DNA from: a virus
Strand: one strand, 5' to 3'
IMG/VR virus record: IMGVR_UViG_3300045136_000110
Location: 1 to 38,252 of that record
Length of the DNA: 38,252 nucleotides
Positions 1 through 38,252 of this stretch are shown one piece after another. Position 1 is the first letter of the stretch; every line of letters begins with the position of its first letter. The notes under the pieces were generated by a model that saw only the letters and a program-made list of their open reading frames with translations, was not told the origin of the DNA and searched no databases. Made by a program: the position numbers and the translations under genes.

Positions 1-108
1 TACTTGCAGCAGTACATGCCGCTTAGCGGCGGATGTTCTTCCGCAAGCGGCATGTTACCAGTCGGAGTATGAGCGCCTCAAGGCTCTGCAGGCGGCGCGG
101 CGGGGTGG
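1..108. other. Left host flank
   Basis: This host DNA followed the 3' end of tRNA-Thr before integration. I see no convincing gene end in it. Its only clear structure is the stem-loop at 14..55. Reading frames crossing it are low-complexity Arg/Pro strings and look like shadows. Confidence 0.6.
14..55. repeat. Perfect-arm stem-loop in host flank
   Basis: Arms 14..24 (acatgccgctt) and 45..55 (aagcggcatgt) are exact reverse complements. The stem extends inward through gcgg/ccgc with one bulged base, leaving an 11-nt loop. There is no T-run on either side, so it is not a standard intrinsic terminator. It could be the old 3' processing or termination structure of the tRNA-Thr transcript, or a REP-like repeat. 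Confidence 0.6.
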
Positions 109-127
109 GTGGTGCCGGAAATAGGAG
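109..127. repeat. attL core, 19-bp duplicate of tRNA-Thr 3' end
   Basis: The sequence gtggtgccggaaataggag is identical to 36264..36282. It corresponds to the CCA end, acceptor stem and part of the T arm of tRNA-Thr. Identity ends at both edges (g versus t before, c versus t after), which defines the core repeat. Confidence 0.93.
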
Positions 128-182
128 CCCTTCCTCCATAGCGAAAAAGGTCGCGGCGTGAGTAATTTGTGAGCACTGGCGA
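128..182. other. Left prophage arm between attL and the first gene
   Basis: This short non-coding strip holds GTGAGTAAT at 158..166. The same 9-mer recurs in the right arm at 36155..36163, both in + orientation. Short direct repeats on both sides of a core are the usual form of integrase arm-type sites. This is inference only. Confidence 0.4.
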
Positions 183-890
183 TCACTGCTGAGCCTCCGC
201 GGCGACGATCTCTGCCTCGATCGCGTCCAGCGTTGCTTTTGCGATTCGGTCCCACGCCGCCACCTTTGCTGCGTCACCCGCCCCACGCGCCCCCCTTGCA
301 TCTGCCGATGCCGCCCACGCAGCAGCCCACGCGACCGCCTCTGCCGTTGCGGCAGCCTCCGCAACCTCACGCACCGCCACCGCCGATGTCGATGCCACCC
401 ACGCCACCCACGTTTGCGCCTGCGCTTGCGCTTGCGCTTCCTCCCATTCCGCGGCTGTCGGCTCGTCACCGGCCAGCCTGCGCCGCAGCAGTCCGAGCAT
501 TCGCTCCACAACGCCACTCTGGTCATGCGGAAGTGCAACCTCCAGCGCAGCAATGCACACCCTGGTGTTGCATCGCTCCCAAGCAGGAGCGTCTAGTTTG
601 TGCCATCGTGCGGCATCCTGCACATAGCACTCGACAAAGTGTGGCCAGTACGTGTCAGAAATGAAGTCGGCAAGGTCTGGCGTCAAATATGCCAGCCACC
701 CGGGCATTACGTTGGCGGGGCATTGAGCCGGGTCTTGCGCATCCACAACCTCCGGCGATAGTGCAGCCAACAGGCATGCATGCTCAAGGGCATCGGGGCC
801 GATCTCGGACCATCTATGACGCAGGATGCGCCCTCCGCGGTGCATAATTTCCAGCCGCTCAATGCGTTCTGGATAGGTGAGTGCGTTCAA
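183..890 (-). CDS. Phage protein of unknown function, paralog 1 of 3, Ala/Trp-rich tail
   Basis: About 235 aa. I place the start at a TTG whose last bases overlap the stop of the excisionase-like gene (TTGA). AGGGG lies about 7 nt upstream, and this start aligns with the M of the paralog at 34151..34897. The N-terminal half shares a block with that paralog: LAALSPEV, then DP..CPANVMP.WLAYLTP, W..FV.CY, A.RWH.L, and ACIAALEV.LPHD. The second half is an alanine-rich helical stretch with spaced tryptophans. Similar N-terminal blocks occur in other phage early regions with no known role. The Ala-rich part resembles proteins annotated as Imm5-like putative immunity proteins, but that likeness is loose. 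It is the last gene of the leftward operon before attL. Confidence 0.75.
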   Translation of the reverse strand: MNALTYPERIERLEIMHRGGRILRHRWSEIGPDALEHACLLAALSPEVVDAQDPAQCPANVMPGWLAYLTPDLADFISDTYWPHFVECYVQDAARWHKLDAPAWERCNTRVCIAALEVALPHDQSGVVERMLGLLRRRLAGDEPTAAEWEEAQAQAQAQTWVAWVASTSAVAVREVAEAAATAEAVAWAAAWAASADARGARGAGDAAKVAAWDRIAKATLDAIEAEIVAAEAQQ

Positions 891-1141
891 TCTTTGACCC
901 CTAAAATATCTGCTGCTTTCCAGCGGCCATTGACCGGCATGGGCAGCTTGCCCGCGCGCACGCGGTTGCGCACGGTGCGCGTCGTGACGCCAAAATGCTC
1001 GGCCACTCGGCGCGCAGTCCACAGCTCGCCGGTCTTGGCGGTATGGCGCTCCAGCGCGAGCTGCGCGGCGCGCAAGGCGGCTTGCTCGACAAGGCTGTCG
1101 AGGGCGGCTTGGTCAATTTCGATGACAGTGCGAGAGTTCAT
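887..1141 (-). CDS. Excisionase/AlpA-like HTH protein
   Basis: 84 aa. Residues 1-38 form a predicted helical, Ala/Leu-rich stretch. Residues 42-80 match the winged-helix pattern of excisionases and AlpA-type regulators: a helix ARRVAEHFGV, a recognition helix TTRTVRNRVRAG, then KLPMPVNGRW and KAADI. Such proteins bend DNA near att sites and steer integrase towards excision, and some act as transcription factors. Its position close to attL, at the opposite end of the prophage from integrase, fits. In the excised circle it would lie just upstream of int on the same strand. Its ATG overlaps the stop of the 21-aa ORF upstream (ATGA). Confidence 0.7.
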   Translation of the reverse strand: MNSRTVIEIDQAALDSLVEQAALRAAQLALERHTAKTGELWTARRVAEHFGVTTRTVRNRVRAGKLPMPVNGRWKAADILGVKD

Positions 1142-1203
1142 TGCTTGCTCTGATGTCGCTTGACAAACTCGGTGCAGATCTCAAGTGTGGTGTTCTCAGC
1201 CAT
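1138..1203 (-). CDS. 21-aa candidate microprotein
   Basis: The ORF encodes 21 residues, starting MAENTTLEIC and ending KRHQSKQ. GGAGATCGGCG precedes its ATG with good Shine-Dalgarno spacing. The ATG lies inside the last codons of the J-domain gene. Its TGA overlaps the ATG of the excisionase-like gene (ATGA). The gene therefore fills the gap between its neighbours exactly, as the other operon members do. No family is recognised. It may be a real peptide or just a translational coupler. Confidence 0.5.
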   Translation of the reverse strand: MAENTTLEICTEFVKRHQSKQ

Positions 1204-1798
1204 CGCCGATCTCCTTCTTCGCCTGCTCATACGCCACGTTGATTTCGGCCATGCGCTCGGCGCTGCCGCCGCGGTCGGGATGGAACTCGCTCGCCAGGCG
1301 GCGGTATTGCGCACGGATGACATCGCTGCCTGCCTCGCGAGAACATTGCAGCACGTCCCACCACTCGCGCTTTGACGAGGGTGCGGGGAGTGCGGCAAAG
1401 CCCGTGAAGGCCGCTTGCAGCATGTCGCCAGTGCCCCAGCGGGCGATACCGCGAATGGCTTCGATCGTCTTGGCAATGGCCTGCATGTTGTGCTCGACCT
1501 TTTGCCAACGGTCGCAGGCAAAGCACATCTGCTGCTTCTTGTAGAGGAAGTACACGGCCACCCCCACATCCTCCGGTGCGCGTTGGCCGGCCAGCGGCAA
1601 GCCATCGCGACGCAGCGCGATGTTGGTGCTGATGATGATCTGCGGATCTGGATACTTACCTGTTAGCCGATAGACCTCGTTCACGATGTTGTCTCTGGCG
1701 CGAACAAAGCTCACGTCAAAACGTGCGCGTTCGCGGTTCCATGCAGGCGTTCGCTTGCGTCCGATCGGCCATTGCAGCGGGTGGGCGGAGATAGTCAT
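1196..1798 (-). CDS. Phage J-domain (DnaJ-like) protein
   Basis: 200 aa from the ATG that overlaps the preceding stop (ATGA). Residues 1-140 form a conserved phage/plasmid module: WPIGRKRTP near 10-18, a charged helix, ISTNIALRRDGLP at 56-68, EDVGVAVYF at 76-84, FACDRW at 93-98, and a segment ending FTGFAALP. Residues 145-198 are a J domain with the diagnostic HPD at 173-175 (SEFHPDRGG). J domains stimulate the ATPase of Hsp70/DnaK. This one may recruit host DnaK to phage replication or recombination complexes. The neighbouring annealing protein and exonuclease suggest a DNA-metabolism role. The family call is firm; the specific role is unknown. Confidence 0.8.
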   Translation of the reverse strand: MTISAHPLQWPIGRKRTPAWNRERARFDVSFVRARDNIVNEVYRLTGKYPDPQIIISTNIALRRDGLPLAGQRAPEDVGVAVYFLYKKQQMCFACDRWQKVEHNMQAIAKTIEAIRGIARWGTGDMLQAAFTGFAALPAPSSKREWWDVLQCSREAGSDVIRAQYRRLASEFHPDRGGSAERMAEINVAYEQAKKEIGDG

Positions 1799-1989
1799 TC
1801 TTCGAACAGCGCGCCGTTGTCGCCACCTTCTGCGGATGTGGACGCCGATGGGCGGCAAGAGCGACAGGGGCTCCTAGCGTTGTGAGAAGAAAAGCGGGCG
1901 GCCGGTTGCCCGGCGCGATGCAAAGGTGGAGACAGGGAGGAGACAACAGATTGCACCGTTACGCCCGTGAAAATGCGTGTAGAGGTCAT
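1795..1989 (-). CDS. Small unknown protein, 64 aa
   Basis: The support is mainly architectural. The ATG overlaps the stop of the annealing-protein gene (ATGA), and its stop overlaps the ATG of the J-domain gene (ATGA), so both junctions match the operon's pattern. The product starts MTSTRIFTGV and is rich in Ser, Arg and Pro, with a Cys pair (PCRSCRP) and an acidic end. I do not recognise a family. The unusual composition leaves open that it is a chance frame. Confidence 0.45.
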   Translation of the reverse strand: MTSTRIFTGVTVQSVVSSLSPPLHRAGQPAARFSSHNARSPCRSCRPSASTSAEGGDNGALFEE

Positions 1990-3002
1990 TGCCGCCCCCA
2001 CTTGGCTTTGTAGGTTGCCGCCAGCTCCTCATACTCGGCTTCGGCCATGTCGGACGTGCGCGCCTCGTCCAGCACGAGGGCGGCAATCTCGCCGTCACTG
2101 GCCGATTCGATGCGCTGCTTCCAGTCTGGGCGTGGTGCGTCGGCTTTTGCGGCGCGCGAACGGATGGCCTCCTTCACCTTGTCGGCAGCGCTGGGCGCTC
2201 CAGAAGCACTACTCGCAGCAGGCTCTGCGGCCTCGAACCAGTCGGCGGCCGTACTCATGCCGTCGCGCAGACTGACGTAGATCTTGCGCAAGGCCACGAC
2301 TTGAGCGGGCTGGATGGCGTCCAGGCGGCGCTGGATGCGCTTTTCGATCATCTCCTTGGTGACGCCGAACGGCTCGAATGAGGCGACGAGCTTTTGCGTC
2401 GCCTCGGGCGACGTGTCGGCCTTGGCTTTCATCGTCGCCTCACACTGCGTGACGGCGGCCTCGATCACGTCGCCGGGCACAACGCCCAGAATGCAGGCAC
2501 GCAACCGGCGCGCCCCCATGTTCGCAACGGTCTCGTAAATGTCGCGCGCGTCCTCCAGTTTCACGCGGCCTCGCTTGGTGTCGCGCACATGCGGCACGGT
2601 GAACGTCATTTCACGGCGCGTGTTGGTTTCGACGTCCCAGGCGTAGGCCTGCACGATGGACTCTCCTGGGCGCTGCTCAAGCTCGCGCACACCGTACTGG
2701 ACGTTGCCCCATTGGCGCGCGATGGTCTCGGCCAAGCGAATGCTCGGCCCGCTGATGTCGCTGCCGCCGCGGCTGTAATGGTACACGGCCGATTCGGCCA
2801 GGCTGGGGCGCGTGCACTCGTTGAGGATGCGATCAACAGCCGCCACGGGGTCGCGCGGGTTCATGCGCGCCACCACCATGGCCGCCTGCACTTCGGCGAC
2901 GGCGCGCTGCTGGTCAGTGTTGGCCAGCGCATTCGAGCCGGGTGTTGCGGCGACGATGGCATTTGCAAATGGGTTGACTGCTCGATCTGCAAGATCATTC
3001 AT
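1986..3002 (-). CDS. Putative single-strand annealing recombination protein
   Basis: 338 aa. The start is the ATG followed by NDLADRAVNPF, with GGAG about 8 nt upstream. The central block (SRGGSDISGPSIRLAETIA at about 111-129, then the ANMGARRLRAC region) is typical of a phage protein family that travels with YqaJ-type exonucleases. The C-terminal third is Ala/Asp-rich and probably flexible, ending in a small helical domain. Such pairs work like lambda Exo/Beta: the exonuclease resects ends and the partner anneals complementary strands. Adjacency to the exonuclease (25 bp) supports this role. The sequence is not plainly RecT, Erf or Redbeta, so the annealing function is inferred from context and remote likeness. 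Confidence 0.6.
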   Translation of the reverse strand: MNDLADRAVNPFANAIVAATPGSNALANTDQQRAVAEVQAAMVVARMNPRDPVAAVDRILNECTRPSLAESAVYHYSRGGSDISGPSIRLAETIARQWGNVQYGVRELEQRPGESIVQAYAWDVETNTRREMTFTVPHVRDTKRGRVKLEDARDIYETVANMGARRLRACILGVVPGDVIEAAVTQCEATMKAKADTSPEATQKLVASFEPFGVTKEMIEKRIQRRLDAIQPAQVVALRKIYVSLRDGMSTAADWFEAAEPAASSASGAPSAADKVKEAIRSRAAKADAPRPDWKQRIESASDGEIAALVLDEARTSDMAEAEYEELAATYKAKWGRQ

Positions 3003-3027
3003 GGGTGTCTCCACGGTCGATAAAGGG

Positions 3028-3930
3028 TTACTTGAGCAGGAAGCGGCGGCTGGGCTCGCCGAGCTTGACGAACTGCTCATATAGGTCGGGGTGCATGACA
3101 CGGAACGCCGCGCTGTCGAAACGCTTCGCCGGCGCCGAGGCCTTCCATGTCGCCATCACGGTGCCTTGTGCGTCGACGAGCGTGTCCTTGTCGCCGAGCG
3201 CGCCCATGACGAGCGCCTTGTAGTGCTCTTCCTCGGCCTCGAGCTGCGCCATGCGCGTGCGCACGTCGTGCAGACGCATCACGGCGGCCTGCACTTCCTC
3301 GGTGGCCAGCACGCTGCCGGGGGTGCTGCTGCGGCCGTAGCGCGCCTGCATGTCGGCATAGCTGATCGGCGCGGGCGGTTCGCCCTTTTGCACGCAGTCC
3401 CAGAACTGCGCCTCGGCCTCGATGATCATTTGCTGCAGCTCGGTGTCGGCCGGCACCTCGTACAAGCGGAAGTCGCTGCCGCCGATCAGCACAGCCACGT
3501 CGGCGACCGCAAACTGCGCAACGGCCAGGTAGTGCTGCACTTGCAGCAGGTAGGGCTGCGGAATCTGGTCGGTGCCGGGTTCGCCCCAGCCATCGGCGGT
3601 GCGGGCCGTCTTGGCCTCGAAGATGCGTTGATCGCTGGTGAAGCCGTCGATGTTGGCGATCATGAAGTGATGCTTGGGGTGGCGCAGCATGTCGGGCAGC
3701 ACGCGCACTTCGCGTCCGGTCTCGTCGGCGTAGGCTTGCCGCACGACGGGCTCCAGGTATCGGCCCCAGCGCATGGCAGGATTGTCGGGTTGCGGCTCCA
3801 CCTCGCCGCGCTTTTCCTGGTACACGGCAAGCGGGGTTTTCCACTTGGACAGGCCAAGGATGGCGGCCACGTCGCTGCCGCCGATGCCGGTGCGGCGTTG
3901 GTCCAGCCATGCGTCGCGTGAAGTCATCAT
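3028..3930 (-). CDS. YqaJ-type viral recombinase exonuclease
   Basis: 300 aa. The start is the first of two ATGs (MMTSRDAW) behind AGGAGAACGA; it overlaps the preceding stop (ATGA). Residues 14-30 give GIGGSDVAAILG. A glutamate at 60 (RYLEPVV), IANIDG with D95, and FEAKT with E105/K107 form the PD-(D/E)xK active-site pattern, followed by LLQVQHYL near 128-135. This is the lambda-exonuclease/YqaJ fold that resects double-stranded DNA ends. About 215-250 is a Glu/Ala-rich coiled coil. The length and the motif set are complete. It pairs with the putative annealing protein downstream. Confidence 0.88.
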   Translation of the reverse strand: MMTSRDAWLDQRRTGIGGSDVAAILGLSKWKTPLAVYQEKRGEVEPQPDNPAMRWGRYLEPVVRQAYADETGREVRVLPDMLRHPKHHFMIANIDGFTSDQRIFEAKTARTADGWGEPGTDQIPQPYLLQVQHYLAVAQFAVADVAVLIGGSDFRLYEVPADTELQQMIIEAEAQFWDCVQKGEPPAPISYADMQARYGRSSTPGSVLATEEVQAAVMRLHDVRTRMAQLEAEEEHYKALVMGALGDKDTLVDAQGTVMATWKASAPAKRFDSAAFRVMHPDLYEQFVKLGEPSRRFLLK

Positions 3931-4166
3931 TCGTTCTCCTGATTGAAGTCGTGCGGCGGCAGGCCCAGCAGAGCGCGCGCCGCGTTGATGTGGTCCTCGA
4001 TCTCGCGCATCTCGCTCATCCAGTACGCCAGCCGGCGCGGACCTATCGCGAGATCGTCTTGCAGCTCTTGTACGGCCACGCCGATGTACTGCCGAGCGAA
4101 CTGCAAACGGCAAAGATGCGCCCGCACGCGCAAGTGGAACCAGACGCGGGAAAGCGCGCCGATCAT
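3927..4166 (-). CDS. Unknown early phage protein, 79 aa
   Basis: The start is the ATG overlapping the stop of the 131-aa gene (ATGA). The stop overlaps the ATG of the exonuclease gene. The product (MIGALSRVWFHLRVRAHL...) is mostly helical, with a basic amphipathic N-terminus and an acidic C-terminal half (EMREIEDHINAARALLG). It resembles the small helical proteins often encoded beside phage exonucleases, but I recognise no named family. Confidence 0.65.
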   Translation of the reverse strand: MIGALSRVWFHLRVRAHLCRLQFARQYIGVAVQELQDDLAIGPRRLAYWMSEMREIEDHINAARALLGLPPHDFNQENE

Positions 4167-4558
4167 GCCGACGCCTTCGGCAGTAACCACGGCACGTGCG
4201 GCCAGTCGCCAAACGGGTCGCTGTCGCGCTCTTTGAGCGCGCGCACGCGCCGTTCTTCTTGGACGATGATCGCCTGCTCATGCGCGCGGCGCGCGGCGCT
4301 GCGCAACTCCTTGACGGACTGGGTCAGTTGACCGCACCGCTCGGCATCCTTGCGTTCGATTTGCAGGGCGCGCAACACGACGCGCTGTGCAGCACGGTAC
4401 AGCGCTCGCTCATCGAGCGAGCCGCAATCGAACACGGTTTGCAGCGCCTCGGCCACCGTGTCGTCGTCATCGTCGGGGTTGACGATCAGGCCGTCGCCGT
4501 TTTGCTCGAGATTGAGCGCCCACAGCTCGAAATCGGTATTGAGTCCGTTGCGTGGCAT
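4163..4558 (-). CDS. Unknown early phage protein with Asp run, 131 aa
   Basis: The start is the ATG one base after the stop of the membrane-protein gene, with GGGAGC as Shine-Dalgarno. Residues 1-40 are acidic and contain a run of five Asp (NPDDDDDT). The middle (ALYRAAQRVVLRALQIERKD) and the following AARRAHEQAIIVQEERRVRAL are long helices likely to form a coiled coil. The tail is FGDWPHVPWLLPKASA. No known domain is recognised. Coupling to both neighbours makes it a real gene of the operon. Confidence 0.65.
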   Translation of the reverse strand: MPRNGLNTDFELWALNLEQNGDGLIVNPDDDDDTVAEALQTVFDCGSLDERALYRAAQRVVLRALQIERKDAERCGQLTQSVKELRSAARRAHEQAIIVQEERRVRALKERDSDPFGDWPHVPWLLPKASA

Positions 4559-4559
4559 G

Positions 4560-4790
4560 TCAGCTCCCGACGATGTGCAGCACAAGTAGCGCGAGCATCA
4601 GCGCCGTGGAAAACAGCAGCACGAGGTTGCAGGCGCGGTAGAGCTCGATCTCGCGGCGCAGGGTCTCGATTTCGCGGTCCTGGTCGCGCAGCTCGCTTTT
4701 GAGGAAATGAGTGGTGTCCCACCACGCGGCGGCCTTGTCGATGGCGCCTTGGGGGGTTGCTCGCAGCGCGAGCACGTCGTCTTGTCTCAC
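4560..4790 (-). CDS. Small coiled-coil protein with C-terminal membrane anchor
   Basis: 76 aa from a GTG, preceded by GGAG at 7 nt. Residues 30-50 (LKSELRDQDREIETLRREIE) form a heptad-like charged helix. Residues 53-74 (LVLLFSTALMLALLVLHIV) are one hydrophobic membrane segment at the very end, a tail-anchored layout. It is the first gene after the strong promoter at 4819..4846, so it should be expressed early and well. Early phage membrane proteins of this form can act in superinfection exclusion or membrane attachment of replication, but no specific function can be assigned. Confidence 0.7.
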   Translation of the reverse strand: MRQDDVLALRATPQGAIDKAAAWWDTTHFLKSELRDQDREIETLRREIELYRACNLVLLFSTALMLALLVLHIVGS

Positions 4791-4818
4791 TTCACGTCTC
4801 CTTCCGTTTGACAGAAGA

Positions 4819-4846
4819 AGTATAGGCGAGACTAAAGTATTGTCAA
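4819..4846 (-). promoter_or_regulatory. Strong sigma70 promoter inside the leftward operon
   Basis: On the minus strand, -35 TTGACA (4841..4846) and -10 TATACT (4819..4824) are separated by 16 bp. Both hexamers are at or one base from consensus. It lies in the only long untranslated gap of the operon (4791..4870), between the KorA-like gene and the coiled-coil membrane protein. CTAAAC at 4854..4859 and a related ACTAAAG at 4831..4837 flank the -35. Confidence 0.75.
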
Positions 4847-4853
4847 GCGAAAA

Positions 4854-4859
4854 CTAAAC
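4854..4859. promoter_or_regulatory. Possible KorA-type half operator
   Basis: KorA of RK2 binds the palindrome GTTTAGCTAAAC. Here one exact half (CTAAAC, GTTTAG on the other strand) lies just upstream of the -35 of the 4819..4846 promoter and directly after the KorA-like gene. The second half is not preserved. This is suggestive only. Confidence 0.3.
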
Positions 4860-4870
4860 ACATTTCCGCG

Positions 4871-5092
4871 CTAAGGCGTAATTTGTTCAATGAGAATCAG
4901 CCCGCGCCGACAGCGCGACACAGCATTGCAGACGGCCTGCGGCGACAGGCCGAGCGCTCGGGCCACTTCTGCCGGGCGCCGCCCCTCGACCAGCACGCGC
5001 CGCGCCGCCTCGGTGGCGGGGCCTTGGCGCAGCCGCAGCAGCTGCGCCAGCGCGCTGAACTGCGCCTCGGTCAGGGATTCTCTCGGTGCCAT
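4871..5092 (-). CDS. KorA/TrfB-like transcriptional repressor
   Basis: 73 aa, ATG with GGAGG about 8 nt upstream. It lines up along its length with KorA of IncP plasmid RK2: LTEAQF at 7-12 (KorA LTESQF), then ARRVLVEGRRPAEVARALGLSPQAVCNAVSR at 30-60 (KorA ARGVLVDGKPQATFATSLGLTRGAVSQAVHR). This is the helix-turn-helix DNA-binding core. KorA proteins are small dimeric repressors of plasmid replication and maintenance operons. In this prophage it probably represses the early leftward operon, perhaps at the promoter right after its own stop codon. The short C-terminal end means the KorA dimerisation region is reduced. The overlap with the gene upstream is 22 bp. Confidence 0.75.
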   Translation of the reverse strand: MAPRESLTEAQFSALAQLLRLRQGPATEAARRVLVEGRRPAEVARALGLSPQAVCNAVSRCRRGLILIEQITP

Positions 5093-5319
5093 TGCTGCGC
5101 CTCCCTGAGCAGCCGCTTGAGTCGCGCGAGCCGGTCATGCACCGGCACGCCGCGCGCGGCCTCGAATACCTCGAACTGATCGAGCGTGTCGGGCGCGGCC
5201 TGAATGTCGGTGTAGCCGTCGCCGCGCGCGACCGTGAATTCCAGGCCGCTCACGTGGCGCAGCCTGCCGTTGGGCAGGCGACGCCAGTTGAGCTGCCAAC
5301 GGTAGTGCTTCGAGGTCAT
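5071..5319 (-). CDS. Unknown early phage protein, 82 aa
   Basis: The start ATG overlaps the stop of the 115-aa gene (ATGA). The product is basic and Trp-rich at the N-terminus (MTSKHYRWQLNWRRLPNGRL), then GLEFTVARGDGYTDIQA, an acidic middle, and a helical, Arg-rich end (LARLKRLLREAQQWHRENP). The two-part layout resembles a small beta domain followed by a helix. No family is recognised. It overlaps the KorA-like start by 22 bp. Confidence 0.6.
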   Translation of the reverse strand: MTSKHYRWQLNWRRLPNGRLRHVSGLEFTVARGDGYTDIQAAPDTLDQFEVFEAARGVPVHDRLARLKRLLREAQQWHRENP

Positions 5320-5663
5320 GCCATGACATCGCGGCTGACCGCGATGCCGCCCAATGTGTCGAGGTGCGGCGAGTTCTGGTGCCGCTCAATCAGACGCGCG
5401 CGCGCGTCGCGCAGCGAATCGCGCAGCGGCAGCCGCTCGACATCCCGGATAGCGCCTGCGGGCCCGCGGCGCGGATGCGCCTTGTTGTTGACGCCGAGCA
5501 GAACGGGCGCCCCCCATCCGGGGTCGCCGTACCGCAGGTATTCGGTGGCGCAGGGATCGTCTCGGATGAGATCGCGGCACGCGCCGCTGGTAGCGGCTTC
5601 GTGCTCTTGCACGAGCTGCACGAGGTCACGGGTGAGGGAATGTGTGCACATCGCGTGTCTCAC
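5316..5663 (-). CDS. Unknown early phage protein, 115 aa
   Basis: The start is a GTG overlapping the stop of the first operon gene (GTGA); an ATG four codons later is possible. The sequence includes LVQLVQEHEAATSG, PCATEYLRYGDPGWGAPVLLGVNNK and a helical stretch LRDSLRDARARLIERHQ. It has two Cys in the N-terminal third but no clear zinc motif. I do not recognise it. Confidence 0.6.
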   Translation of the reverse strand: MRHAMCTHSLTRDLVQLVQEHEAATSGACRDLIRDDPCATEYLRYGDPGWGAPVLLGVNNKAHPRRGPAGAIRDVERLPLRDSLRDARARLIERHQNSPHLDTLGGIAVSRDVMA

Positions 5664-5914
5664 TTGATGAGGTTGAGGACTTCGCCGAACTTGACCGGTG
5701 CGACGCCGCCGTTCAACTCGGACAACGCAGATTCGACGCGATTCATCAGTTCATCGAGCTGCGAGGGGTAGAGGCCGAAGCACTTGACCGTCCAGCAGTC
5801 ATCGGCGCCTTCGCCGTTCAGGGAGGTGATGTACGGTCGGCCGTCAACGCACAGGCCGTTGATGTAGACGCGGATCTCGTTCGTGCCGGGCTTGATCCAC
5901 TTTGCGAATTTCAT
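5660..5914 (-). CDS. First gene of leftward operon, unknown, 84 aa
   Basis: The ATG of MKFAKWIKPG is chosen because GAGGAGA lies 6 nt upstream, and it follows the strong promoter at 5983..6010. The protein looks like a compact beta domain: KPGTNEIRVYINGL, then GRPYITSLN, DDCWTVKCFG, with a helical end LDELMNRVESALSEL. A protein in this position right after a P_L-type promoter often acts early against host functions. The sequence itself shows no known motif. Confidence 0.65.
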   Translation of the reverse strand: MKFAKWIKPGTNEIRVYINGLCVDGRPYITSLNGEGADDCWTVKCFGLYPSQLDELMNRVESALSELNGGVAPVKFGEVLNLIK

Positions 5915-5982
5915 GCTGTTTCTCCTCAGAGAACCGAGGACCGCTCGGCGTCGGTGGCCCGCGAATCGCTGACCATGAGACA

Positions 5983-6010
5983 ATTATACACGCTCAAGCG
6001 TGAATGTCAA
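5983..6010 (-). promoter_or_regulatory. Main leftward early promoter (P_L-like), perfect hexamers
   Basis: On the minus strand, -35 TTGACA (6005..6010) and -10 TATAAT (5983..5988) are both exact consensus, separated by 16 bp. The spacer is filled by the palindrome at 5989..6002. A perfect promoter must be tightly repressed in a lysogen, so the palindrome is likely the operator. Confidence 0.85.
5989..6002. promoter_or_regulatory. Putative repressor operator in P_L spacer
   Basis: CACGCTCAAGCGTG is an inverted repeat with 6-bp arms and a 2-bp centre, lying exactly between the -35 and -10. Bound protein would exclude RNA polymerase. The binder is unknown: the repressor at 6260..6676, the Cro-like protein or the KorA-like protein are candidates. 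Confidence 0.6.
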
Positions 6011-6047
6011 GAGCCTTAGCGTTTTTGTCGGGATCCAAAGCTTTACC

Positions 6048-6073
6048 GCTTTTTACTATCCTGTAAAAAAAGC
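6048..6073. repeat. AT-rich inverted repeat
   Basis: GCTTTTTAC (6048..6056) faces GTAAAAAAAGC (6063..6073) across a 6-nt gap. The short AT-rich palindrome sits just upstream of the rightward ORF at 6088 and behind P_L. It may be an operator or bent DNA. Confidence 0.4.
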
Positions 6074-6087
6074 TTGATGGAGGAGGT

Positions 6088-6297
6088 ATGTCGAGCCGCC
6101 GAATAAGGATACTGGAGTGGGCATTGCTGCAGGCAGGGATTCATCGTCACGAAGCCCAGGTCGTGCTGGAAATCGCACGACAGCGGCTGGAGCAGCAGCA
6201 GCGTGCGGCAAATGTGCTGAGGCGGTGCGGCATCCCGTGGCCGCAGACACGGCCTGATGTCAGACCTTTTTCCGAATCTCAGGCGAACGGCTGGTGA
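6088..6297 (+). CDS. Small rightward ORF convergent with the repressor gene
   Basis: 69 aa. It has an unusually strong ribosome site (GGAGGAGGT directly before the ATG). The product MSSRRIRILEWALLQAGIHR is helical and Arg/Gln-rich (LEIARQRLEQQQRAANVLRRCGIPWP). Its last 38 bp overlap the 3' end of the repressor gene on the opposite strand. No clear promoter was found in front of it. No family is recognised. If expressed, transcription through it would run against the repressor message. Confidence 0.5.
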   Translation: MSSRRIRILEWALLQAGIHRHEAQVVLEIARQRLEQQQRAANVLRRCGIPWPQTRPDVRPFSESQANGW

Positions 6298-6676
6298 TGG
6301 CCGCACGCAGCGCGTTCGCGCTGTCAATGCTTGCGCGCGCGATGTCGAGGATGACCTGCTTGTGCTGGTCGGGCACATAACAGCGATCGAGCGCCTCGGC
6401 CAGCATCTCGAGCGGCGGCATCTCGTCGGTGGACTTAGCCGCCGGTAAGCCGTCGAGCCACAGGAACGGCAGCCCGAGCGTTTGCTCAAAGCTGCGCGCG
6501 AGCTTTTCCCCGAACGGGTAGGGCTCTTTGAGCGCCTGAGAGAGCATGGACTTCGTCACGCCGAGCGCCGCCGTCAGCGCGGCCTTCTTGCCGTAGTACG
6601 GCCTGCCGGCGAGCACGGCCTGCAGTCGCTGCCGGCGAATGGCGTACATGCGCTTGATCGGATCGTCGGATTCCAT
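6260..6676 (-). CDS. Short CI-type phage repressor (HTH only)
   Basis: 138 aa from the ATG of MESDDPIKRMYAI. The frame extends upstream to a GTG, but that would run into the cro promoter. A helix-turn-helix lies at about 30-52 (GKKAALTAALGVTKSMLSQAL). After it come the FGEKLARSFEQTLGLP segment and a helical C-terminal domain, probably for dimerisation. There is no S24/LexA-type peptidase domain, so RecA-driven self-cleavage is not expected. It diverges from the Cro-like gene, the standard lysogeny switch layout, and is the best candidate for the repressor that maintains lysogeny. Confidence 0.72.
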   Translation of the reverse strand: MESDDPIKRMYAIRRQRLQAVLAGRPYYGKKAALTAALGVTKSMLSQALKEPYPFGEKLARSFEQTLGLPFLWLDGLPAAKSTDEMPPLEMLAEALDRCYVPDQHKQVILDIARASIDSANALRAAITSRSPEIRKKV

Positions 6677-6716
6677 GGCCTTACCCGACGATAGCAAGAC
6701 GGCGTGTAATGGCGAC

Positions 6717-6745
6717 TTGACCATTTTTTTAGTGCGCACTACACT
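6717..6745 (+). promoter_or_regulatory. Rightward early promoter (P_R-like) for cro
   Basis: -35 TTGACC (6717..6722), 17-bp spacer, -10 TACACT (6740..6745). The expected transcription start, about 7 bp after the -10, is 6752-6753, one or two bases before the cro ATG at 6754. The 12-bp palindrome TAGTGCGCACTA (6730..6741) overlaps spacer and -10. Confidence 0.75.
6730..6741. promoter_or_regulatory. Putative operator, perfect 12-bp palindrome
   Basis: TAGTGCGCACTA is perfectly self-complementary and overlaps the -10 of the cro promoter. A bound CI or Cro dimer would block this promoter. It is not the same sequence as the P_L palindrome, so different regulators or different affinities are likely. 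Confidence 0.6.
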
Positions 6746-6753
6746 TGTCCGAC

Positions 6754-6957
6754 ATGAAGCTGTCCGAGTGGTTCGCGCAAAAAGAAGGGCGCATGTCGGC
6801 CATGGCCGACTACTTCGGCATCACGGTGTCCGCCGTCTGCCAGTGGCAAGTCAACGGCGTGCCGGCGTCCAAGATGCGCGAGGTCCGCGAGCTGACGCAG
6901 CATGAGGTCACGTTCGAGGACATGGTGCCCCCGGTGCGCAAGAGGGAGGCAGCGTAA
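6754..6957 (+). CDS. Cro/YdaS-like regulator
   Basis: 67 aa from ATG (MKLSEWFAQKEG). Residues 14-40 form a Cro-type helix-turn-helix: MSAMADYFGITVSAVCQWQVNGVP, with the W-x-x-x-G-V-P ending typical of YdaS/Cro proteins that select host-like operators. A TTG three codons upstream is in frame but falls on the promoter -10. Its likely role is repression of lysogeny functions and tuning of early transcription. It is the first gene of the rightward operon and overlaps the next gene by TAATG. Confidence 0.78.
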   Translation: MKLSEWFAQKEGRMSAMADYFGITVSAVCQWQVNGVPASKMREVRELTQHEVTFEDMVPPVRKREAA

Positions 6958-7190
6958 TGGCCGACCCCTTTGTCGAGCTGCGCGGCGAGGTGCTGCGCGA
7001 GCACATCGATGTGCTGGACGCCGTGGCGCAGGCCACCCCTGGAGCGAGCCGCATGAGCCTGCTGCGCGAAATTCTCGGTGCGTGGGTCGAGCAGAAAAAG
7101 CATGAGGCAAGTTTGATCCAGCGCGTGACCGGCCACAACGGAATCGAGCCGGAGTCGGCACGGAGCCGTACCGGAGGCAAGGCGCGATGA
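6957..7190 (+). CDS. Unknown early phage protein, 77 aa
   Basis: The start ATG shares a base with the cro stop (TAATG). The product MADPFVELRGEVLREHIDVL is helical. The part TPGASRMSLLREILGAWVEQKKHEA could be a ribbon-helix-helix or other small helical DNA-binding fold, but the match is too weak to name. The basic C-terminal tail (SARSRTGGKAR) fits nucleic-acid binding. Confidence 0.6.
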   Translation: MADPFVELRGEVLREHIDVLDAVAQATPGASRMSLLREILGAWVEQKKHEASLIQRVTGHNGIEPESARSRTGGKAR

Positions 7191-7369
7191 GCAATTCAGC
7201 CGAGGCCGTGGAGCCCGCGCGCGAAGCATACTCACAGGGGCAGCTCGCGCACCAGTGCCTGATTCCTTTCGCGTGCAACCCATACTCCTCGAGTACGCAA
7301 GAGCATGTGCAATGGGCGCTCGGCTGGGAGTCGGTGAGCAAGTTCGCCGATGACGAGGGGGCGGAATGA
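7187..7369 (+). CDS. Unknown early phage protein, 60 aa
   Basis: ATGA overlaps occur at both ends (start with the 77-aa gene, stop with the replication gene). The product MSNSAEAVEPAREAYSQGQL is acidic, with one Cys pair (HQCLIPFACNP) and Trp residues near the end (VQWALGWESVSKF). No motif is recognised. It is kept because it fills the operon exactly. Confidence 0.55.
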   Translation: MSNSAEAVEPAREAYSQGQLAHQCLIPFACNPYSSSTQEHVQWALGWESVSKFADDEGAE

Positions 7370-8340
7370 ATCATTACCCGCGTCATATCGGGGACTACGC
7401 CGCGGCAACTCGTCACCTCTCGCTCCTGGAGCACGGCGTGTACTGCATGCTCCTCGACGTCTATTACCAGCGGGAACAGTGCTTGCCGCCCGATTTGCGC
7501 GACGTGCAGCGCTTGGCCGGGGCCCGCAGCAAGGAAGAGCGCGAAGCCGTCGATTCAGTGCTGCGAGAGTTTTTCATACTACGCGACGACGGTTGGCATA
7601 ACCAGCGCTGCGACGAAGAAATCGAGATGTATCAGATGGGCGATTCCGAGCGGCAGGCCAAAGCGCAGAACGAGAAGGAGCGCATGCGCCGGCACCGCGA
7701 GGAGCGGGCGGCGCTGTTCGAGCAGCTGCGGTCGGTTGGCCAGATACCTGCCTGGGACACCCCGGTCACGCAATTGCGCGCGCTGGTGGAACGGTACTGC
7801 AACGCACCTGCAACGCGAACAGGTGGCGACCTGCAACGCGAACAGGACCGTTCAGAAAACGCACCTGAAACGGCGATTCTTAACCATAAGCCAATAACCA
7901 AAGAAGAAGAGAAGAAAGCAAGCCTACGGCTTGCTAGTGCTTTTCCGCCGGAAAAGCCCCCGCAGCAGCCTGCCGAAAGCATCCAGCCCAAGGCCTACGT
8001 GCCGCCTCCGTGCCCGCATCAGCGCGTGCTGGCGCTATGGGCCGAGGTGCTGCCCGAGTTGCCGCGGCATGACCCGCAGATGTGGGCGGGCACCCGACAA
8101 GCGCATCTGCGCGCTCGATGGCGGGAAACCGCCGTGGCGAAGCAGTGGCCGAACGAGGAGGCAGGGCTCGCGTACTTCCGCAAGCTGTTCGCGTGGCTGC
8201 GCAAGAGCCGCTTCCTGATGGGCCAGGCGCCGCCGCGATACCCGAACCGCAAAACGTTCGAGGCCGAGCTGGAGTGGCTGATCCGGCCGACGAACTGGGC
8301 CAAGGTGCACGAGGGCAAGTACCACGAGGAGGCAGCATGA
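7366..8340 (+). CDS. DUF1376/YdaU-type replication protein
   Basis: 324 aa. Residues 1-90 form the DUF1376 domain: HYPRHIGDYAAATRHLSLLEHGVY, then LLDVYYQREQCLPPD. This domain is found at the N-terminus of phage and prophage replication initiators. A charged linker follows (EKERMRRHREERAALF), then a Pro/Gln-rich stretch. The C-terminal domain (about 215-320) contains RVLALWAEVLPELP, LRARWRE and FRKLFAWLRKSRFLMG, a pattern common to phage replisome-organiser proteins. It probably binds the phage origin and loads host helicase. No phage helicase or helicase loader follows, so host DnaB/DnaC-type functions are presumably used. Confidence 0.75.
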   Translation: MNHYPRHIGDYAAATRHLSLLEHGVYCMLLDVYYQREQCLPPDLRDVQRLAGARSKEEREAVDSVLREFFILRDDGWHNQRCDEEIEMYQMGDSERQAKAQNEKERMRRHREERAALFEQLRSVGQIPAWDTPVTQLRALVERYCNAPATRTGGDLQREQDRSENAPETAILNHKPITKEEEKKASLRLASAFPPEKPPQQPAESIQPKAYVPPPCPHQRVLALWAEVLPELPRHDPQMWAGTRQAHLRARWRETAVAKQWPNEEAGLAYFRKLFAWLRKSRFLMGQAPPRYPNRKTFEAELEWLIRPTNWAKVHEGKYHEEAA

Positions 8341-8870
8341 GGCGCGCGCATTTCACCGACACCGAGCAAGCCGATGAATCGGCCGATGTGCAACCGGCCT
8401 CACAGCGGTATGCCTGCGCGGCGCACGGCTGTCCATGCGCAGGCGCGATCCTCAGCGGCAACCTCTGGCTGTGCAGCGCTCACTTCGGCAAAGACCCGGA
8501 GCATTGGCCGGAGATCACCGCGTGCCTGGCCAACCGCCGCGCCTTGCTTCGGGCCATGGACGTCGCGGGCAGATTTCCCGCGGGAACGAAGTCCCCGAAG
8601 AGCGCAGCACGCGCGTTGCTGCAGGTCGCACAGCAGGCGGGAATGTCGCTCAGCCAAGCGGATTTGCAGCGCGCGAGGCAGGCCTACAACCCGGTCACGC
8701 TGATTGCGCATCGCCTGCACCTGGCCATCCGCGCGCATGCGGTCAAGGGGTTGGCTCAGCTGCGTCAGCCACGCGGCAACATGGAGCAGGAGGCATTGCG
8801 CGCCCTCGAGTCGGCGCTGGTGCGCGCGCGCGTTTCGCTCGATCAGCAGCAGCAGCAGGAGGCGGCGTGA
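8337..8870 (+). CDS. Cys/His zinc-binding early protein
   Basis: 177 aa. ATGA overlap with the replication gene; GAGGAGG lies upstream. Residues 26-50 hold CAAHGCPCAG..., then LCSAHFG: cysteines and histidines spaced like a small zinc finger. The rest is helical and Ala/Leu-rich, with MEQEALRALESALVRARV near the end, and closes in a short Gln run from CAG repeats. Such proteins lie next to phage replication genes in many prophages. They may bind DNA or replication partners, but no activity is established here. Confidence 0.65.
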   Translation: MRRAHFTDTEQADESADVQPASQRYACAAHGCPCAGAILSGNLWLCSAHFGKDPEHWPEITACLANRRALLRAMDVAGRFPAGTKSPKSAARALLQVAQQAGMSLSQADLQRARQAYNPVTLIAHRLHLAIRAHAVKGLAQLRQPRGNMEQEALRALESALVRARVSLDQQQQQEAA

Positions 8871-9361
8871 ACGTCATCGGCGTGGACATCGGGCTGACGG
8901 GTGCGCTGTGCGTGCTGCGCGGCGATGGCCGTGCGGCAGTGGTGCTCGATTTGCCGACTGTCGCCGTCGACGGCAAGGGGCTCGTGCGACGCCGCCTGGA
9001 TGCGCGCGCGCTCATGGCGATGCTGCGCGAGGCGGTGCCGATCGGCGAGCAGGCGCTGGCCGTAATCGAGGACGTGCACACGATGCCGGGCAGGCTCAAC
9101 TCGCCGCAGTCGCAGGGATCGCTGCTGCACTCGCGCGGCGTGGTCGAGACGGTGCTCGAGCTCGCACGATGGCCGGTGCACGGGGTCTCGCCGCAGCGCT
9201 GGAAGCGCTTCTACGGGCTGCTCGGCAAGGGCAAGGACGCGAGCCTGCACACCGCGCGCACGCTGTACCCGAGCCTGCATCCGCAGCTCAGGCGGGCGAT
9301 GGATCACAACCGCGCCGATGCGGTGCTGCTCGCGCACTACGGCAGCAGGGAGTTCGCGTGA
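8867..9361 (+). CDS. RuvC-like Holliday junction resolvase
   Basis: 164 aa from a GTG overlapping the previous stop (GTGA), with AGGAGG upstream. The RNase H-fold signature is clear: VIGVDIGLTGAL with D7, LAVIEDVH with E68, and the C-terminal DHNRADAVLLA with D146 and D151. These fit the acidic catalytic set of RuvC-type resolvases. SPQRWKRFYGLLGKGKDAS is the usual conserved middle of phage versions. It would cut recombination or replication intermediates before packaging. Length is close to that of cellular RuvC (about 170 aa). Confidence 0.85.
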   Translation: MNVIGVDIGLTGALCVLRGDGRAAVVLDLPTVAVDGKGLVRRRLDARALMAMLREAVPIGEQALAVIEDVHTMPGRLNSPQSQGSLLHSRGVVETVLELARWPVHGVSPQRWKRFYGLLGKGKDASLHTARTLYPSLHPQLRRAMDHNRADAVLLAHYGSREFA

Positions 9362-9633
9362 ACGAGGGTACCGCCACTGTGTCGGCGTGGTCCGTGCCGA
9401 AGGGCTACCGCGTGCACTGGCGGCTCGTCATCAACGACCTGCAGCGCGCAGGCGTGGGCCTGGACAGGCAGGCCAAGCACGCCGGCGTCGCAGTGGGCAC
9501 GGTGTGGGGCTGGATGGGCGGCGCGCACCCTCGGCATGCCGACGGCGAGCGGCTGCTCGACCTGTGGATGCTGCACCTGCGCAAGGAGCGCACGGACGTT
9601 CCGATCGTGGCCGAGTCGAGCTACCTGCTGTAA
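9358..9633 (+). CDS. HTH regulator closing the early operon
   Basis: 91 aa from a GTG (GTGA overlap with the resolvase). Residues 36-58 read LDRQAKHAGVAVGTVWGWMGG, a helix-turn-helix with a W-x-x-G end as in Cro/XRE proteins. A further helix follows (HADGERLLDLWMLHLRKER). Last place in the rightward early operon, just before the structural genes, is where late-gene activators are often encoded. The 14-bp repeats downstream of it (9647 and 13638) are possible targets. Confidence 0.65.
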   Translation: MNEGTATVSAWSVPKGYRVHWRLVINDLQRAGVGLDRQAKHAGVAVGTVWGWMGGAHPRHADGERLLDLWMLHLRKERTDVPIVAESSYLL

Positions 9634-9646
9634 GCCGCCGCGAATC

Positions 9647-9660
9647 TTTCAGGAAACCGA
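9647..9660 (+). repeat. 14-bp repeat, copy 1 (before structural block)
   Basis: TTTCAGGAAACCGA is identical to 13638..13651. The core TTTCAGGAAA is a near-palindrome (TTTC/GAAA). It follows the early operon stop by 14 bp and precedes the first structural gene by 62 bp. A candidate late regulatory site; no clear -10/-35 pair goes with it. Confidence 0.5.
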
Positions 9661-9722
9661 AGCATCGGGCGGCAACAATCGGCGCATCCGCTGACCCAGA
9701 GCACGCCTCAAGGAGCCCCGTC

Positions 9723-10016
9723 ATGCCCCGTCCACGCAAAAGCACCGCCCCTCAGACGCAAGTACCCGGCGACACGGCTGCCGCCTTCGACGAGCAGGCC
9801 GACGACGCAGAGACGGACGTGCAGGCAGCCGCGCAGCAGATCGCGCAGCCGCAGAGCGTCAGCGCCGGCATGCCGGCCTTCCGCAGCATGCACAGCACGC
9901 AGGCAGCGCAGTGGTTCGCCGACAACCCGAGCGCGCGCCGTTTGCCGGTGGAGTGCAGCGACGGGTGGTACGTGCCCGAGGATGCGTTCGCGCGCGCGCA
10001 GAACGTGACGAAGTGA
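9723..10016 (+). CDS. Small unknown protein before the portal, 97 aa
   Basis: ATG with AAGGAGCC upstream. The first half is Pro/Gln/Ala-rich and probably disordered (MPRPRKSTAPQTQVPGD...). The second half (MHSTQAAQWFADNPSARRLP, CSDGWYVPEDAF) looks folded. It starts the structural block, where minor virion or assembly proteins usually lie. No family is recognised. Confidence 0.6.
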   Translation: MPRPRKSTAPQTQVPGDTAAAFDEQADDAETDVQAAAQQIAQPQSVSAGMPAFRSMHSTQAAQWFADNPSARRLPVECSDGWYVPEDAFARAQNVTK

Positions 10017-10026
10017 GCGCAGAGGC

Positions 10027-10446
10027 ATGTGCTCGCTGGCTCCTGTCCTCGGCGCGGTGATAGGTCTCGGCATCGCCGATCGTCAGCGCAGCGCGGCGAA
10101 CAAGGCCGCCGATGCCGCGAAAGCGCAGGCCGAAGCGCAGGCCGCTCAGGCGCAGGACGATGCCGAGCGGCAGCGCCAGCAGGCCGAAGCGCAGGCCGCG
10201 CAAGCGGCCAACGCACAGATCGCGCAGACTCAGCAGCGCCGTCGCGCACAGCGCAACCTGCTGGCCCTCGGCGGCACGCAAGACGCGCTGGGCAACCCGA
10301 TGGGCATGGCCGGCCCGGCCAACAGCTACGCGGGCGGCGCGACAGGCCCGCGAACGTTGCTGGCTGGTGGCGTATCCGCAGTAGGCGGCGGCGCGGCTCG
10401 CGCACCTGCAGGTGGCGCTTCCCGTGGCGCATCAGCAGCGTACTGA
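10027..10446 (+). CDS. Ala/Gln-rich coiled-coil structural protein
   Basis: 139 aa. A short hydrophobic N-terminus (MCSLAPVLGAVIGLGIADRQR) is followed by a long Ala/Gln coiled coil (KAADAAKAQAEAQAAQ..., residues 22-75), then a Gly/Ala-rich flexible tail. The layout, with an MC start, a hydrophobic patch and a coiled coil, is like T7 gp14-type internal proteins and like the protein at 18487..18993. It may be a second, shorter internal or head-completion protein. The role is uncertain. Confidence 0.6.
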   Translation: MCSLAPVLGAVIGLGIADRQRSAANKAADAAKAQAEAQAAQAQDDAERQRQQAEAQAAQAANAQIAQTQQRRRAQRNLLALGGTQDALGNPMGMAGPANSYAGGATGPRTLLAGGVSAVGGGAARAPAGGASRGASAAY

Positions 10447-10473
10447 CCCCGCACCCGCGCGAGGCGATTAGCA

Positions 10474-12066
10474 ATGAGCGCCGATGCAGCGAAAATCGCA
10501 CAGCGCGGCGAGGAGCTGATCGCTGCACGCAGTGTGCACGAGACGACGTGGCGCGAGTGCGCGGACTACTCGTTTCCCCTGCGCGGCGATGGCTTGGGCG
10601 GCGACTTGATCCTGGACGCCTCGACGGGACAGACGAAGCGCGCCGAATTGCTCGACGGCACCGCGACCGATGCGTGCCGCGTGCTCGCCAGCGCGCTGCA
10701 GAACGGACTGACGCCGAGCAATGCGCTGTGGGCCATGCCGCATGTGCCGGGGGCGGATGACGAAGGCAAGGCGTACCTCGACAACGCCGCGCGCATCCTG
10801 CACGAGGAGATTCATACCGCCAACTTCGATGCTGCGGGGTTCGAGTGCATGCTCGACATGACGTGGGCCGGCTGGTTCGGCCTGTACGTCGACGAAGGAC
10901 GCGATGGCTTCCATTTCGAGCAGTGGCCGCTGGCCGAGCTGTACTGCGCCAGCAGCGTGCAGGGCGGCGGCATTGACATCGTGTATCGCAAGTACTCGAT
11001 GACGGCGCTGCAGGCGATGCAGCAGTACGGCAACAAGCTGTCTGCGCAGGCGCAGCAGCTCGCCGCAAGCAAGCCGAACGACATGCTGTGGTTCTGGCGC
11101 GCGATCTATCCGCGCACGGTGTACGACCCGCAGGCGCGCATCGCGCGCAACATGCGCTACGCCTCATGCACCGTGGAGATCGCGACGAAGCATCTGGTGA
11201 TCGAAAGCGGCTATCAGGAGTTGCCGATCATCGTGCCGCGCTGGTCGATGCTGCCGCGCAGCGTGTATGCCGTAGGGCCGATGTTCGACGCGCTGCCCGA
11301 CACGAAAGAGCTCAACGAGCTCAAGCTGATGGAGAAGCAGGCTGCGGCGCTGAATATTTTGCCGCCGTTCAAGGCGCGCGACGACGGCGTGCTCAATGTA
11401 GGCTCGGTCAAGCGCCTCAGGTCGGGCAAGCTGTACGCCGTCGAGGACATCGACAACATCCAGCCCATCGTCACGAACTCGAACTTTCAGCTTGCGCTGA
11501 CGAGCGAGGAGCGCTTGCAGGCCGCGATTCGCCGCACGCTGATGGCCGATCAGCTGCAATGGAAGGACGGATCGCCGCAGATGACGGCCACGGAAGTGCA
11601 CGCGCGCATCGCGCTGATCCGGCAGATGCTCGGGCCGATCTACGGCAGGCTGCAGGCCGAGTACCTGACGCCGCTGTTCGAGCGCTGCTACGCGATTGCC
11701 GCGCGCGCCGGCATCCTGGGTGTACCGCCTGAGTCGATCGCCAATCAGCCCTACACGGTGAAATACCAGTCGCCCTTGGCACGCGCCCAAAAGCTCGAAG
11801 ACGTCACGGCGATTCAGCAGTTCGTGTCCACCGTCGCGCCGATTGTGCAACTCAAGCCCGCGGCGCTCGATTTGATCGATGAGGATGATCAGGTGCGCAA
11901 GCTGGCCGATGCACTGGGCGTCAAGGTCCGCTCGGCGCAGGAGGCCGCGCAGTACCGGCAGCAGGTGCAGCAGCAGCAGCAAGCCCAGCAGCAGCAGGCA
12001 CAGTTGCAAAACACGCAGCAGGCGGCGCTGCAATCCGTGCTTGACCGGTCGGTGAAGCAGGCATGA
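10474..12066 (+). CDS. Portal (head-to-tail connector) protein
   Basis: 530 aa, the usual size for T7 gp8-type connectors. Conserved parts include RECADYSFPLRG near 28-38, LASALQNGLTPSNALWA near 71-87, FEQWPLAELYCA, and a long conserved segment DALPDTKELNELKLMEKQAA. It forms the dodecameric ring at the packaging vertex through which DNA enters and leaves the head. The C-terminal 40 residues are a Gln-rich tail encoded by CAG/CAA repeats (11960..12025). GAGGCGATTAGCA precedes the ATG. Confidence 0.9.
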   Translation: MSADAAKIAQRGEELIAARSVHETTWRECADYSFPLRGDGLGGDLILDASTGQTKRAELLDGTATDACRVLASALQNGLTPSNALWAMPHVPGADDEGKAYLDNAARILHEEIHTANFDAAGFECMLDMTWAGWFGLYVDEGRDGFHFEQWPLAELYCASSVQGGGIDIVYRKYSMTALQAMQQYGNKLSAQAQQLAASKPNDMLWFWRAIYPRTVYDPQARIARNMRYASCTVEIATKHLVIESGYQELPIIVPRWSMLPRSVYAVGPMFDALPDTKELNELKLMEKQAAALNILPPFKARDDGVLNVGSVKRLRSGKLYAVEDIDNIQPIVTNSNFQLALTSEERLQAAIRRTLMADQLQWKDGSPQMTATEVHARIALIRQMLGPIYGRLQAEYLTPLFERCYAIAARAGILGVPPESIANQPYTVKYQSPLARAQKLEDVTAIQQFVSTVAPIVQLKPAALDLIDEDDQVRKLADALGVKVRSAQEAAQYRQQVQQQQQAQQQQAQLQNTQQAALQSVLDRSVKQA

Positions 12067-12305
12067 GCCGCAGGGCAGTCTCTGCACAGACGTATGCCGC
12101 GATCTTCGAGGACGATCCGCGCGGCGCGGCCATCTTGGACGATTTGGCTAATCGCTTCGCGCGGCAGCCGGTCGTCGACAAGGGCGGCATCGATGCGGTG
12201 CTGCAGACCTATCGGCGCAGCGGCAACCGGGAAGTGGTCAATTTCATTCTGCTGCGCATCGGGCAGGCGCGCAGCGGCGATTCGAACAGTTCCAACGAGG
12301 AGTAG
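12063..12305 (+). CDS. Bbp19-like small virion protein
   Basis: 80 aa, starting by ATGA overlap with the portal. The central pattern, AAIFEDDPRGAAILDDLANRF, then GGIDAVLQTYRRSGNREVV and ILLRI, matches a small family named after Bbp19 of Bordetella phage BPP-1, always found beside the portal gene. It probably takes part in head assembly or packaging. The call rests on recognised sequence pattern and position. Confidence 0.7.
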   Translation: MSRRAVSAQTYAAIFEDDPRGAAILDDLANRFARQPVVDKGGIDAVLQTYRRSGNREVVNFILLRIGQARSGDSNSSNEE

Positions 12306-12308
12306 GGC

Positions 12309-12677
12309 ATGGCAACGCAGAAATACTCGCGCGTCAACCAAATCGGCACGTTTACGGGCGATGAGTTCACGGTGTTTTCCAACTCCGGCGTGCTCGCCTC
12401 GCTGGATGTGACGACCGCTGGCGGCACGGAAAACGTGACGATGAAGCTGCAGATGAAGGTGGCCAACGACAAGTGGGTGGACGTGCCCGGCGCGGTGACG
12501 GCCGCACGCACGACGGCAGGCACCGATACGCTGTGCGTCGTGCCCGGCATTGCGCAGGTGGCGAATCAGGCCGTCAACTACGCACCGCCGTCGAAGGTGC
12601 GCCTGGTCATCACGCACTCGGCTGCGGTGCAGGCGTGGACGTATGCCGTGCAGATGGAATCGATCTCGATCAACTGA
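12309..12677 (+). CDS. Beta-rich head protein, possible decoration protein
   Basis: 122 aa. The sequence alternates short beta strands (GTFTGDEFTVFSNSG, ENVTMKLQMKVANDKWVDV, KVRLVITHSAAVQAWTYAVQ), typical of an immunoglobulin-like or jellyroll head protein. It lies between the Bbp19-like gene and the scaffold. An assembly or surface-decoration role is likely but unproven. Confidence 0.6.
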   Translation: MATQKYSRVNQIGTFTGDEFTVFSNSGVLASLDVTTAGGTENVTMKLQMKVANDKWVDVPGAVTAARTTAGTDTLCVVPGIAQVANQAVNYAPPSKVRLVITHSAAVQAWTYAVQMESISIN

Positions 12678-12691
12678 CCAAGGAGCAAACG

Positions 12692-13627
12692 ATGGAGGCC
12701 CGTCATGTATTCATGGCTGCGGAGGCAGGCGGCGAGGGTGGCGGTACGGGCGGTGCTGCGGCTGCGCCAGCGGCGGCACCCGCACCCGCACCCGCGTCAG
12801 CATCTACCCCGGCACCTGCACCTGCACCTGCGGCGGCTGGCGGCAATGCTAGCGGCGGAACAACCTCTTTGCTGTCGCAGGGAGCGGCGCAGGCACAAGG
12901 GCTGAGCTGGCTGCCCGAGCAGTTCCACGTCAAGGGCGATGACGGCACGGTGTCCGTCGAGGCCTCGGCGCGCAAGTTGGCCGAGTCTTACACGCAGCTG
13001 CAGCAGGTCACGCGTTCGACCGGCCTGCCGCCCAAGGACGTGTCGGAGTACAAGATCGAAGTGCCGGAGTCGTTCCGGTCATCGTTCGATCCGAGCAAGG
13101 ACGGAAAGCTCGGGGACTTCCTCAAGCGTGCCCACGGCGCGGGCATGACGCAGAAGCACATCGATATGGTAATGGGCGAGTTCTTCCGCGTGCTGGGCGA
13201 GGTGCCGCAGTCGCCCGTGGTCATGAGCGCGGATGTGGCCGAGCAGGAACTGAGCAAGGTGTGGGCCACGCCCGAGGCGATGAAGACGAACATTGGCTAC
13301 GCCAATCATGCGACGCAGCTGGCCGTGGCCGAGGCGTTCCGCGGCGACACCGAGGCCATGAATCGCCTGTCTGCCAAGTTCGGCAACGACCCCGACTTCA
13401 TGCGCTTCGCCGCGTATTGGGGATACCAGGCGCGCGAGGACAAGTCGCCCGCCGCGTCCACCAGCCCAGCCAACGCGCAGTTCGCCGGCAAGACGCTCGA
13501 GCAGCTGCAGCACGAGAAAGTCACCATGGAGCGCGACGGCAAAACCAAGACGCCCGAGTACCAGCAGCTCGCGCAGATGGTGGCCACGGCCTTTGCTCGC
13601 AAGTTTGGCGAGACGCCTGTTTTCTGA
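12692..13627 (+). CDS. Scaffolding (capsid assembly) protein
   Basis: 311 aa, ATG after AAGGAG. Residues 10-75 are a low-complexity Ala/Pro/Gly stretch. The folded part begins with LSWLPEQFHVKGDDGTVSVE, then SARKLAESYTQLQQ and the PPKDVSEYKIEVPE segment, the signature of T7 gp9-like scaffolds. The C-terminal helices (LQHEKVTMERDGKTKTPEYQQL) would contact the capsid protein. Placed directly before the capsid gene, as in T7-group phages. Confidence 0.82.
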   Translation: MEARHVFMAAEAGGEGGGTGGAAAAPAAAPAPAPASASTPAPAPAPAAAGGNASGGTTSLLSQGAAQAQGLSWLPEQFHVKGDDGTVSVEASARKLAESYTQLQQVTRSTGLPPKDVSEYKIEVPESFRSSFDPSKDGKLGDFLKRAHGAGMTQKHIDMVMGEFFRVLGEVPQSPVVMSADVAEQELSKVWATPEAMKTNIGYANHATQLAVAEAFRGDTEAMNRLSAKFGNDPDFMRFAAYWGYQAREDKSPAASTSPANAQFAGKTLEQLQHEKVTMERDGKTKTPEYQQLAQMVATAFARKFGETPVF

Positions 13628-13831
13628 TCCCGCAAGTTTTCAGGAAACCGAGTCCGGATTGTTTGCATCATCGCTGGCAGTTCGGTAACGGACTCAGGCC
13701 CGCGGTGGCGTGCGGCACAACCTGACTGCCCGATTCCCAAGCGCTGTAGCCGGCGCAATGGCGCGTGAGCGGGCCCGCGATGAGCGGCATAACCCGGAAG
13801 GCGAGCACTCGTTCAACTTTCGGAGCACATC
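13628..13831 (+). promoter_or_regulatory. 204-bp untranslated leader before the capsid gene
   Basis: This is the longest gap in the virion operon. It contains the second copy of the 14-bp repeat (13638..13651) and GC-rich self-complementary pieces (GGCCCGC near 13697 and GCGGGCCC near 13775) that could pair. No convincing ORF or sigma70 pair is seen. A promoter or structured leader for high capsid expression is likely. Confidence 0.45.
13638..13651 (+). repeat. 14-bp repeat, copy 2 (before capsid)
   Basis: TTTCAGGAAACCGA, identical to 9647..9660 and likewise placed a few bases after a stop codon at the head of an untranslated leader. A weaker 12/14 copy occurs at 27814..27827 before the tail-fibre gene, but inside terminase coding sequence. 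Confidence 0.5.
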
Positions 13832-14692
13832 GTGTCCAATACCATTACCAATGCTTTCGTTCAGCAGTGGGATTCCGAAATCCGGCTGCAGGCGCAGCAG
13901 CGGTTGTCACGGCTGGAAAAGGCTTGCCTGGATCGCGGTTCGATCACGGGCGAGTCGTTCACCGCCAACCGCCTCGCGCCGTTGTCCAGCACGCCGCAGA
14001 AGGTCGTGCGCCACGGCGATACTGTGTGGGATGAGGTCACTCACAGCACGCGCGTCGCCTTGATGCAGGACTTCTACCAGGCGCTTCCCGTCGATCGCAA
14101 CGACGAGCCGAAGGTGCTTGCCAACCCGGCCGCAGGCCCGTATCAGTCGTCGCTGCTGTCTGCGTGGAACCGCCGCAAGGACGGCCTGATCTACAACGCG
14201 GCGATCGGCAACGCCACCGACAAGGCCGGCAACACCATCACACTGCCTAGCGGCCAGAAGATCGCTGCGGGCGGCACGGGCTTCACTAAAGCCAAGATCA
14301 TCCAGGCGCGCGCGCTGTTTCGCAAGAACGAAACGGACGAGAACAACGAGGAAGAGCTATACGCGATTTACAACTTCCGCGCGATGCAGGACATCTTGTC
14401 TGATCTGCAGCTCACCAACGCCGACTACATGGCGGTCAAGATGCTCCAAGAGGGCGACACGACCGGCAAATGGATGGGCGTGACGTGGATCCCCTACGAA
14501 GTGCCGAACAACGCCGGCACCTACTCGCTCATCATGTGGGCAAAGTCGGGCATCCAGATCGGCACGGGCTTCGTCGAGGGCAAGAGCCAGCGCCGCGGCG
14601 ACAAGCAAGACACGATGCAGGTCAGTATGGCGGCTTCGTTCGGCGTGGTGCGCGTCGAGGAAGAAAAAGTCGTGCAGATCGACTACGTGTAA
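13832..14692 (+). CDS. Major capsid protein (BPP-1 type)
   Basis: 286 aa from a GTG with CGGAG 8 nt upstream. The sequence (MSNTITNAFVQQWDSEIRLQ, VVRHGDTVWDEV, YQSSLLSAWNRRKDGLIYNA, and the end MAASFGVVRVEEEKVVQIDYV) has the pattern of the capsid proteins of BPP-1-like podoviruses. These have an HK97-type fold with altered strand order. Flanked by scaffold and cement genes, as in BPP-1. No protease gene is present, as expected for this group. Confidence 0.88.
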   Translation: MSNTITNAFVQQWDSEIRLQAQQRLSRLEKACLDRGSITGESFTANRLAPLSSTPQKVVRHGDTVWDEVTHSTRVALMQDFYQALPVDRNDEPKVLANPAAGPYQSSLLSAWNRRKDGLIYNAAIGNATDKAGNTITLPSGQKIAAGGTGFTKAKIIQARALFRKNETDENNEEELYAIYNFRAMQDILSDLQLTNADYMAVKMLQEGDTTGKWMGVTWIPYEVPNNAGTYSLIMWAKSGIQIGTGFVEGKSQRRGDKQDTMQVSMAASFGVVRVEEEKVVQIDYV

Positions 14693-14704
14693 TAGGAGAC
14701 TGAC

Positions 14705-15157
14705 ATGTCTGAAATCCTCTCACGCAATACCACGGAAATCGCGGCTGGCCGCAAGCTGGGCTTCGACTGCCAAGGCAAGCAGCAGGTCGCGATCTGCGAC
14801 ATGCCGGCCACTTGGTCAGCGCTCAACGGCGATACGTACGGCTTCGGCATCGTCCTGCGCGCGGGCACGCGCCTGGAGGGCTTGCCAGTGATCTCCAACA
14901 GCGCAGGCGCTGCCTCGAGCACGCTGTCGGTCGGCCTGCGCGACCCGGTCACCAAGGCGGCCGTAGACGCCACGGCGCTGGTCAATGCGGCCTCCATCAC
15001 CAGCGCGCAGACGGCCTCGTTTGGCACCGGCACGAAGATCAACAACGGGCAGCGGTATGTGTTGCCGCAGGACTGCGAGCTGTACTGCACGTTCGGCGGT
15101 GCGAATCCGCAGGCCAACCAGGCTATCCGGGTCGAAGTGCCGTACATCACGCCCTGA
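14705..15157 (+). CDS. Bbp16-like capsid cement protein
   Basis: 150 aa. The sequence is beta-rich throughout (TYGFGIVLRAGTRLEG, STLSVGLRDPVTKAAV, DCELYCTFGGANP, IRVEVPYIT), consistent with the jellyroll cement protein that clamps the BPP-1 capsid (Bbp16 family). It directly follows the capsid gene with GGAG before the ATG. An intrinsic terminator follows it. Confidence 0.78.
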   Translation: MSEILSRNTTEIAAGRKLGFDCQGKQQVAICDMPATWSALNGDTYGFGIVLRAGTRLEGLPVISNSAGAASSTLSVGLRDPVTKAAVDATALVNAASITSAQTASFGTGTKINNGQRYVLPQDCELYCTFGGANPQANQAIRVEVPYITP

Positions 15158-15180
15158 TTGTTCGCAGTTGCTTCTTGGGT

Positions 15181-15215
15181 TGGCCCGCGCCGGCAGACGG
15201 CCGGGCCATTTTTTT
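15181..15215 (+). terminator. Intrinsic terminator after capsid and cement genes
   Basis: GGCCCG and CGGGCC arms with an inner CCG/CGG pair form a GC-rich hairpin (15182..15207) followed by seven Ts (15209..15215). It lies in the 73-bp gap before tail tubular A, so some transcripts would end after the two most abundant head proteins. Confidence 0.85.
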
Positions 15216-15230
15216 GAGTGAAGGTATGTT

Positions 15231-15806
15231 ATGGCCACGGAAGTCTCGATTTGCTCGAATGCGCTACTGATGCTCGGTGACAAGGCCATTTCTAGCTTCA
15301 CCGAAAACTCGGCGCGGGCATCGTTGGCGGCCAATCTGTGGCCCGACGTGCGTGACGACATCCTGCGCGCCAAGCCGTGGACGTGTGCCCGCAAACGTGC
15401 GCTGTTGGCCCGCGATCTGACGGCCCCGGCGTTCGGTTTTCAGTACCGGTTTCTCAAGCCCAGCGACTGGCTGCGCACCATTCAGGTCGGCGAGGACTAT
15501 GACGACGTGGCGTTTGCCGACGAGGACGGATACATCCTGGCAGATGTTGACCCGCTGCCGATCAAATACACGTATCAGCTAACCAACCCCGCCAAGTACG
15601 ACGCGATGCTGGTGCGCGTCATGACGCTGGCGATGGCCGCGCAGATGGCTTACGCCATCACGAAATCCGCGGCAGCAGAAGCGAACCGGTTCAATCAATT
15701 AGCCGATGCGTTGCGCCGCGCGGCCGCGGTGAGCGGCCAGGACGACGGGCCGGAGGACGTCGGCGCATTCGACCTGCTGCGAGCGCGATTCAGCGCCCGT
15801 TCCTGA
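15231..15806 (+). CDS. Tail tubular protein A (gp11-like)
   Basis: 191 aa. EVSICSNALLMLGDKAISSF at the N-terminus, then LWPDVRDDILRAKPWTCARKRA and RFLKPSDWLRTI, are the characteristic blocks of the T7 gp11 tail-tube gatekeeper family. It forms the ring between portal and nozzle. The size is typical (T7 gp11 is 196 aa). The ATG follows a GAAGG site right after the terminator. Confidence 0.88.
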   Translation: MATEVSICSNALLMLGDKAISSFTENSARASLAANLWPDVRDDILRAKPWTCARKRALLARDLTAPAFGFQYRFLKPSDWLRTIQVGEDYDDVAFADEDGYILADVDPLPIKYTYQLTNPAKYDAMLVRVMTLAMAAQMAYAITKSAAAEANRFNQLADALRRAAAVSGQDDGPEDVGAFDLLRARFSARS

Positions 15807-15813
15807 GTGCGCC

Positions 15814-18027
15814 ATGCCCAAAGTACAGACGATCCAAACGAACTTCACTGCCGGCGAGCTGTCGCCGCGCTTGCGTGGGCGTGTGGACTTGCAGCGCTAC
15901 ATGAATGGCGCGTTCACACTGCTGAACTGCTACCCGGTGGTGCAGGGCGGGGCGGTGTCGCGTCCTGGCACGCTGTTTACCGGTGTGGCAAAGAATGCCA
16001 ACAAGAAGGCGCGGCTGGTGCCTTTCGTCAAGAACCGCAGCGCCAACTATGTTGTCGAGCTCGGGGATTTGTACGCGCGGGTCTACAAGGACGGCACGTT
16101 CACCGGAGCGGAAGTGGCCAGCCCGTACACCGAAGCGCAGGTGTTCGACGTGGACTATGCGCAGGATGCTGACACGATGTTTCTGGCGCATCAGTCCGTG
16201 CCGATCCAGCGGCTGCGCCGGTTCAGCGACAGCAACTGGAACGTCGCGCAGGCCCCGTTCACCACACTACCGTTCGATGAAATCGGCACCGTACCTGCCG
16301 CGACGCTCACGCTGAGCACCACGGCAGTGGGCGCCGGGCGCACGGCAAACGCTTCGGCGGGAGTGTTTTTGGCAGCAGACGTGGGCCGCGCGATTCTCTA
16401 CAACGCGGGCATTTTCGTCATCACGGCCGTGAACTCGGCCACGCAAGTCACCGGCGACATCACGATCGCCTTTGAGAGCACCAGCATACCGGTGGGCTGG
16501 AAGCTGGACGCCTCGCCTTTTACCAGCCTGACGCCGGGCGCGGCTTCGCCGGTGGGCACCTCGACATCGCTCACGCTCGGCTTGGCCGGATGGCGTAGCG
16601 AGGACGCCGGCAAATTCGTGCGCATCAATGGCGGCTTGATCAAGATCACGTCGGTGGGCAGCGCTACCGTGGCCACCGGGACGATCATCACCGCGCTTTC
16701 CGGCACCACGGCGGCACCTGCCTTGTCGTGGCAGTTGCTGGCGTCCGTGTGGAATGCGACAGATGGTTACCCGCGCACCGTCAGCCTGCATCAGCAGCGG
16801 CTCGTGGCGGCCGGCTCGCCCGGCTACCCGCAGACGATCTGGGGATCGCGCATCGGAGAATACTTGGATTTCCAGATCGGCACGAATGATAGCGAGGCGT
16901 ATTCGTTCACGCTGAGCTCGGACGAGAACAATCAGATCGCGTTCTTGAGCACCAGCCGCGACCTGATGGCGATGACCTACGGCGCGGAGTATTCGCTGCG
17001 CGGCGGCGTGGAAAAACCCATTACGCCCACCAACGTGACGATCAAGGCCGAGAGCAACCACGGCTGTGCGGGCGTGCGGCCGGTGCAGGTCAAGAAAGAT
17101 TGTGTGTTCGTGCAGCGTGCGGGCAAAAAGTTGCGCGCGCTGGGGTACCGCTACGACTTCGACGGCTATACCGCACCGGACCTGATCGCGCTGGCCGATC
17201 ACTTCACATCGAGGCTGCCTGACGGCACGCAGTTGTCGATCGTCGATATGGCGTTCCAGCAGGAGCCCGACGCGCTACTGTGGGCGGTGCGCAGCGATGG
17301 GAAGCTGCTGTCATGCACACTCGACCGCGACCCCGAAATTGCGGTGACCGGCTGGGCGCTGCATGAGATTGCCGGCGGTTTCGTCGAATCGGTCTGCACC
17401 GTGCCCAATGCCACTGCCGAAGCGGTGTATCTGCTGGTGCAGCGCACCGTCAACGGGCAAAACGTGCGCTACATCGAGCGCCTGGAGATGACGACGACGA
17501 GCACGCGCGCCAGTGAAGTCAACCTCGCGCAACTGGACTGTGCGGTGATGCTTTACAACGCGGGCGGCGCAACTGTGTGGCAACACCCGCAATTGGTCAA
17601 CACGCAAGTGCAGGTGCTGGCCGATGGCGCCTACATGGGCACATTCACAACTGACAACGCAGGCAACGTCACACTGCCGCGAACGGCCTACAGCGTGCAG
17701 ATTGGCTTGGGTTTCGTGGCCAAAGTCGTGCCGGTGACGCCGGAAGTGGGCACGCAAAGCGGAACGTCGTTCGGGCAGTCCATGTCCACCAGCCGCATCG
17801 TCGCCAGTTTCCTGAACACCGGGCCGTGCACCATCAACGGGCAGCCGCTCACGTTCCAGTCGTTCGGAGCAAACCTGCTGGACAAGCCGCCGCCGATTTT
17901 CACCGGCGTTGTTGAAATTAGCGACAGTGGCTGGGCGGACGGCGAAAGCACGCTGACGTTCACACGCGACTTGCCGTTTCCATTCCATTTGCGCGCGGTA
18001 GTGCGCGATTTCACGGTGAACGCATGA
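15814..18027 (+). CDS. Tail tubular protein B (nozzle, gp12-like)
   Basis: 737 aa. The N-terminus has NFTAGELSPRLRGRVDLQRYMNG..., then NCYPVVQGGAVSRPGT, a hallmark of podovirus nozzle proteins. YPRTVSLHQQRLVAAGSP near 325-342 and GSRIGEYLDF confirm this. The rest is beta-rich repeat structure. Six copies form the nozzle at the end of the short tail, which docks the fibres. It follows tail tubular A as in T7 and BPP-1. Confidence 0.9.
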   Translation: MPKVQTIQTNFTAGELSPRLRGRVDLQRYMNGAFTLLNCYPVVQGGAVSRPGTLFTGVAKNANKKARLVPFVKNRSANYVVELGDLYARVYKDGTFTGAEVASPYTEAQVFDVDYAQDADTMFLAHQSVPIQRLRRFSDSNWNVAQAPFTTLPFDEIGTVPAATLTLSTTAVGAGRTANASAGVFLAADVGRAILYNAGIFVITAVNSATQVTGDITIAFESTSIPVGWKLDASPFTSLTPGAASPVGTSTSLTLGLAGWRSEDAGKFVRINGGLIKITSVGSATVATGTIITALSGTTAAPALSWQLLASVWNATDGYPRTVSLHQQRLVAAGSPGYPQTIWGSRIGEYLDFQIGTNDSEAYSFTLSSDENNQIAFLSTSRDLMAMTYGAEYSLRGGVEKPITPTNVTIKAESNHGCAGVRPVQVKKDCVFVQRAGKKLRALGYRYDFDGYTAPDLIALADHFTSRLPDGTQLSIVDMAFQQEPDALLWAVRSDGKLLSCTLDRDPEIAVTGWALHEIAGGFVESVCTVPNATAEAVYLLVQRTVNGQNVRYIERLEMTTTSTRASEVNLAQLDCAVMLYNAGGATVWQHPQLVNTQVQVLADGAYMGTFTTDNAGNVTLPRTAYSVQIGLGFVAKVVPVTPEVGTQSGTSFGQSMSTSRIVASFLNTGPCTINGQPLTFQSFGANLLDKPPPIFTGVVEISDSGWADGESTLTFTRDLPFPFHLRAVVRDFTVNA

Positions 18028-18494
18028 CACAGCTGCGACTAGCGCCCATTTCTGAGGCGGCCATCGTTGAAGTGCTGGCCAACCTCAGCGCGGACGACGC
18101 GCAGGAACTGCATGCCGCGGGCATTGCCGACGCGCATGCCGAGTTCGTGCGCGCGGCATGTCTGGCGACTTACGCTGGCGCCTGCTACGCCGAGCAGCAG
18201 TGCATTGCCGTGTTCGGCGTGACGCCGCACCCTAACGATCCGGCCGTAGGCATCTGCTGGATGATCGGCACCGAGGGTGTCAAGCAGCACCCGCGACAAT
18301 GGATGCGCTTGTCGCACAGCGTGGTGCGCATCATGCAGCGCCATGCGGTGGTGTTGCTGAACCTGGTGTACTGCGGCCACGCGCGCGCGATCCGCTGGCT
18401 CGAGTGTCTAGGCTTTACGCTGCACCGCGATCAACCCTGCGGGCCGGGCGGGGCGTTCATTCCGTTTGTGATGCAGGGGGCTGCCGATGTGTGA
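18024..18494 (+). CDS. Internal virion protein A (gp13-like, GNAT-type fold)
   Basis: 156 aa, ATGA overlap with the nozzle gene. The pattern SEAAIVEVLANLS, AVFGVTPHPNDPAVGICWMIGT, HSVVRIMQRHAVVLLNLVYCGHARAIRWLECLGF is that of the T7 gp13 family, whose fold resembles GNAT acetyltransferases. Gp13 acts in virion assembly rather than acetylation, so an enzymatic role should not be assumed. Confidence 0.75.
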   Translation: MTQLRLAPISEAAIVEVLANLSADDAQELHAAGIADAHAEFVRAACLATYAGACYAEQQCIAVFGVTPHPNDPAVGICWMIGTEGVKQHPRQWMRLSHSVVRIMQRHAVVLLNLVYCGHARAIRWLECLGFTLHRDQPCGPGGAFIPFVMQGAADV

Positions 18495-18993
18495 TCCGAC
18501 AACCATCCTGATCGGCAGCACGGCCATGCAAGCCGTGGGGCAGATTCAGCAAGGCAACGCAGCCAACTCCCAGGCGCAATACGAGGCGGGGCAACTGGCC
18601 ATGAGCGCCGGGCAGGAAATGGACGCGGCCAAGCAAAAGGCCAAGATCATCCGGCGCCAAACCGAAGCGCAGCGCAGTGCGGCGGTGGCGGCGCAGGCGG
18701 CCAGCGGCGTGAAGATCGGCGAGGGTTCGGCGCTGGAGGCTGAGCGCGCCATCGTGACGGCTGGCGAGGAGGACGCGTTCATGACGCTGCTGACAGGCCA
18801 GCGCCGCTACGATCAACTAGCGCAGCAAGCCGCAATGACGCGCCGTGCGGGGGTCAATGCGCAGTACGGCGGTTATATGAACGCGGCGGGCACGGTGTTG
18901 AATGCCTACGGTGAGTACACCCGTTGGGGCGCAAAGCGCGAGCAGATCGCGCAGAGCGGCCCGCCGCAAGGCGGCACCAGGAGGGGCTTGTAA
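18487..18993 (+). CDS. Internal virion protein B (gp14-like)
   Basis: 168 aa. MCDPTTILIGSTAMQAVGQI is a short hydrophobic start. It is followed by a long Ala/Gln helix (AQYEAGQLAMSAGQEMDAAKQKAKIIRRQ...) and SGVKIGEGSALEAERAIVTAGEEDAF. This is the recognised layout of T7 gp14-type proteins, which are ejected into the host outer membrane at infection to make the DNA channel. Position after gp13-like and before gp15-like genes fits. Confidence 0.8.
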   Translation: MCDPTTILIGSTAMQAVGQIQQGNAANSQAQYEAGQLAMSAGQEMDAAKQKAKIIRRQTEAQRSAAVAAQAASGVKIGEGSALEAERAIVTAGEEDAFMTLLTGQRRYDQLAQQAAMTRRAGVNAQYGGYMNAAGTVLNAYGEYTRWGAKREQIAQSGPPQGGTRRGL

Positions 18994-21032
18994 TGGCCAA
19001 GGTCATCGTCCCGCCAGGCGGCGACACGATCGCCGCGCCTACGTCGCCCATGAATGCGCCTGCTGGCGCGTTCGAGCGCGGCAACGGATTGGTGCAGCTG
19101 GGGCGGGTAGGCGCGCAATATGCCACCGAAGTGATGGACGATCAATTGCGCCGCGAGGAGCAGCAGGCGCATGTGGCACGCAAAATTGCAGCGGTCAACG
19201 CCAAGGTGGGAATTGACAACACCATCAATGACCTGACAGACAAGTACCGCAACGGACTGCGCGACAACACGATCAGCCCGGACGTGGCGCAGGCCGATTT
19301 CACGAAAGAAGCGCAAGCGGCGGTAGCCGAGGCGACGAAAAACCTGCACTCGGAAGATGCGGCATTGATTCGCGCCGAAGCGCAGGGGCGCGTGGGCTTG
19401 GGCGCCAATCACGTCGGCGATGCGGTTGTGGCGTACAACCAGCGCACGGTGCTGACCGGGCTGCTGACGGCAGAAGAGCAGTACCAGCGCTTGGCGCAGA
19501 CCGACATCGGCAAAGCAGAGAAAGAGTACCTGCAGACGCTCAACATTCTGGGCCCGCAGGCGGGCTTGCAGCCGAATCAAATTGCCGAGCGTGCGCAGAA
19601 GTTCCGCGAAAACATCTGGTACACCAAGGGTTACGCATTGGTGTCGGCGGCGCGCGATGATCGCAAGGCGCTGCGCGATGCCGAGCGGCAGTTGCTGTCG
19701 CCGCAGTTTGACGCCATTGACCCGCAGCGCAAGGCGGTACTGCTGGATCGCGTGAATGCCTATGGGTTTCGGCTCGATCAGCAAGCCGAGCTCGCGGCGC
19801 AGCGCGCGCAGCGCGAATGGGAGCGCCGGCTCAAGCAAGCCGAGGCCGTGACCAATACTTTCCAGGCGATGGCCGACAAGGGTACGGTGCTGGATCCCAA
19901 TTACATCGATCAAGCCATGCAGGCAACGCAGGGCACACCGTACCAAGCGGCGATCGTCGCAATGGCCAAGCAAGCACGTGAAGTGGGCGGCTTGGCAGCG
20001 CAACCGATTGTGATACAGCAGCGGGCGCTAGACGAAATCAACGCACTGATTGCGCAGCGCGGGCGCAGCCCCGATCTGGATCGGCGCAAAGATCAGATAG
20101 AGCGCGCGCTGCGCGGCAGCGTGACCGATGCCAAGATTGACCCGCTGCGTGCCGGCTTGGAACGCGGCGTGATTACTGACTTGAAGCCGCTGGACTTGTC
20201 TGGCGGCATCGGCGGCATCGTGACGCAACTGCGCGACCGCGTCCCGCTGGCACAGCGCGTGAGCGTATGGGCTGGCAAGCCCGTGTCGCCGCTGACCGAG
20301 GACGAAGCGGCAACACTCAAGACGCAGATGGATGCGCTGCCGGCCAAGGAGCGATCAGCCGTGGTGTCCTCTATCGCTGCGGTCGTCGGGCCAGACTCGG
20401 CGCAGGGCATGGCCGCGCAGCTCAATGGCAAGGACAAGGCACTGGCGCTTGCGTTTGCCTATGCTGGGCAGAAAACGACGGCCGGGCGCTTTACGTCCGA
20501 GTTGCTGCTCAAGGGGCAGCAGGCGCAAAAGGACGGCACGAGCACGCGAAACGAAAAGCAGCCCGAGCTGAAGGTGCAGCAGTGGTCAGCGCACATTGCC
20601 GACGAACTGCAGGACGTTTACCCCGCGCAGACGCTGACCGATCAGACGCGCGAGGCGGCACTGCTGATCGCCCATGGCATCGCCTCGGAGGCGGGCGGCC
20701 AGTTGAGCAAGAATGATCTCGACCGCGCGGTGCGCCTGGCCATTGGCGGCAGCATCGTGGAGTACAACGGTAGAAAGGTGCCACTGCCTGGGGGCGTAAG
20801 CGAGGATACGTTCAACCAGCGGCTGCGCTCGGTCAGTGCCGACGAGCTGCGCAAGCAGGCGCCGGAAGGCAAGGTCATCGCCGGCGGCGTGGCAGTGCCG
20901 GTGGAGGAGTTCGTCAAGACGCTGCCAGGCCAGCAATATCTCTATGCCGGGCCCGGCCGATACGCCGTGCTGGTCGGTGGCCGTCCTGTGCTGAACGCGC
21001 AGCGCAAACCCGTCATCATCGGAGTGCAGTGA
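18993..21032 (+). CDS. Internal virion protein C (gp15-like ejection protein)
   Basis: 679 aa. The start ATG shares a base with the preceding TAA (TAATG), behind GGAGGGG. Almost all helical and Ala/Gln/Arg-rich, starting MAKVIVPPGGDTIAAP and continuing with long charged helices (QLGRVGAQYATEVMDDQLRR). Such proteins build the periplasmic tube of the T7 ejectosome. The C-terminus (GGVAVPVEEFVKTLPGQQYL, GRYAVLVGGRPV) is a small beta domain. Assigned by order and composition more than by a named motif. Confidence 0.75.
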   Translation: MAKVIVPPGGDTIAAPTSPMNAPAGAFERGNGLVQLGRVGAQYATEVMDDQLRREEQQAHVARKIAAVNAKVGIDNTINDLTDKYRNGLRDNTISPDVAQADFTKEAQAAVAEATKNLHSEDAALIRAEAQGRVGLGANHVGDAVVAYNQRTVLTGLLTAEEQYQRLAQTDIGKAEKEYLQTLNILGPQAGLQPNQIAERAQKFRENIWYTKGYALVSAARDDRKALRDAERQLLSPQFDAIDPQRKAVLLDRVNAYGFRLDQQAELAAQRAQREWERRLKQAEAVTNTFQAMADKGTVLDPNYIDQAMQATQGTPYQAAIVAMAKQAREVGGLAAQPIVIQQRALDEINALIAQRGRSPDLDRRKDQIERALRGSVTDAKIDPLRAGLERGVITDLKPLDLSGGIGGIVTQLRDRVPLAQRVSVWAGKPVSPLTEDEAATLKTQMDALPAKERSAVVSSIAAVVGPDSAQGMAAQLNGKDKALALAFAYAGQKTTAGRFTSELLLKGQQAQKDGTSTRNEKQPELKVQQWSAHIADELQDVYPAQTLTDQTREAALLIAHGIASEAGGQLSKNDLDRAVRLAIGGSIVEYNGRKVPLPGGVSEDTFNQRLRSVSADELRKQAPEGKVIAGGVAVPVEEFVKTLPGQQYLYAGPGRYAVLVGGRPVLNAQRKPVIIGVQ

Positions 21033-21033
21033 T

Positions 21034-23178
21034 ATGGCACTGGGTGACCTCTACCAAGGCGATGTCGACTTGTCGCTGGCACAGATGGCGGCAGCCCCCA
21101 TCGATCCGCCAAAGCCTGAGAGTCGCAATTGGTTTCGCGCGGCTTACGATTCGTTGCGCGGCCACGTCGGCGCGAAGACCGCTGCGTCCGTGCTCGAGCT
21201 GGGCGCTGCAATCGGGCCCGGCATGGTCGCGGATCTGGACAATTCGGCGCTTGACCAAGCCAAGAAGCCACTGAGCTTTCGCCAAAACGAGCAGAGCAAG
21301 CCGTTTCGGGACTTCGAGAAAACGCTGCGGCCCGATCCGCTGACGTCCAGCAAAGCGGAACAGATCATCTACAACACGGTCGGGCCGCTGGCGTCTATCG
21401 CCAGTGGTATGGTGCTCGGCGGCCTTCCCGGTTTGGCCGCGGCGGCGGCCGAACAGGGGTTTTCTCAGTCGGAAGACTTGGCGCAGCAGGGGGTGGACCT
21501 CAAGACGCGCACGGCAATCGGCACACTCACCGCCGGTGTCAATACCGCCATGGGTGTCGTGCCGATGGCAGGCCCCACGCTGAAGGCGACGGCCGGGCTG
21601 TACCTGCTCAGCGGCCCGGGTGCGTTCATGGCGCAGCAACAGGCCACGCGCTCGATCTTGGAGCATGCCGATTATGGCGAACTGGCCAAGCAGTACGATC
21701 CGCTTGACCCGACGGGCTTGGCGATTTCGGCGTTGCTGCCCGCGCCGTTCGCCGCCCTGGGTGCCGCGCGCAACATCCGCGCCGGCAAAACAGCCGCGGC
21801 AACGGCCAAAACCGCCCCGCCACAAGGCGATCGCGCCCCGGTCAATGCCGACACCCCTGCGCCGGAGAAAACGCCGCCTGTAGCCCCGCCTGAGCTGGTA
21901 GACGCGGCGATGACGCACAACCTGACGTTGCAGGCCGACGCCGCCGTCGCCGCGACTGCGTTGCCCAGCGCAGGTGCGGCGCGCGTACCACGGTCGCCCG
22001 ATCTGACTTCGACGCAGCGCGCTATAGAAACGCGCTTGGCCGAAAAAGTCGGCGGCAACTTTGACCAAGCCGCGAAAGAGTACGCCGCGTTGCCGGAATC
22101 CCGCGGCGGCAAGGTGCTCAACACCGACATTGCGCGCGAGTTGTCGCCGGACTACTTGGCCGATCGCACGCAGTCTGCGGCCGTGCATGAGCCGGCCAGC
22201 TGGTTCATGAAACAGCTGTATGCGCAAAAGCTGGCCGAGCCACCCAAGCCGGGTGAGGCGCCGCTGGTGTTTTTCACGGCGGGCGGCACGGGCGCGGGCA
22301 AGACGACCGCCATCAGTTCGATTGATAGTGTCAAGGGTATAAGCGATAAAGCGCAAATAATCTACGACACGAACATGAATACTTACGACAGTGCACGCGC
22401 AAAGGTCGATCAGGCGCTGGCGGCCGGCAAAGACGTGCGCATTGCCTTGGTCGTGCGCGACCCGGTAGATGCTTTGGTTAATGGCGCGCTGCCGCGAGCC
22501 ATGCGTCAAGAGCAGCAGTTCGGGTCCGGACGCACCGTGCCGTTGGGTGACCACGCGGATACGCATGCCGGTGCGTTGCTGACGGTCCAGCGCTTGGCGC
22601 AAGAGTTTGCGGGCGACCCGCGGGTAAGAGTATTTGCGATCGACAACAACTTCGGCAAAGGCCATGCCCGCGTAGTTGATCTGGATAAGGTGAAACCCTA
22701 TACTGTGGATGTCGAAGCGTTGCAAGCGGCGCTCGCCAAGGAGTACGCCAGTGGCCGCATCTCAAAAGCTGTCTACGAAGGTTTCAGTGCCCGGCAGAAC
22801 GCCCGAGCAGCAAGCGCTGATCGAGGAATTCGACCGCAAGATCGGCCAGGAGCTGGTGGACAACCTCAACCGGCACGCAGCGAGGGCGCGGGAGCAGGCG
22901 CAGATGCCGCCCCAGCCGCCTCAGGTCAAGTAGCTCAGCAACCCGCGGGCGCATCTGCGCCCCCGCTCGATCCTCACGTCCAGTCCGTCATCGATCGCGT
23001 GCGCGCGGTCGAGCTCGAGCGCCCCGATCTCCCCGTCGCAGAAGGTCAGACGGCTGCGCAGTTCCTTGCCGACGTGCGCCGCGAGGCGCTGGAGGGCACC
23101 GACACCGAGCTGGGCGCCGCCGACGCGCAGTTACTCAAGGTCGCCGCAGATTGCGCGCTGGCTATGGGGACGGTATGA
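21034..23178 (+). CDS. Internal virion protein carrying a zeta-toxin-like kinase domain
   Basis: 714 aa. Residues 1-250 are virion-protein-like, with Ala/Gly-rich hydrophobic segments (ASIASGMVLGGLPGLAAAAA at about 130-150). A linker follows. Residues 340-590 resemble zeta/PezT-type P-loop kinases: LNTDIARELSPDY before the P loop, FFTAGGTGAGKTTAISS with Walker A lysine at 423, IIYDTNMNTY, then ALVVRDPVDALVNGALPRAM. Zeta enzymes phosphorylate UDP-sugars and poison peptidoglycan synthesis. An acidic C-terminal domain (about 640-714) ends TELGAADAQLLKVAADCA. Its place among ejected proteins suggests delivery into the host. Kinase activity and substrate are unknown, and no epsilon antitoxin is seen. 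Confidence 0.78.
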   Translation: MALGDLYQGDVDLSLAQMAAAPIDPPKPESRNWFRAAYDSLRGHVGAKTAASVLELGAAIGPGMVADLDNSALDQAKKPLSFRQNEQSKPFRDFEKTLRPDPLTSSKAEQIIYNTVGPLASIASGMVLGGLPGLAAAAAEQGFSQSEDLAQQGVDLKTRTAIGTLTAGVNTAMGVVPMAGPTLKATAGLYLLSGPGAFMAQQQATRSILEHADYGELAKQYDPLDPTGLAISALLPAPFAALGAARNIRAGKTAAATAKTAPPQGDRAPVNADTPAPEKTPPVAPPELVDAAMTHNLTLQADAAVAATALPSAGAARVPRSPDLTSTQRAIETRLAEKVGGNFDQAAKEYAALPESRGGKVLNTDIARELSPDYLADRTQSAAVHEPASWFMKQLYAQKLAEPPKPGEAPLVFFTAGGTGAGKTTAISSIDSVKGISDKAQIIYDTNMNTYDSARAKVDQALAAGKDVRIALVVRDPVDALVNGALPRAMRQEQQFGSGRTVPLGDHADTHAGALLTVQRLAQEFAGDPRVRVFAIDNNFGKGHARVVDLDKVKPYTVDVEALQAALAKEYASGRISKAVYEGFSARQNARAASADRGIRPQDRPGAGGQPQPARSEGAGAGADAAPAASGQVAQQPAGASAPPLDPHVQSVIDRVRAVELERPDLPVAEGQTAAQFLADVRREALEGTDTELGAADAQLLKVAADCALAMGTV
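22787..22933 (+). CDS. Overlapping 48-aa ORF inside the kinase gene (+1 frame)
   Basis: GTG start with GAAGG 6 nt upstream. The product, PGRTPEQQALIEEFDRK, continuing IGQELVDNLNRHAARAR and ending PPQPPQVK, has the look of a real helical protein. The main frame over the same bases is a low-complexity Ala/Gly/Arg linker. It may be an independent small gene, the true end of the kinase protein reached by a +1 shift, or a fossil of an earlier gene end. It needs direct evidence. Confidence 0.4.
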   Translation: MPGRTPEQQALIEEFDRKIGQELVDNLNRHAARAREQAQMPPQPPQVK

Positions 23179-23362
23179 GGCTGACGACGATGAGAAACAG
23201 CACCGCGCCAGCTACCAGCATGATGACGATGCCGCGTGCCCAGTCGCGCCAGTACCGGCGTGCAAGCTTCCAACTGCCCGTTGCCGCCAGCCCAGCCAGT
23301 AGCGGAACGCACAGCATGATGCCCAGGGCACCCAGGAACCAAAGGAGCTGATCCGTGGTCAT
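23162..23362 (-). CDS. Antisense two-pass membrane protein
   Basis: 66 aa from ATG (MTTDQLLWFLGALG...). Two clear hydrophobic segments, LLWFLGALGIMLCVPLLAGL (6-25) and GIVIMLVAGAVLFLIVVSLI (44-63), flank a basic loop rich in Trp/Arg (SWKLARRYWRDWARG). It lies in the 176-bp gap between two internal-virion genes, on the opposite strand, overlapping them by 17 and 8 bp. Codon use and the membrane pattern argue for a real gene; the sense-strand frames across the gap are unconvincing. There is no strong Shine-Dalgarno and only a weak upstream promoter-like pair (TTGCCG/GATACA). It could be a moron-type lysogeny gene acting at the host membrane. Confidence 0.6.
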   Translation of the reverse strand: MTTDQLLWFLGALGIMLCVPLLAGLAATGSWKLARRYWRDWARGIVIMLVAGAVLFLIVVSLIPSP

Positions 23363-25892
23363 GAAGGCGGAATGTATCTCAGCCGTGCGCGCCGCGGCAA
23401 GTGGCCGGCCGATCAGCGACGCCAAGCTGCAAGCCATGGAAGACGCCATCAGCGCGCAAATGCGCGAACTGGCGCGGCAGGATCGCGCGCGCTGGCAGGG
23501 CTTGTCGCGTGACCAGCGCGTTGCCGAAGCCACGGCAAAGGCGATGGAGAAATTGCAGGCCGACGCCGCGCTGAAGGAATACCGCGCGGGATTGCAGGTG
23601 CTTCGAGCCGCAGAAACCGAGGCGCGCGTGGCGCAACTCACGCAGCTGACGGGCGCCAACCGCTCGCATGGCTTGGTGCAAGACATCGAAAACACGCACG
23701 ACTATGTGCATGCCGTGCGCAACGAGAGCATCGCCGACTTGCGTGACTTCATGGATGCGGCCGAATCCAAAGACGGCACCGGCGTGCTGCGTAACCTGGC
23801 GATGCGCGTGTTCGACTTGGACAACCCGCAGATGACGGCCGACATCGTGCGCGAGATATTCCGCAACGCGGATGGTTTCACGGGAAACAAGGCGGCGCAG
23901 AAGGCGGCGCAGGCGTGGCTGGATACCATCGAGCGGATGCGCCAGCGATTCAATGCGGCGGGCGGCAGCATCGGGAAGCTCGGCTATGGTTATCTGTCTC
24001 AAGCGCATGATGTCGTGCGCATCCGGGAGATAGGCGCACAAGTATGGGCCGAAAGGGTGTTGCCGCTGCTGGATCGGGAGCAGTATGTGCGGCCAGACGG
24101 CTTGCTGATGAATGATGCCGAGCTGCGCGATATGCTCATTGCGGCGCACGAAACCATCGTCACCGGCGGCGCGAACAAAACCGAGGCGGGCCAGTTCAAG
24201 GGTGCAGGTGCGCGCGCCAACCGCGGCAGCGATCATCGCGTGATTCACTTTCGCGACGGCGATGCGTGGATGGAATACATGCGCGATTTTGGCGAGGGCT
24301 CGCTGTACGACGCGATGCTGGGCCACATCGGCCATATGGCGCGCGACATCGGGCTGGTCGAGCGCTACGGCCCGAACCCGGAACAGACGTTTCGCGTGCA
24401 GAACGACATTGCCCAGCGCGCTGATGGCCAAGGCACGGCGGCCAACCGCGTCGCGGGCAACACGCCGCAAGCGTACTGGGACATTGTGAACGGCAAGACC
24501 GGCTTGCCGGAAAACCGCATCATCGCGCGCATAGGCCAAGACCTGCGCAACGTTCAGACAGCGGCCAAGCTCGGCGGCGCGGTGCTCTCCAGCACGACCG
24601 ACGTAGCAACCGTCGCCGCGGCGTTGCACTACAACCGGCTGTCGTATTTCGCCATGCTGCAAAACCTGGGGCGGCGCCTCAAGCCCGGCAGCGAAGAGCG
24701 CGATTTCCTGATGGCGCATGCCATCATCGGCGAATCGCTGGCCGGCACGCTCAACCGTTGGACGGGCGACAACATGACGCACAGCCTGACGGGGCGCACG
24801 GCCGCTAGCGTGATGAAGCTGCAGTTCCTAAATGCGTGGTCGGATGGGTTGCGGCAGGCGTTTGCCGCCACCATGATGCAGGGCTTCACCAAGAAGCTGG
24901 GTAAGGCTTGGGGCCAATTGGATGAATGGGATCGCTATCTGATGCAGCGCAAGGGCATCGGCGAAGATGATTGGGCCATCATCACCCAGGCCAAGCCGAC
25001 CGAGCGCAATGGCAACCTGTACTTGACGCGCGACGCAGTGGCTGGCGTGGATGCGCCTGGCGCGCAGCAGGCGGCCAGCAAGTGGCTTGCCTTTGTCAAT
25101 GACGAATCGCAGTTCGCGGTGATCAACCCGGACATGGCCACGCGCGCGATCGTCACGGCCGGCGGCATGCCCGCAGGCACGATCAGGGGTGAAGCGGCGC
25201 GGTGCTTCTGGCAGTTCAAGAGCTTCCCGCTGGCAATGCTGACGCGGCATTGGCGGCGCGTGTTCGAGACGCCGCAAGGCTTGGAGGGCGCGCCGCTGGG
25301 CTATGGTGCGCAATCAAAGCTGGGCGCGCGCGTCAATCAGGTGGCCGTGCTGGCCGGCCTCAACGTGACGCTGATGATGATCGGCGCGCTGGTGATGCAG
25401 AACAAGGCGCTGGTGCAGGGCAAGGACCCCTACGACATGACGATGGGCCGGTTCTGGATGCGCGCGATGGCGCAAGGAGGGGGTGCTGGCTACGTCGGCG
25501 ATCTGCTGTTCAAAGACCCGACCGAGGTAAGCGGCAGCAACATCGAGCAGGGCGTGGGCAGCGTGGCCGGTCCGGTGGCGGGCGCAGTAGCCGGGCTGGT
25601 GGGTGACTTGGGCGTGGTCAATGCGTGGCAGGCCGCCAAGGGCAAGGACACGAAGATCGCCGCCGAGTCGCTGCGCTGGGCCAACTCGCAGTTGCCCTAC
25701 GTTGGCTTGTGGCAAACACGCGCGGCGTGGGAGCACTGGTTTTTGCACAACGCTCAGGAGGCGGTCAATCCGGGCTACTTGCAGCGCATGCAGCGCAAGG
25801 CAATGAAGGATTGGGGGCAGGCGTATTACTGGGCACCGGGTCAAGCGTTACCGGATCGCGCGCCAGATTGGGCGCATGCTGTGGGAGAGTGA
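23355..25892 (+). CDS. Large internal virion/ejection protein
   Basis: 845 aa. The GTG start is preferred because AAAGGAG lies 7 nt before it; the ATG two codons later is 13 nt away. The protein is helical and charged in its first 150 residues. It then has conserved blocks ENTHDYVHAVRNESIADL, FNAAGGSIGKLGYGYLSQAHD, WAERVLPLLDREQYV and AAKLGGAVLSSTTDVATVAA, and a hydrophobic C-terminal part (VNQVAVLAGLNVTLMMIGAL) that could enter the inner membrane. These blocks occur at the C-terminus of large podovirus ejection proteins, in the position of T7 gp16. No lytic transglycosylase motif was recognised. It would leave the virion with the DNA and cross the cell envelope. Confidence 0.8.
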   Translation: MVMKAECISAVRAAASGRPISDAKLQAMEDAISAQMRELARQDRARWQGLSRDQRVAEATAKAMEKLQADAALKEYRAGLQVLRAAETEARVAQLTQLTGANRSHGLVQDIENTHDYVHAVRNESIADLRDFMDAAESKDGTGVLRNLAMRVFDLDNPQMTADIVREIFRNADGFTGNKAAQKAAQAWLDTIERMRQRFNAAGGSIGKLGYGYLSQAHDVVRIREIGAQVWAERVLPLLDREQYVRPDGLLMNDAELRDMLIAAHETIVTGGANKTEAGQFKGAGARANRGSDHRVIHFRDGDAWMEYMRDFGEGSLYDAMLGHIGHMARDIGLVERYGPNPEQTFRVQNDIAQRADGQGTAANRVAGNTPQAYWDIVNGKTGLPENRIIARIGQDLRNVQTAAKLGGAVLSSTTDVATVAAALHYNRLSYFAMLQNLGRRLKPGSEERDFLMAHAIIGESLAGTLNRWTGDNMTHSLTGRTAASVMKLQFLNAWSDGLRQAFAATMMQGFTKKLGKAWGQLDEWDRYLMQRKGIGEDDWAIITQAKPTERNGNLYLTRDAVAGVDAPGAQQAASKWLAFVNDESQFAVINPDMATRAIVTAGGMPAGTIRGEAARCFWQFKSFPLAMLTRHWRRVFETPQGLEGAPLGYGAQSKLGARVNQVAVLAGLNVTLMMIGALVMQNKALVQGKDPYDMTMGRFWMRAMAQGGGAGYVGDLLFKDPTEVSGSNIEQGVGSVAGPVAGAVAGLVGDLGVVNAWQAAKGKDTKIAAESLRWANSQLPYVGLWQTRAAWEHWFLHNAQEAVNPGYLQRMQRKAMKDWGQAYYWAPGQALPDRAPDWAHAVGE

Positions 25893-25893
25893 G

Positions 25894-26283
25894 ATGCGGC
25901 AGGATCAATTCGAGCGGTTGCAAGCCTTGCAGGCAACCCTGACGGACGTGTTCATCAGTGAGGCCGACCCAAGCAATTGGCCGGGCGCTGGCATCGACCT
26001 GGCCAACCTAGACAAGCAAAGCCGCGGCGACCGTTACTGGTGCAAAAAGAACGCGGTGGCCACGATTGCGCTGATGCAACGCATCGAATCGCTGACTGGC
26101 TGTATTCAACGCTGGGGCAGCGGCACGACGCAACCAGACGGCGATATGAGTCTGGCGGACAGCGACATAGACAAGCAGATTGATCGCTACGAAACCGAGG
26201 CGGCGGCGATCTTGGAGCGTGTAGCCAACGACACGCGCAAGACCTACACCGACCGGCACGTACATGGCCGAAAGGCGCGCTAG
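25894..26283 (+). CDS. Probable small terminase subunit
   Basis: 129 aa. ATG after GTGGGAGAGTGAG; a start six codons earlier would overlap the previous gene. MRQDQFERLQALQATLTDVF is helical. NLDKQSRGDRYWCKKNAVAT is a distinctive block seen in proteins encoded just before T7-like large terminases. The C-terminal half is an acidic helix and a basic tail. It overlaps the large-terminase start by 20 bp. The DNA-recognition role is inferred from position and size. Confidence 0.6.
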   Translation: MRQDQFERLQALQATLTDVFISEADPSNWPGAGIDLANLDKQSRGDRYWCKKNAVATIALMQRIESLTGCIQRWGSGTTQPDGDMSLADSDIDKQIDRYETEAAAILERVANDTRKTYTDRHVHGRKAR

Positions 26284-27892
26284 CTTCCTTGCGTTTTTTC
26301 TGGCGTGGGCCGACGTGATGCGCTGGAAGGTGCCTGCGCTGCATGTGCGCATCTGCCACTGGCTGGATAGTTGCGACGATCCGATACGGGTGCTGATGGT
26401 GTTTCGCGGCGCAGCGAAATCCACGCTGTACGCCATCTACAAAGCCTACTGCCTGTGGAAAAACCCGCAGTGGCGCTCTCTGGTATACGCGGCGGACGAC
26501 AAGCTGGCAACGAAGCTGACGCGCGACACGCTCAATGTGCTGCGGCGCCATCCGTGGTGCGTCGGCATGATCAATGGCAAGCCCGGCGCACAGTCGTTCT
26601 GGGTAGCAGGTGCCGCAGATGCGCGCAATCCGAGCATGGAGGCTGTGGGCGTGAACAGCAACGCCACTGGCGCACGCGCCGATGACATCGACTTTGACGA
26701 CATCGAGGTGCCGAAGAACATCAAGAGCGCCGACATGCGCGAGAACCTGCGCCTGAAGATCGAAGAATCCACGCACATCATCGTGCCGGGCGGCAAGAAG
26801 ACGTACATCGGCACGCCGCACACGCACGAGTCCATTTACAGCGAGCTGGCCGAAGGGGGCGCGACGATGCTGAAAATCCCGCTGTTTGAGCACCACGTCC
26901 GCTACACCGAAACCAGCGCGCGCACGCGGTTCGCGATTCCGTTCGATGCAGCTGCGGACGGATACTACGTGCTCGCTGGCATCGGCAAGTTCGCGCGCAT
27001 GCTGGCGGTGGGCACGGACTGCGTGATTCGCAATGGCGAACTGATCTTTGCCGCCCCGCCCGGCGTGGTGATCGACGTGTACGCCAAGTGCGCGTGGCCC
27101 GAGCGGTTCACGCGCAAAGAAATTGAGCGGCGCCGCAAGGACACCCGCACGCTCAACGGCTGGGATTCGCAATATCAGTTGGAGGCCAAGCCCGTCACGG
27201 AATCGCGCCTTGACCCGGACCGGATGATGCTCTACTCCGTCGAGCCTACGCTGACGCACGCCAACCGTCAGCCGGTGCTCATGCTGGGCAAGGTGCGGCT
27301 CGTCGGCGTCAAGGCGCGCTGGGACTGTTCGCTAGGCAAGGTGACGAGCGACGCATCGGCGCTGTCGATCGTGTTCACGGATGACGCGGGCAGGCTGTAC
27401 TGGCATCGAGCCGTCGCACTGACGGGCGAGCTCGAAGAACTCGACAGCCGCGGGCGTTTGATCGGCGGCCAAGTGCGGCAGCTACTGGACATTCTCAAGC
27501 CGCTGCAGGTGCCTTCCGTAACGATCGAAACCAACGGGCCCGGCGGCTTTGTGCCAGCCATCGCGCGTAAACACGCCAAGCCGCACGGCATCGCGGTGGT
27601 CGAAGATTTTGAGACGGCCAACAAGAACGAGCGCATTCTCGATGCGTTCGAGGCACCGCTGTCGGCGCGCTTTCTGTGGGCGCACACCAGTGTGTATGAC
27701 ACCGTGGAAGCGCAGATGCGCGACTTCAATCCGGCCTTGAAGAACCAGCCGGATGACTACTTGGATTCGGCTGCGGGTGCAATCTCCGCGACGCCGGTGC
27801 GCATTGGCAAGATTTTCAGGAACCTGACTGCCGAGCAGCCCAAGAATTGGGTGCCGCACGGTGGTGAGCACGACATCGCTATTGAGATGTGA
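26264..27892 (+). CDS. Terminase large subunit (T7 gp19-like)
   Basis: 542 aa. The ATPase domain has Walker A FRGAAKST at 48-55 and a Walker B-like acidic stretch ADDIDFDDIEVP near 139-150, preceded by SLVYAADDKLA. GGKKTYIGTPHTHESIY is the coupling motif. The nuclease half follows, with an acidic DYLDSAAGA near its end. It cuts concatemeric DNA and drives it into the head through the portal. As in T7-group phages it comes late in the map, after the internal proteins. Confidence 0.9.
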   Translation: MAERRASFLAFFLAWADVMRWKVPALHVRICHWLDSCDDPIRVLMVFRGAAKSTLYAIYKAYCLWKNPQWRSLVYAADDKLATKLTRDTLNVLRRHPWCVGMINGKPGAQSFWVAGAADARNPSMEAVGVNSNATGARADDIDFDDIEVPKNIKSADMRENLRLKIEESTHIIVPGGKKTYIGTPHTHESIYSELAEGGATMLKIPLFEHHVRYTETSARTRFAIPFDAAADGYYVLAGIGKFARMLAVGTDCVIRNGELIFAAPPGVVIDVYAKCAWPERFTRKEIERRRKDTRTLNGWDSQYQLEAKPVTESRLDPDRMMLYSVEPTLTHANRQPVLMLGKVRLVGVKARWDCSLGKVTSDASALSIVFTDDAGRLYWHRAVALTGELEELDSRGRLIGGQVRQLLDILKPLQVPSVTIETNGPGGFVPAIARKHAKPHGIAVVEDFETANKNERILDAFEAPLSARFLWAHTSVYDTVEAQMRDFNPALKNQPDDYLDSAAGAISATPVRIGKIFRNLTAEQPKNWVPHGGEHDIAIEM

Positions 27893-27940
27893 CGTCGCGC
27901 GCGCTGAGCGGCCCTTGCAACACGCATAAAGGCCGCGTTC

Positions 27941-29482
27941 ATGAGCGTCGTACCGCAAATACCGTTGACTACTGCCGTCGCGCCCGGAGGCGTGGCGACG
28001 TTCACCTTCAACTTTTACTTGGCGTCGGCGGCGGACCATCGGCTCAAAATCAATGGTGTGCTCAAGACGCTGGGTGTGGACTACACCATCAGTGGCGTGG
28101 GCAATCAAAATGGCGGCAGCATCACGATCACGCCCGCCCCGAACAGTGGCGACATCGTCACGCAGTACCGCGCTACCGCCATTAAGCGAGACACGGACTA
28201 TCAGACGGGCGGGGACTTCAACGCCGATGTGGTGGACTTGGACTTTGACCGCATCTGGCTGGCGCTGCAGGAAATCGTGGCGACGGCCGCGCCCAGCAAT
28301 GCGCTGCGCGGCCCGATTGGCGAGTCGATTGACGAGCTGCCTGCTGCCAGCGTGCGCAAGGGCTACACGCTGGCGTTCGACTCAAGCACTGGTCAGCCCA
28401 TGCTCACGATCCCGACCAGTGGCTCGGCTGCGCAGCTGACGGCGGATTTGGCTAACTCTGCCACGAATAAGGGCAGTGATCTCGTGTGGACAAGTCAGCT
28501 TTACACGGGTGCCATCGGCCGAAAGCTGCGCGACAAGCTGCGCGAGATTCCCTCTGTGCTGGATTTCAACGCCAAGGGCGATGGCGTGACCGACGACGCC
28601 GCAGCCTTTACCTTCGCCGGTTCGATTGCGTCAAGCCCCACTGTATTCGTTCCGGCCGGAAACTATCGTCTTGCCAGCAGTCCGGCGCCGACCGGAACGG
28701 TCACCTGGATCATTGCTCCGGGCGTCACGTTTACCGGCGCTGGCGTGTTGGGCGGCCGGCAGTCCTTGCTCGGCAGCCGCAGCGTCACTTTGGCGAGTGC
28801 GGCAACTGTGGCCGTGGGCGCAGCGCTGGCCGATACGGTGTTTATCTCGGGCACCAACACCATTTCCGGATTCGATTCGGTACCCGCCGATCTAGTCAAG
28901 CGCGTGGTATTCCAGGGCAGCCTGATACTGACGCACAACGGCGTATCGTTCATTTTGCCGGGGGCGAGCAACATCGCCACGCAGCCGGGGGATTCAGCAA
29001 CGTTTGTTTCACTCGGTTTGGGCAACTGGCAATGCGTCGCGTACATGTCAGCAAATCAGGCCCCGCACAACCATATCTGCCGCGTCTACCGCAACGCTGC
29101 ATTTACGACCAGCTCAGGGAGCTACGCGAAGATTCCCTTCGATAGCACGACGTATGACACTAACTTGTTGTTCAACGTAGCGAACAATCGCATCATCCCT
29201 AAGATTGCCGGGTACTATAGGGTAACTCTGCGGGCGAGTGTGCAGGCCACTGCCGCCAATCAGTTGTTCAGCTTGTCGATCTACAAAAACGGCGCGGAAG
29301 ATTCACGCGGCAGTCAGACGCAATCGAACACAGCCGTAGCAATCGGCTTGGTCGCGGACGGCGTGGTGTTCTGCAACGGCACAACGGACTATATTGAAGG
29401 TTTTGTATTTGCCAGCGCCGCGCTGAGCATCGAAACCGGCCCGACGCTCTGCTACTTGACTTTACAGGGGCCGTTGAATTGA
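27941..29482 (+). CDS. Tail fibre with T7 gp17-like base and C1q-like tip
   Basis: 513 aa. Residues 1-150 (MSVVPQIPLTTAVAPGGVATFTFNFYLASAADHRLKI..., RDTDYQTGGDFNADVVDLDFDRIW) match the N-terminal domain that attaches T7-type fibres to the tail. At about 206-222 VLDFNAKGDGVTDDAAAF is the usual start of a pectate-lyase-like beta helix. From about 380 on, CRVYRNAAFTTSSGSYAKIP and KIAGYYRVTLRASVQA, then SLSIYKNGAEDSRGSQ, give a C1q/TNF-like trimeric head, the probable receptor-binding tip. No variable repeat or template repeat is associated with it. Confidence 0.83.
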   Translation: MSVVPQIPLTTAVAPGGVATFTFNFYLASAADHRLKINGVLKTLGVDYTISGVGNQNGGSITITPAPNSGDIVTQYRATAIKRDTDYQTGGDFNADVVDLDFDRIWLALQEIVATAAPSNALRGPIGESIDELPAASVRKGYTLAFDSSTGQPMLTIPTSGSAAQLTADLANSATNKGSDLVWTSQLYTGAIGRKLRDKLREIPSVLDFNAKGDGVTDDAAAFTFAGSIASSPTVFVPAGNYRLASSPAPTGTVTWIIAPGVTFTGAGVLGGRQSLLGSRSVTLASAATVAVGAALADTVFISGTNTISGFDSVPADLVKRVVFQGSLILTHNGVSFILPGASNIATQPGDSATFVSLGLGNWQCVAYMSANQAPHNHICRVYRNAAFTTSSGSYAKIPFDSTTYDTNLLFNVANNRIIPKIAGYYRVTLRASVQATAANQLFSLSIYKNGAEDSRGSQTQSNTAVAIGLVADGVVFCNGTTDYIEGFVFASAALSIETGPTLCYLTLQGPLN

Positions 29483-29988
29483 TAGTGCGCGGCCTCATCC
29501 TCGGCGTGCTATGCACGCTTGCCGGCATCGCGAGCATGCCGCTTGCGCCGCTGGTGGCGCTATTTATTCGCTGGGATACGCAACCGACGCCCGGCAGCTA
29601 TGGCGAGTGGCCCACCGTGCGCGGGGACTTGCCGCGGTGGCTGCGCTGTTTTCAGACGCCGGACGAGCGCTTCCCGGGCGGCCTGTACGAGCCTGCCGTG
29701 CGGCATGTGCTGGACTTCGCGGGCCGCTACTGGTGCAGTGTGTACTGGATGACGCGCAACGCGCTGATGGGGCTGCCGCATGTGTTTGCGGTGCCGGTGG
29801 CCGAGGCGTGGGACGGTGATGCCGACCCGCCGCTGCCAGAGGGCTACACGCGCTACGACTGGAAAGGCCGTTGGCTCAAGGGTGGTTATGGCTGGAAGAC
29901 GGCGCGCACTGCGCCGCGAATGCCGGGTGTGCCGGGGCGCATCGTGGCCATTCCGTTTTGGACCGTGAGGCTCGCCTCGCAAGACTGA
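29479..29988 (+). CDS. Membrane-anchored protein between fibre and holin genes
   Basis: 169 aa from a TTG overlapping the fibre stop (TTGA); a GTG two codons later is an alternative. One N-terminal membrane segment (GLILGVLCTLAGIASMPLAPLVALFI). The rest is rich in Trp, Tyr, Arg and Pro (WPTVRGDLPRWLRCFQTPDE, RYWCSVYWMTRNALMGLPH, GYGWKTARTAPRMPG). Proteins of this form are common beside phage lysis genes, with no established function. It may be a tail-fibre helper or a lysis accessory. Confidence 0.6.
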   Translation: MIVRGLILGVLCTLAGIASMPLAPLVALFIRWDTQPTPGSYGEWPTVRGDLPRWLRCFQTPDERFPGGLYEPAVRHVLDFAGRYWCSVYWMTRNALMGLPHVFAVPVAEAWDGDADPPLPEGYTRYDWKGRWLKGGYGWKTARTAPRMPGVPGRIVAIPFWTVRLASQD

Positions 29989-30012
29989 CGATACGATCTT
30001 TGGGGAGTATGT

Positions 30013-30390
30013 ATGACCGAGCCGAACAGCACCGCCATCGGCGTGCCGGTATTCGCGGGCGCGTTTTTCGCGTACGTGGGCGTTGATTATTACGTGGTCA
30101 TCTTTGCGGGCTTGGGCGCGATCGCCGCCGCGCTCACCGCAAACATGCTGCGCAAAGACGGCGATGCGCCGGTGCCCAGCGCCTGGCGCGCGGCATCCTA
30201 CGCCATCGGGAGTTTTTTGCTGGGCGCCGTCGCCGGGGAGGCCATGCACAGCTACGGACACGGCTATCAAGACCTCTCGAAATTCGTTGCAGCGGCGTTC
30301 GCGTTTGCGGGGCCGCCGCTATTCCAGAAACTTCTGACGCCCTTGTCTGACGCTCTTACAAGCTGGATTAAGCGCGTCTTTGGAGGTTGA
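30013..30390 (+). CDS. Holin candidate 1, 3-TM
   Basis: 125 aa with GGGGAG before the ATG. Three hydrophobic segments: GVPVFAGAFFAYVGVDYYVVIFAGLGAIAAAL (may be one or two passes), AASYAIGSFLLGAVAG and FVAAAFAFAGPPLFQKLL. The C-terminus is basic (SWIKRVFGG), as in holins. Position before the endolysin supports a pore-forming role. The endolysin has no signal peptide and therefore needs a holin. Confidence 0.65.
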   Translation: MTEPNSTAIGVPVFAGAFFAYVGVDYYVVIFAGLGAIAAALTANMLRKDGDAPVPSAWRAASYAIGSFLLGAVAGEAMHSYGHGYQDLSKFVAAAFAFAGPPLFQKLLTPLSDALTSWIKRVFGG

Positions 30391-30391
30391 C

Positions 30392-30778
30392 ATGTGGCTG
30401 CAATCATGGGCCGCGCTCGGCGCGGTGATCTTCGGCAGCGTCGCGCTCGTACAGGCATTCCGCCGCGCATGGGCGCTCACTGTCCACCACAAGTTCGGCT
30501 GGATCATCCATTACGGCCTGGTGATGGTCTGGGCGCTCCTCACGGCAGCCAGCGGCTACGAGCAGCTCAAGGCGTTCGCCGGGTACCATGAAGCGGTGCC
30601 GACCACGCTGGACTGGTGGGAGACGCTGGGCCTCGCCGCGTACTGCCTGAGTACCTACATGCGCCGGCACGACTGGACTGACGGCGTGCCGCAATCCATG
30701 AGCCGGCCCAGCCCAGACACAGCCGCTCACCTGCATAAGCTGGAAGCCGGCGCTAAAAAAAACGCTGGGAGCCAGTGA
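30392..30778 (+). CDS. Holin candidate 2 / membrane protein
   Basis: 128 aa. The ATG follows GGAGGT one base after the first holin stop. Segments WAALGAVIFGSVALVQAF and IIHYGLVMVWALLTAASGY are membrane passes, with a possible third LGLAAYCLSTYM. The tail is hydrophilic (SRPSPDTAAHLHKLEAGAKKNAG). Two adjacent small membrane genes in a lysis cassette often form a holin/antiholin pair. Which is which cannot be told from sequence. Confidence 0.6.
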   Translation: MWLQSWAALGAVIFGSVALVQAFRRAWALTVHHKFGWIIHYGLVMVWALLTAASGYEQLKAFAGYHEAVPTTLDWWETLGLAAYCLSTYMRRHDWTDGVPQSMSRPSPDTAAHLHKLEAGAKKNAGSQ

Positions 30779-30779
30779 C

Positions 30780-31466
30780 GTGAAATATTGGACAAACACG
30801 CAAAATAGCCCCGCCCAAGCACGATCAAATGCGTGGTGGTACGTAGCGCTTGCCTTGGTGGCGCTCGCCTGCTGTGCGCCCGATGCGCAGGCTGCGGGGC
30901 GCGTGTTCGAGGAACCGCGCGGGGTCTGGAACCGCGAGGTGACGCAAAACAACATTCAAGACACGATCTGCGTGCCGGGGTGGACGAAAACCGTTCGGCC
31001 GCCGGTGAGTTATACCAATGCCGTGAAGCGGCTGCTGTGGGTGGACGAAGCTTCTGCGCGCGAATGCGTGGTCAAAACACACGCCGGATATGACGCCAGC
31101 GACGATGCCGCCGCGTGGACACAGGCGGTCAACGACTGCGCCGGGCAGCTGCACGCCACAAAGGCCGAACTGTCCGACGAAGATGCCGAGCATCTGGCGC
31201 AGTACGAGCTGGATCACAAATTTCCGCTGACGGGGGGCGGCCATCCTTACGACATCCGCAACCTGTGGCTGCAGCCGTGGAGTTGCAAGAAGCAAGAAAC
31301 CGCTGCGCCGGATTTTGAGTGCGTGGGCAACGAAAGCGAGGCCGCAGAAGTCAAGGACAAAGTGGAGGTCAAGCTCAATCGCGCGATTTGCGTGGATGGC
31401 CGTCCGCTGCGCAGCGCCCAGCGCGAGTTTGCCAAGGGCTGGAAGCAGTTCGGGGCGCAGCAGTGA
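30780..31466 (+). CDS. Exported HNH-like protein in lysis cassette
   Basis: 228 aa from a GTG with GGGAG upstream. Residues 15-39 form a signal peptide (SNAWWYVALALVALACC, then DAQAA). The mature part holds TICVPGWTKTVRPPVSYTNA and an HNH-type core: YELDHKFPL with D145/H146, GGGHPYDIRNLWLQPW with N161. Related secreted bacterial proteins pair the same CVPGWTKTVRPP-type block with a DH...N nuclease-like site. The arrangement suggests a periplasmic or secreted nuclease or metal-binding protein expressed at lysis. It also has several Cys, fitting disulfide bonds outside the cytoplasm. Activity is untested. Confidence 0.7.
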   Translation: MKYWTNTQNSPAQARSNAWWYVALALVALACCAPDAQAAGRVFEEPRGVWNREVTQNNIQDTICVPGWTKTVRPPVSYTNAVKRLLWVDEASARECVVKTHAGYDASDDAAAWTQAVNDCAGQLHATKAELSDEDAEHLAQYELDHKFPLTGGGHPYDIRNLWLQPWSCKKQETAAPDFECVGNESEAAEVKDKVEVKLNRAICVDGRPLRSAQREFAKGWKQFGAQQ

Positions 31467-32041
31467 CGCCGGAGCAGCTGCAAAAGGCCACGGGCTGCAG
31501 CGCCACGCAAGCGGCGGTGTTTGCGGGCCCGCTGACCGAGGCCATGCTGAACTGGGGCATCCGGACTCCTGAACAGCAGGCCGCGTTTGTGGCGCAGGTA
31601 GCGCACGAATCCGGCCGGTTTGTGTTCCTGACAGAGATTTGGGGGCCGACACCCGCGCAGTCGCGCTATGACCTGCGGGCCGATCTCGGCAACACGCTAC
31701 CGCAAGCCATCGCATGCGCTCAGGCGGCGGGCGACCGCACCGGGCATTTCTATCGGGGCCGGGGGCTGATCCAGTTGACCGGATACAGCAACTATCGGGC
31801 CTACAGCCTGGCGAAATTTGGCGATGACCGGCTGGTGCACGACCCGGCGCCGCTTGCGCAGCCGGAACTGGCCGCAGACTCCGCCGGCTGGTTTTGGAAC
31901 ACCCGCGGCTGCAACGACTTGGTGGACGACTATGAAGCGTTGACGCGCCGCATCAATGGCGGGCTGAACGGCTATGAGGAGCGGCTTGCGCTGTTCAGGC
32001 GGGCGCAGCAAGTGTTTGAGGTGCCGGACAATGTGGCTTGA
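31463..32041 (+). CDS. Endolysin, GH19 chitinase-like
   Basis: 192 aa from a GTG overlapping the previous stop (GTGA). The GH19 signature is plain: QVAHESGRF with E49 as the general acid, FLTEIWGPTPAQ with E58, and HFYRGRGLIQLTGYSNY at 95-111. Phage GH19 enzymes cut the glycan strands of peptidoglycan. No signal peptide or membrane segment, so release depends on a holin. Confidence 0.88.
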   Translation: MTPEQLQKATGCSATQAAVFAGPLTEAMLNWGIRTPEQQAAFVAQVAHESGRFVFLTEIWGPTPAQSRYDLRADLGNTLPQAIACAQAAGDRTGHFYRGRGLIQLTGYSNYRAYSLAKFGDDRLVHDPAPLAQPELAADSAGWFWNTRGCNDLVDDYEALTRRINGGLNGYEERLALFRRAQQVFEVPDNVA

Positions 32042-32564
32042 CCTGCTGAAACCCTACCTCGGCTGGTTGCGCGTCATCGCCGTCGCCGCAGCGGTAGGGG
32101 CATTCCTGTACGGCTGGCATAAGGCGGCCGAGCACTATCGCAAGCAAGGCCGCGCCGAAGTGCAGGCGCAGTTCGACGCTTATCGCCAGCAGGTCACTGA
32201 CAACGCGCTGAAGGTGGCTGCGTTGACCGAGCGCAGCGCGCAGGCCATGCAACGCGCATTCAGCGCACTGGAGAACGACCGTGAAACAGTCCGCTTGGAT
32301 TTGCAGCGCGCCCGCGCTGATGTGGCTCGCCAGCTGCGCGAGCGCCCCGCCGTCGCCGCCCGTTGTGCTCAAGCCCCCGGTGATCCCGGCCCTCGGATTG
32401 AGGGCACCGGATACCTCGTTTCTGAGCGAGATGCAGAGCATCTTGTCGCGCTCGCCGAAGCTGCAGATCAAGTCCGAGCCGACCTCGCCACCTGCATCGC
32501 CAAGTACGACGCGGTGAAACAACAGACCGACGCGCTCCTTGAACGGTGGGGTGACGCACCTTAG
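32031..32564 (+). CDS. i-spanin (Rz-like)
   Basis: 177 aa. One N-terminal membrane anchor (LRVIAVAAAVGAFLYGWHKA). It is followed by a long charged coiled coil in the periplasm (YRKQGRAEVQAQFDAYRQQVTDN...). It overlaps the endolysin end by 11 bp. Together with the nested Rz1 lipoprotein it would fuse inner and outer membranes in the last step of lysis. Confidence 0.82.
   Translation: MWLDLLKPYLGWLRVIAVAAAVGAFLYGWHKAAEHYRKQGRAEVQAQFDAYRQQVTDNALKVAALTERSAQAMQRAFSALENDRETVRLDLQRARADVARQLRERPAVAARCAQAPGDPGPRIEGTGYLVSERDAEHLVALAEAADQVRADLATCIAKYDAVKQQTDALLERWGDAP
32281..32517 (+). CDS. o-spanin lipoprotein (Rz1-like) nested in Rz
   Basis: 78 aa in the +1 frame wholly inside Rz. The GTG start has CTGGAGAACGACC before it. 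The lipobox LASC ends at Cys19, giving a Pro/Ser-rich mature lipoprotein of 60 residues (CASAPPSPPVVLKPPV...). This nested arrangement is the classic Rz/Rz1 pattern. Confidence 0.85.
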   Translation: MKQSAWICSAPALMWLASCASAPPSPPVVLKPPVIPALGLRAPDTSFLSEMQSILSRSPKLQIKSEPTSPPASPSTTR

Positions 32565-32615
32565 CCGGCTGTGGCGGCCTCAATTACGCTTCTGCCTTTA
32601 CAGGGGTTGAACAGC

Positions 32616-32933
32616 TCACAGTTCTACGCCGATGTTTGCCAGGCGGCCTGCTTCACGCTTTAACGCCTTCATCACATCAGCATCGGTTTTGTTGGCCAAG
32701 AGCGCTTTAGCTCTAGCTATGAGATGAATCTTGGATTCACGCCCTATTGATCTGGCAACACGACTTCCAGTCTCGATGTTGGTCACAACATGGCCAACCC
32801 CATAAAAATCTTTGTGCAAAGCAAATGTGGCGCAATGGATGTGCGGCGCAATGTCGTGCAAAAGCTCAGCCTCGACCGAAAGCCAGGTAAAAAGACCGCA
32901 GTAAATGTAGTTGATACAAATGCAGATTTTCAT
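32616..32933 (-). CDS. Unknown right-end protein, AT-richer gene, 105 aa
   Basis: Its ATG shares a base with the TAA of the secreted-protein gene (TAATG). The gene is visibly poorer in G+C than its neighbours. The N-terminus is hydrophobic and Cys-rich (MKICICINYIYCGLFTWL), then ELLHDIAPHIHCATFALHKD, GVGHVVTNIETGSRVARSIG, and a basic helical end (ARAKALLANKTDADVMKALK). No family is recognised. The base composition suggests separate acquisition, and the coupling suggests it works with the secreted protein. Last gene of the right-end operon, convergent with the lysis genes. Confidence 0.6.
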   Translation of the reverse strand: MKICICINYIYCGLFTWLSVEAELLHDIAPHIHCATFALHKDFYGVGHVVTNIETGSRVARSIGRESKIHLIARAKALLANKTDADVMKALKREAGRLANIGVEL

Positions 32934-33400
32934 TATTGCCTTTGACTCGTGATGGTGTAGCTGACGTACCCTGCGCGGCCATACGACTGCGCGGTGAACG
33001 TCAGGCTATAGTCGCCGGCCGGTAGCGCCACGGCAGGGCAGCGCAGATACCAGTAGGCACCCGGCCTCGCGGCAATCAGCGTGAAGCCTGCCTTGCATTG
33101 ACCCAGTACATTCCCGTTGCTGTCCACCAGATCAGCATTACTGAACGAGGTGTTCTGCTCTGTGACGAGGCAGGTGTAGCGGCAACCCGGCCCGGTGCGC
33201 CGATAAGCGATCACCTCGGCCTCAATATTCAGGCTGACCACAGACGGGGCCGTGACGCTGAACATCACGGTATCGGTCTCGTTGCCGATGTAGCCGACGT
33301 AATTCTTCACCGCGACCGTGTTGCCTAGCTGATAGGCGATGGTGCCCGCCTGCGCAAGTGAGCACAGCAGGGAGAGAGTGAGAGCGAAAAAAGTTCTCAT
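32933..33400 (-). CDS. Secreted beta-rich protein, candidate lysogenic-conversion factor
   Basis: 155 aa. A clear signal peptide (MRTFFALTLSLLCSLAQA, cleavage before GTIAYQ) is followed by a beta-rich mature protein of about 137 residues. It has strands such as DTVMFSVTAPSVVSLNIEAE, and cysteines in PGCRYTCLV, GQCKAGF and LRCPAV that could form disulfides. The final strand pair (AGDYSLTFTAQSYGRAGYVSYTI) is like a jellyroll or Ig-type domain. AAGGA lies 8 nt before the ATG. An exported, non-virion protein encoded beside int in a lysogen is the typical position of genes that alter the host surface. No family is recognised. Confidence 0.65.
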   Translation of the reverse strand: MRTFFALTLSLLCSLAQAGTIAYQLGNTVAVKNYVGYIGNETDTVMFSVTAPSVVSLNIEAEVIAYRRTGPGCRYTCLVTEQNTSFSNADLVDSNGNVLGQCKAGFTLIAARPGAYWYLRCPAVALPAGDYSLTFTAQSYGRAGYVSYTITSQRQ

Positions 33401-33652
33401 GATGTTGTCCTTTCAGTTTGTGGGCCCGGATTGTCCACAATCGCAAGCTGTTCGGCCCTCGGCCCTTCTGGCGCAAACAGCTGTCCTTGCGCATAGGCTT
33501 GCTTGATGCGTTTCGCCGCGATCTCGCGCAACCTCGATATGCAACGCGATCGCGACGACGATCTTTGCCGCGCAGGCGTCCACCGCCTTAGCCTGACCGG
33601 ACTCGCGCAACCTAAACACCATGCGGTAAGCAGCCTCAACATCCGTGCTCAT
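33397..33652 (-). pseudogene. Small gene split by a +1 frameshift (or two overlapping ORFs)
   Basis: The ATG at 33652 overlaps the stop of the 171-aa paralog (ATGA) and opens MSTDVEAAYRMVFRLRESGQ, continuing AKAVDACAAKIVVAIALHIE. The sensible sequence then continues one frame over: REIAAKRIKQAYAQGQLFAP, then EGPRAEQLAIVDNPG, ending in a TGA that overlaps the ATG of the secreted-protein gene (ATGA). Neither frame alone has both couplings. The un-shifted frame runs to 33413 with a Cys/Arg-rich, implausible tail. A single extra base near 33530..33545, a sequencing error or a programmed shift would explain it. The joined product would be about 84 aa, of unknown function. Confidence 0.55.
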
Positions 33653-34164
33653 TGCTTCCAGCGCCGCGCGCTTCTTCGTGCTGTGTCCTTGTGTGCCACG
33701 AGGCGACGTGTCTTGGCGCATAGCTCCCGGCGCCACGCCTCAGACACCACTTCGCCGCGCGCCTGCGCCCCCAGCAGGCGCATCGCTTCGTACTTGATGT
33801 CGTCGTCGCAATCAAACGCCGACAAGATGATCCACTTCGCCATCGCCTCTAGCCGCCGCAAGTCCTCAGCGGTCAGCACATGCCAGCGGCGCACGCATGC
33901 GGCAAGTGCCATCATGATCCTGCCTCGCGCCTCGTCGCTACAGCCGTCGTTCATCGCGACGACCAGATGCGCCATCCAGCGCGGCATCAGATCGGGCGGG
34001 CACAGGTCGGCGTCGCCCTCCATCTCGCACTCGGGCGCCAGTGCCGAGAGCGCGCAGAGCATCGGCGGCTTGCCGTCGCCCTGCGGGCTGCTCCAGCCAC
34101 CGGCCAGCAGCCGCCCCTCGGCGATCACGCGCTCAAGGTTGGCAACGCGTTCATTGTTGTTCAT
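33649..34164 (-). CDS. Phage protein of unknown function, paralog 3 of 3 (short form)
   Basis: 171 aa, ATG with GGAGG upstream, overlapping the previous gene by 14 bp. It starts MNNNERVANLERVIAEGRLL, and LSALAPE...CPPDLMPRWMAHLV matches the conserved block of the paralogs at 183..890 and 34151..34897. It lacks their alanine-rich C-terminal half. Instead it has RWHVLTAEDLRRLEAMAKWI and a basic tail. The MNN(N)ERV start supports the choice of start codon in the other two. Function unknown. Confidence 0.75.
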   Translation of the reverse strand: MNNNERVANLERVIAEGRLLAGGWSSPQGDGKPPMLCALSALAPECEMEGDADLCPPDLMPRWMAHLVVAMNDGCSDEARGRIMMALAACVRRWHVLTAEDLRRLEAMAKWIILSAFDCDDDIKYEAMRLLGAQARGEVVSEAWRRELCAKTRRLVAHKDTARRSARRWKQ

Positions 34165-34897
34165 GCTCGGCCTCCTTGATCTCCGCTTCGATTGCGGACA
34201 AAGTTACGACGGCGATATAGTCCCAAGCTGCCTCCCAAGCTAAACGCCCCGCCCAATCCGCCGCCACCGCCAACGTCGCTTCCTCCCCCTTCTTCTTCGC
34301 ACGAGCCGCTGATCTTGCCGAACCAGCAGCCGCTCTGGCGGTCGCCTCTGGCGCCCAATCTTTCGTCAGAACCGCCGCGTGCGCCGCCCACGCCGCAGCC
34401 TTCATTGCCTCCGTTCTAGAAACTCGGGTAGCGGAGGCGGCCGCCAGAGACACCGCCCTTCGCTCACCGGGCGTCGGCTCGTCACCTGCTAGCTCGCGCC
34501 GCAGCAGTGCGAGTGCTGACGCGACGACGCCGGCTATGTCGTGCGGCAGCACTACTTCGAGTGCAGCAATGCATGCGCGTATTTCGCAGCGCCGCCACGC
34601 CGCCGCGTTGAGTGCATGCCAACGGCCGGCGAGATAGGCGTAGCACTGGACGAACGCGGGCCAGTACGTAAGCGACGTATGGTCATCGAAAGACGGTGTG
34701 AGCTGAGCAAGCCACTGCGGCATTACATTAGCGGGGCATGCCGATGGATCGGCCGCCTCTCCTACCTCCGGCGCCAACGCCGCAAGCAAGTGCACGCGCT
34801 CTTGGCCGTCGCCGTCGATCGCCCTCAATTTTTGCCGGCGCAGGCGCCCCTCGGCCGCGAAGGTAAGCAGCCGCGCCACGCGATCAGCGTTGTTCAT
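34151..34897 (-). CDS. Phage protein of unknown function, paralog 2 of 3, Ala-rich tail
   Basis: 248 aa from the ATG that overlaps the Cys-rich gene's stop (ATGA). MNNADRVARLLTFAAEGRLR begins the shared N-terminal region. LAALAPEV...DPSACPANVMPQWLAQLTP, WPAFVQCYAYLAGRWHAL and ACIAALEVVLPHDIAGVV are close to the left-end paralog. Residues 150-240 are helical and Ala/Trp-rich (MKAAAWAAHAAVL, RSAARAKKKGEEATLAVAAD, GRLAWEAAWDY). The end AIEAEIKEAEHEQQ parallels AIEAEIVAAEAQQ in the left-end protein, showing that the two are full-length homologues. Confidence 0.78.
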   Translation of the reverse strand: MNNADRVARLLTFAAEGRLRRQKLRAIDGDGQERVHLLAALAPEVGEAADPSACPANVMPQWLAQLTPSFDDHTSLTYWPAFVQCYAYLAGRWHALNAAAWRRCEIRACIAALEVVLPHDIAGVVASALALLRRELAGDEPTPGERRAVSLAAASATRVSRTEAMKAAAWAAHAAVLTKDWAPEATARAAAGSARSAARAKKKGEEATLAVAADWAGRLAWEAAWDYIAVVTLSAIEAEIKEAEHEQQ

Positions 34898-35112
34898 TGA
34901 GCATCTCCTTGATTGCGATGCGCCTGTCTGGCAAACATCGGCACGAACAGATCGCACGTCCACGCCTGCCCATAAGGGGTGGGGGTGCCTTGCACAAAAC
35001 TGAGCATCTGATCGCTCGGCGCTCGCATCGAGCCGGGCGTCCATCGTGCGCACTGCTGGCACAGGTCGCACTCGGGCGCGCCGACGCAGCGGCTGATGTC
35101 GGCGGGGGTCAC
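34894..35112 (-). CDS. Small Cys-rich protein after integrase
   Basis: 72 aa from a GTG with AAGGGGG upstream. CVGAPECDLCQQCARW holds four cysteines at C-x5-C-x2-C-x2-C, a likely zinc or metal cluster. The rest (APSDQMLSFVQGTPTPYGQ, WTCDLFVPMFARQ) is compact, with one more Cys. Small cysteine-cluster proteins are common in phage early operons. No activity can be named. It starts 29 bp after the integrase stop, in the same operon. Confidence 0.6.
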   Translation of the reverse strand: MTPADISRCVGAPECDLCQQCARWTPGSMRAPSDQMLSFVQGTPTPYGQAWTCDLFVPMFARQAHRNQGDAQ

Positions 35113-35140
35113 ACTGCGCCCCCTTGAGCCGCTGCGGGTA

Positions 35141-36133
35141 CTACAGACGTTCTGCGAGCTGCGCGGCGGTGGGGTTGACGTACACCAGCGCAAACTTGGG
35201 GTCGCGCCAGCCGAACACGCTGCAAAACTCCGGGAAGCTGAGCTTGCCCGGCTGGCCGACGCTGCGGCCGATGCGCGTGGCCGCGGTGTGCCGCGCGTCG
35301 TGGAATGTGCAGTCGAGCAGGCCGGCACGGAGGCGGGCCTTGCGAAACAGCGCATCGCGCGTCTGTGCGCTCACTGGCAGCGGTTTGTCCAAGCCGCGCA
35401 ACCGCTCGATCAGTCGCCGTGCCCGCCGCGACAGCGGCACATCGCGGGCCGTGCCGTTCTTGGTTTCGGGCAGCGTCACCCACGCGCCCTGCACGGCCGG
35501 CCAGGTTAGCCCCAGCAGTTCCCCGGCGCGCATGCCGGTGTGCAGCGACAGCAAGAACGCATAGGCCACCACCTGCTGCATGCTGAGGGGCGGCTGGCCG
35601 GGCCGGTAGCCGAGCTGCCGCAGGATGGCCCGGATCTCGCGCCAGGTGAACACGCGGGTGCGGTGTTTGGGCTGCGCAGGCCTGCGCAGGTTCTCGAGCG
35701 GGTTGTGCGTGAGCCAGCCCCAGTCGCGGCAGTGCCTGAATAGACTGGACAGTAGCGACAGCTCGCGCAGCACGGTGCCGTCGGTGACCTGGGTGCGCCG
35801 CCGTGCCTGCCAGTCCGACAGGATGCGCGAATCGAGCCTGCCCAACGGCAGCGCCAGCGGCAGCTCGTGCGTGCGCAGGAAGGCCGCGATGCGCACCTGC
35901 TCCCAGCGCGCGCCCTTGTGCTCGGGCGAAACCTCCCGCGCATAGCGCTCTAGCGCCTCCCTGAGCGTGCGAAACTCGCTCGCCCGGCCCTCGGCCTCCT
36001 GCAGCAGTTCCATGCGCCTGCGGTCGGCCCAGAGCTGCGCATCGGCCTTCCTGGCGAACACCTTGCTCTCGCGCTGCCCGCGAACATAGACGAGCGCTCG
36101 CCAGCCGTCGCGGTGCTTGATGATCGAGGGCAT
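35141..36133 (-). CDS. int: Tyrosine integrase
   Basis: 330 aa. The N-terminal part (MPSIIKHRDGWRALVYVRGQRESKVFARKADAQLWADRR) is the short beta arm-binding domain. A core-binding helical domain lies at about 55-145. The catalytic domain has R202 in HTGMRAGELLGLTW, K225 in LPETKNGTARDVPLS, H278 and R281 in FHDARHTAATR, W309 in FGWRD and nucleophile Y318 in FALVYVNPT. It recombines attP with the tRNA-Thr 3' end. The gene lies beside attR, reading away from it. There is no purine-rich ribosome site before the ATG, and the 130-bp leader is full of inverted repeats. Confidence 0.95.
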   Translation of the reverse strand: MPSIIKHRDGWRALVYVRGQRESKVFARKADAQLWADRRRMELLQEAEGRASEFRTLREALERYAREVSPEHKGARWEQVRIAAFLRTHELPLALPLGRLDSRILSDWQARRRTQVTDGTVLRELSLLSSLFRHCRDWGWLTHNPLENLRRPAQPKHRTRVFTWREIRAILRQLGYRPGQPPLSMQQVVAYAFLLSLHTGMRAGELLGLTWPAVQGAWVTLPETKNGTARDVPLSRRARRLIERLRGLDKPLPVSAQTRDALFRKARLRAGLLDCTFHDARHTAATRIGRSVGQPGKLSFPEFCSVFGWRDPKFALVYVNPTAAQLAERL

Positions 36134-36263
36134 GCGTAAAACCGTGCGCAGCGGGTGAGTAATGACGCTGCGGATTGTGCGGTTTTGAGGAAGAATCAGG
36201 TCGTAGGAAAACCCCTGATTTACCTATGAAAAGCCGCGTTGCACGGAAAGACGCGGAAAGGCT
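36134..36263 (-). promoter_or_regulatory. Right prophage arm and int leader with three inverted repeats
   Basis: There are three inverted repeats: AAAACCG/CGGTTTT with inner GCAGC/GCTGC (36138..36186); AATCAGG/CCTGATT (36194..36220); CCGCGT/ACGCGG (36234..36256). Read on the minus strand, the last is followed by CTTTT and could terminate the tRNA-Thr transcript. GTGAGTAAT (36155..36163) repeats the left-arm copy at 158..166. Probably integrase/excisionase arm sites plus control of int. Confidence 0.5.
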
Positions 36264-36282
36264 GTGGTGCCGGAAATAGGAG
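36264..36282. repeat. attR core, 19-bp repeat
   Basis: Identical to attL at 109..127. It lies at the 3' end of the tRNA-Thr gene (minus strand), so the phage-supplied core restores the tRNA exactly. Confidence 0.93.
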
Positions 36283-36340
36283 TCGAACCTACGACCTTCG
36301 CATTACGAATGCGCTGCTCTACCAACTGAGCTATTCCGGC
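36265..36340 (-). tRNA. tRNA-Thr(CGT)
   Basis: 76 nt including an encoded CCA. The minus-strand sequence starts GCCGGAATAGCTCAG, has anticodon CGT in the loop of CATTCGTAATG, T arm GGTTCGACTCC, and ends TTTCCGGCACCA. The acceptor stem pairs GCCGGAA with TTTCCGGC, allowing one mismatch or wobble. It is the integration target and is left functional. Confidence 0.95.
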
Positions 36341-36361
36341 CCGCTATGCGTCGAATACATG

Positions 36362-36370
36362 ATTTTAGCA
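36362..36370 (-). promoter_or_regulatory. Extended -10 of the tRNA-Thr promoter
   Basis: TGCTAAAAT on the minus strand is an extended -10 about 22 bp before the tRNA 5' end. The -35 region is GC-rich and not clear. In the lysogen this promoter points through attR toward int. Confidence 0.55.
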
Positions 36371-36401
36371 AAGCCCGGCGCGGCGCCGCGAAGCGGTGCG
36401 C

Positions 36402-37163
36402 TCAACTTGCCTCGGGCGCCATGAAGCCGCCGCTGCGATAGGTCAGCACCAGCGTGTCGCGGCAGGCGGGCAGGCCGGCGCGGCGGATCGGCGTGGTCTC
36501 ATGCACCACACGCCGGTCGTCCAGCAGCATCAGCGCGAGCGGTTCGGCGAGTGTCGTCTGCAGCAGCGGCCGGCGGTCAGCGTCGTAAATCGTGGTGGCG
36601 CCGCCTTCGACGCCTTCGCGGCGCACCAGCAGCAGCGCGACGAAATCCACGCCGTCGCGGTGCGCGCCTTCGGGCGTGGGCTTGCCGACCTCTGTGCTGG
36701 CGTCGATGCGGAACTGATGCGCCTCGATGAACCACTGCGGCTGCGGCGCAAGCGCGGCGAACAGCGCGCCGAGACGGGCGATCAGCGCCTGCGTCAGCGG
36801 CAGCTGCCACCACGCGCCGTCGATCGGCTCGAACCAGCGCAGGATGCCGCCGTGCAGCGCGTTGTAGGTGGTGGGCTGATAGTGCGGCCGGTGCGCGGCG
36901 CGTTGCAGGCGGTGCGCGGCGGTGTCGAAGGTGGCGCTCGCATGGCGGCGGAAGCGGTAACGCCCGCCGTCCTTCAGGTAGCGGTCGGGCGGCAGCGCAT
37001 CCCAGTACGAGGCCCAAGCCTGCACCGTCGCGGCATCGACGGCCAGGGCCTCGCGCAGCGCGGCAGGCTCGACCAGCGCGAAGCCGTCACGCGACAGTGC
37101 CGCGCCCGCTTCGCGCAGGCCGGGCGCATCGAGGGCATTCGCGTCGCGCTGCATCGTCGGCAC
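36402..37163 (-). CDS. 2OG-Fe dioxygenase family protein
   Basis: 253 aa from a GTG, or 250 from the ATG three codons later; neither has a clear ribosome site. The iron-binding HxD is in EGAHRDGVDF, and the distal His/Arg region is RRVVHETTPIRRAG. IDASTEVGKPTPEGAHRDG and GGATTIYDADRRPL are typical of the family that includes L-isoleucine dioxygenase and BsmA-like proteins. They hydroxylate small substrates using 2-oxoglutarate and Fe(II). The substrate cannot be predicted. Host gene. Confidence 0.75.
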   Translation of the reverse strand: MPTMQRDANALDAPGLREAGAALSRDGFALVEPAALREALAVDAATVQAWASYWDALPPDRYLKDGGRYRFRRHASATFDTAAHRLQRAAHRPHYQPTTYNALHGGILRWFEPIDGAWWQLPLTQALIARLGALFAALAPQPQWFIEAHQFRIDASTEVGKPTPEGAHRDGVDFVALLLVRREGVEGGATTIYDADRRPLLQTTLAEPLALMLLDDRRVVHETTPIRRAGLPACRDTLVLTYRSGGFMAPEAS

Positions 37164-37192
37164 CGTTTCGTCGAGGCGTTGCGGCCAGCGCT

Positions 37193-38203
37193 TCAGGCCG
37201 CCGCGGCGTGATAGGCCGTGACGCGCTCGACCTCGTTCTTCGAGCCGAGGATCACGCTGACGCGCTCATGCAGCCTTTGCGGCGCGATGTCGAGGATGCG
37301 CTGTTGCCCGTTGGTCGCCGCGCCGCCCGCCTGCTCGACGATGAAACTCATCGGATTGGCCTCGTACATCAGCCGCAGCTTGCCGGGCTTGTCGGGTTCG
37401 CGCTTGTCCCAGGGGTACATGAAGATGCCGCCGCGCGACAGGATGCGGTGCACATCGGCCACCATGCTCGCGATCCAGCGCATGTTGAAGTCCTTGCCGC
37501 GCGGCCCCTCCTTGCCCTGCAGGCACTCGTCGATATAGCGCCTGACAGGCGGCGCCCAGTGGCGCATGTTGCTCATGTTGATCGCGAACTCCTTCGTGTC
37601 CTCCGGAATTCGCACCTGGTCGGCGGTGAGCACGAACGAGCCTTGCTCGCGGTCGAGCGTGAACATCGCCACGCCGTTGCCCACGGTGAGCACCAGCGTC
37701 GTTTGCGGGCCATAGACGCAATAACCTGCGGCCACCTGTTGCCGGCCGGGCTGCAGGAAGTCGATCTCCTCGACGCCGGCATCGTTGTCGAGCTTCTTCA
37801 GCACGCTGAAGATCGTGCCGATGCTGACGTTGACGTCGATGTTCGACGAGCCGTCCAGCGGATCGAACAGCAGCAGGTACTCGCCTTGCGGATAGCGGTT
37901 GGGCACGACATAGATGCCGTCCATCTCCTCGCTGGCCATTGCCGCGAGCGCGCCGCCCCATTCATTGGCCTCGATCAGCACCTCGTTGGCGATGATGTCG
38001 AGCTTCTTCTGCACCTCGCCCTGCACATTCTCGGTTTCTGCGCTGCCTAATACATCCCCCAGTGCACCCTTGTTCACGGATATCGATATGCGCTTGCAGG
38101 CGCGTGCTACCACCTCTATCAGCAGCCGCAGTTGCGGCGTGATGGTGCCGTGCTCGCGTTGCTGCTCCACCAGATACTGCGTCAGGCTGATGCGCTTGCC
38201 CAT
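37193..38203 (-). CDS. fbp: Fructose-1,6-bisphosphatase, class I
   Basis: 336 aa from the ATG of [11 protein letters not shown], with GGAGG 8 nt upstream; a TTG two codons earlier is less likely. The metal-site motif [20 protein letters not shown] is intact, preceded by [11 protein letters not shown] with acidic ligands. [22 protein letters not shown] and [15 protein letters not shown] are the class I C-terminal blocks. It hydrolyses fructose-1,6-bisphosphate to fructose-6-phosphate in gluconeogenesis or the Calvin cycle. The N-terminus [22 protein letters not shown] is typical of Burkholderiales. Host gene. Confidence 0.95.
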
Positions 38204-38205
38204 GC

Positions 38206-38252
38206 TCAAGCCTCCAGTGCGCGCTGCACGATCTCGCGCGTGTCGGCCGACA
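38206..38252 (-). CDS. C-terminal end of upstream gene, probably aminopeptidase N
   Basis: Only 14 codons are in the window: [14 protein letters not shown], then TGA. The stop lies two bases before the fbp ATG. The ending resembles the last helix of PepN, and pepN-fbp adjacency is common in Burkholderiales, but the fragment is too short to be sure. Confidence 0.45.

What the first reader, a model, noticed from the sequence alone, without database searches (positions are those of the whole stretch)
21034..23178. Zeta-toxin-like kinase domain inside a virion (ejected) protein
The protein sits between the gp15-like and gp16-like ejection proteins and has virion-like N- and C-terminal regions. 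Its middle carries a P-loop kinase with GGTGAGKTT (Walker A K423) and the LNTDIARE and VVRDPVDALVNG surroundings of zeta/PezT enzymes. A kinase that phosphorylates a nucleotide sugar, delivered with the DNA, could alter cell-wall precursors at infection, poison co-resident phages, or modify a host factor. No antitoxin is recognisable. Ejected proteins with enzymatic cargo are known in other phages; this particular combination seems little described.
Basis: partly seen in the sequence, partly recalled or inferred. Interest (0 to 1): 0.68.

Follow-up and report, generated by a model that had tools for sequence, protein, structure and literature searches.

The report
Wall-precursor kinase inside phage ejection protein
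A temperate short-tailed phage carries, inside one of the proteins it probably shoots into the cell with its DNA, an enzyme module built like the gonococcal zeta toxin that sabotages cell-wall building blocks; the module is common in uncultured phages, sits in a position where related phages carry other enzymes, and I found no experimental test of it in a phage.

Summary
ORF 21034-23178 (+) encodes 714 aa. Residues 325-588 form a confident P-loop kinase (pLDDT 95) whose best match by profile (E 7.6e-18) and by fold (Z 27, 2.4 A over 247 residues) is the gonococcal zeta toxin ng_zeta1. Canonical zeta and PezT match far less well (Z 10-11). As in ng_zeta1, the catalytic-Asp block lies before the P-loop, so 'zeta/PezT-like' should read 'ng_zeta1-type'. 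D365, K423, R488 and R500 are invariant in 70 phage domains. At least 283 viral contigs hold relatives, but only one of 50,697 deposited phage records. The host protein fills the epsilon15 gp16 slot of the ejection operon. In related phages that slot carries a lytic transglycosylase, ddrB-ParB, an ADP-ribosyltransferase, kinase plus ddrB-ParB, or nothing. So it is a swappable cargo cassette of a polyvalent-type protein. Zeta kinases in phage and plasmid polyvalent proteins were already predicted (Iyer 2017), so this is a new variant of a known kind. Most likely the kinase is delivered with the DNA and phosphorylates UDP-sugar wall precursors. Delivery and substrate are inferred. Adjacent genes offer no antitoxin. 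A bonus find is a conserved antisense two-helix membrane-protein gene beside it (23162-23362, minus strand).

The parts
21034..23178 (+). Ejection-slot (epsilon15 gp16-slot) protein carrying the kinase, 714 aa
   Evidence: homology to BcepC6B gp16 at 41% over 173 aa and to relatives in the same slot
21034..21813 (+). N-terminal helical virion scaffold (residues 1-260), shared with phages that lack the kinase
   Evidence: PHROG 1145 at residues 92-338; 50% identity over 214 aa to the cargo-free L107 protein; helical in the full-length model
22006..22797 (+). ng_zeta1-type kinase domain (residues 325-588)
22126..22128 (+). D365, aligned with catalytic base Asp56 of ng_zeta1, N-terminal to the P-loop
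   Evidence: Alignment; invariant 70/70 (though a search pattern favours this site)
22282..22308 (+). Walker A GGTGAGKTT, K423 aligned with Lys115 of ng_zeta1
22495..22533 (+). R488 and R500, invariant arginines in the region of ng_zeta1 Arg175/Arg181
   Evidence: Both 70/70; exact pairing with Arg175/Arg181 not settled by the sequence alignments
22966..23175 (+). C-terminal tail (about residues 645-714), shared with kinase-free slot proteins
18993..21032 (+). gp15-like internal virion protein (start codon not certain)
   Evidence: Relatives in L006 (55%) and of BcepC6B gp15 in the same position
18024..18494 (+). Internal virion protein, PHROG 308
18487..18993 (+). gp14-like internal virion protein, PHROG 418
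23355..25892 (+). gp16-like / epsilon15 gp17-like virion structural protein, PHROG 684
23162..23362 (-). Conserved antisense ORF, 66 aa, two predicted membrane helices; a neighbour, not part of the kinase
35141..36133 (-). Integrase; the phage is temperate
   Evidence: PHROG 1, E 5.5e-42
36265..36340 (-). tRNA-Thr, probable attachment site, followed by host genes

Best explanation
The protein is a component of the ejection machine of an epsilon15/BcepC6B-like temperate podovirus. It consists of a helical N-terminal scaffold and a short C-terminal tail that dock it in the virion, and between them, on flexible linkers, an enzyme cargo: a catalytically intact ng_zeta1-type kinase. Made late and packaged with the gp15-like and gp16-like proteins, it is released into the cell at infection. 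In the cytoplasm, where ATP and UDP-sugars are, it phosphorylates a UDP-sugar peptidoglycan precursor (UDP-GlcNAc or UDP-MurNAc), making dead-end products that briefly stall wall synthesis in the newly infected cell. Shown here: fold, block order, intact catalytic residues, gene position, cargo swapping. Inferred: packaging, ejection, cytoplasmic delivery, substrate, benefit to the phage.
For: Fold: ng_zeta1 Z 27.1 over 247 of 266 residues, against 10-11 for canonical zeta and PezT; profile E 7.6e-18. Topology: the Asp block precedes the P-loop, as in ng_zeta1, whose two sequence blocks are swapped (PMC5923241). Active site: D365, R368, K423, R488 and R500 are 70/70, so the enzyme is under selection. 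Gene position: in 21 loci (the window and 20 viral contigs) the kinase-bearing ORF is directly followed by a gp16-like gene. Cargo exchange in that slot: SLT in BcepC6B; SLT + ddrB-ParB or ddrB-ParB in Piluca, MD-2021a and EcoM_APEC; kinase + ddrB-ParB in L006; ART-PolyVal in L111 and no cargo in L107. Among 34 kinase-fused proteins, ddrB-ParB is in 11, LPD22 in 4, ART-PolyVal in 2, glucosaminidase in 1. Model: confident kinase (pLDDT mostly over 90) between disordered linkers, about 261-325 and 589-645. ng_zeta1 phosphorylates UDP-GlcNAc/UDP-MurNAc and lyses E. coli, depending on its P-loop lysine (PMC5923241).
Against: No virion proteomics or ejection data for this protein. The UDP-MurNAc contact Asn75 of ng_zeta1 is Ser or Ala in the phage family and Lys59 is Arg, so the substrate may differ. 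The related fold AvrRxo1 (Z 11.6) is, from general knowledge, a NAD kinase. About 30 of the 70 domains are stand-alone proteins; those examined lie next to terminase and portal genes, where ejection is not obvious. Late expression of an active wall poison could act in the producing cell instead.
Confidence: 0.5

Rival explanations
1. Same kinase and same delivery, but the substrate is not a wall precursor: it phosphorylates another nucleotide or metabolite (for example NAD, a signalling nucleotide, or a host factor), perhaps to blunt a defence system or reprogramme metabolism.
For: Asn75/Lys59 UDP-MurNAc contacts are not kept as such (Ser/Ala381, Arg368). AvrRxo1 is the next-best fold family (Z 11.6). 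The same slot carries ART-PolyVal and ddrB-ParB in relatives, which suggests host-directed effectors in general.
Against: The closest fold by a wide margin is a UDP-sugar kinase; the Asp, Lys and Arg catalytic set is conserved.
Confidence: 0.27
2. The kinase acts late, in the cell that makes the phage: it halts wall synthesis to assist lysis or to block wall repair, and its presence in the virion is incidental or structural.
For: The gene sits in the late operon. Stand-alone relatives are also in late packaging modules. ng_zeta1 expression lyses E. coli (PMC5923241).
Against: The kinase is repeatedly built into ejection-slot proteins at the place where SLT, ddrB-ParB or ART domains sit in relatives, which points to delivery; this phage also has a lysis gene of its own (Rz-like spanin).
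Confidence: 0.15
3. The domain is a dead structural relic of a captured toxin.
For: L107 shows that the slot protein can lack any recognised cargo.
Against: All catalytic residues are invariant in 70 domains spread over several architectures.
Confidence: 0.03
4. It is the toxin of a phage toxin-antitoxin pair.
For: Pfam Zeta_toxin family.
Against: Neighbours are virion genes; the only small neighbour, the antisense membrane ORF, is equally present where the kinase is absent (L107, L109, L111).
Confidence: 0.02

Closest known systems
ng_zeta1 of Neisseria gonorrhoeae (epsilon_1/zeta_1; PDB 6EPG, 6EPH, 6EPI; PMC5923241)
   Same: Fold (Z 27), swapped block order with the catalytic Asp before the P-loop, P-loop Lys and base Asp
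   Different: No OB domain and no adjacent antitoxin; embedded in a phage virion-type protein; Asn75/Lys59 replaced by Ser or Ala/Arg; 19% identity
Zeta-toxin-like kinases in polyvalent proteins (Iyer 2017, PMC5512222)
   Same: Zeta-like kinase in multidomain proteins of phages and conjugative elements, with partners such as ddrB-ParB and ART; wall-weakening role proposed there
   Different: There reported fused to MuF domains in phages and in proteins of conjugative elements; here in the ejection-operon slot of epsilon15-like podoviruses and of the ng_zeta1 topology
Burkholderia phage BcepC6B gp16 and the epsilon15/phiV10 gp16-slot proteins
   Same: Same slot between gp15-like and gp17-like genes; shared N-terminal scaffold with BcepC6B (41% over 173 aa)
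   Different: Cargo is an SLT transglycosylase (BcepC6B) or no recognised domain (phiV10) instead of the kinase
Canonical zeta / PezT toxins (PDB 1GVN, 3Q8X, 2P5T)
   Same: Related kinase fold (Z 10-11), Pfam Zeta_toxin
   Different: Block order differs; cognate epsilon/PezA antitoxin absent here
Phage T7 gp16 (ejected protein with a transglycosylase domain)
   Same: Ejection-operon protein that carries an enzyme module
   Different: Different enzyme; no homology tested or claimed for the kinase part

Membership tests
Pfam Zeta_toxin (PF06414) | Score above the curated cut-off | tested here: met
   49.5 bits against 22.3
ng_zeta1 subclass of zeta kinases | Swapped block order: catalytic Asp block before the P-loop | tested here: met
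   Colinear profile alignment; Pfam profile 38-91 missing after the P-loop; fold Z 27
ng_zeta1 subclass of zeta kinases | P-loop Lys and base Asp | tested here: met
   K423 and D365, 70/70
ng_zeta1 subclass of zeta kinases | Arg175/Arg181 phosphate patch | tested here: inconclusive
   R488 and R500 invariant, but the pairing is off by a few residues in the sequence alignments
ng_zeta1 subclass of zeta kinases | UDP-MurNAc contacts Asn75 and Lys59 | tested here: not met
   S381 (58 Ser, 12 Ala) and R368 (70/70); the other contacts were not compared
ng_zeta1 subclass of zeta kinases | C-terminal OB domain (not in all homologues of the subclass) | tested here: not met
   Residues 589-645 predicted disordered, then short helices only
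ng_zeta1 subclass of zeta kinases | Phosphorylates UDP-sugars at the C4' hydroxyl | not testable with these tools
   Needs biochemistry
epsilon/zeta toxin-antitoxin system | Cognate antitoxin gene beside the toxin | tested here: not met
   Neighbours are virion genes; the antisense ORF does not depend on the kinase
Canonical zeta/PezT | P-loop block precedes the Asp block | tested here: not met
Polyvalent proteins (Iyer 2017) | Phage late-gene context with conflict-type domains joined in one polypeptide | tested here: met
   Late context; among 34 kinase-fused proteins ddrB-ParB 11, LPD22 4, ART-PolyVal 2; the window protein itself has one recognised enzyme domain
Podovirus ejection proteins | Gene in the gp14-gp15-gp16-type operon, homologous to a known slot protein | tested here: met
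   operon order as in PMC8954989
Podovirus ejection proteins | Present in the virion and ejected | not testable with these tools
   Needs virion mass spectrometry and infection assays

The most novel reading that the evidence does not exclude
A podovirus ejection machine delivers an active ng_zeta1-type UDP-sugar kinase into the cytoplasm at infection as one of several interchangeable enzyme cargoes (kinase, ADP-ribosyltransferase, ddrB-ParB, transglycosylase), so that the phage attacks wall-precursor metabolism before any of its genes is expressed.
Probability: 0.4. Interest if true: 0.68.

Novelty: new variant of a known kind. Interest (0 to 1): 0.52.

Why it matters
If true, phages use the ejection channel to inject a metabolic poison of wall synthesis, otherwise known from toxin-antitoxin systems, and they exchange such cargoes in a fixed protein slot. 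It gives a testable system (K423A virions; the cargo-free L107-type protein as a natural control) for the open question of what ejected enzymes do in the first minutes of infection. It also places the rewired ng_zeta1 fold in a large viral reservoir (at least 283 viral contigs) that is nearly absent from isolates (one of 50,697 phage records) and rare in the bacterial genomes tried (one strong and one moderate full-domain match in 399).

Tried and rejected
Toxin-antitoxin reading: no partner gene; the antisense ORF is not linked to the kinase. The ~120-aa gene just upstream of many stand-alone kinases looked like a possible antitoxin but is DUF5856, function unknown. Canonical zeta/PezT membership: block order wrong. 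PADLOC defence models: no hit. NCBIfam: nothing near its cut-offs. Literature searches for zeta toxin together with polyvalent protein, ejection protein, virion or phage found no experimental work on such a phage protein; the library is open-access only.

Full report
What was checked. The ORF 21034-23178 (+) is real and intact: ATG start, 714 aa, beginning one base after the stop of the gp15-like gene and followed after 176 bases by the gp16-like gene. Pfam Zeta_toxin is hit at E 4.5e-13, well over the curated cut-off.

What the domain is. The Pfam match comes in two pieces, the P-loop (profile 11-37) and a later piece (92-185); the piece between, which holds the catalytic Asp block in canonical zeta toxins, is not found after the P-loop. 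It lies before it: GGKVLNTDIARELSPDY at 358-374. The same order is known from ng_zeta1 of Neisseria gonorrhoeae, where two sequence blocks are swapped in the chain but the fold is kept (PMC5923241). A profile of 65 phage domains aligns colinearly with ng_zeta1 at E 7.6e-18; no canonical zeta or PezT chain appears up to E 1. The predicted structure (pLDDT 95.1, pTM 0.91) matches ng_zeta1 at Z 27.1, rmsd 2.4 A over 247 residues; AvrRxo1 at Z 11.6, canonical zeta at 11.0 and PezT at 10.1. By alignment K423 is Lys115 and D365 is Asp56, the base of ng_zeta1 (residue roles). In 70 phage domains D365, R368, K423, R488 and R500 never vary. D365 and R368 are at or beside one of the two search patterns, so their invariance is partly due to how the set was found; K423, R488 and R500 are not. 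The exact pairing of R488/R500 with Arg175/Arg181 is not settled. Of two ng_zeta1 residues that hold the UDP-MurNAc carboxyethyl group, Asn75 becomes Ser or Ala and Lys59 becomes Arg, so the preferred substrate cannot be carried over.

What the protein is. Its N-terminal region is homologous to gp16 of Burkholderia phage BcepC6B (41% over 173 aa), which lies in the same slot between gp15 and gp17, and whose cargo is an SLT transglycosylase. The downstream neighbour is PHROG 684, homologous to the protein annotated as pilot protein in phage Piluca with reference to epsilon15 p17. In relatives of the window phage the slot protein carries the kinase plus a ddrB-ParB domain (L006, 51% identical), an ADP-ribosyltransferase of the polyvalent type (L111), a middle part that Pfam does not recognise (L109, L110), or almost nothing but scaffold and tail (L107, 382 aa). 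In deposited phages it carries SLT plus ddrB-ParB (Piluca, MD-2021a), ddrB-ParB (EcoM_APEC) or no recognised domain (66FD, YA3, YeP5, Tr60_Ab31). The full-length model shows a helical scaffold, a confident kinase and disordered linkers on both sides. This is the anatomy of a carrier with exchangeable cargo.

How widespread. A pattern scan of IMG/VR gave 283 stretches encoding relatives, of which 80 were kept. In 20 of these loci, besides the window, the kinase ORF is directly followed by a gp16-like gene (broader context). Others are fused into giant proteins of about 2,150-3,100 aa, and about 30 are stand-alone proteins of about 270-420 aa; those whose neighbours I searched lie just upstream of terminase and portal genes. 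Fused proteins share the chain with ddrB-ParB, LPD22, LPD38, ART-PolyVal and glucosaminidase, the vocabulary of polyvalent proteins (PMC5512222). On a tree of the domains the slot label needs 11 changes by parsimony, at least 4 forced by well-supported branches, so the module has moved between architectures several times (quick tree). Among 50,697 deposited phage records only one carries the domain (ctPCi537; BcepC6B matches by scaffold only).

How it probably works. The ejection operon of such podoviruses encodes proteins packed in the head and released at infection (PMC8954989; inference for this protein). A kinase needs ATP and, if it acts like ng_zeta1, UDP-sugars, both cytoplasmic; so if the cargo works at entry it must reach the cytoplasm, as an ART cargo in the same slot must to reach NAD. 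ng_zeta1 turns UDP-GlcNAc and UDP-MurNAc into dead-end 4'-phosphates and lyses E. coli, depending on its P-loop Lys. I therefore think the phage kinase most likely stalls wall-precursor synthesis in the newly infected cell. Fold, block order, catalytic residues, gene position and cargo exchange are shown; packaging, ejection, substrate and benefit are inferred. The main rivals are another substrate with the same delivery, and late action in the producing cell.

Novelty. Iyer et al. 2017 already predicted zeta-like kinases in polyvalent proteins, fused to MuF in phages, with a wall-weakening role. Environmental phage proteins annotated 'Zeta toxin domain containing protein' exist. New here, as far as the tools show, are the ng_zeta1 topology, the ejection slot of epsilon15-like podoviruses, and the direct comparison with SLT, ART, ddrB-ParB and near-empty versions of the same slot. 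Hence: new variant of a known kind.

Side finding. In the 176-base gap between the kinase gene and the gp16-like gene lies an antisense ORF of 66 aa with two hydrophobic helices. In the same gap and orientation it recurs in nine other distinct loci, including ones whose slot has no kinase, with codon position 2 changing least in most pairs; shuffled gaps give a two-helix ORF in 0 to 1.7% of trials per locus (the loci are related, so the trials are not independent). It is probably a real gene. [quoted passage not shown] It is absent (no gap) in the more distant kinase-bearing phages checked.

Noticed in passing
window 23162-23362 (-); L103, L105, L107, L109, L110, L111, L112, L043, L059: Conserved antisense ORF of about 61-73 aa with two predicted membrane helices, in the ~165-180 base gap between the slot gene and the gp16-like gene, independent of the cargo; coding-like codon-position pattern. 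Possible prophage-expressed superinfection-exclusion protein.
   Followed up: partly
window 35141-38252: Integrase, tRNA-Thr, then bacterial-type genes (2OG-Fe dioxygenase family, fructose-1,6-bisphosphatase): the window looks like a provirus with a host flank.
   Followed up: partly
L036, L044, L047, L052, L057, L062, L079 and others: Stand-alone kinases of about 300-360 aa lie upstream of terminase and portal genes, often after a ~120-aa gene that is DUF5856 where tested.
   Followed up: partly
L105 328-4824: The slot protein is split: scaffold part, then an inserted 448-aa gene of unknown family, then a separate ORF with the conserved C-terminal tail.
   Followed up: no
L111 3017-4813: Same slot carries an ART-PolyVal ADP-ribosyltransferase (E 4.9e-22) in place of the kinase.
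   Followed up: yes
BFVD A0A2R8FDL0: A 279-aa cedratvirus (giant virus) P-loop protein matches the model over nearly its whole length (TM 0.82/0.79), so the rewired zeta fold may also occur in giant viruses.
   Followed up: no
L003 10150-12786 (MW202577): ctPCi537 protein annotated 'thymidylate kinase' is an 878-aa protein with a C-terminal zeta-type kinase; the annotation is probably wrong.
   Followed up: partly
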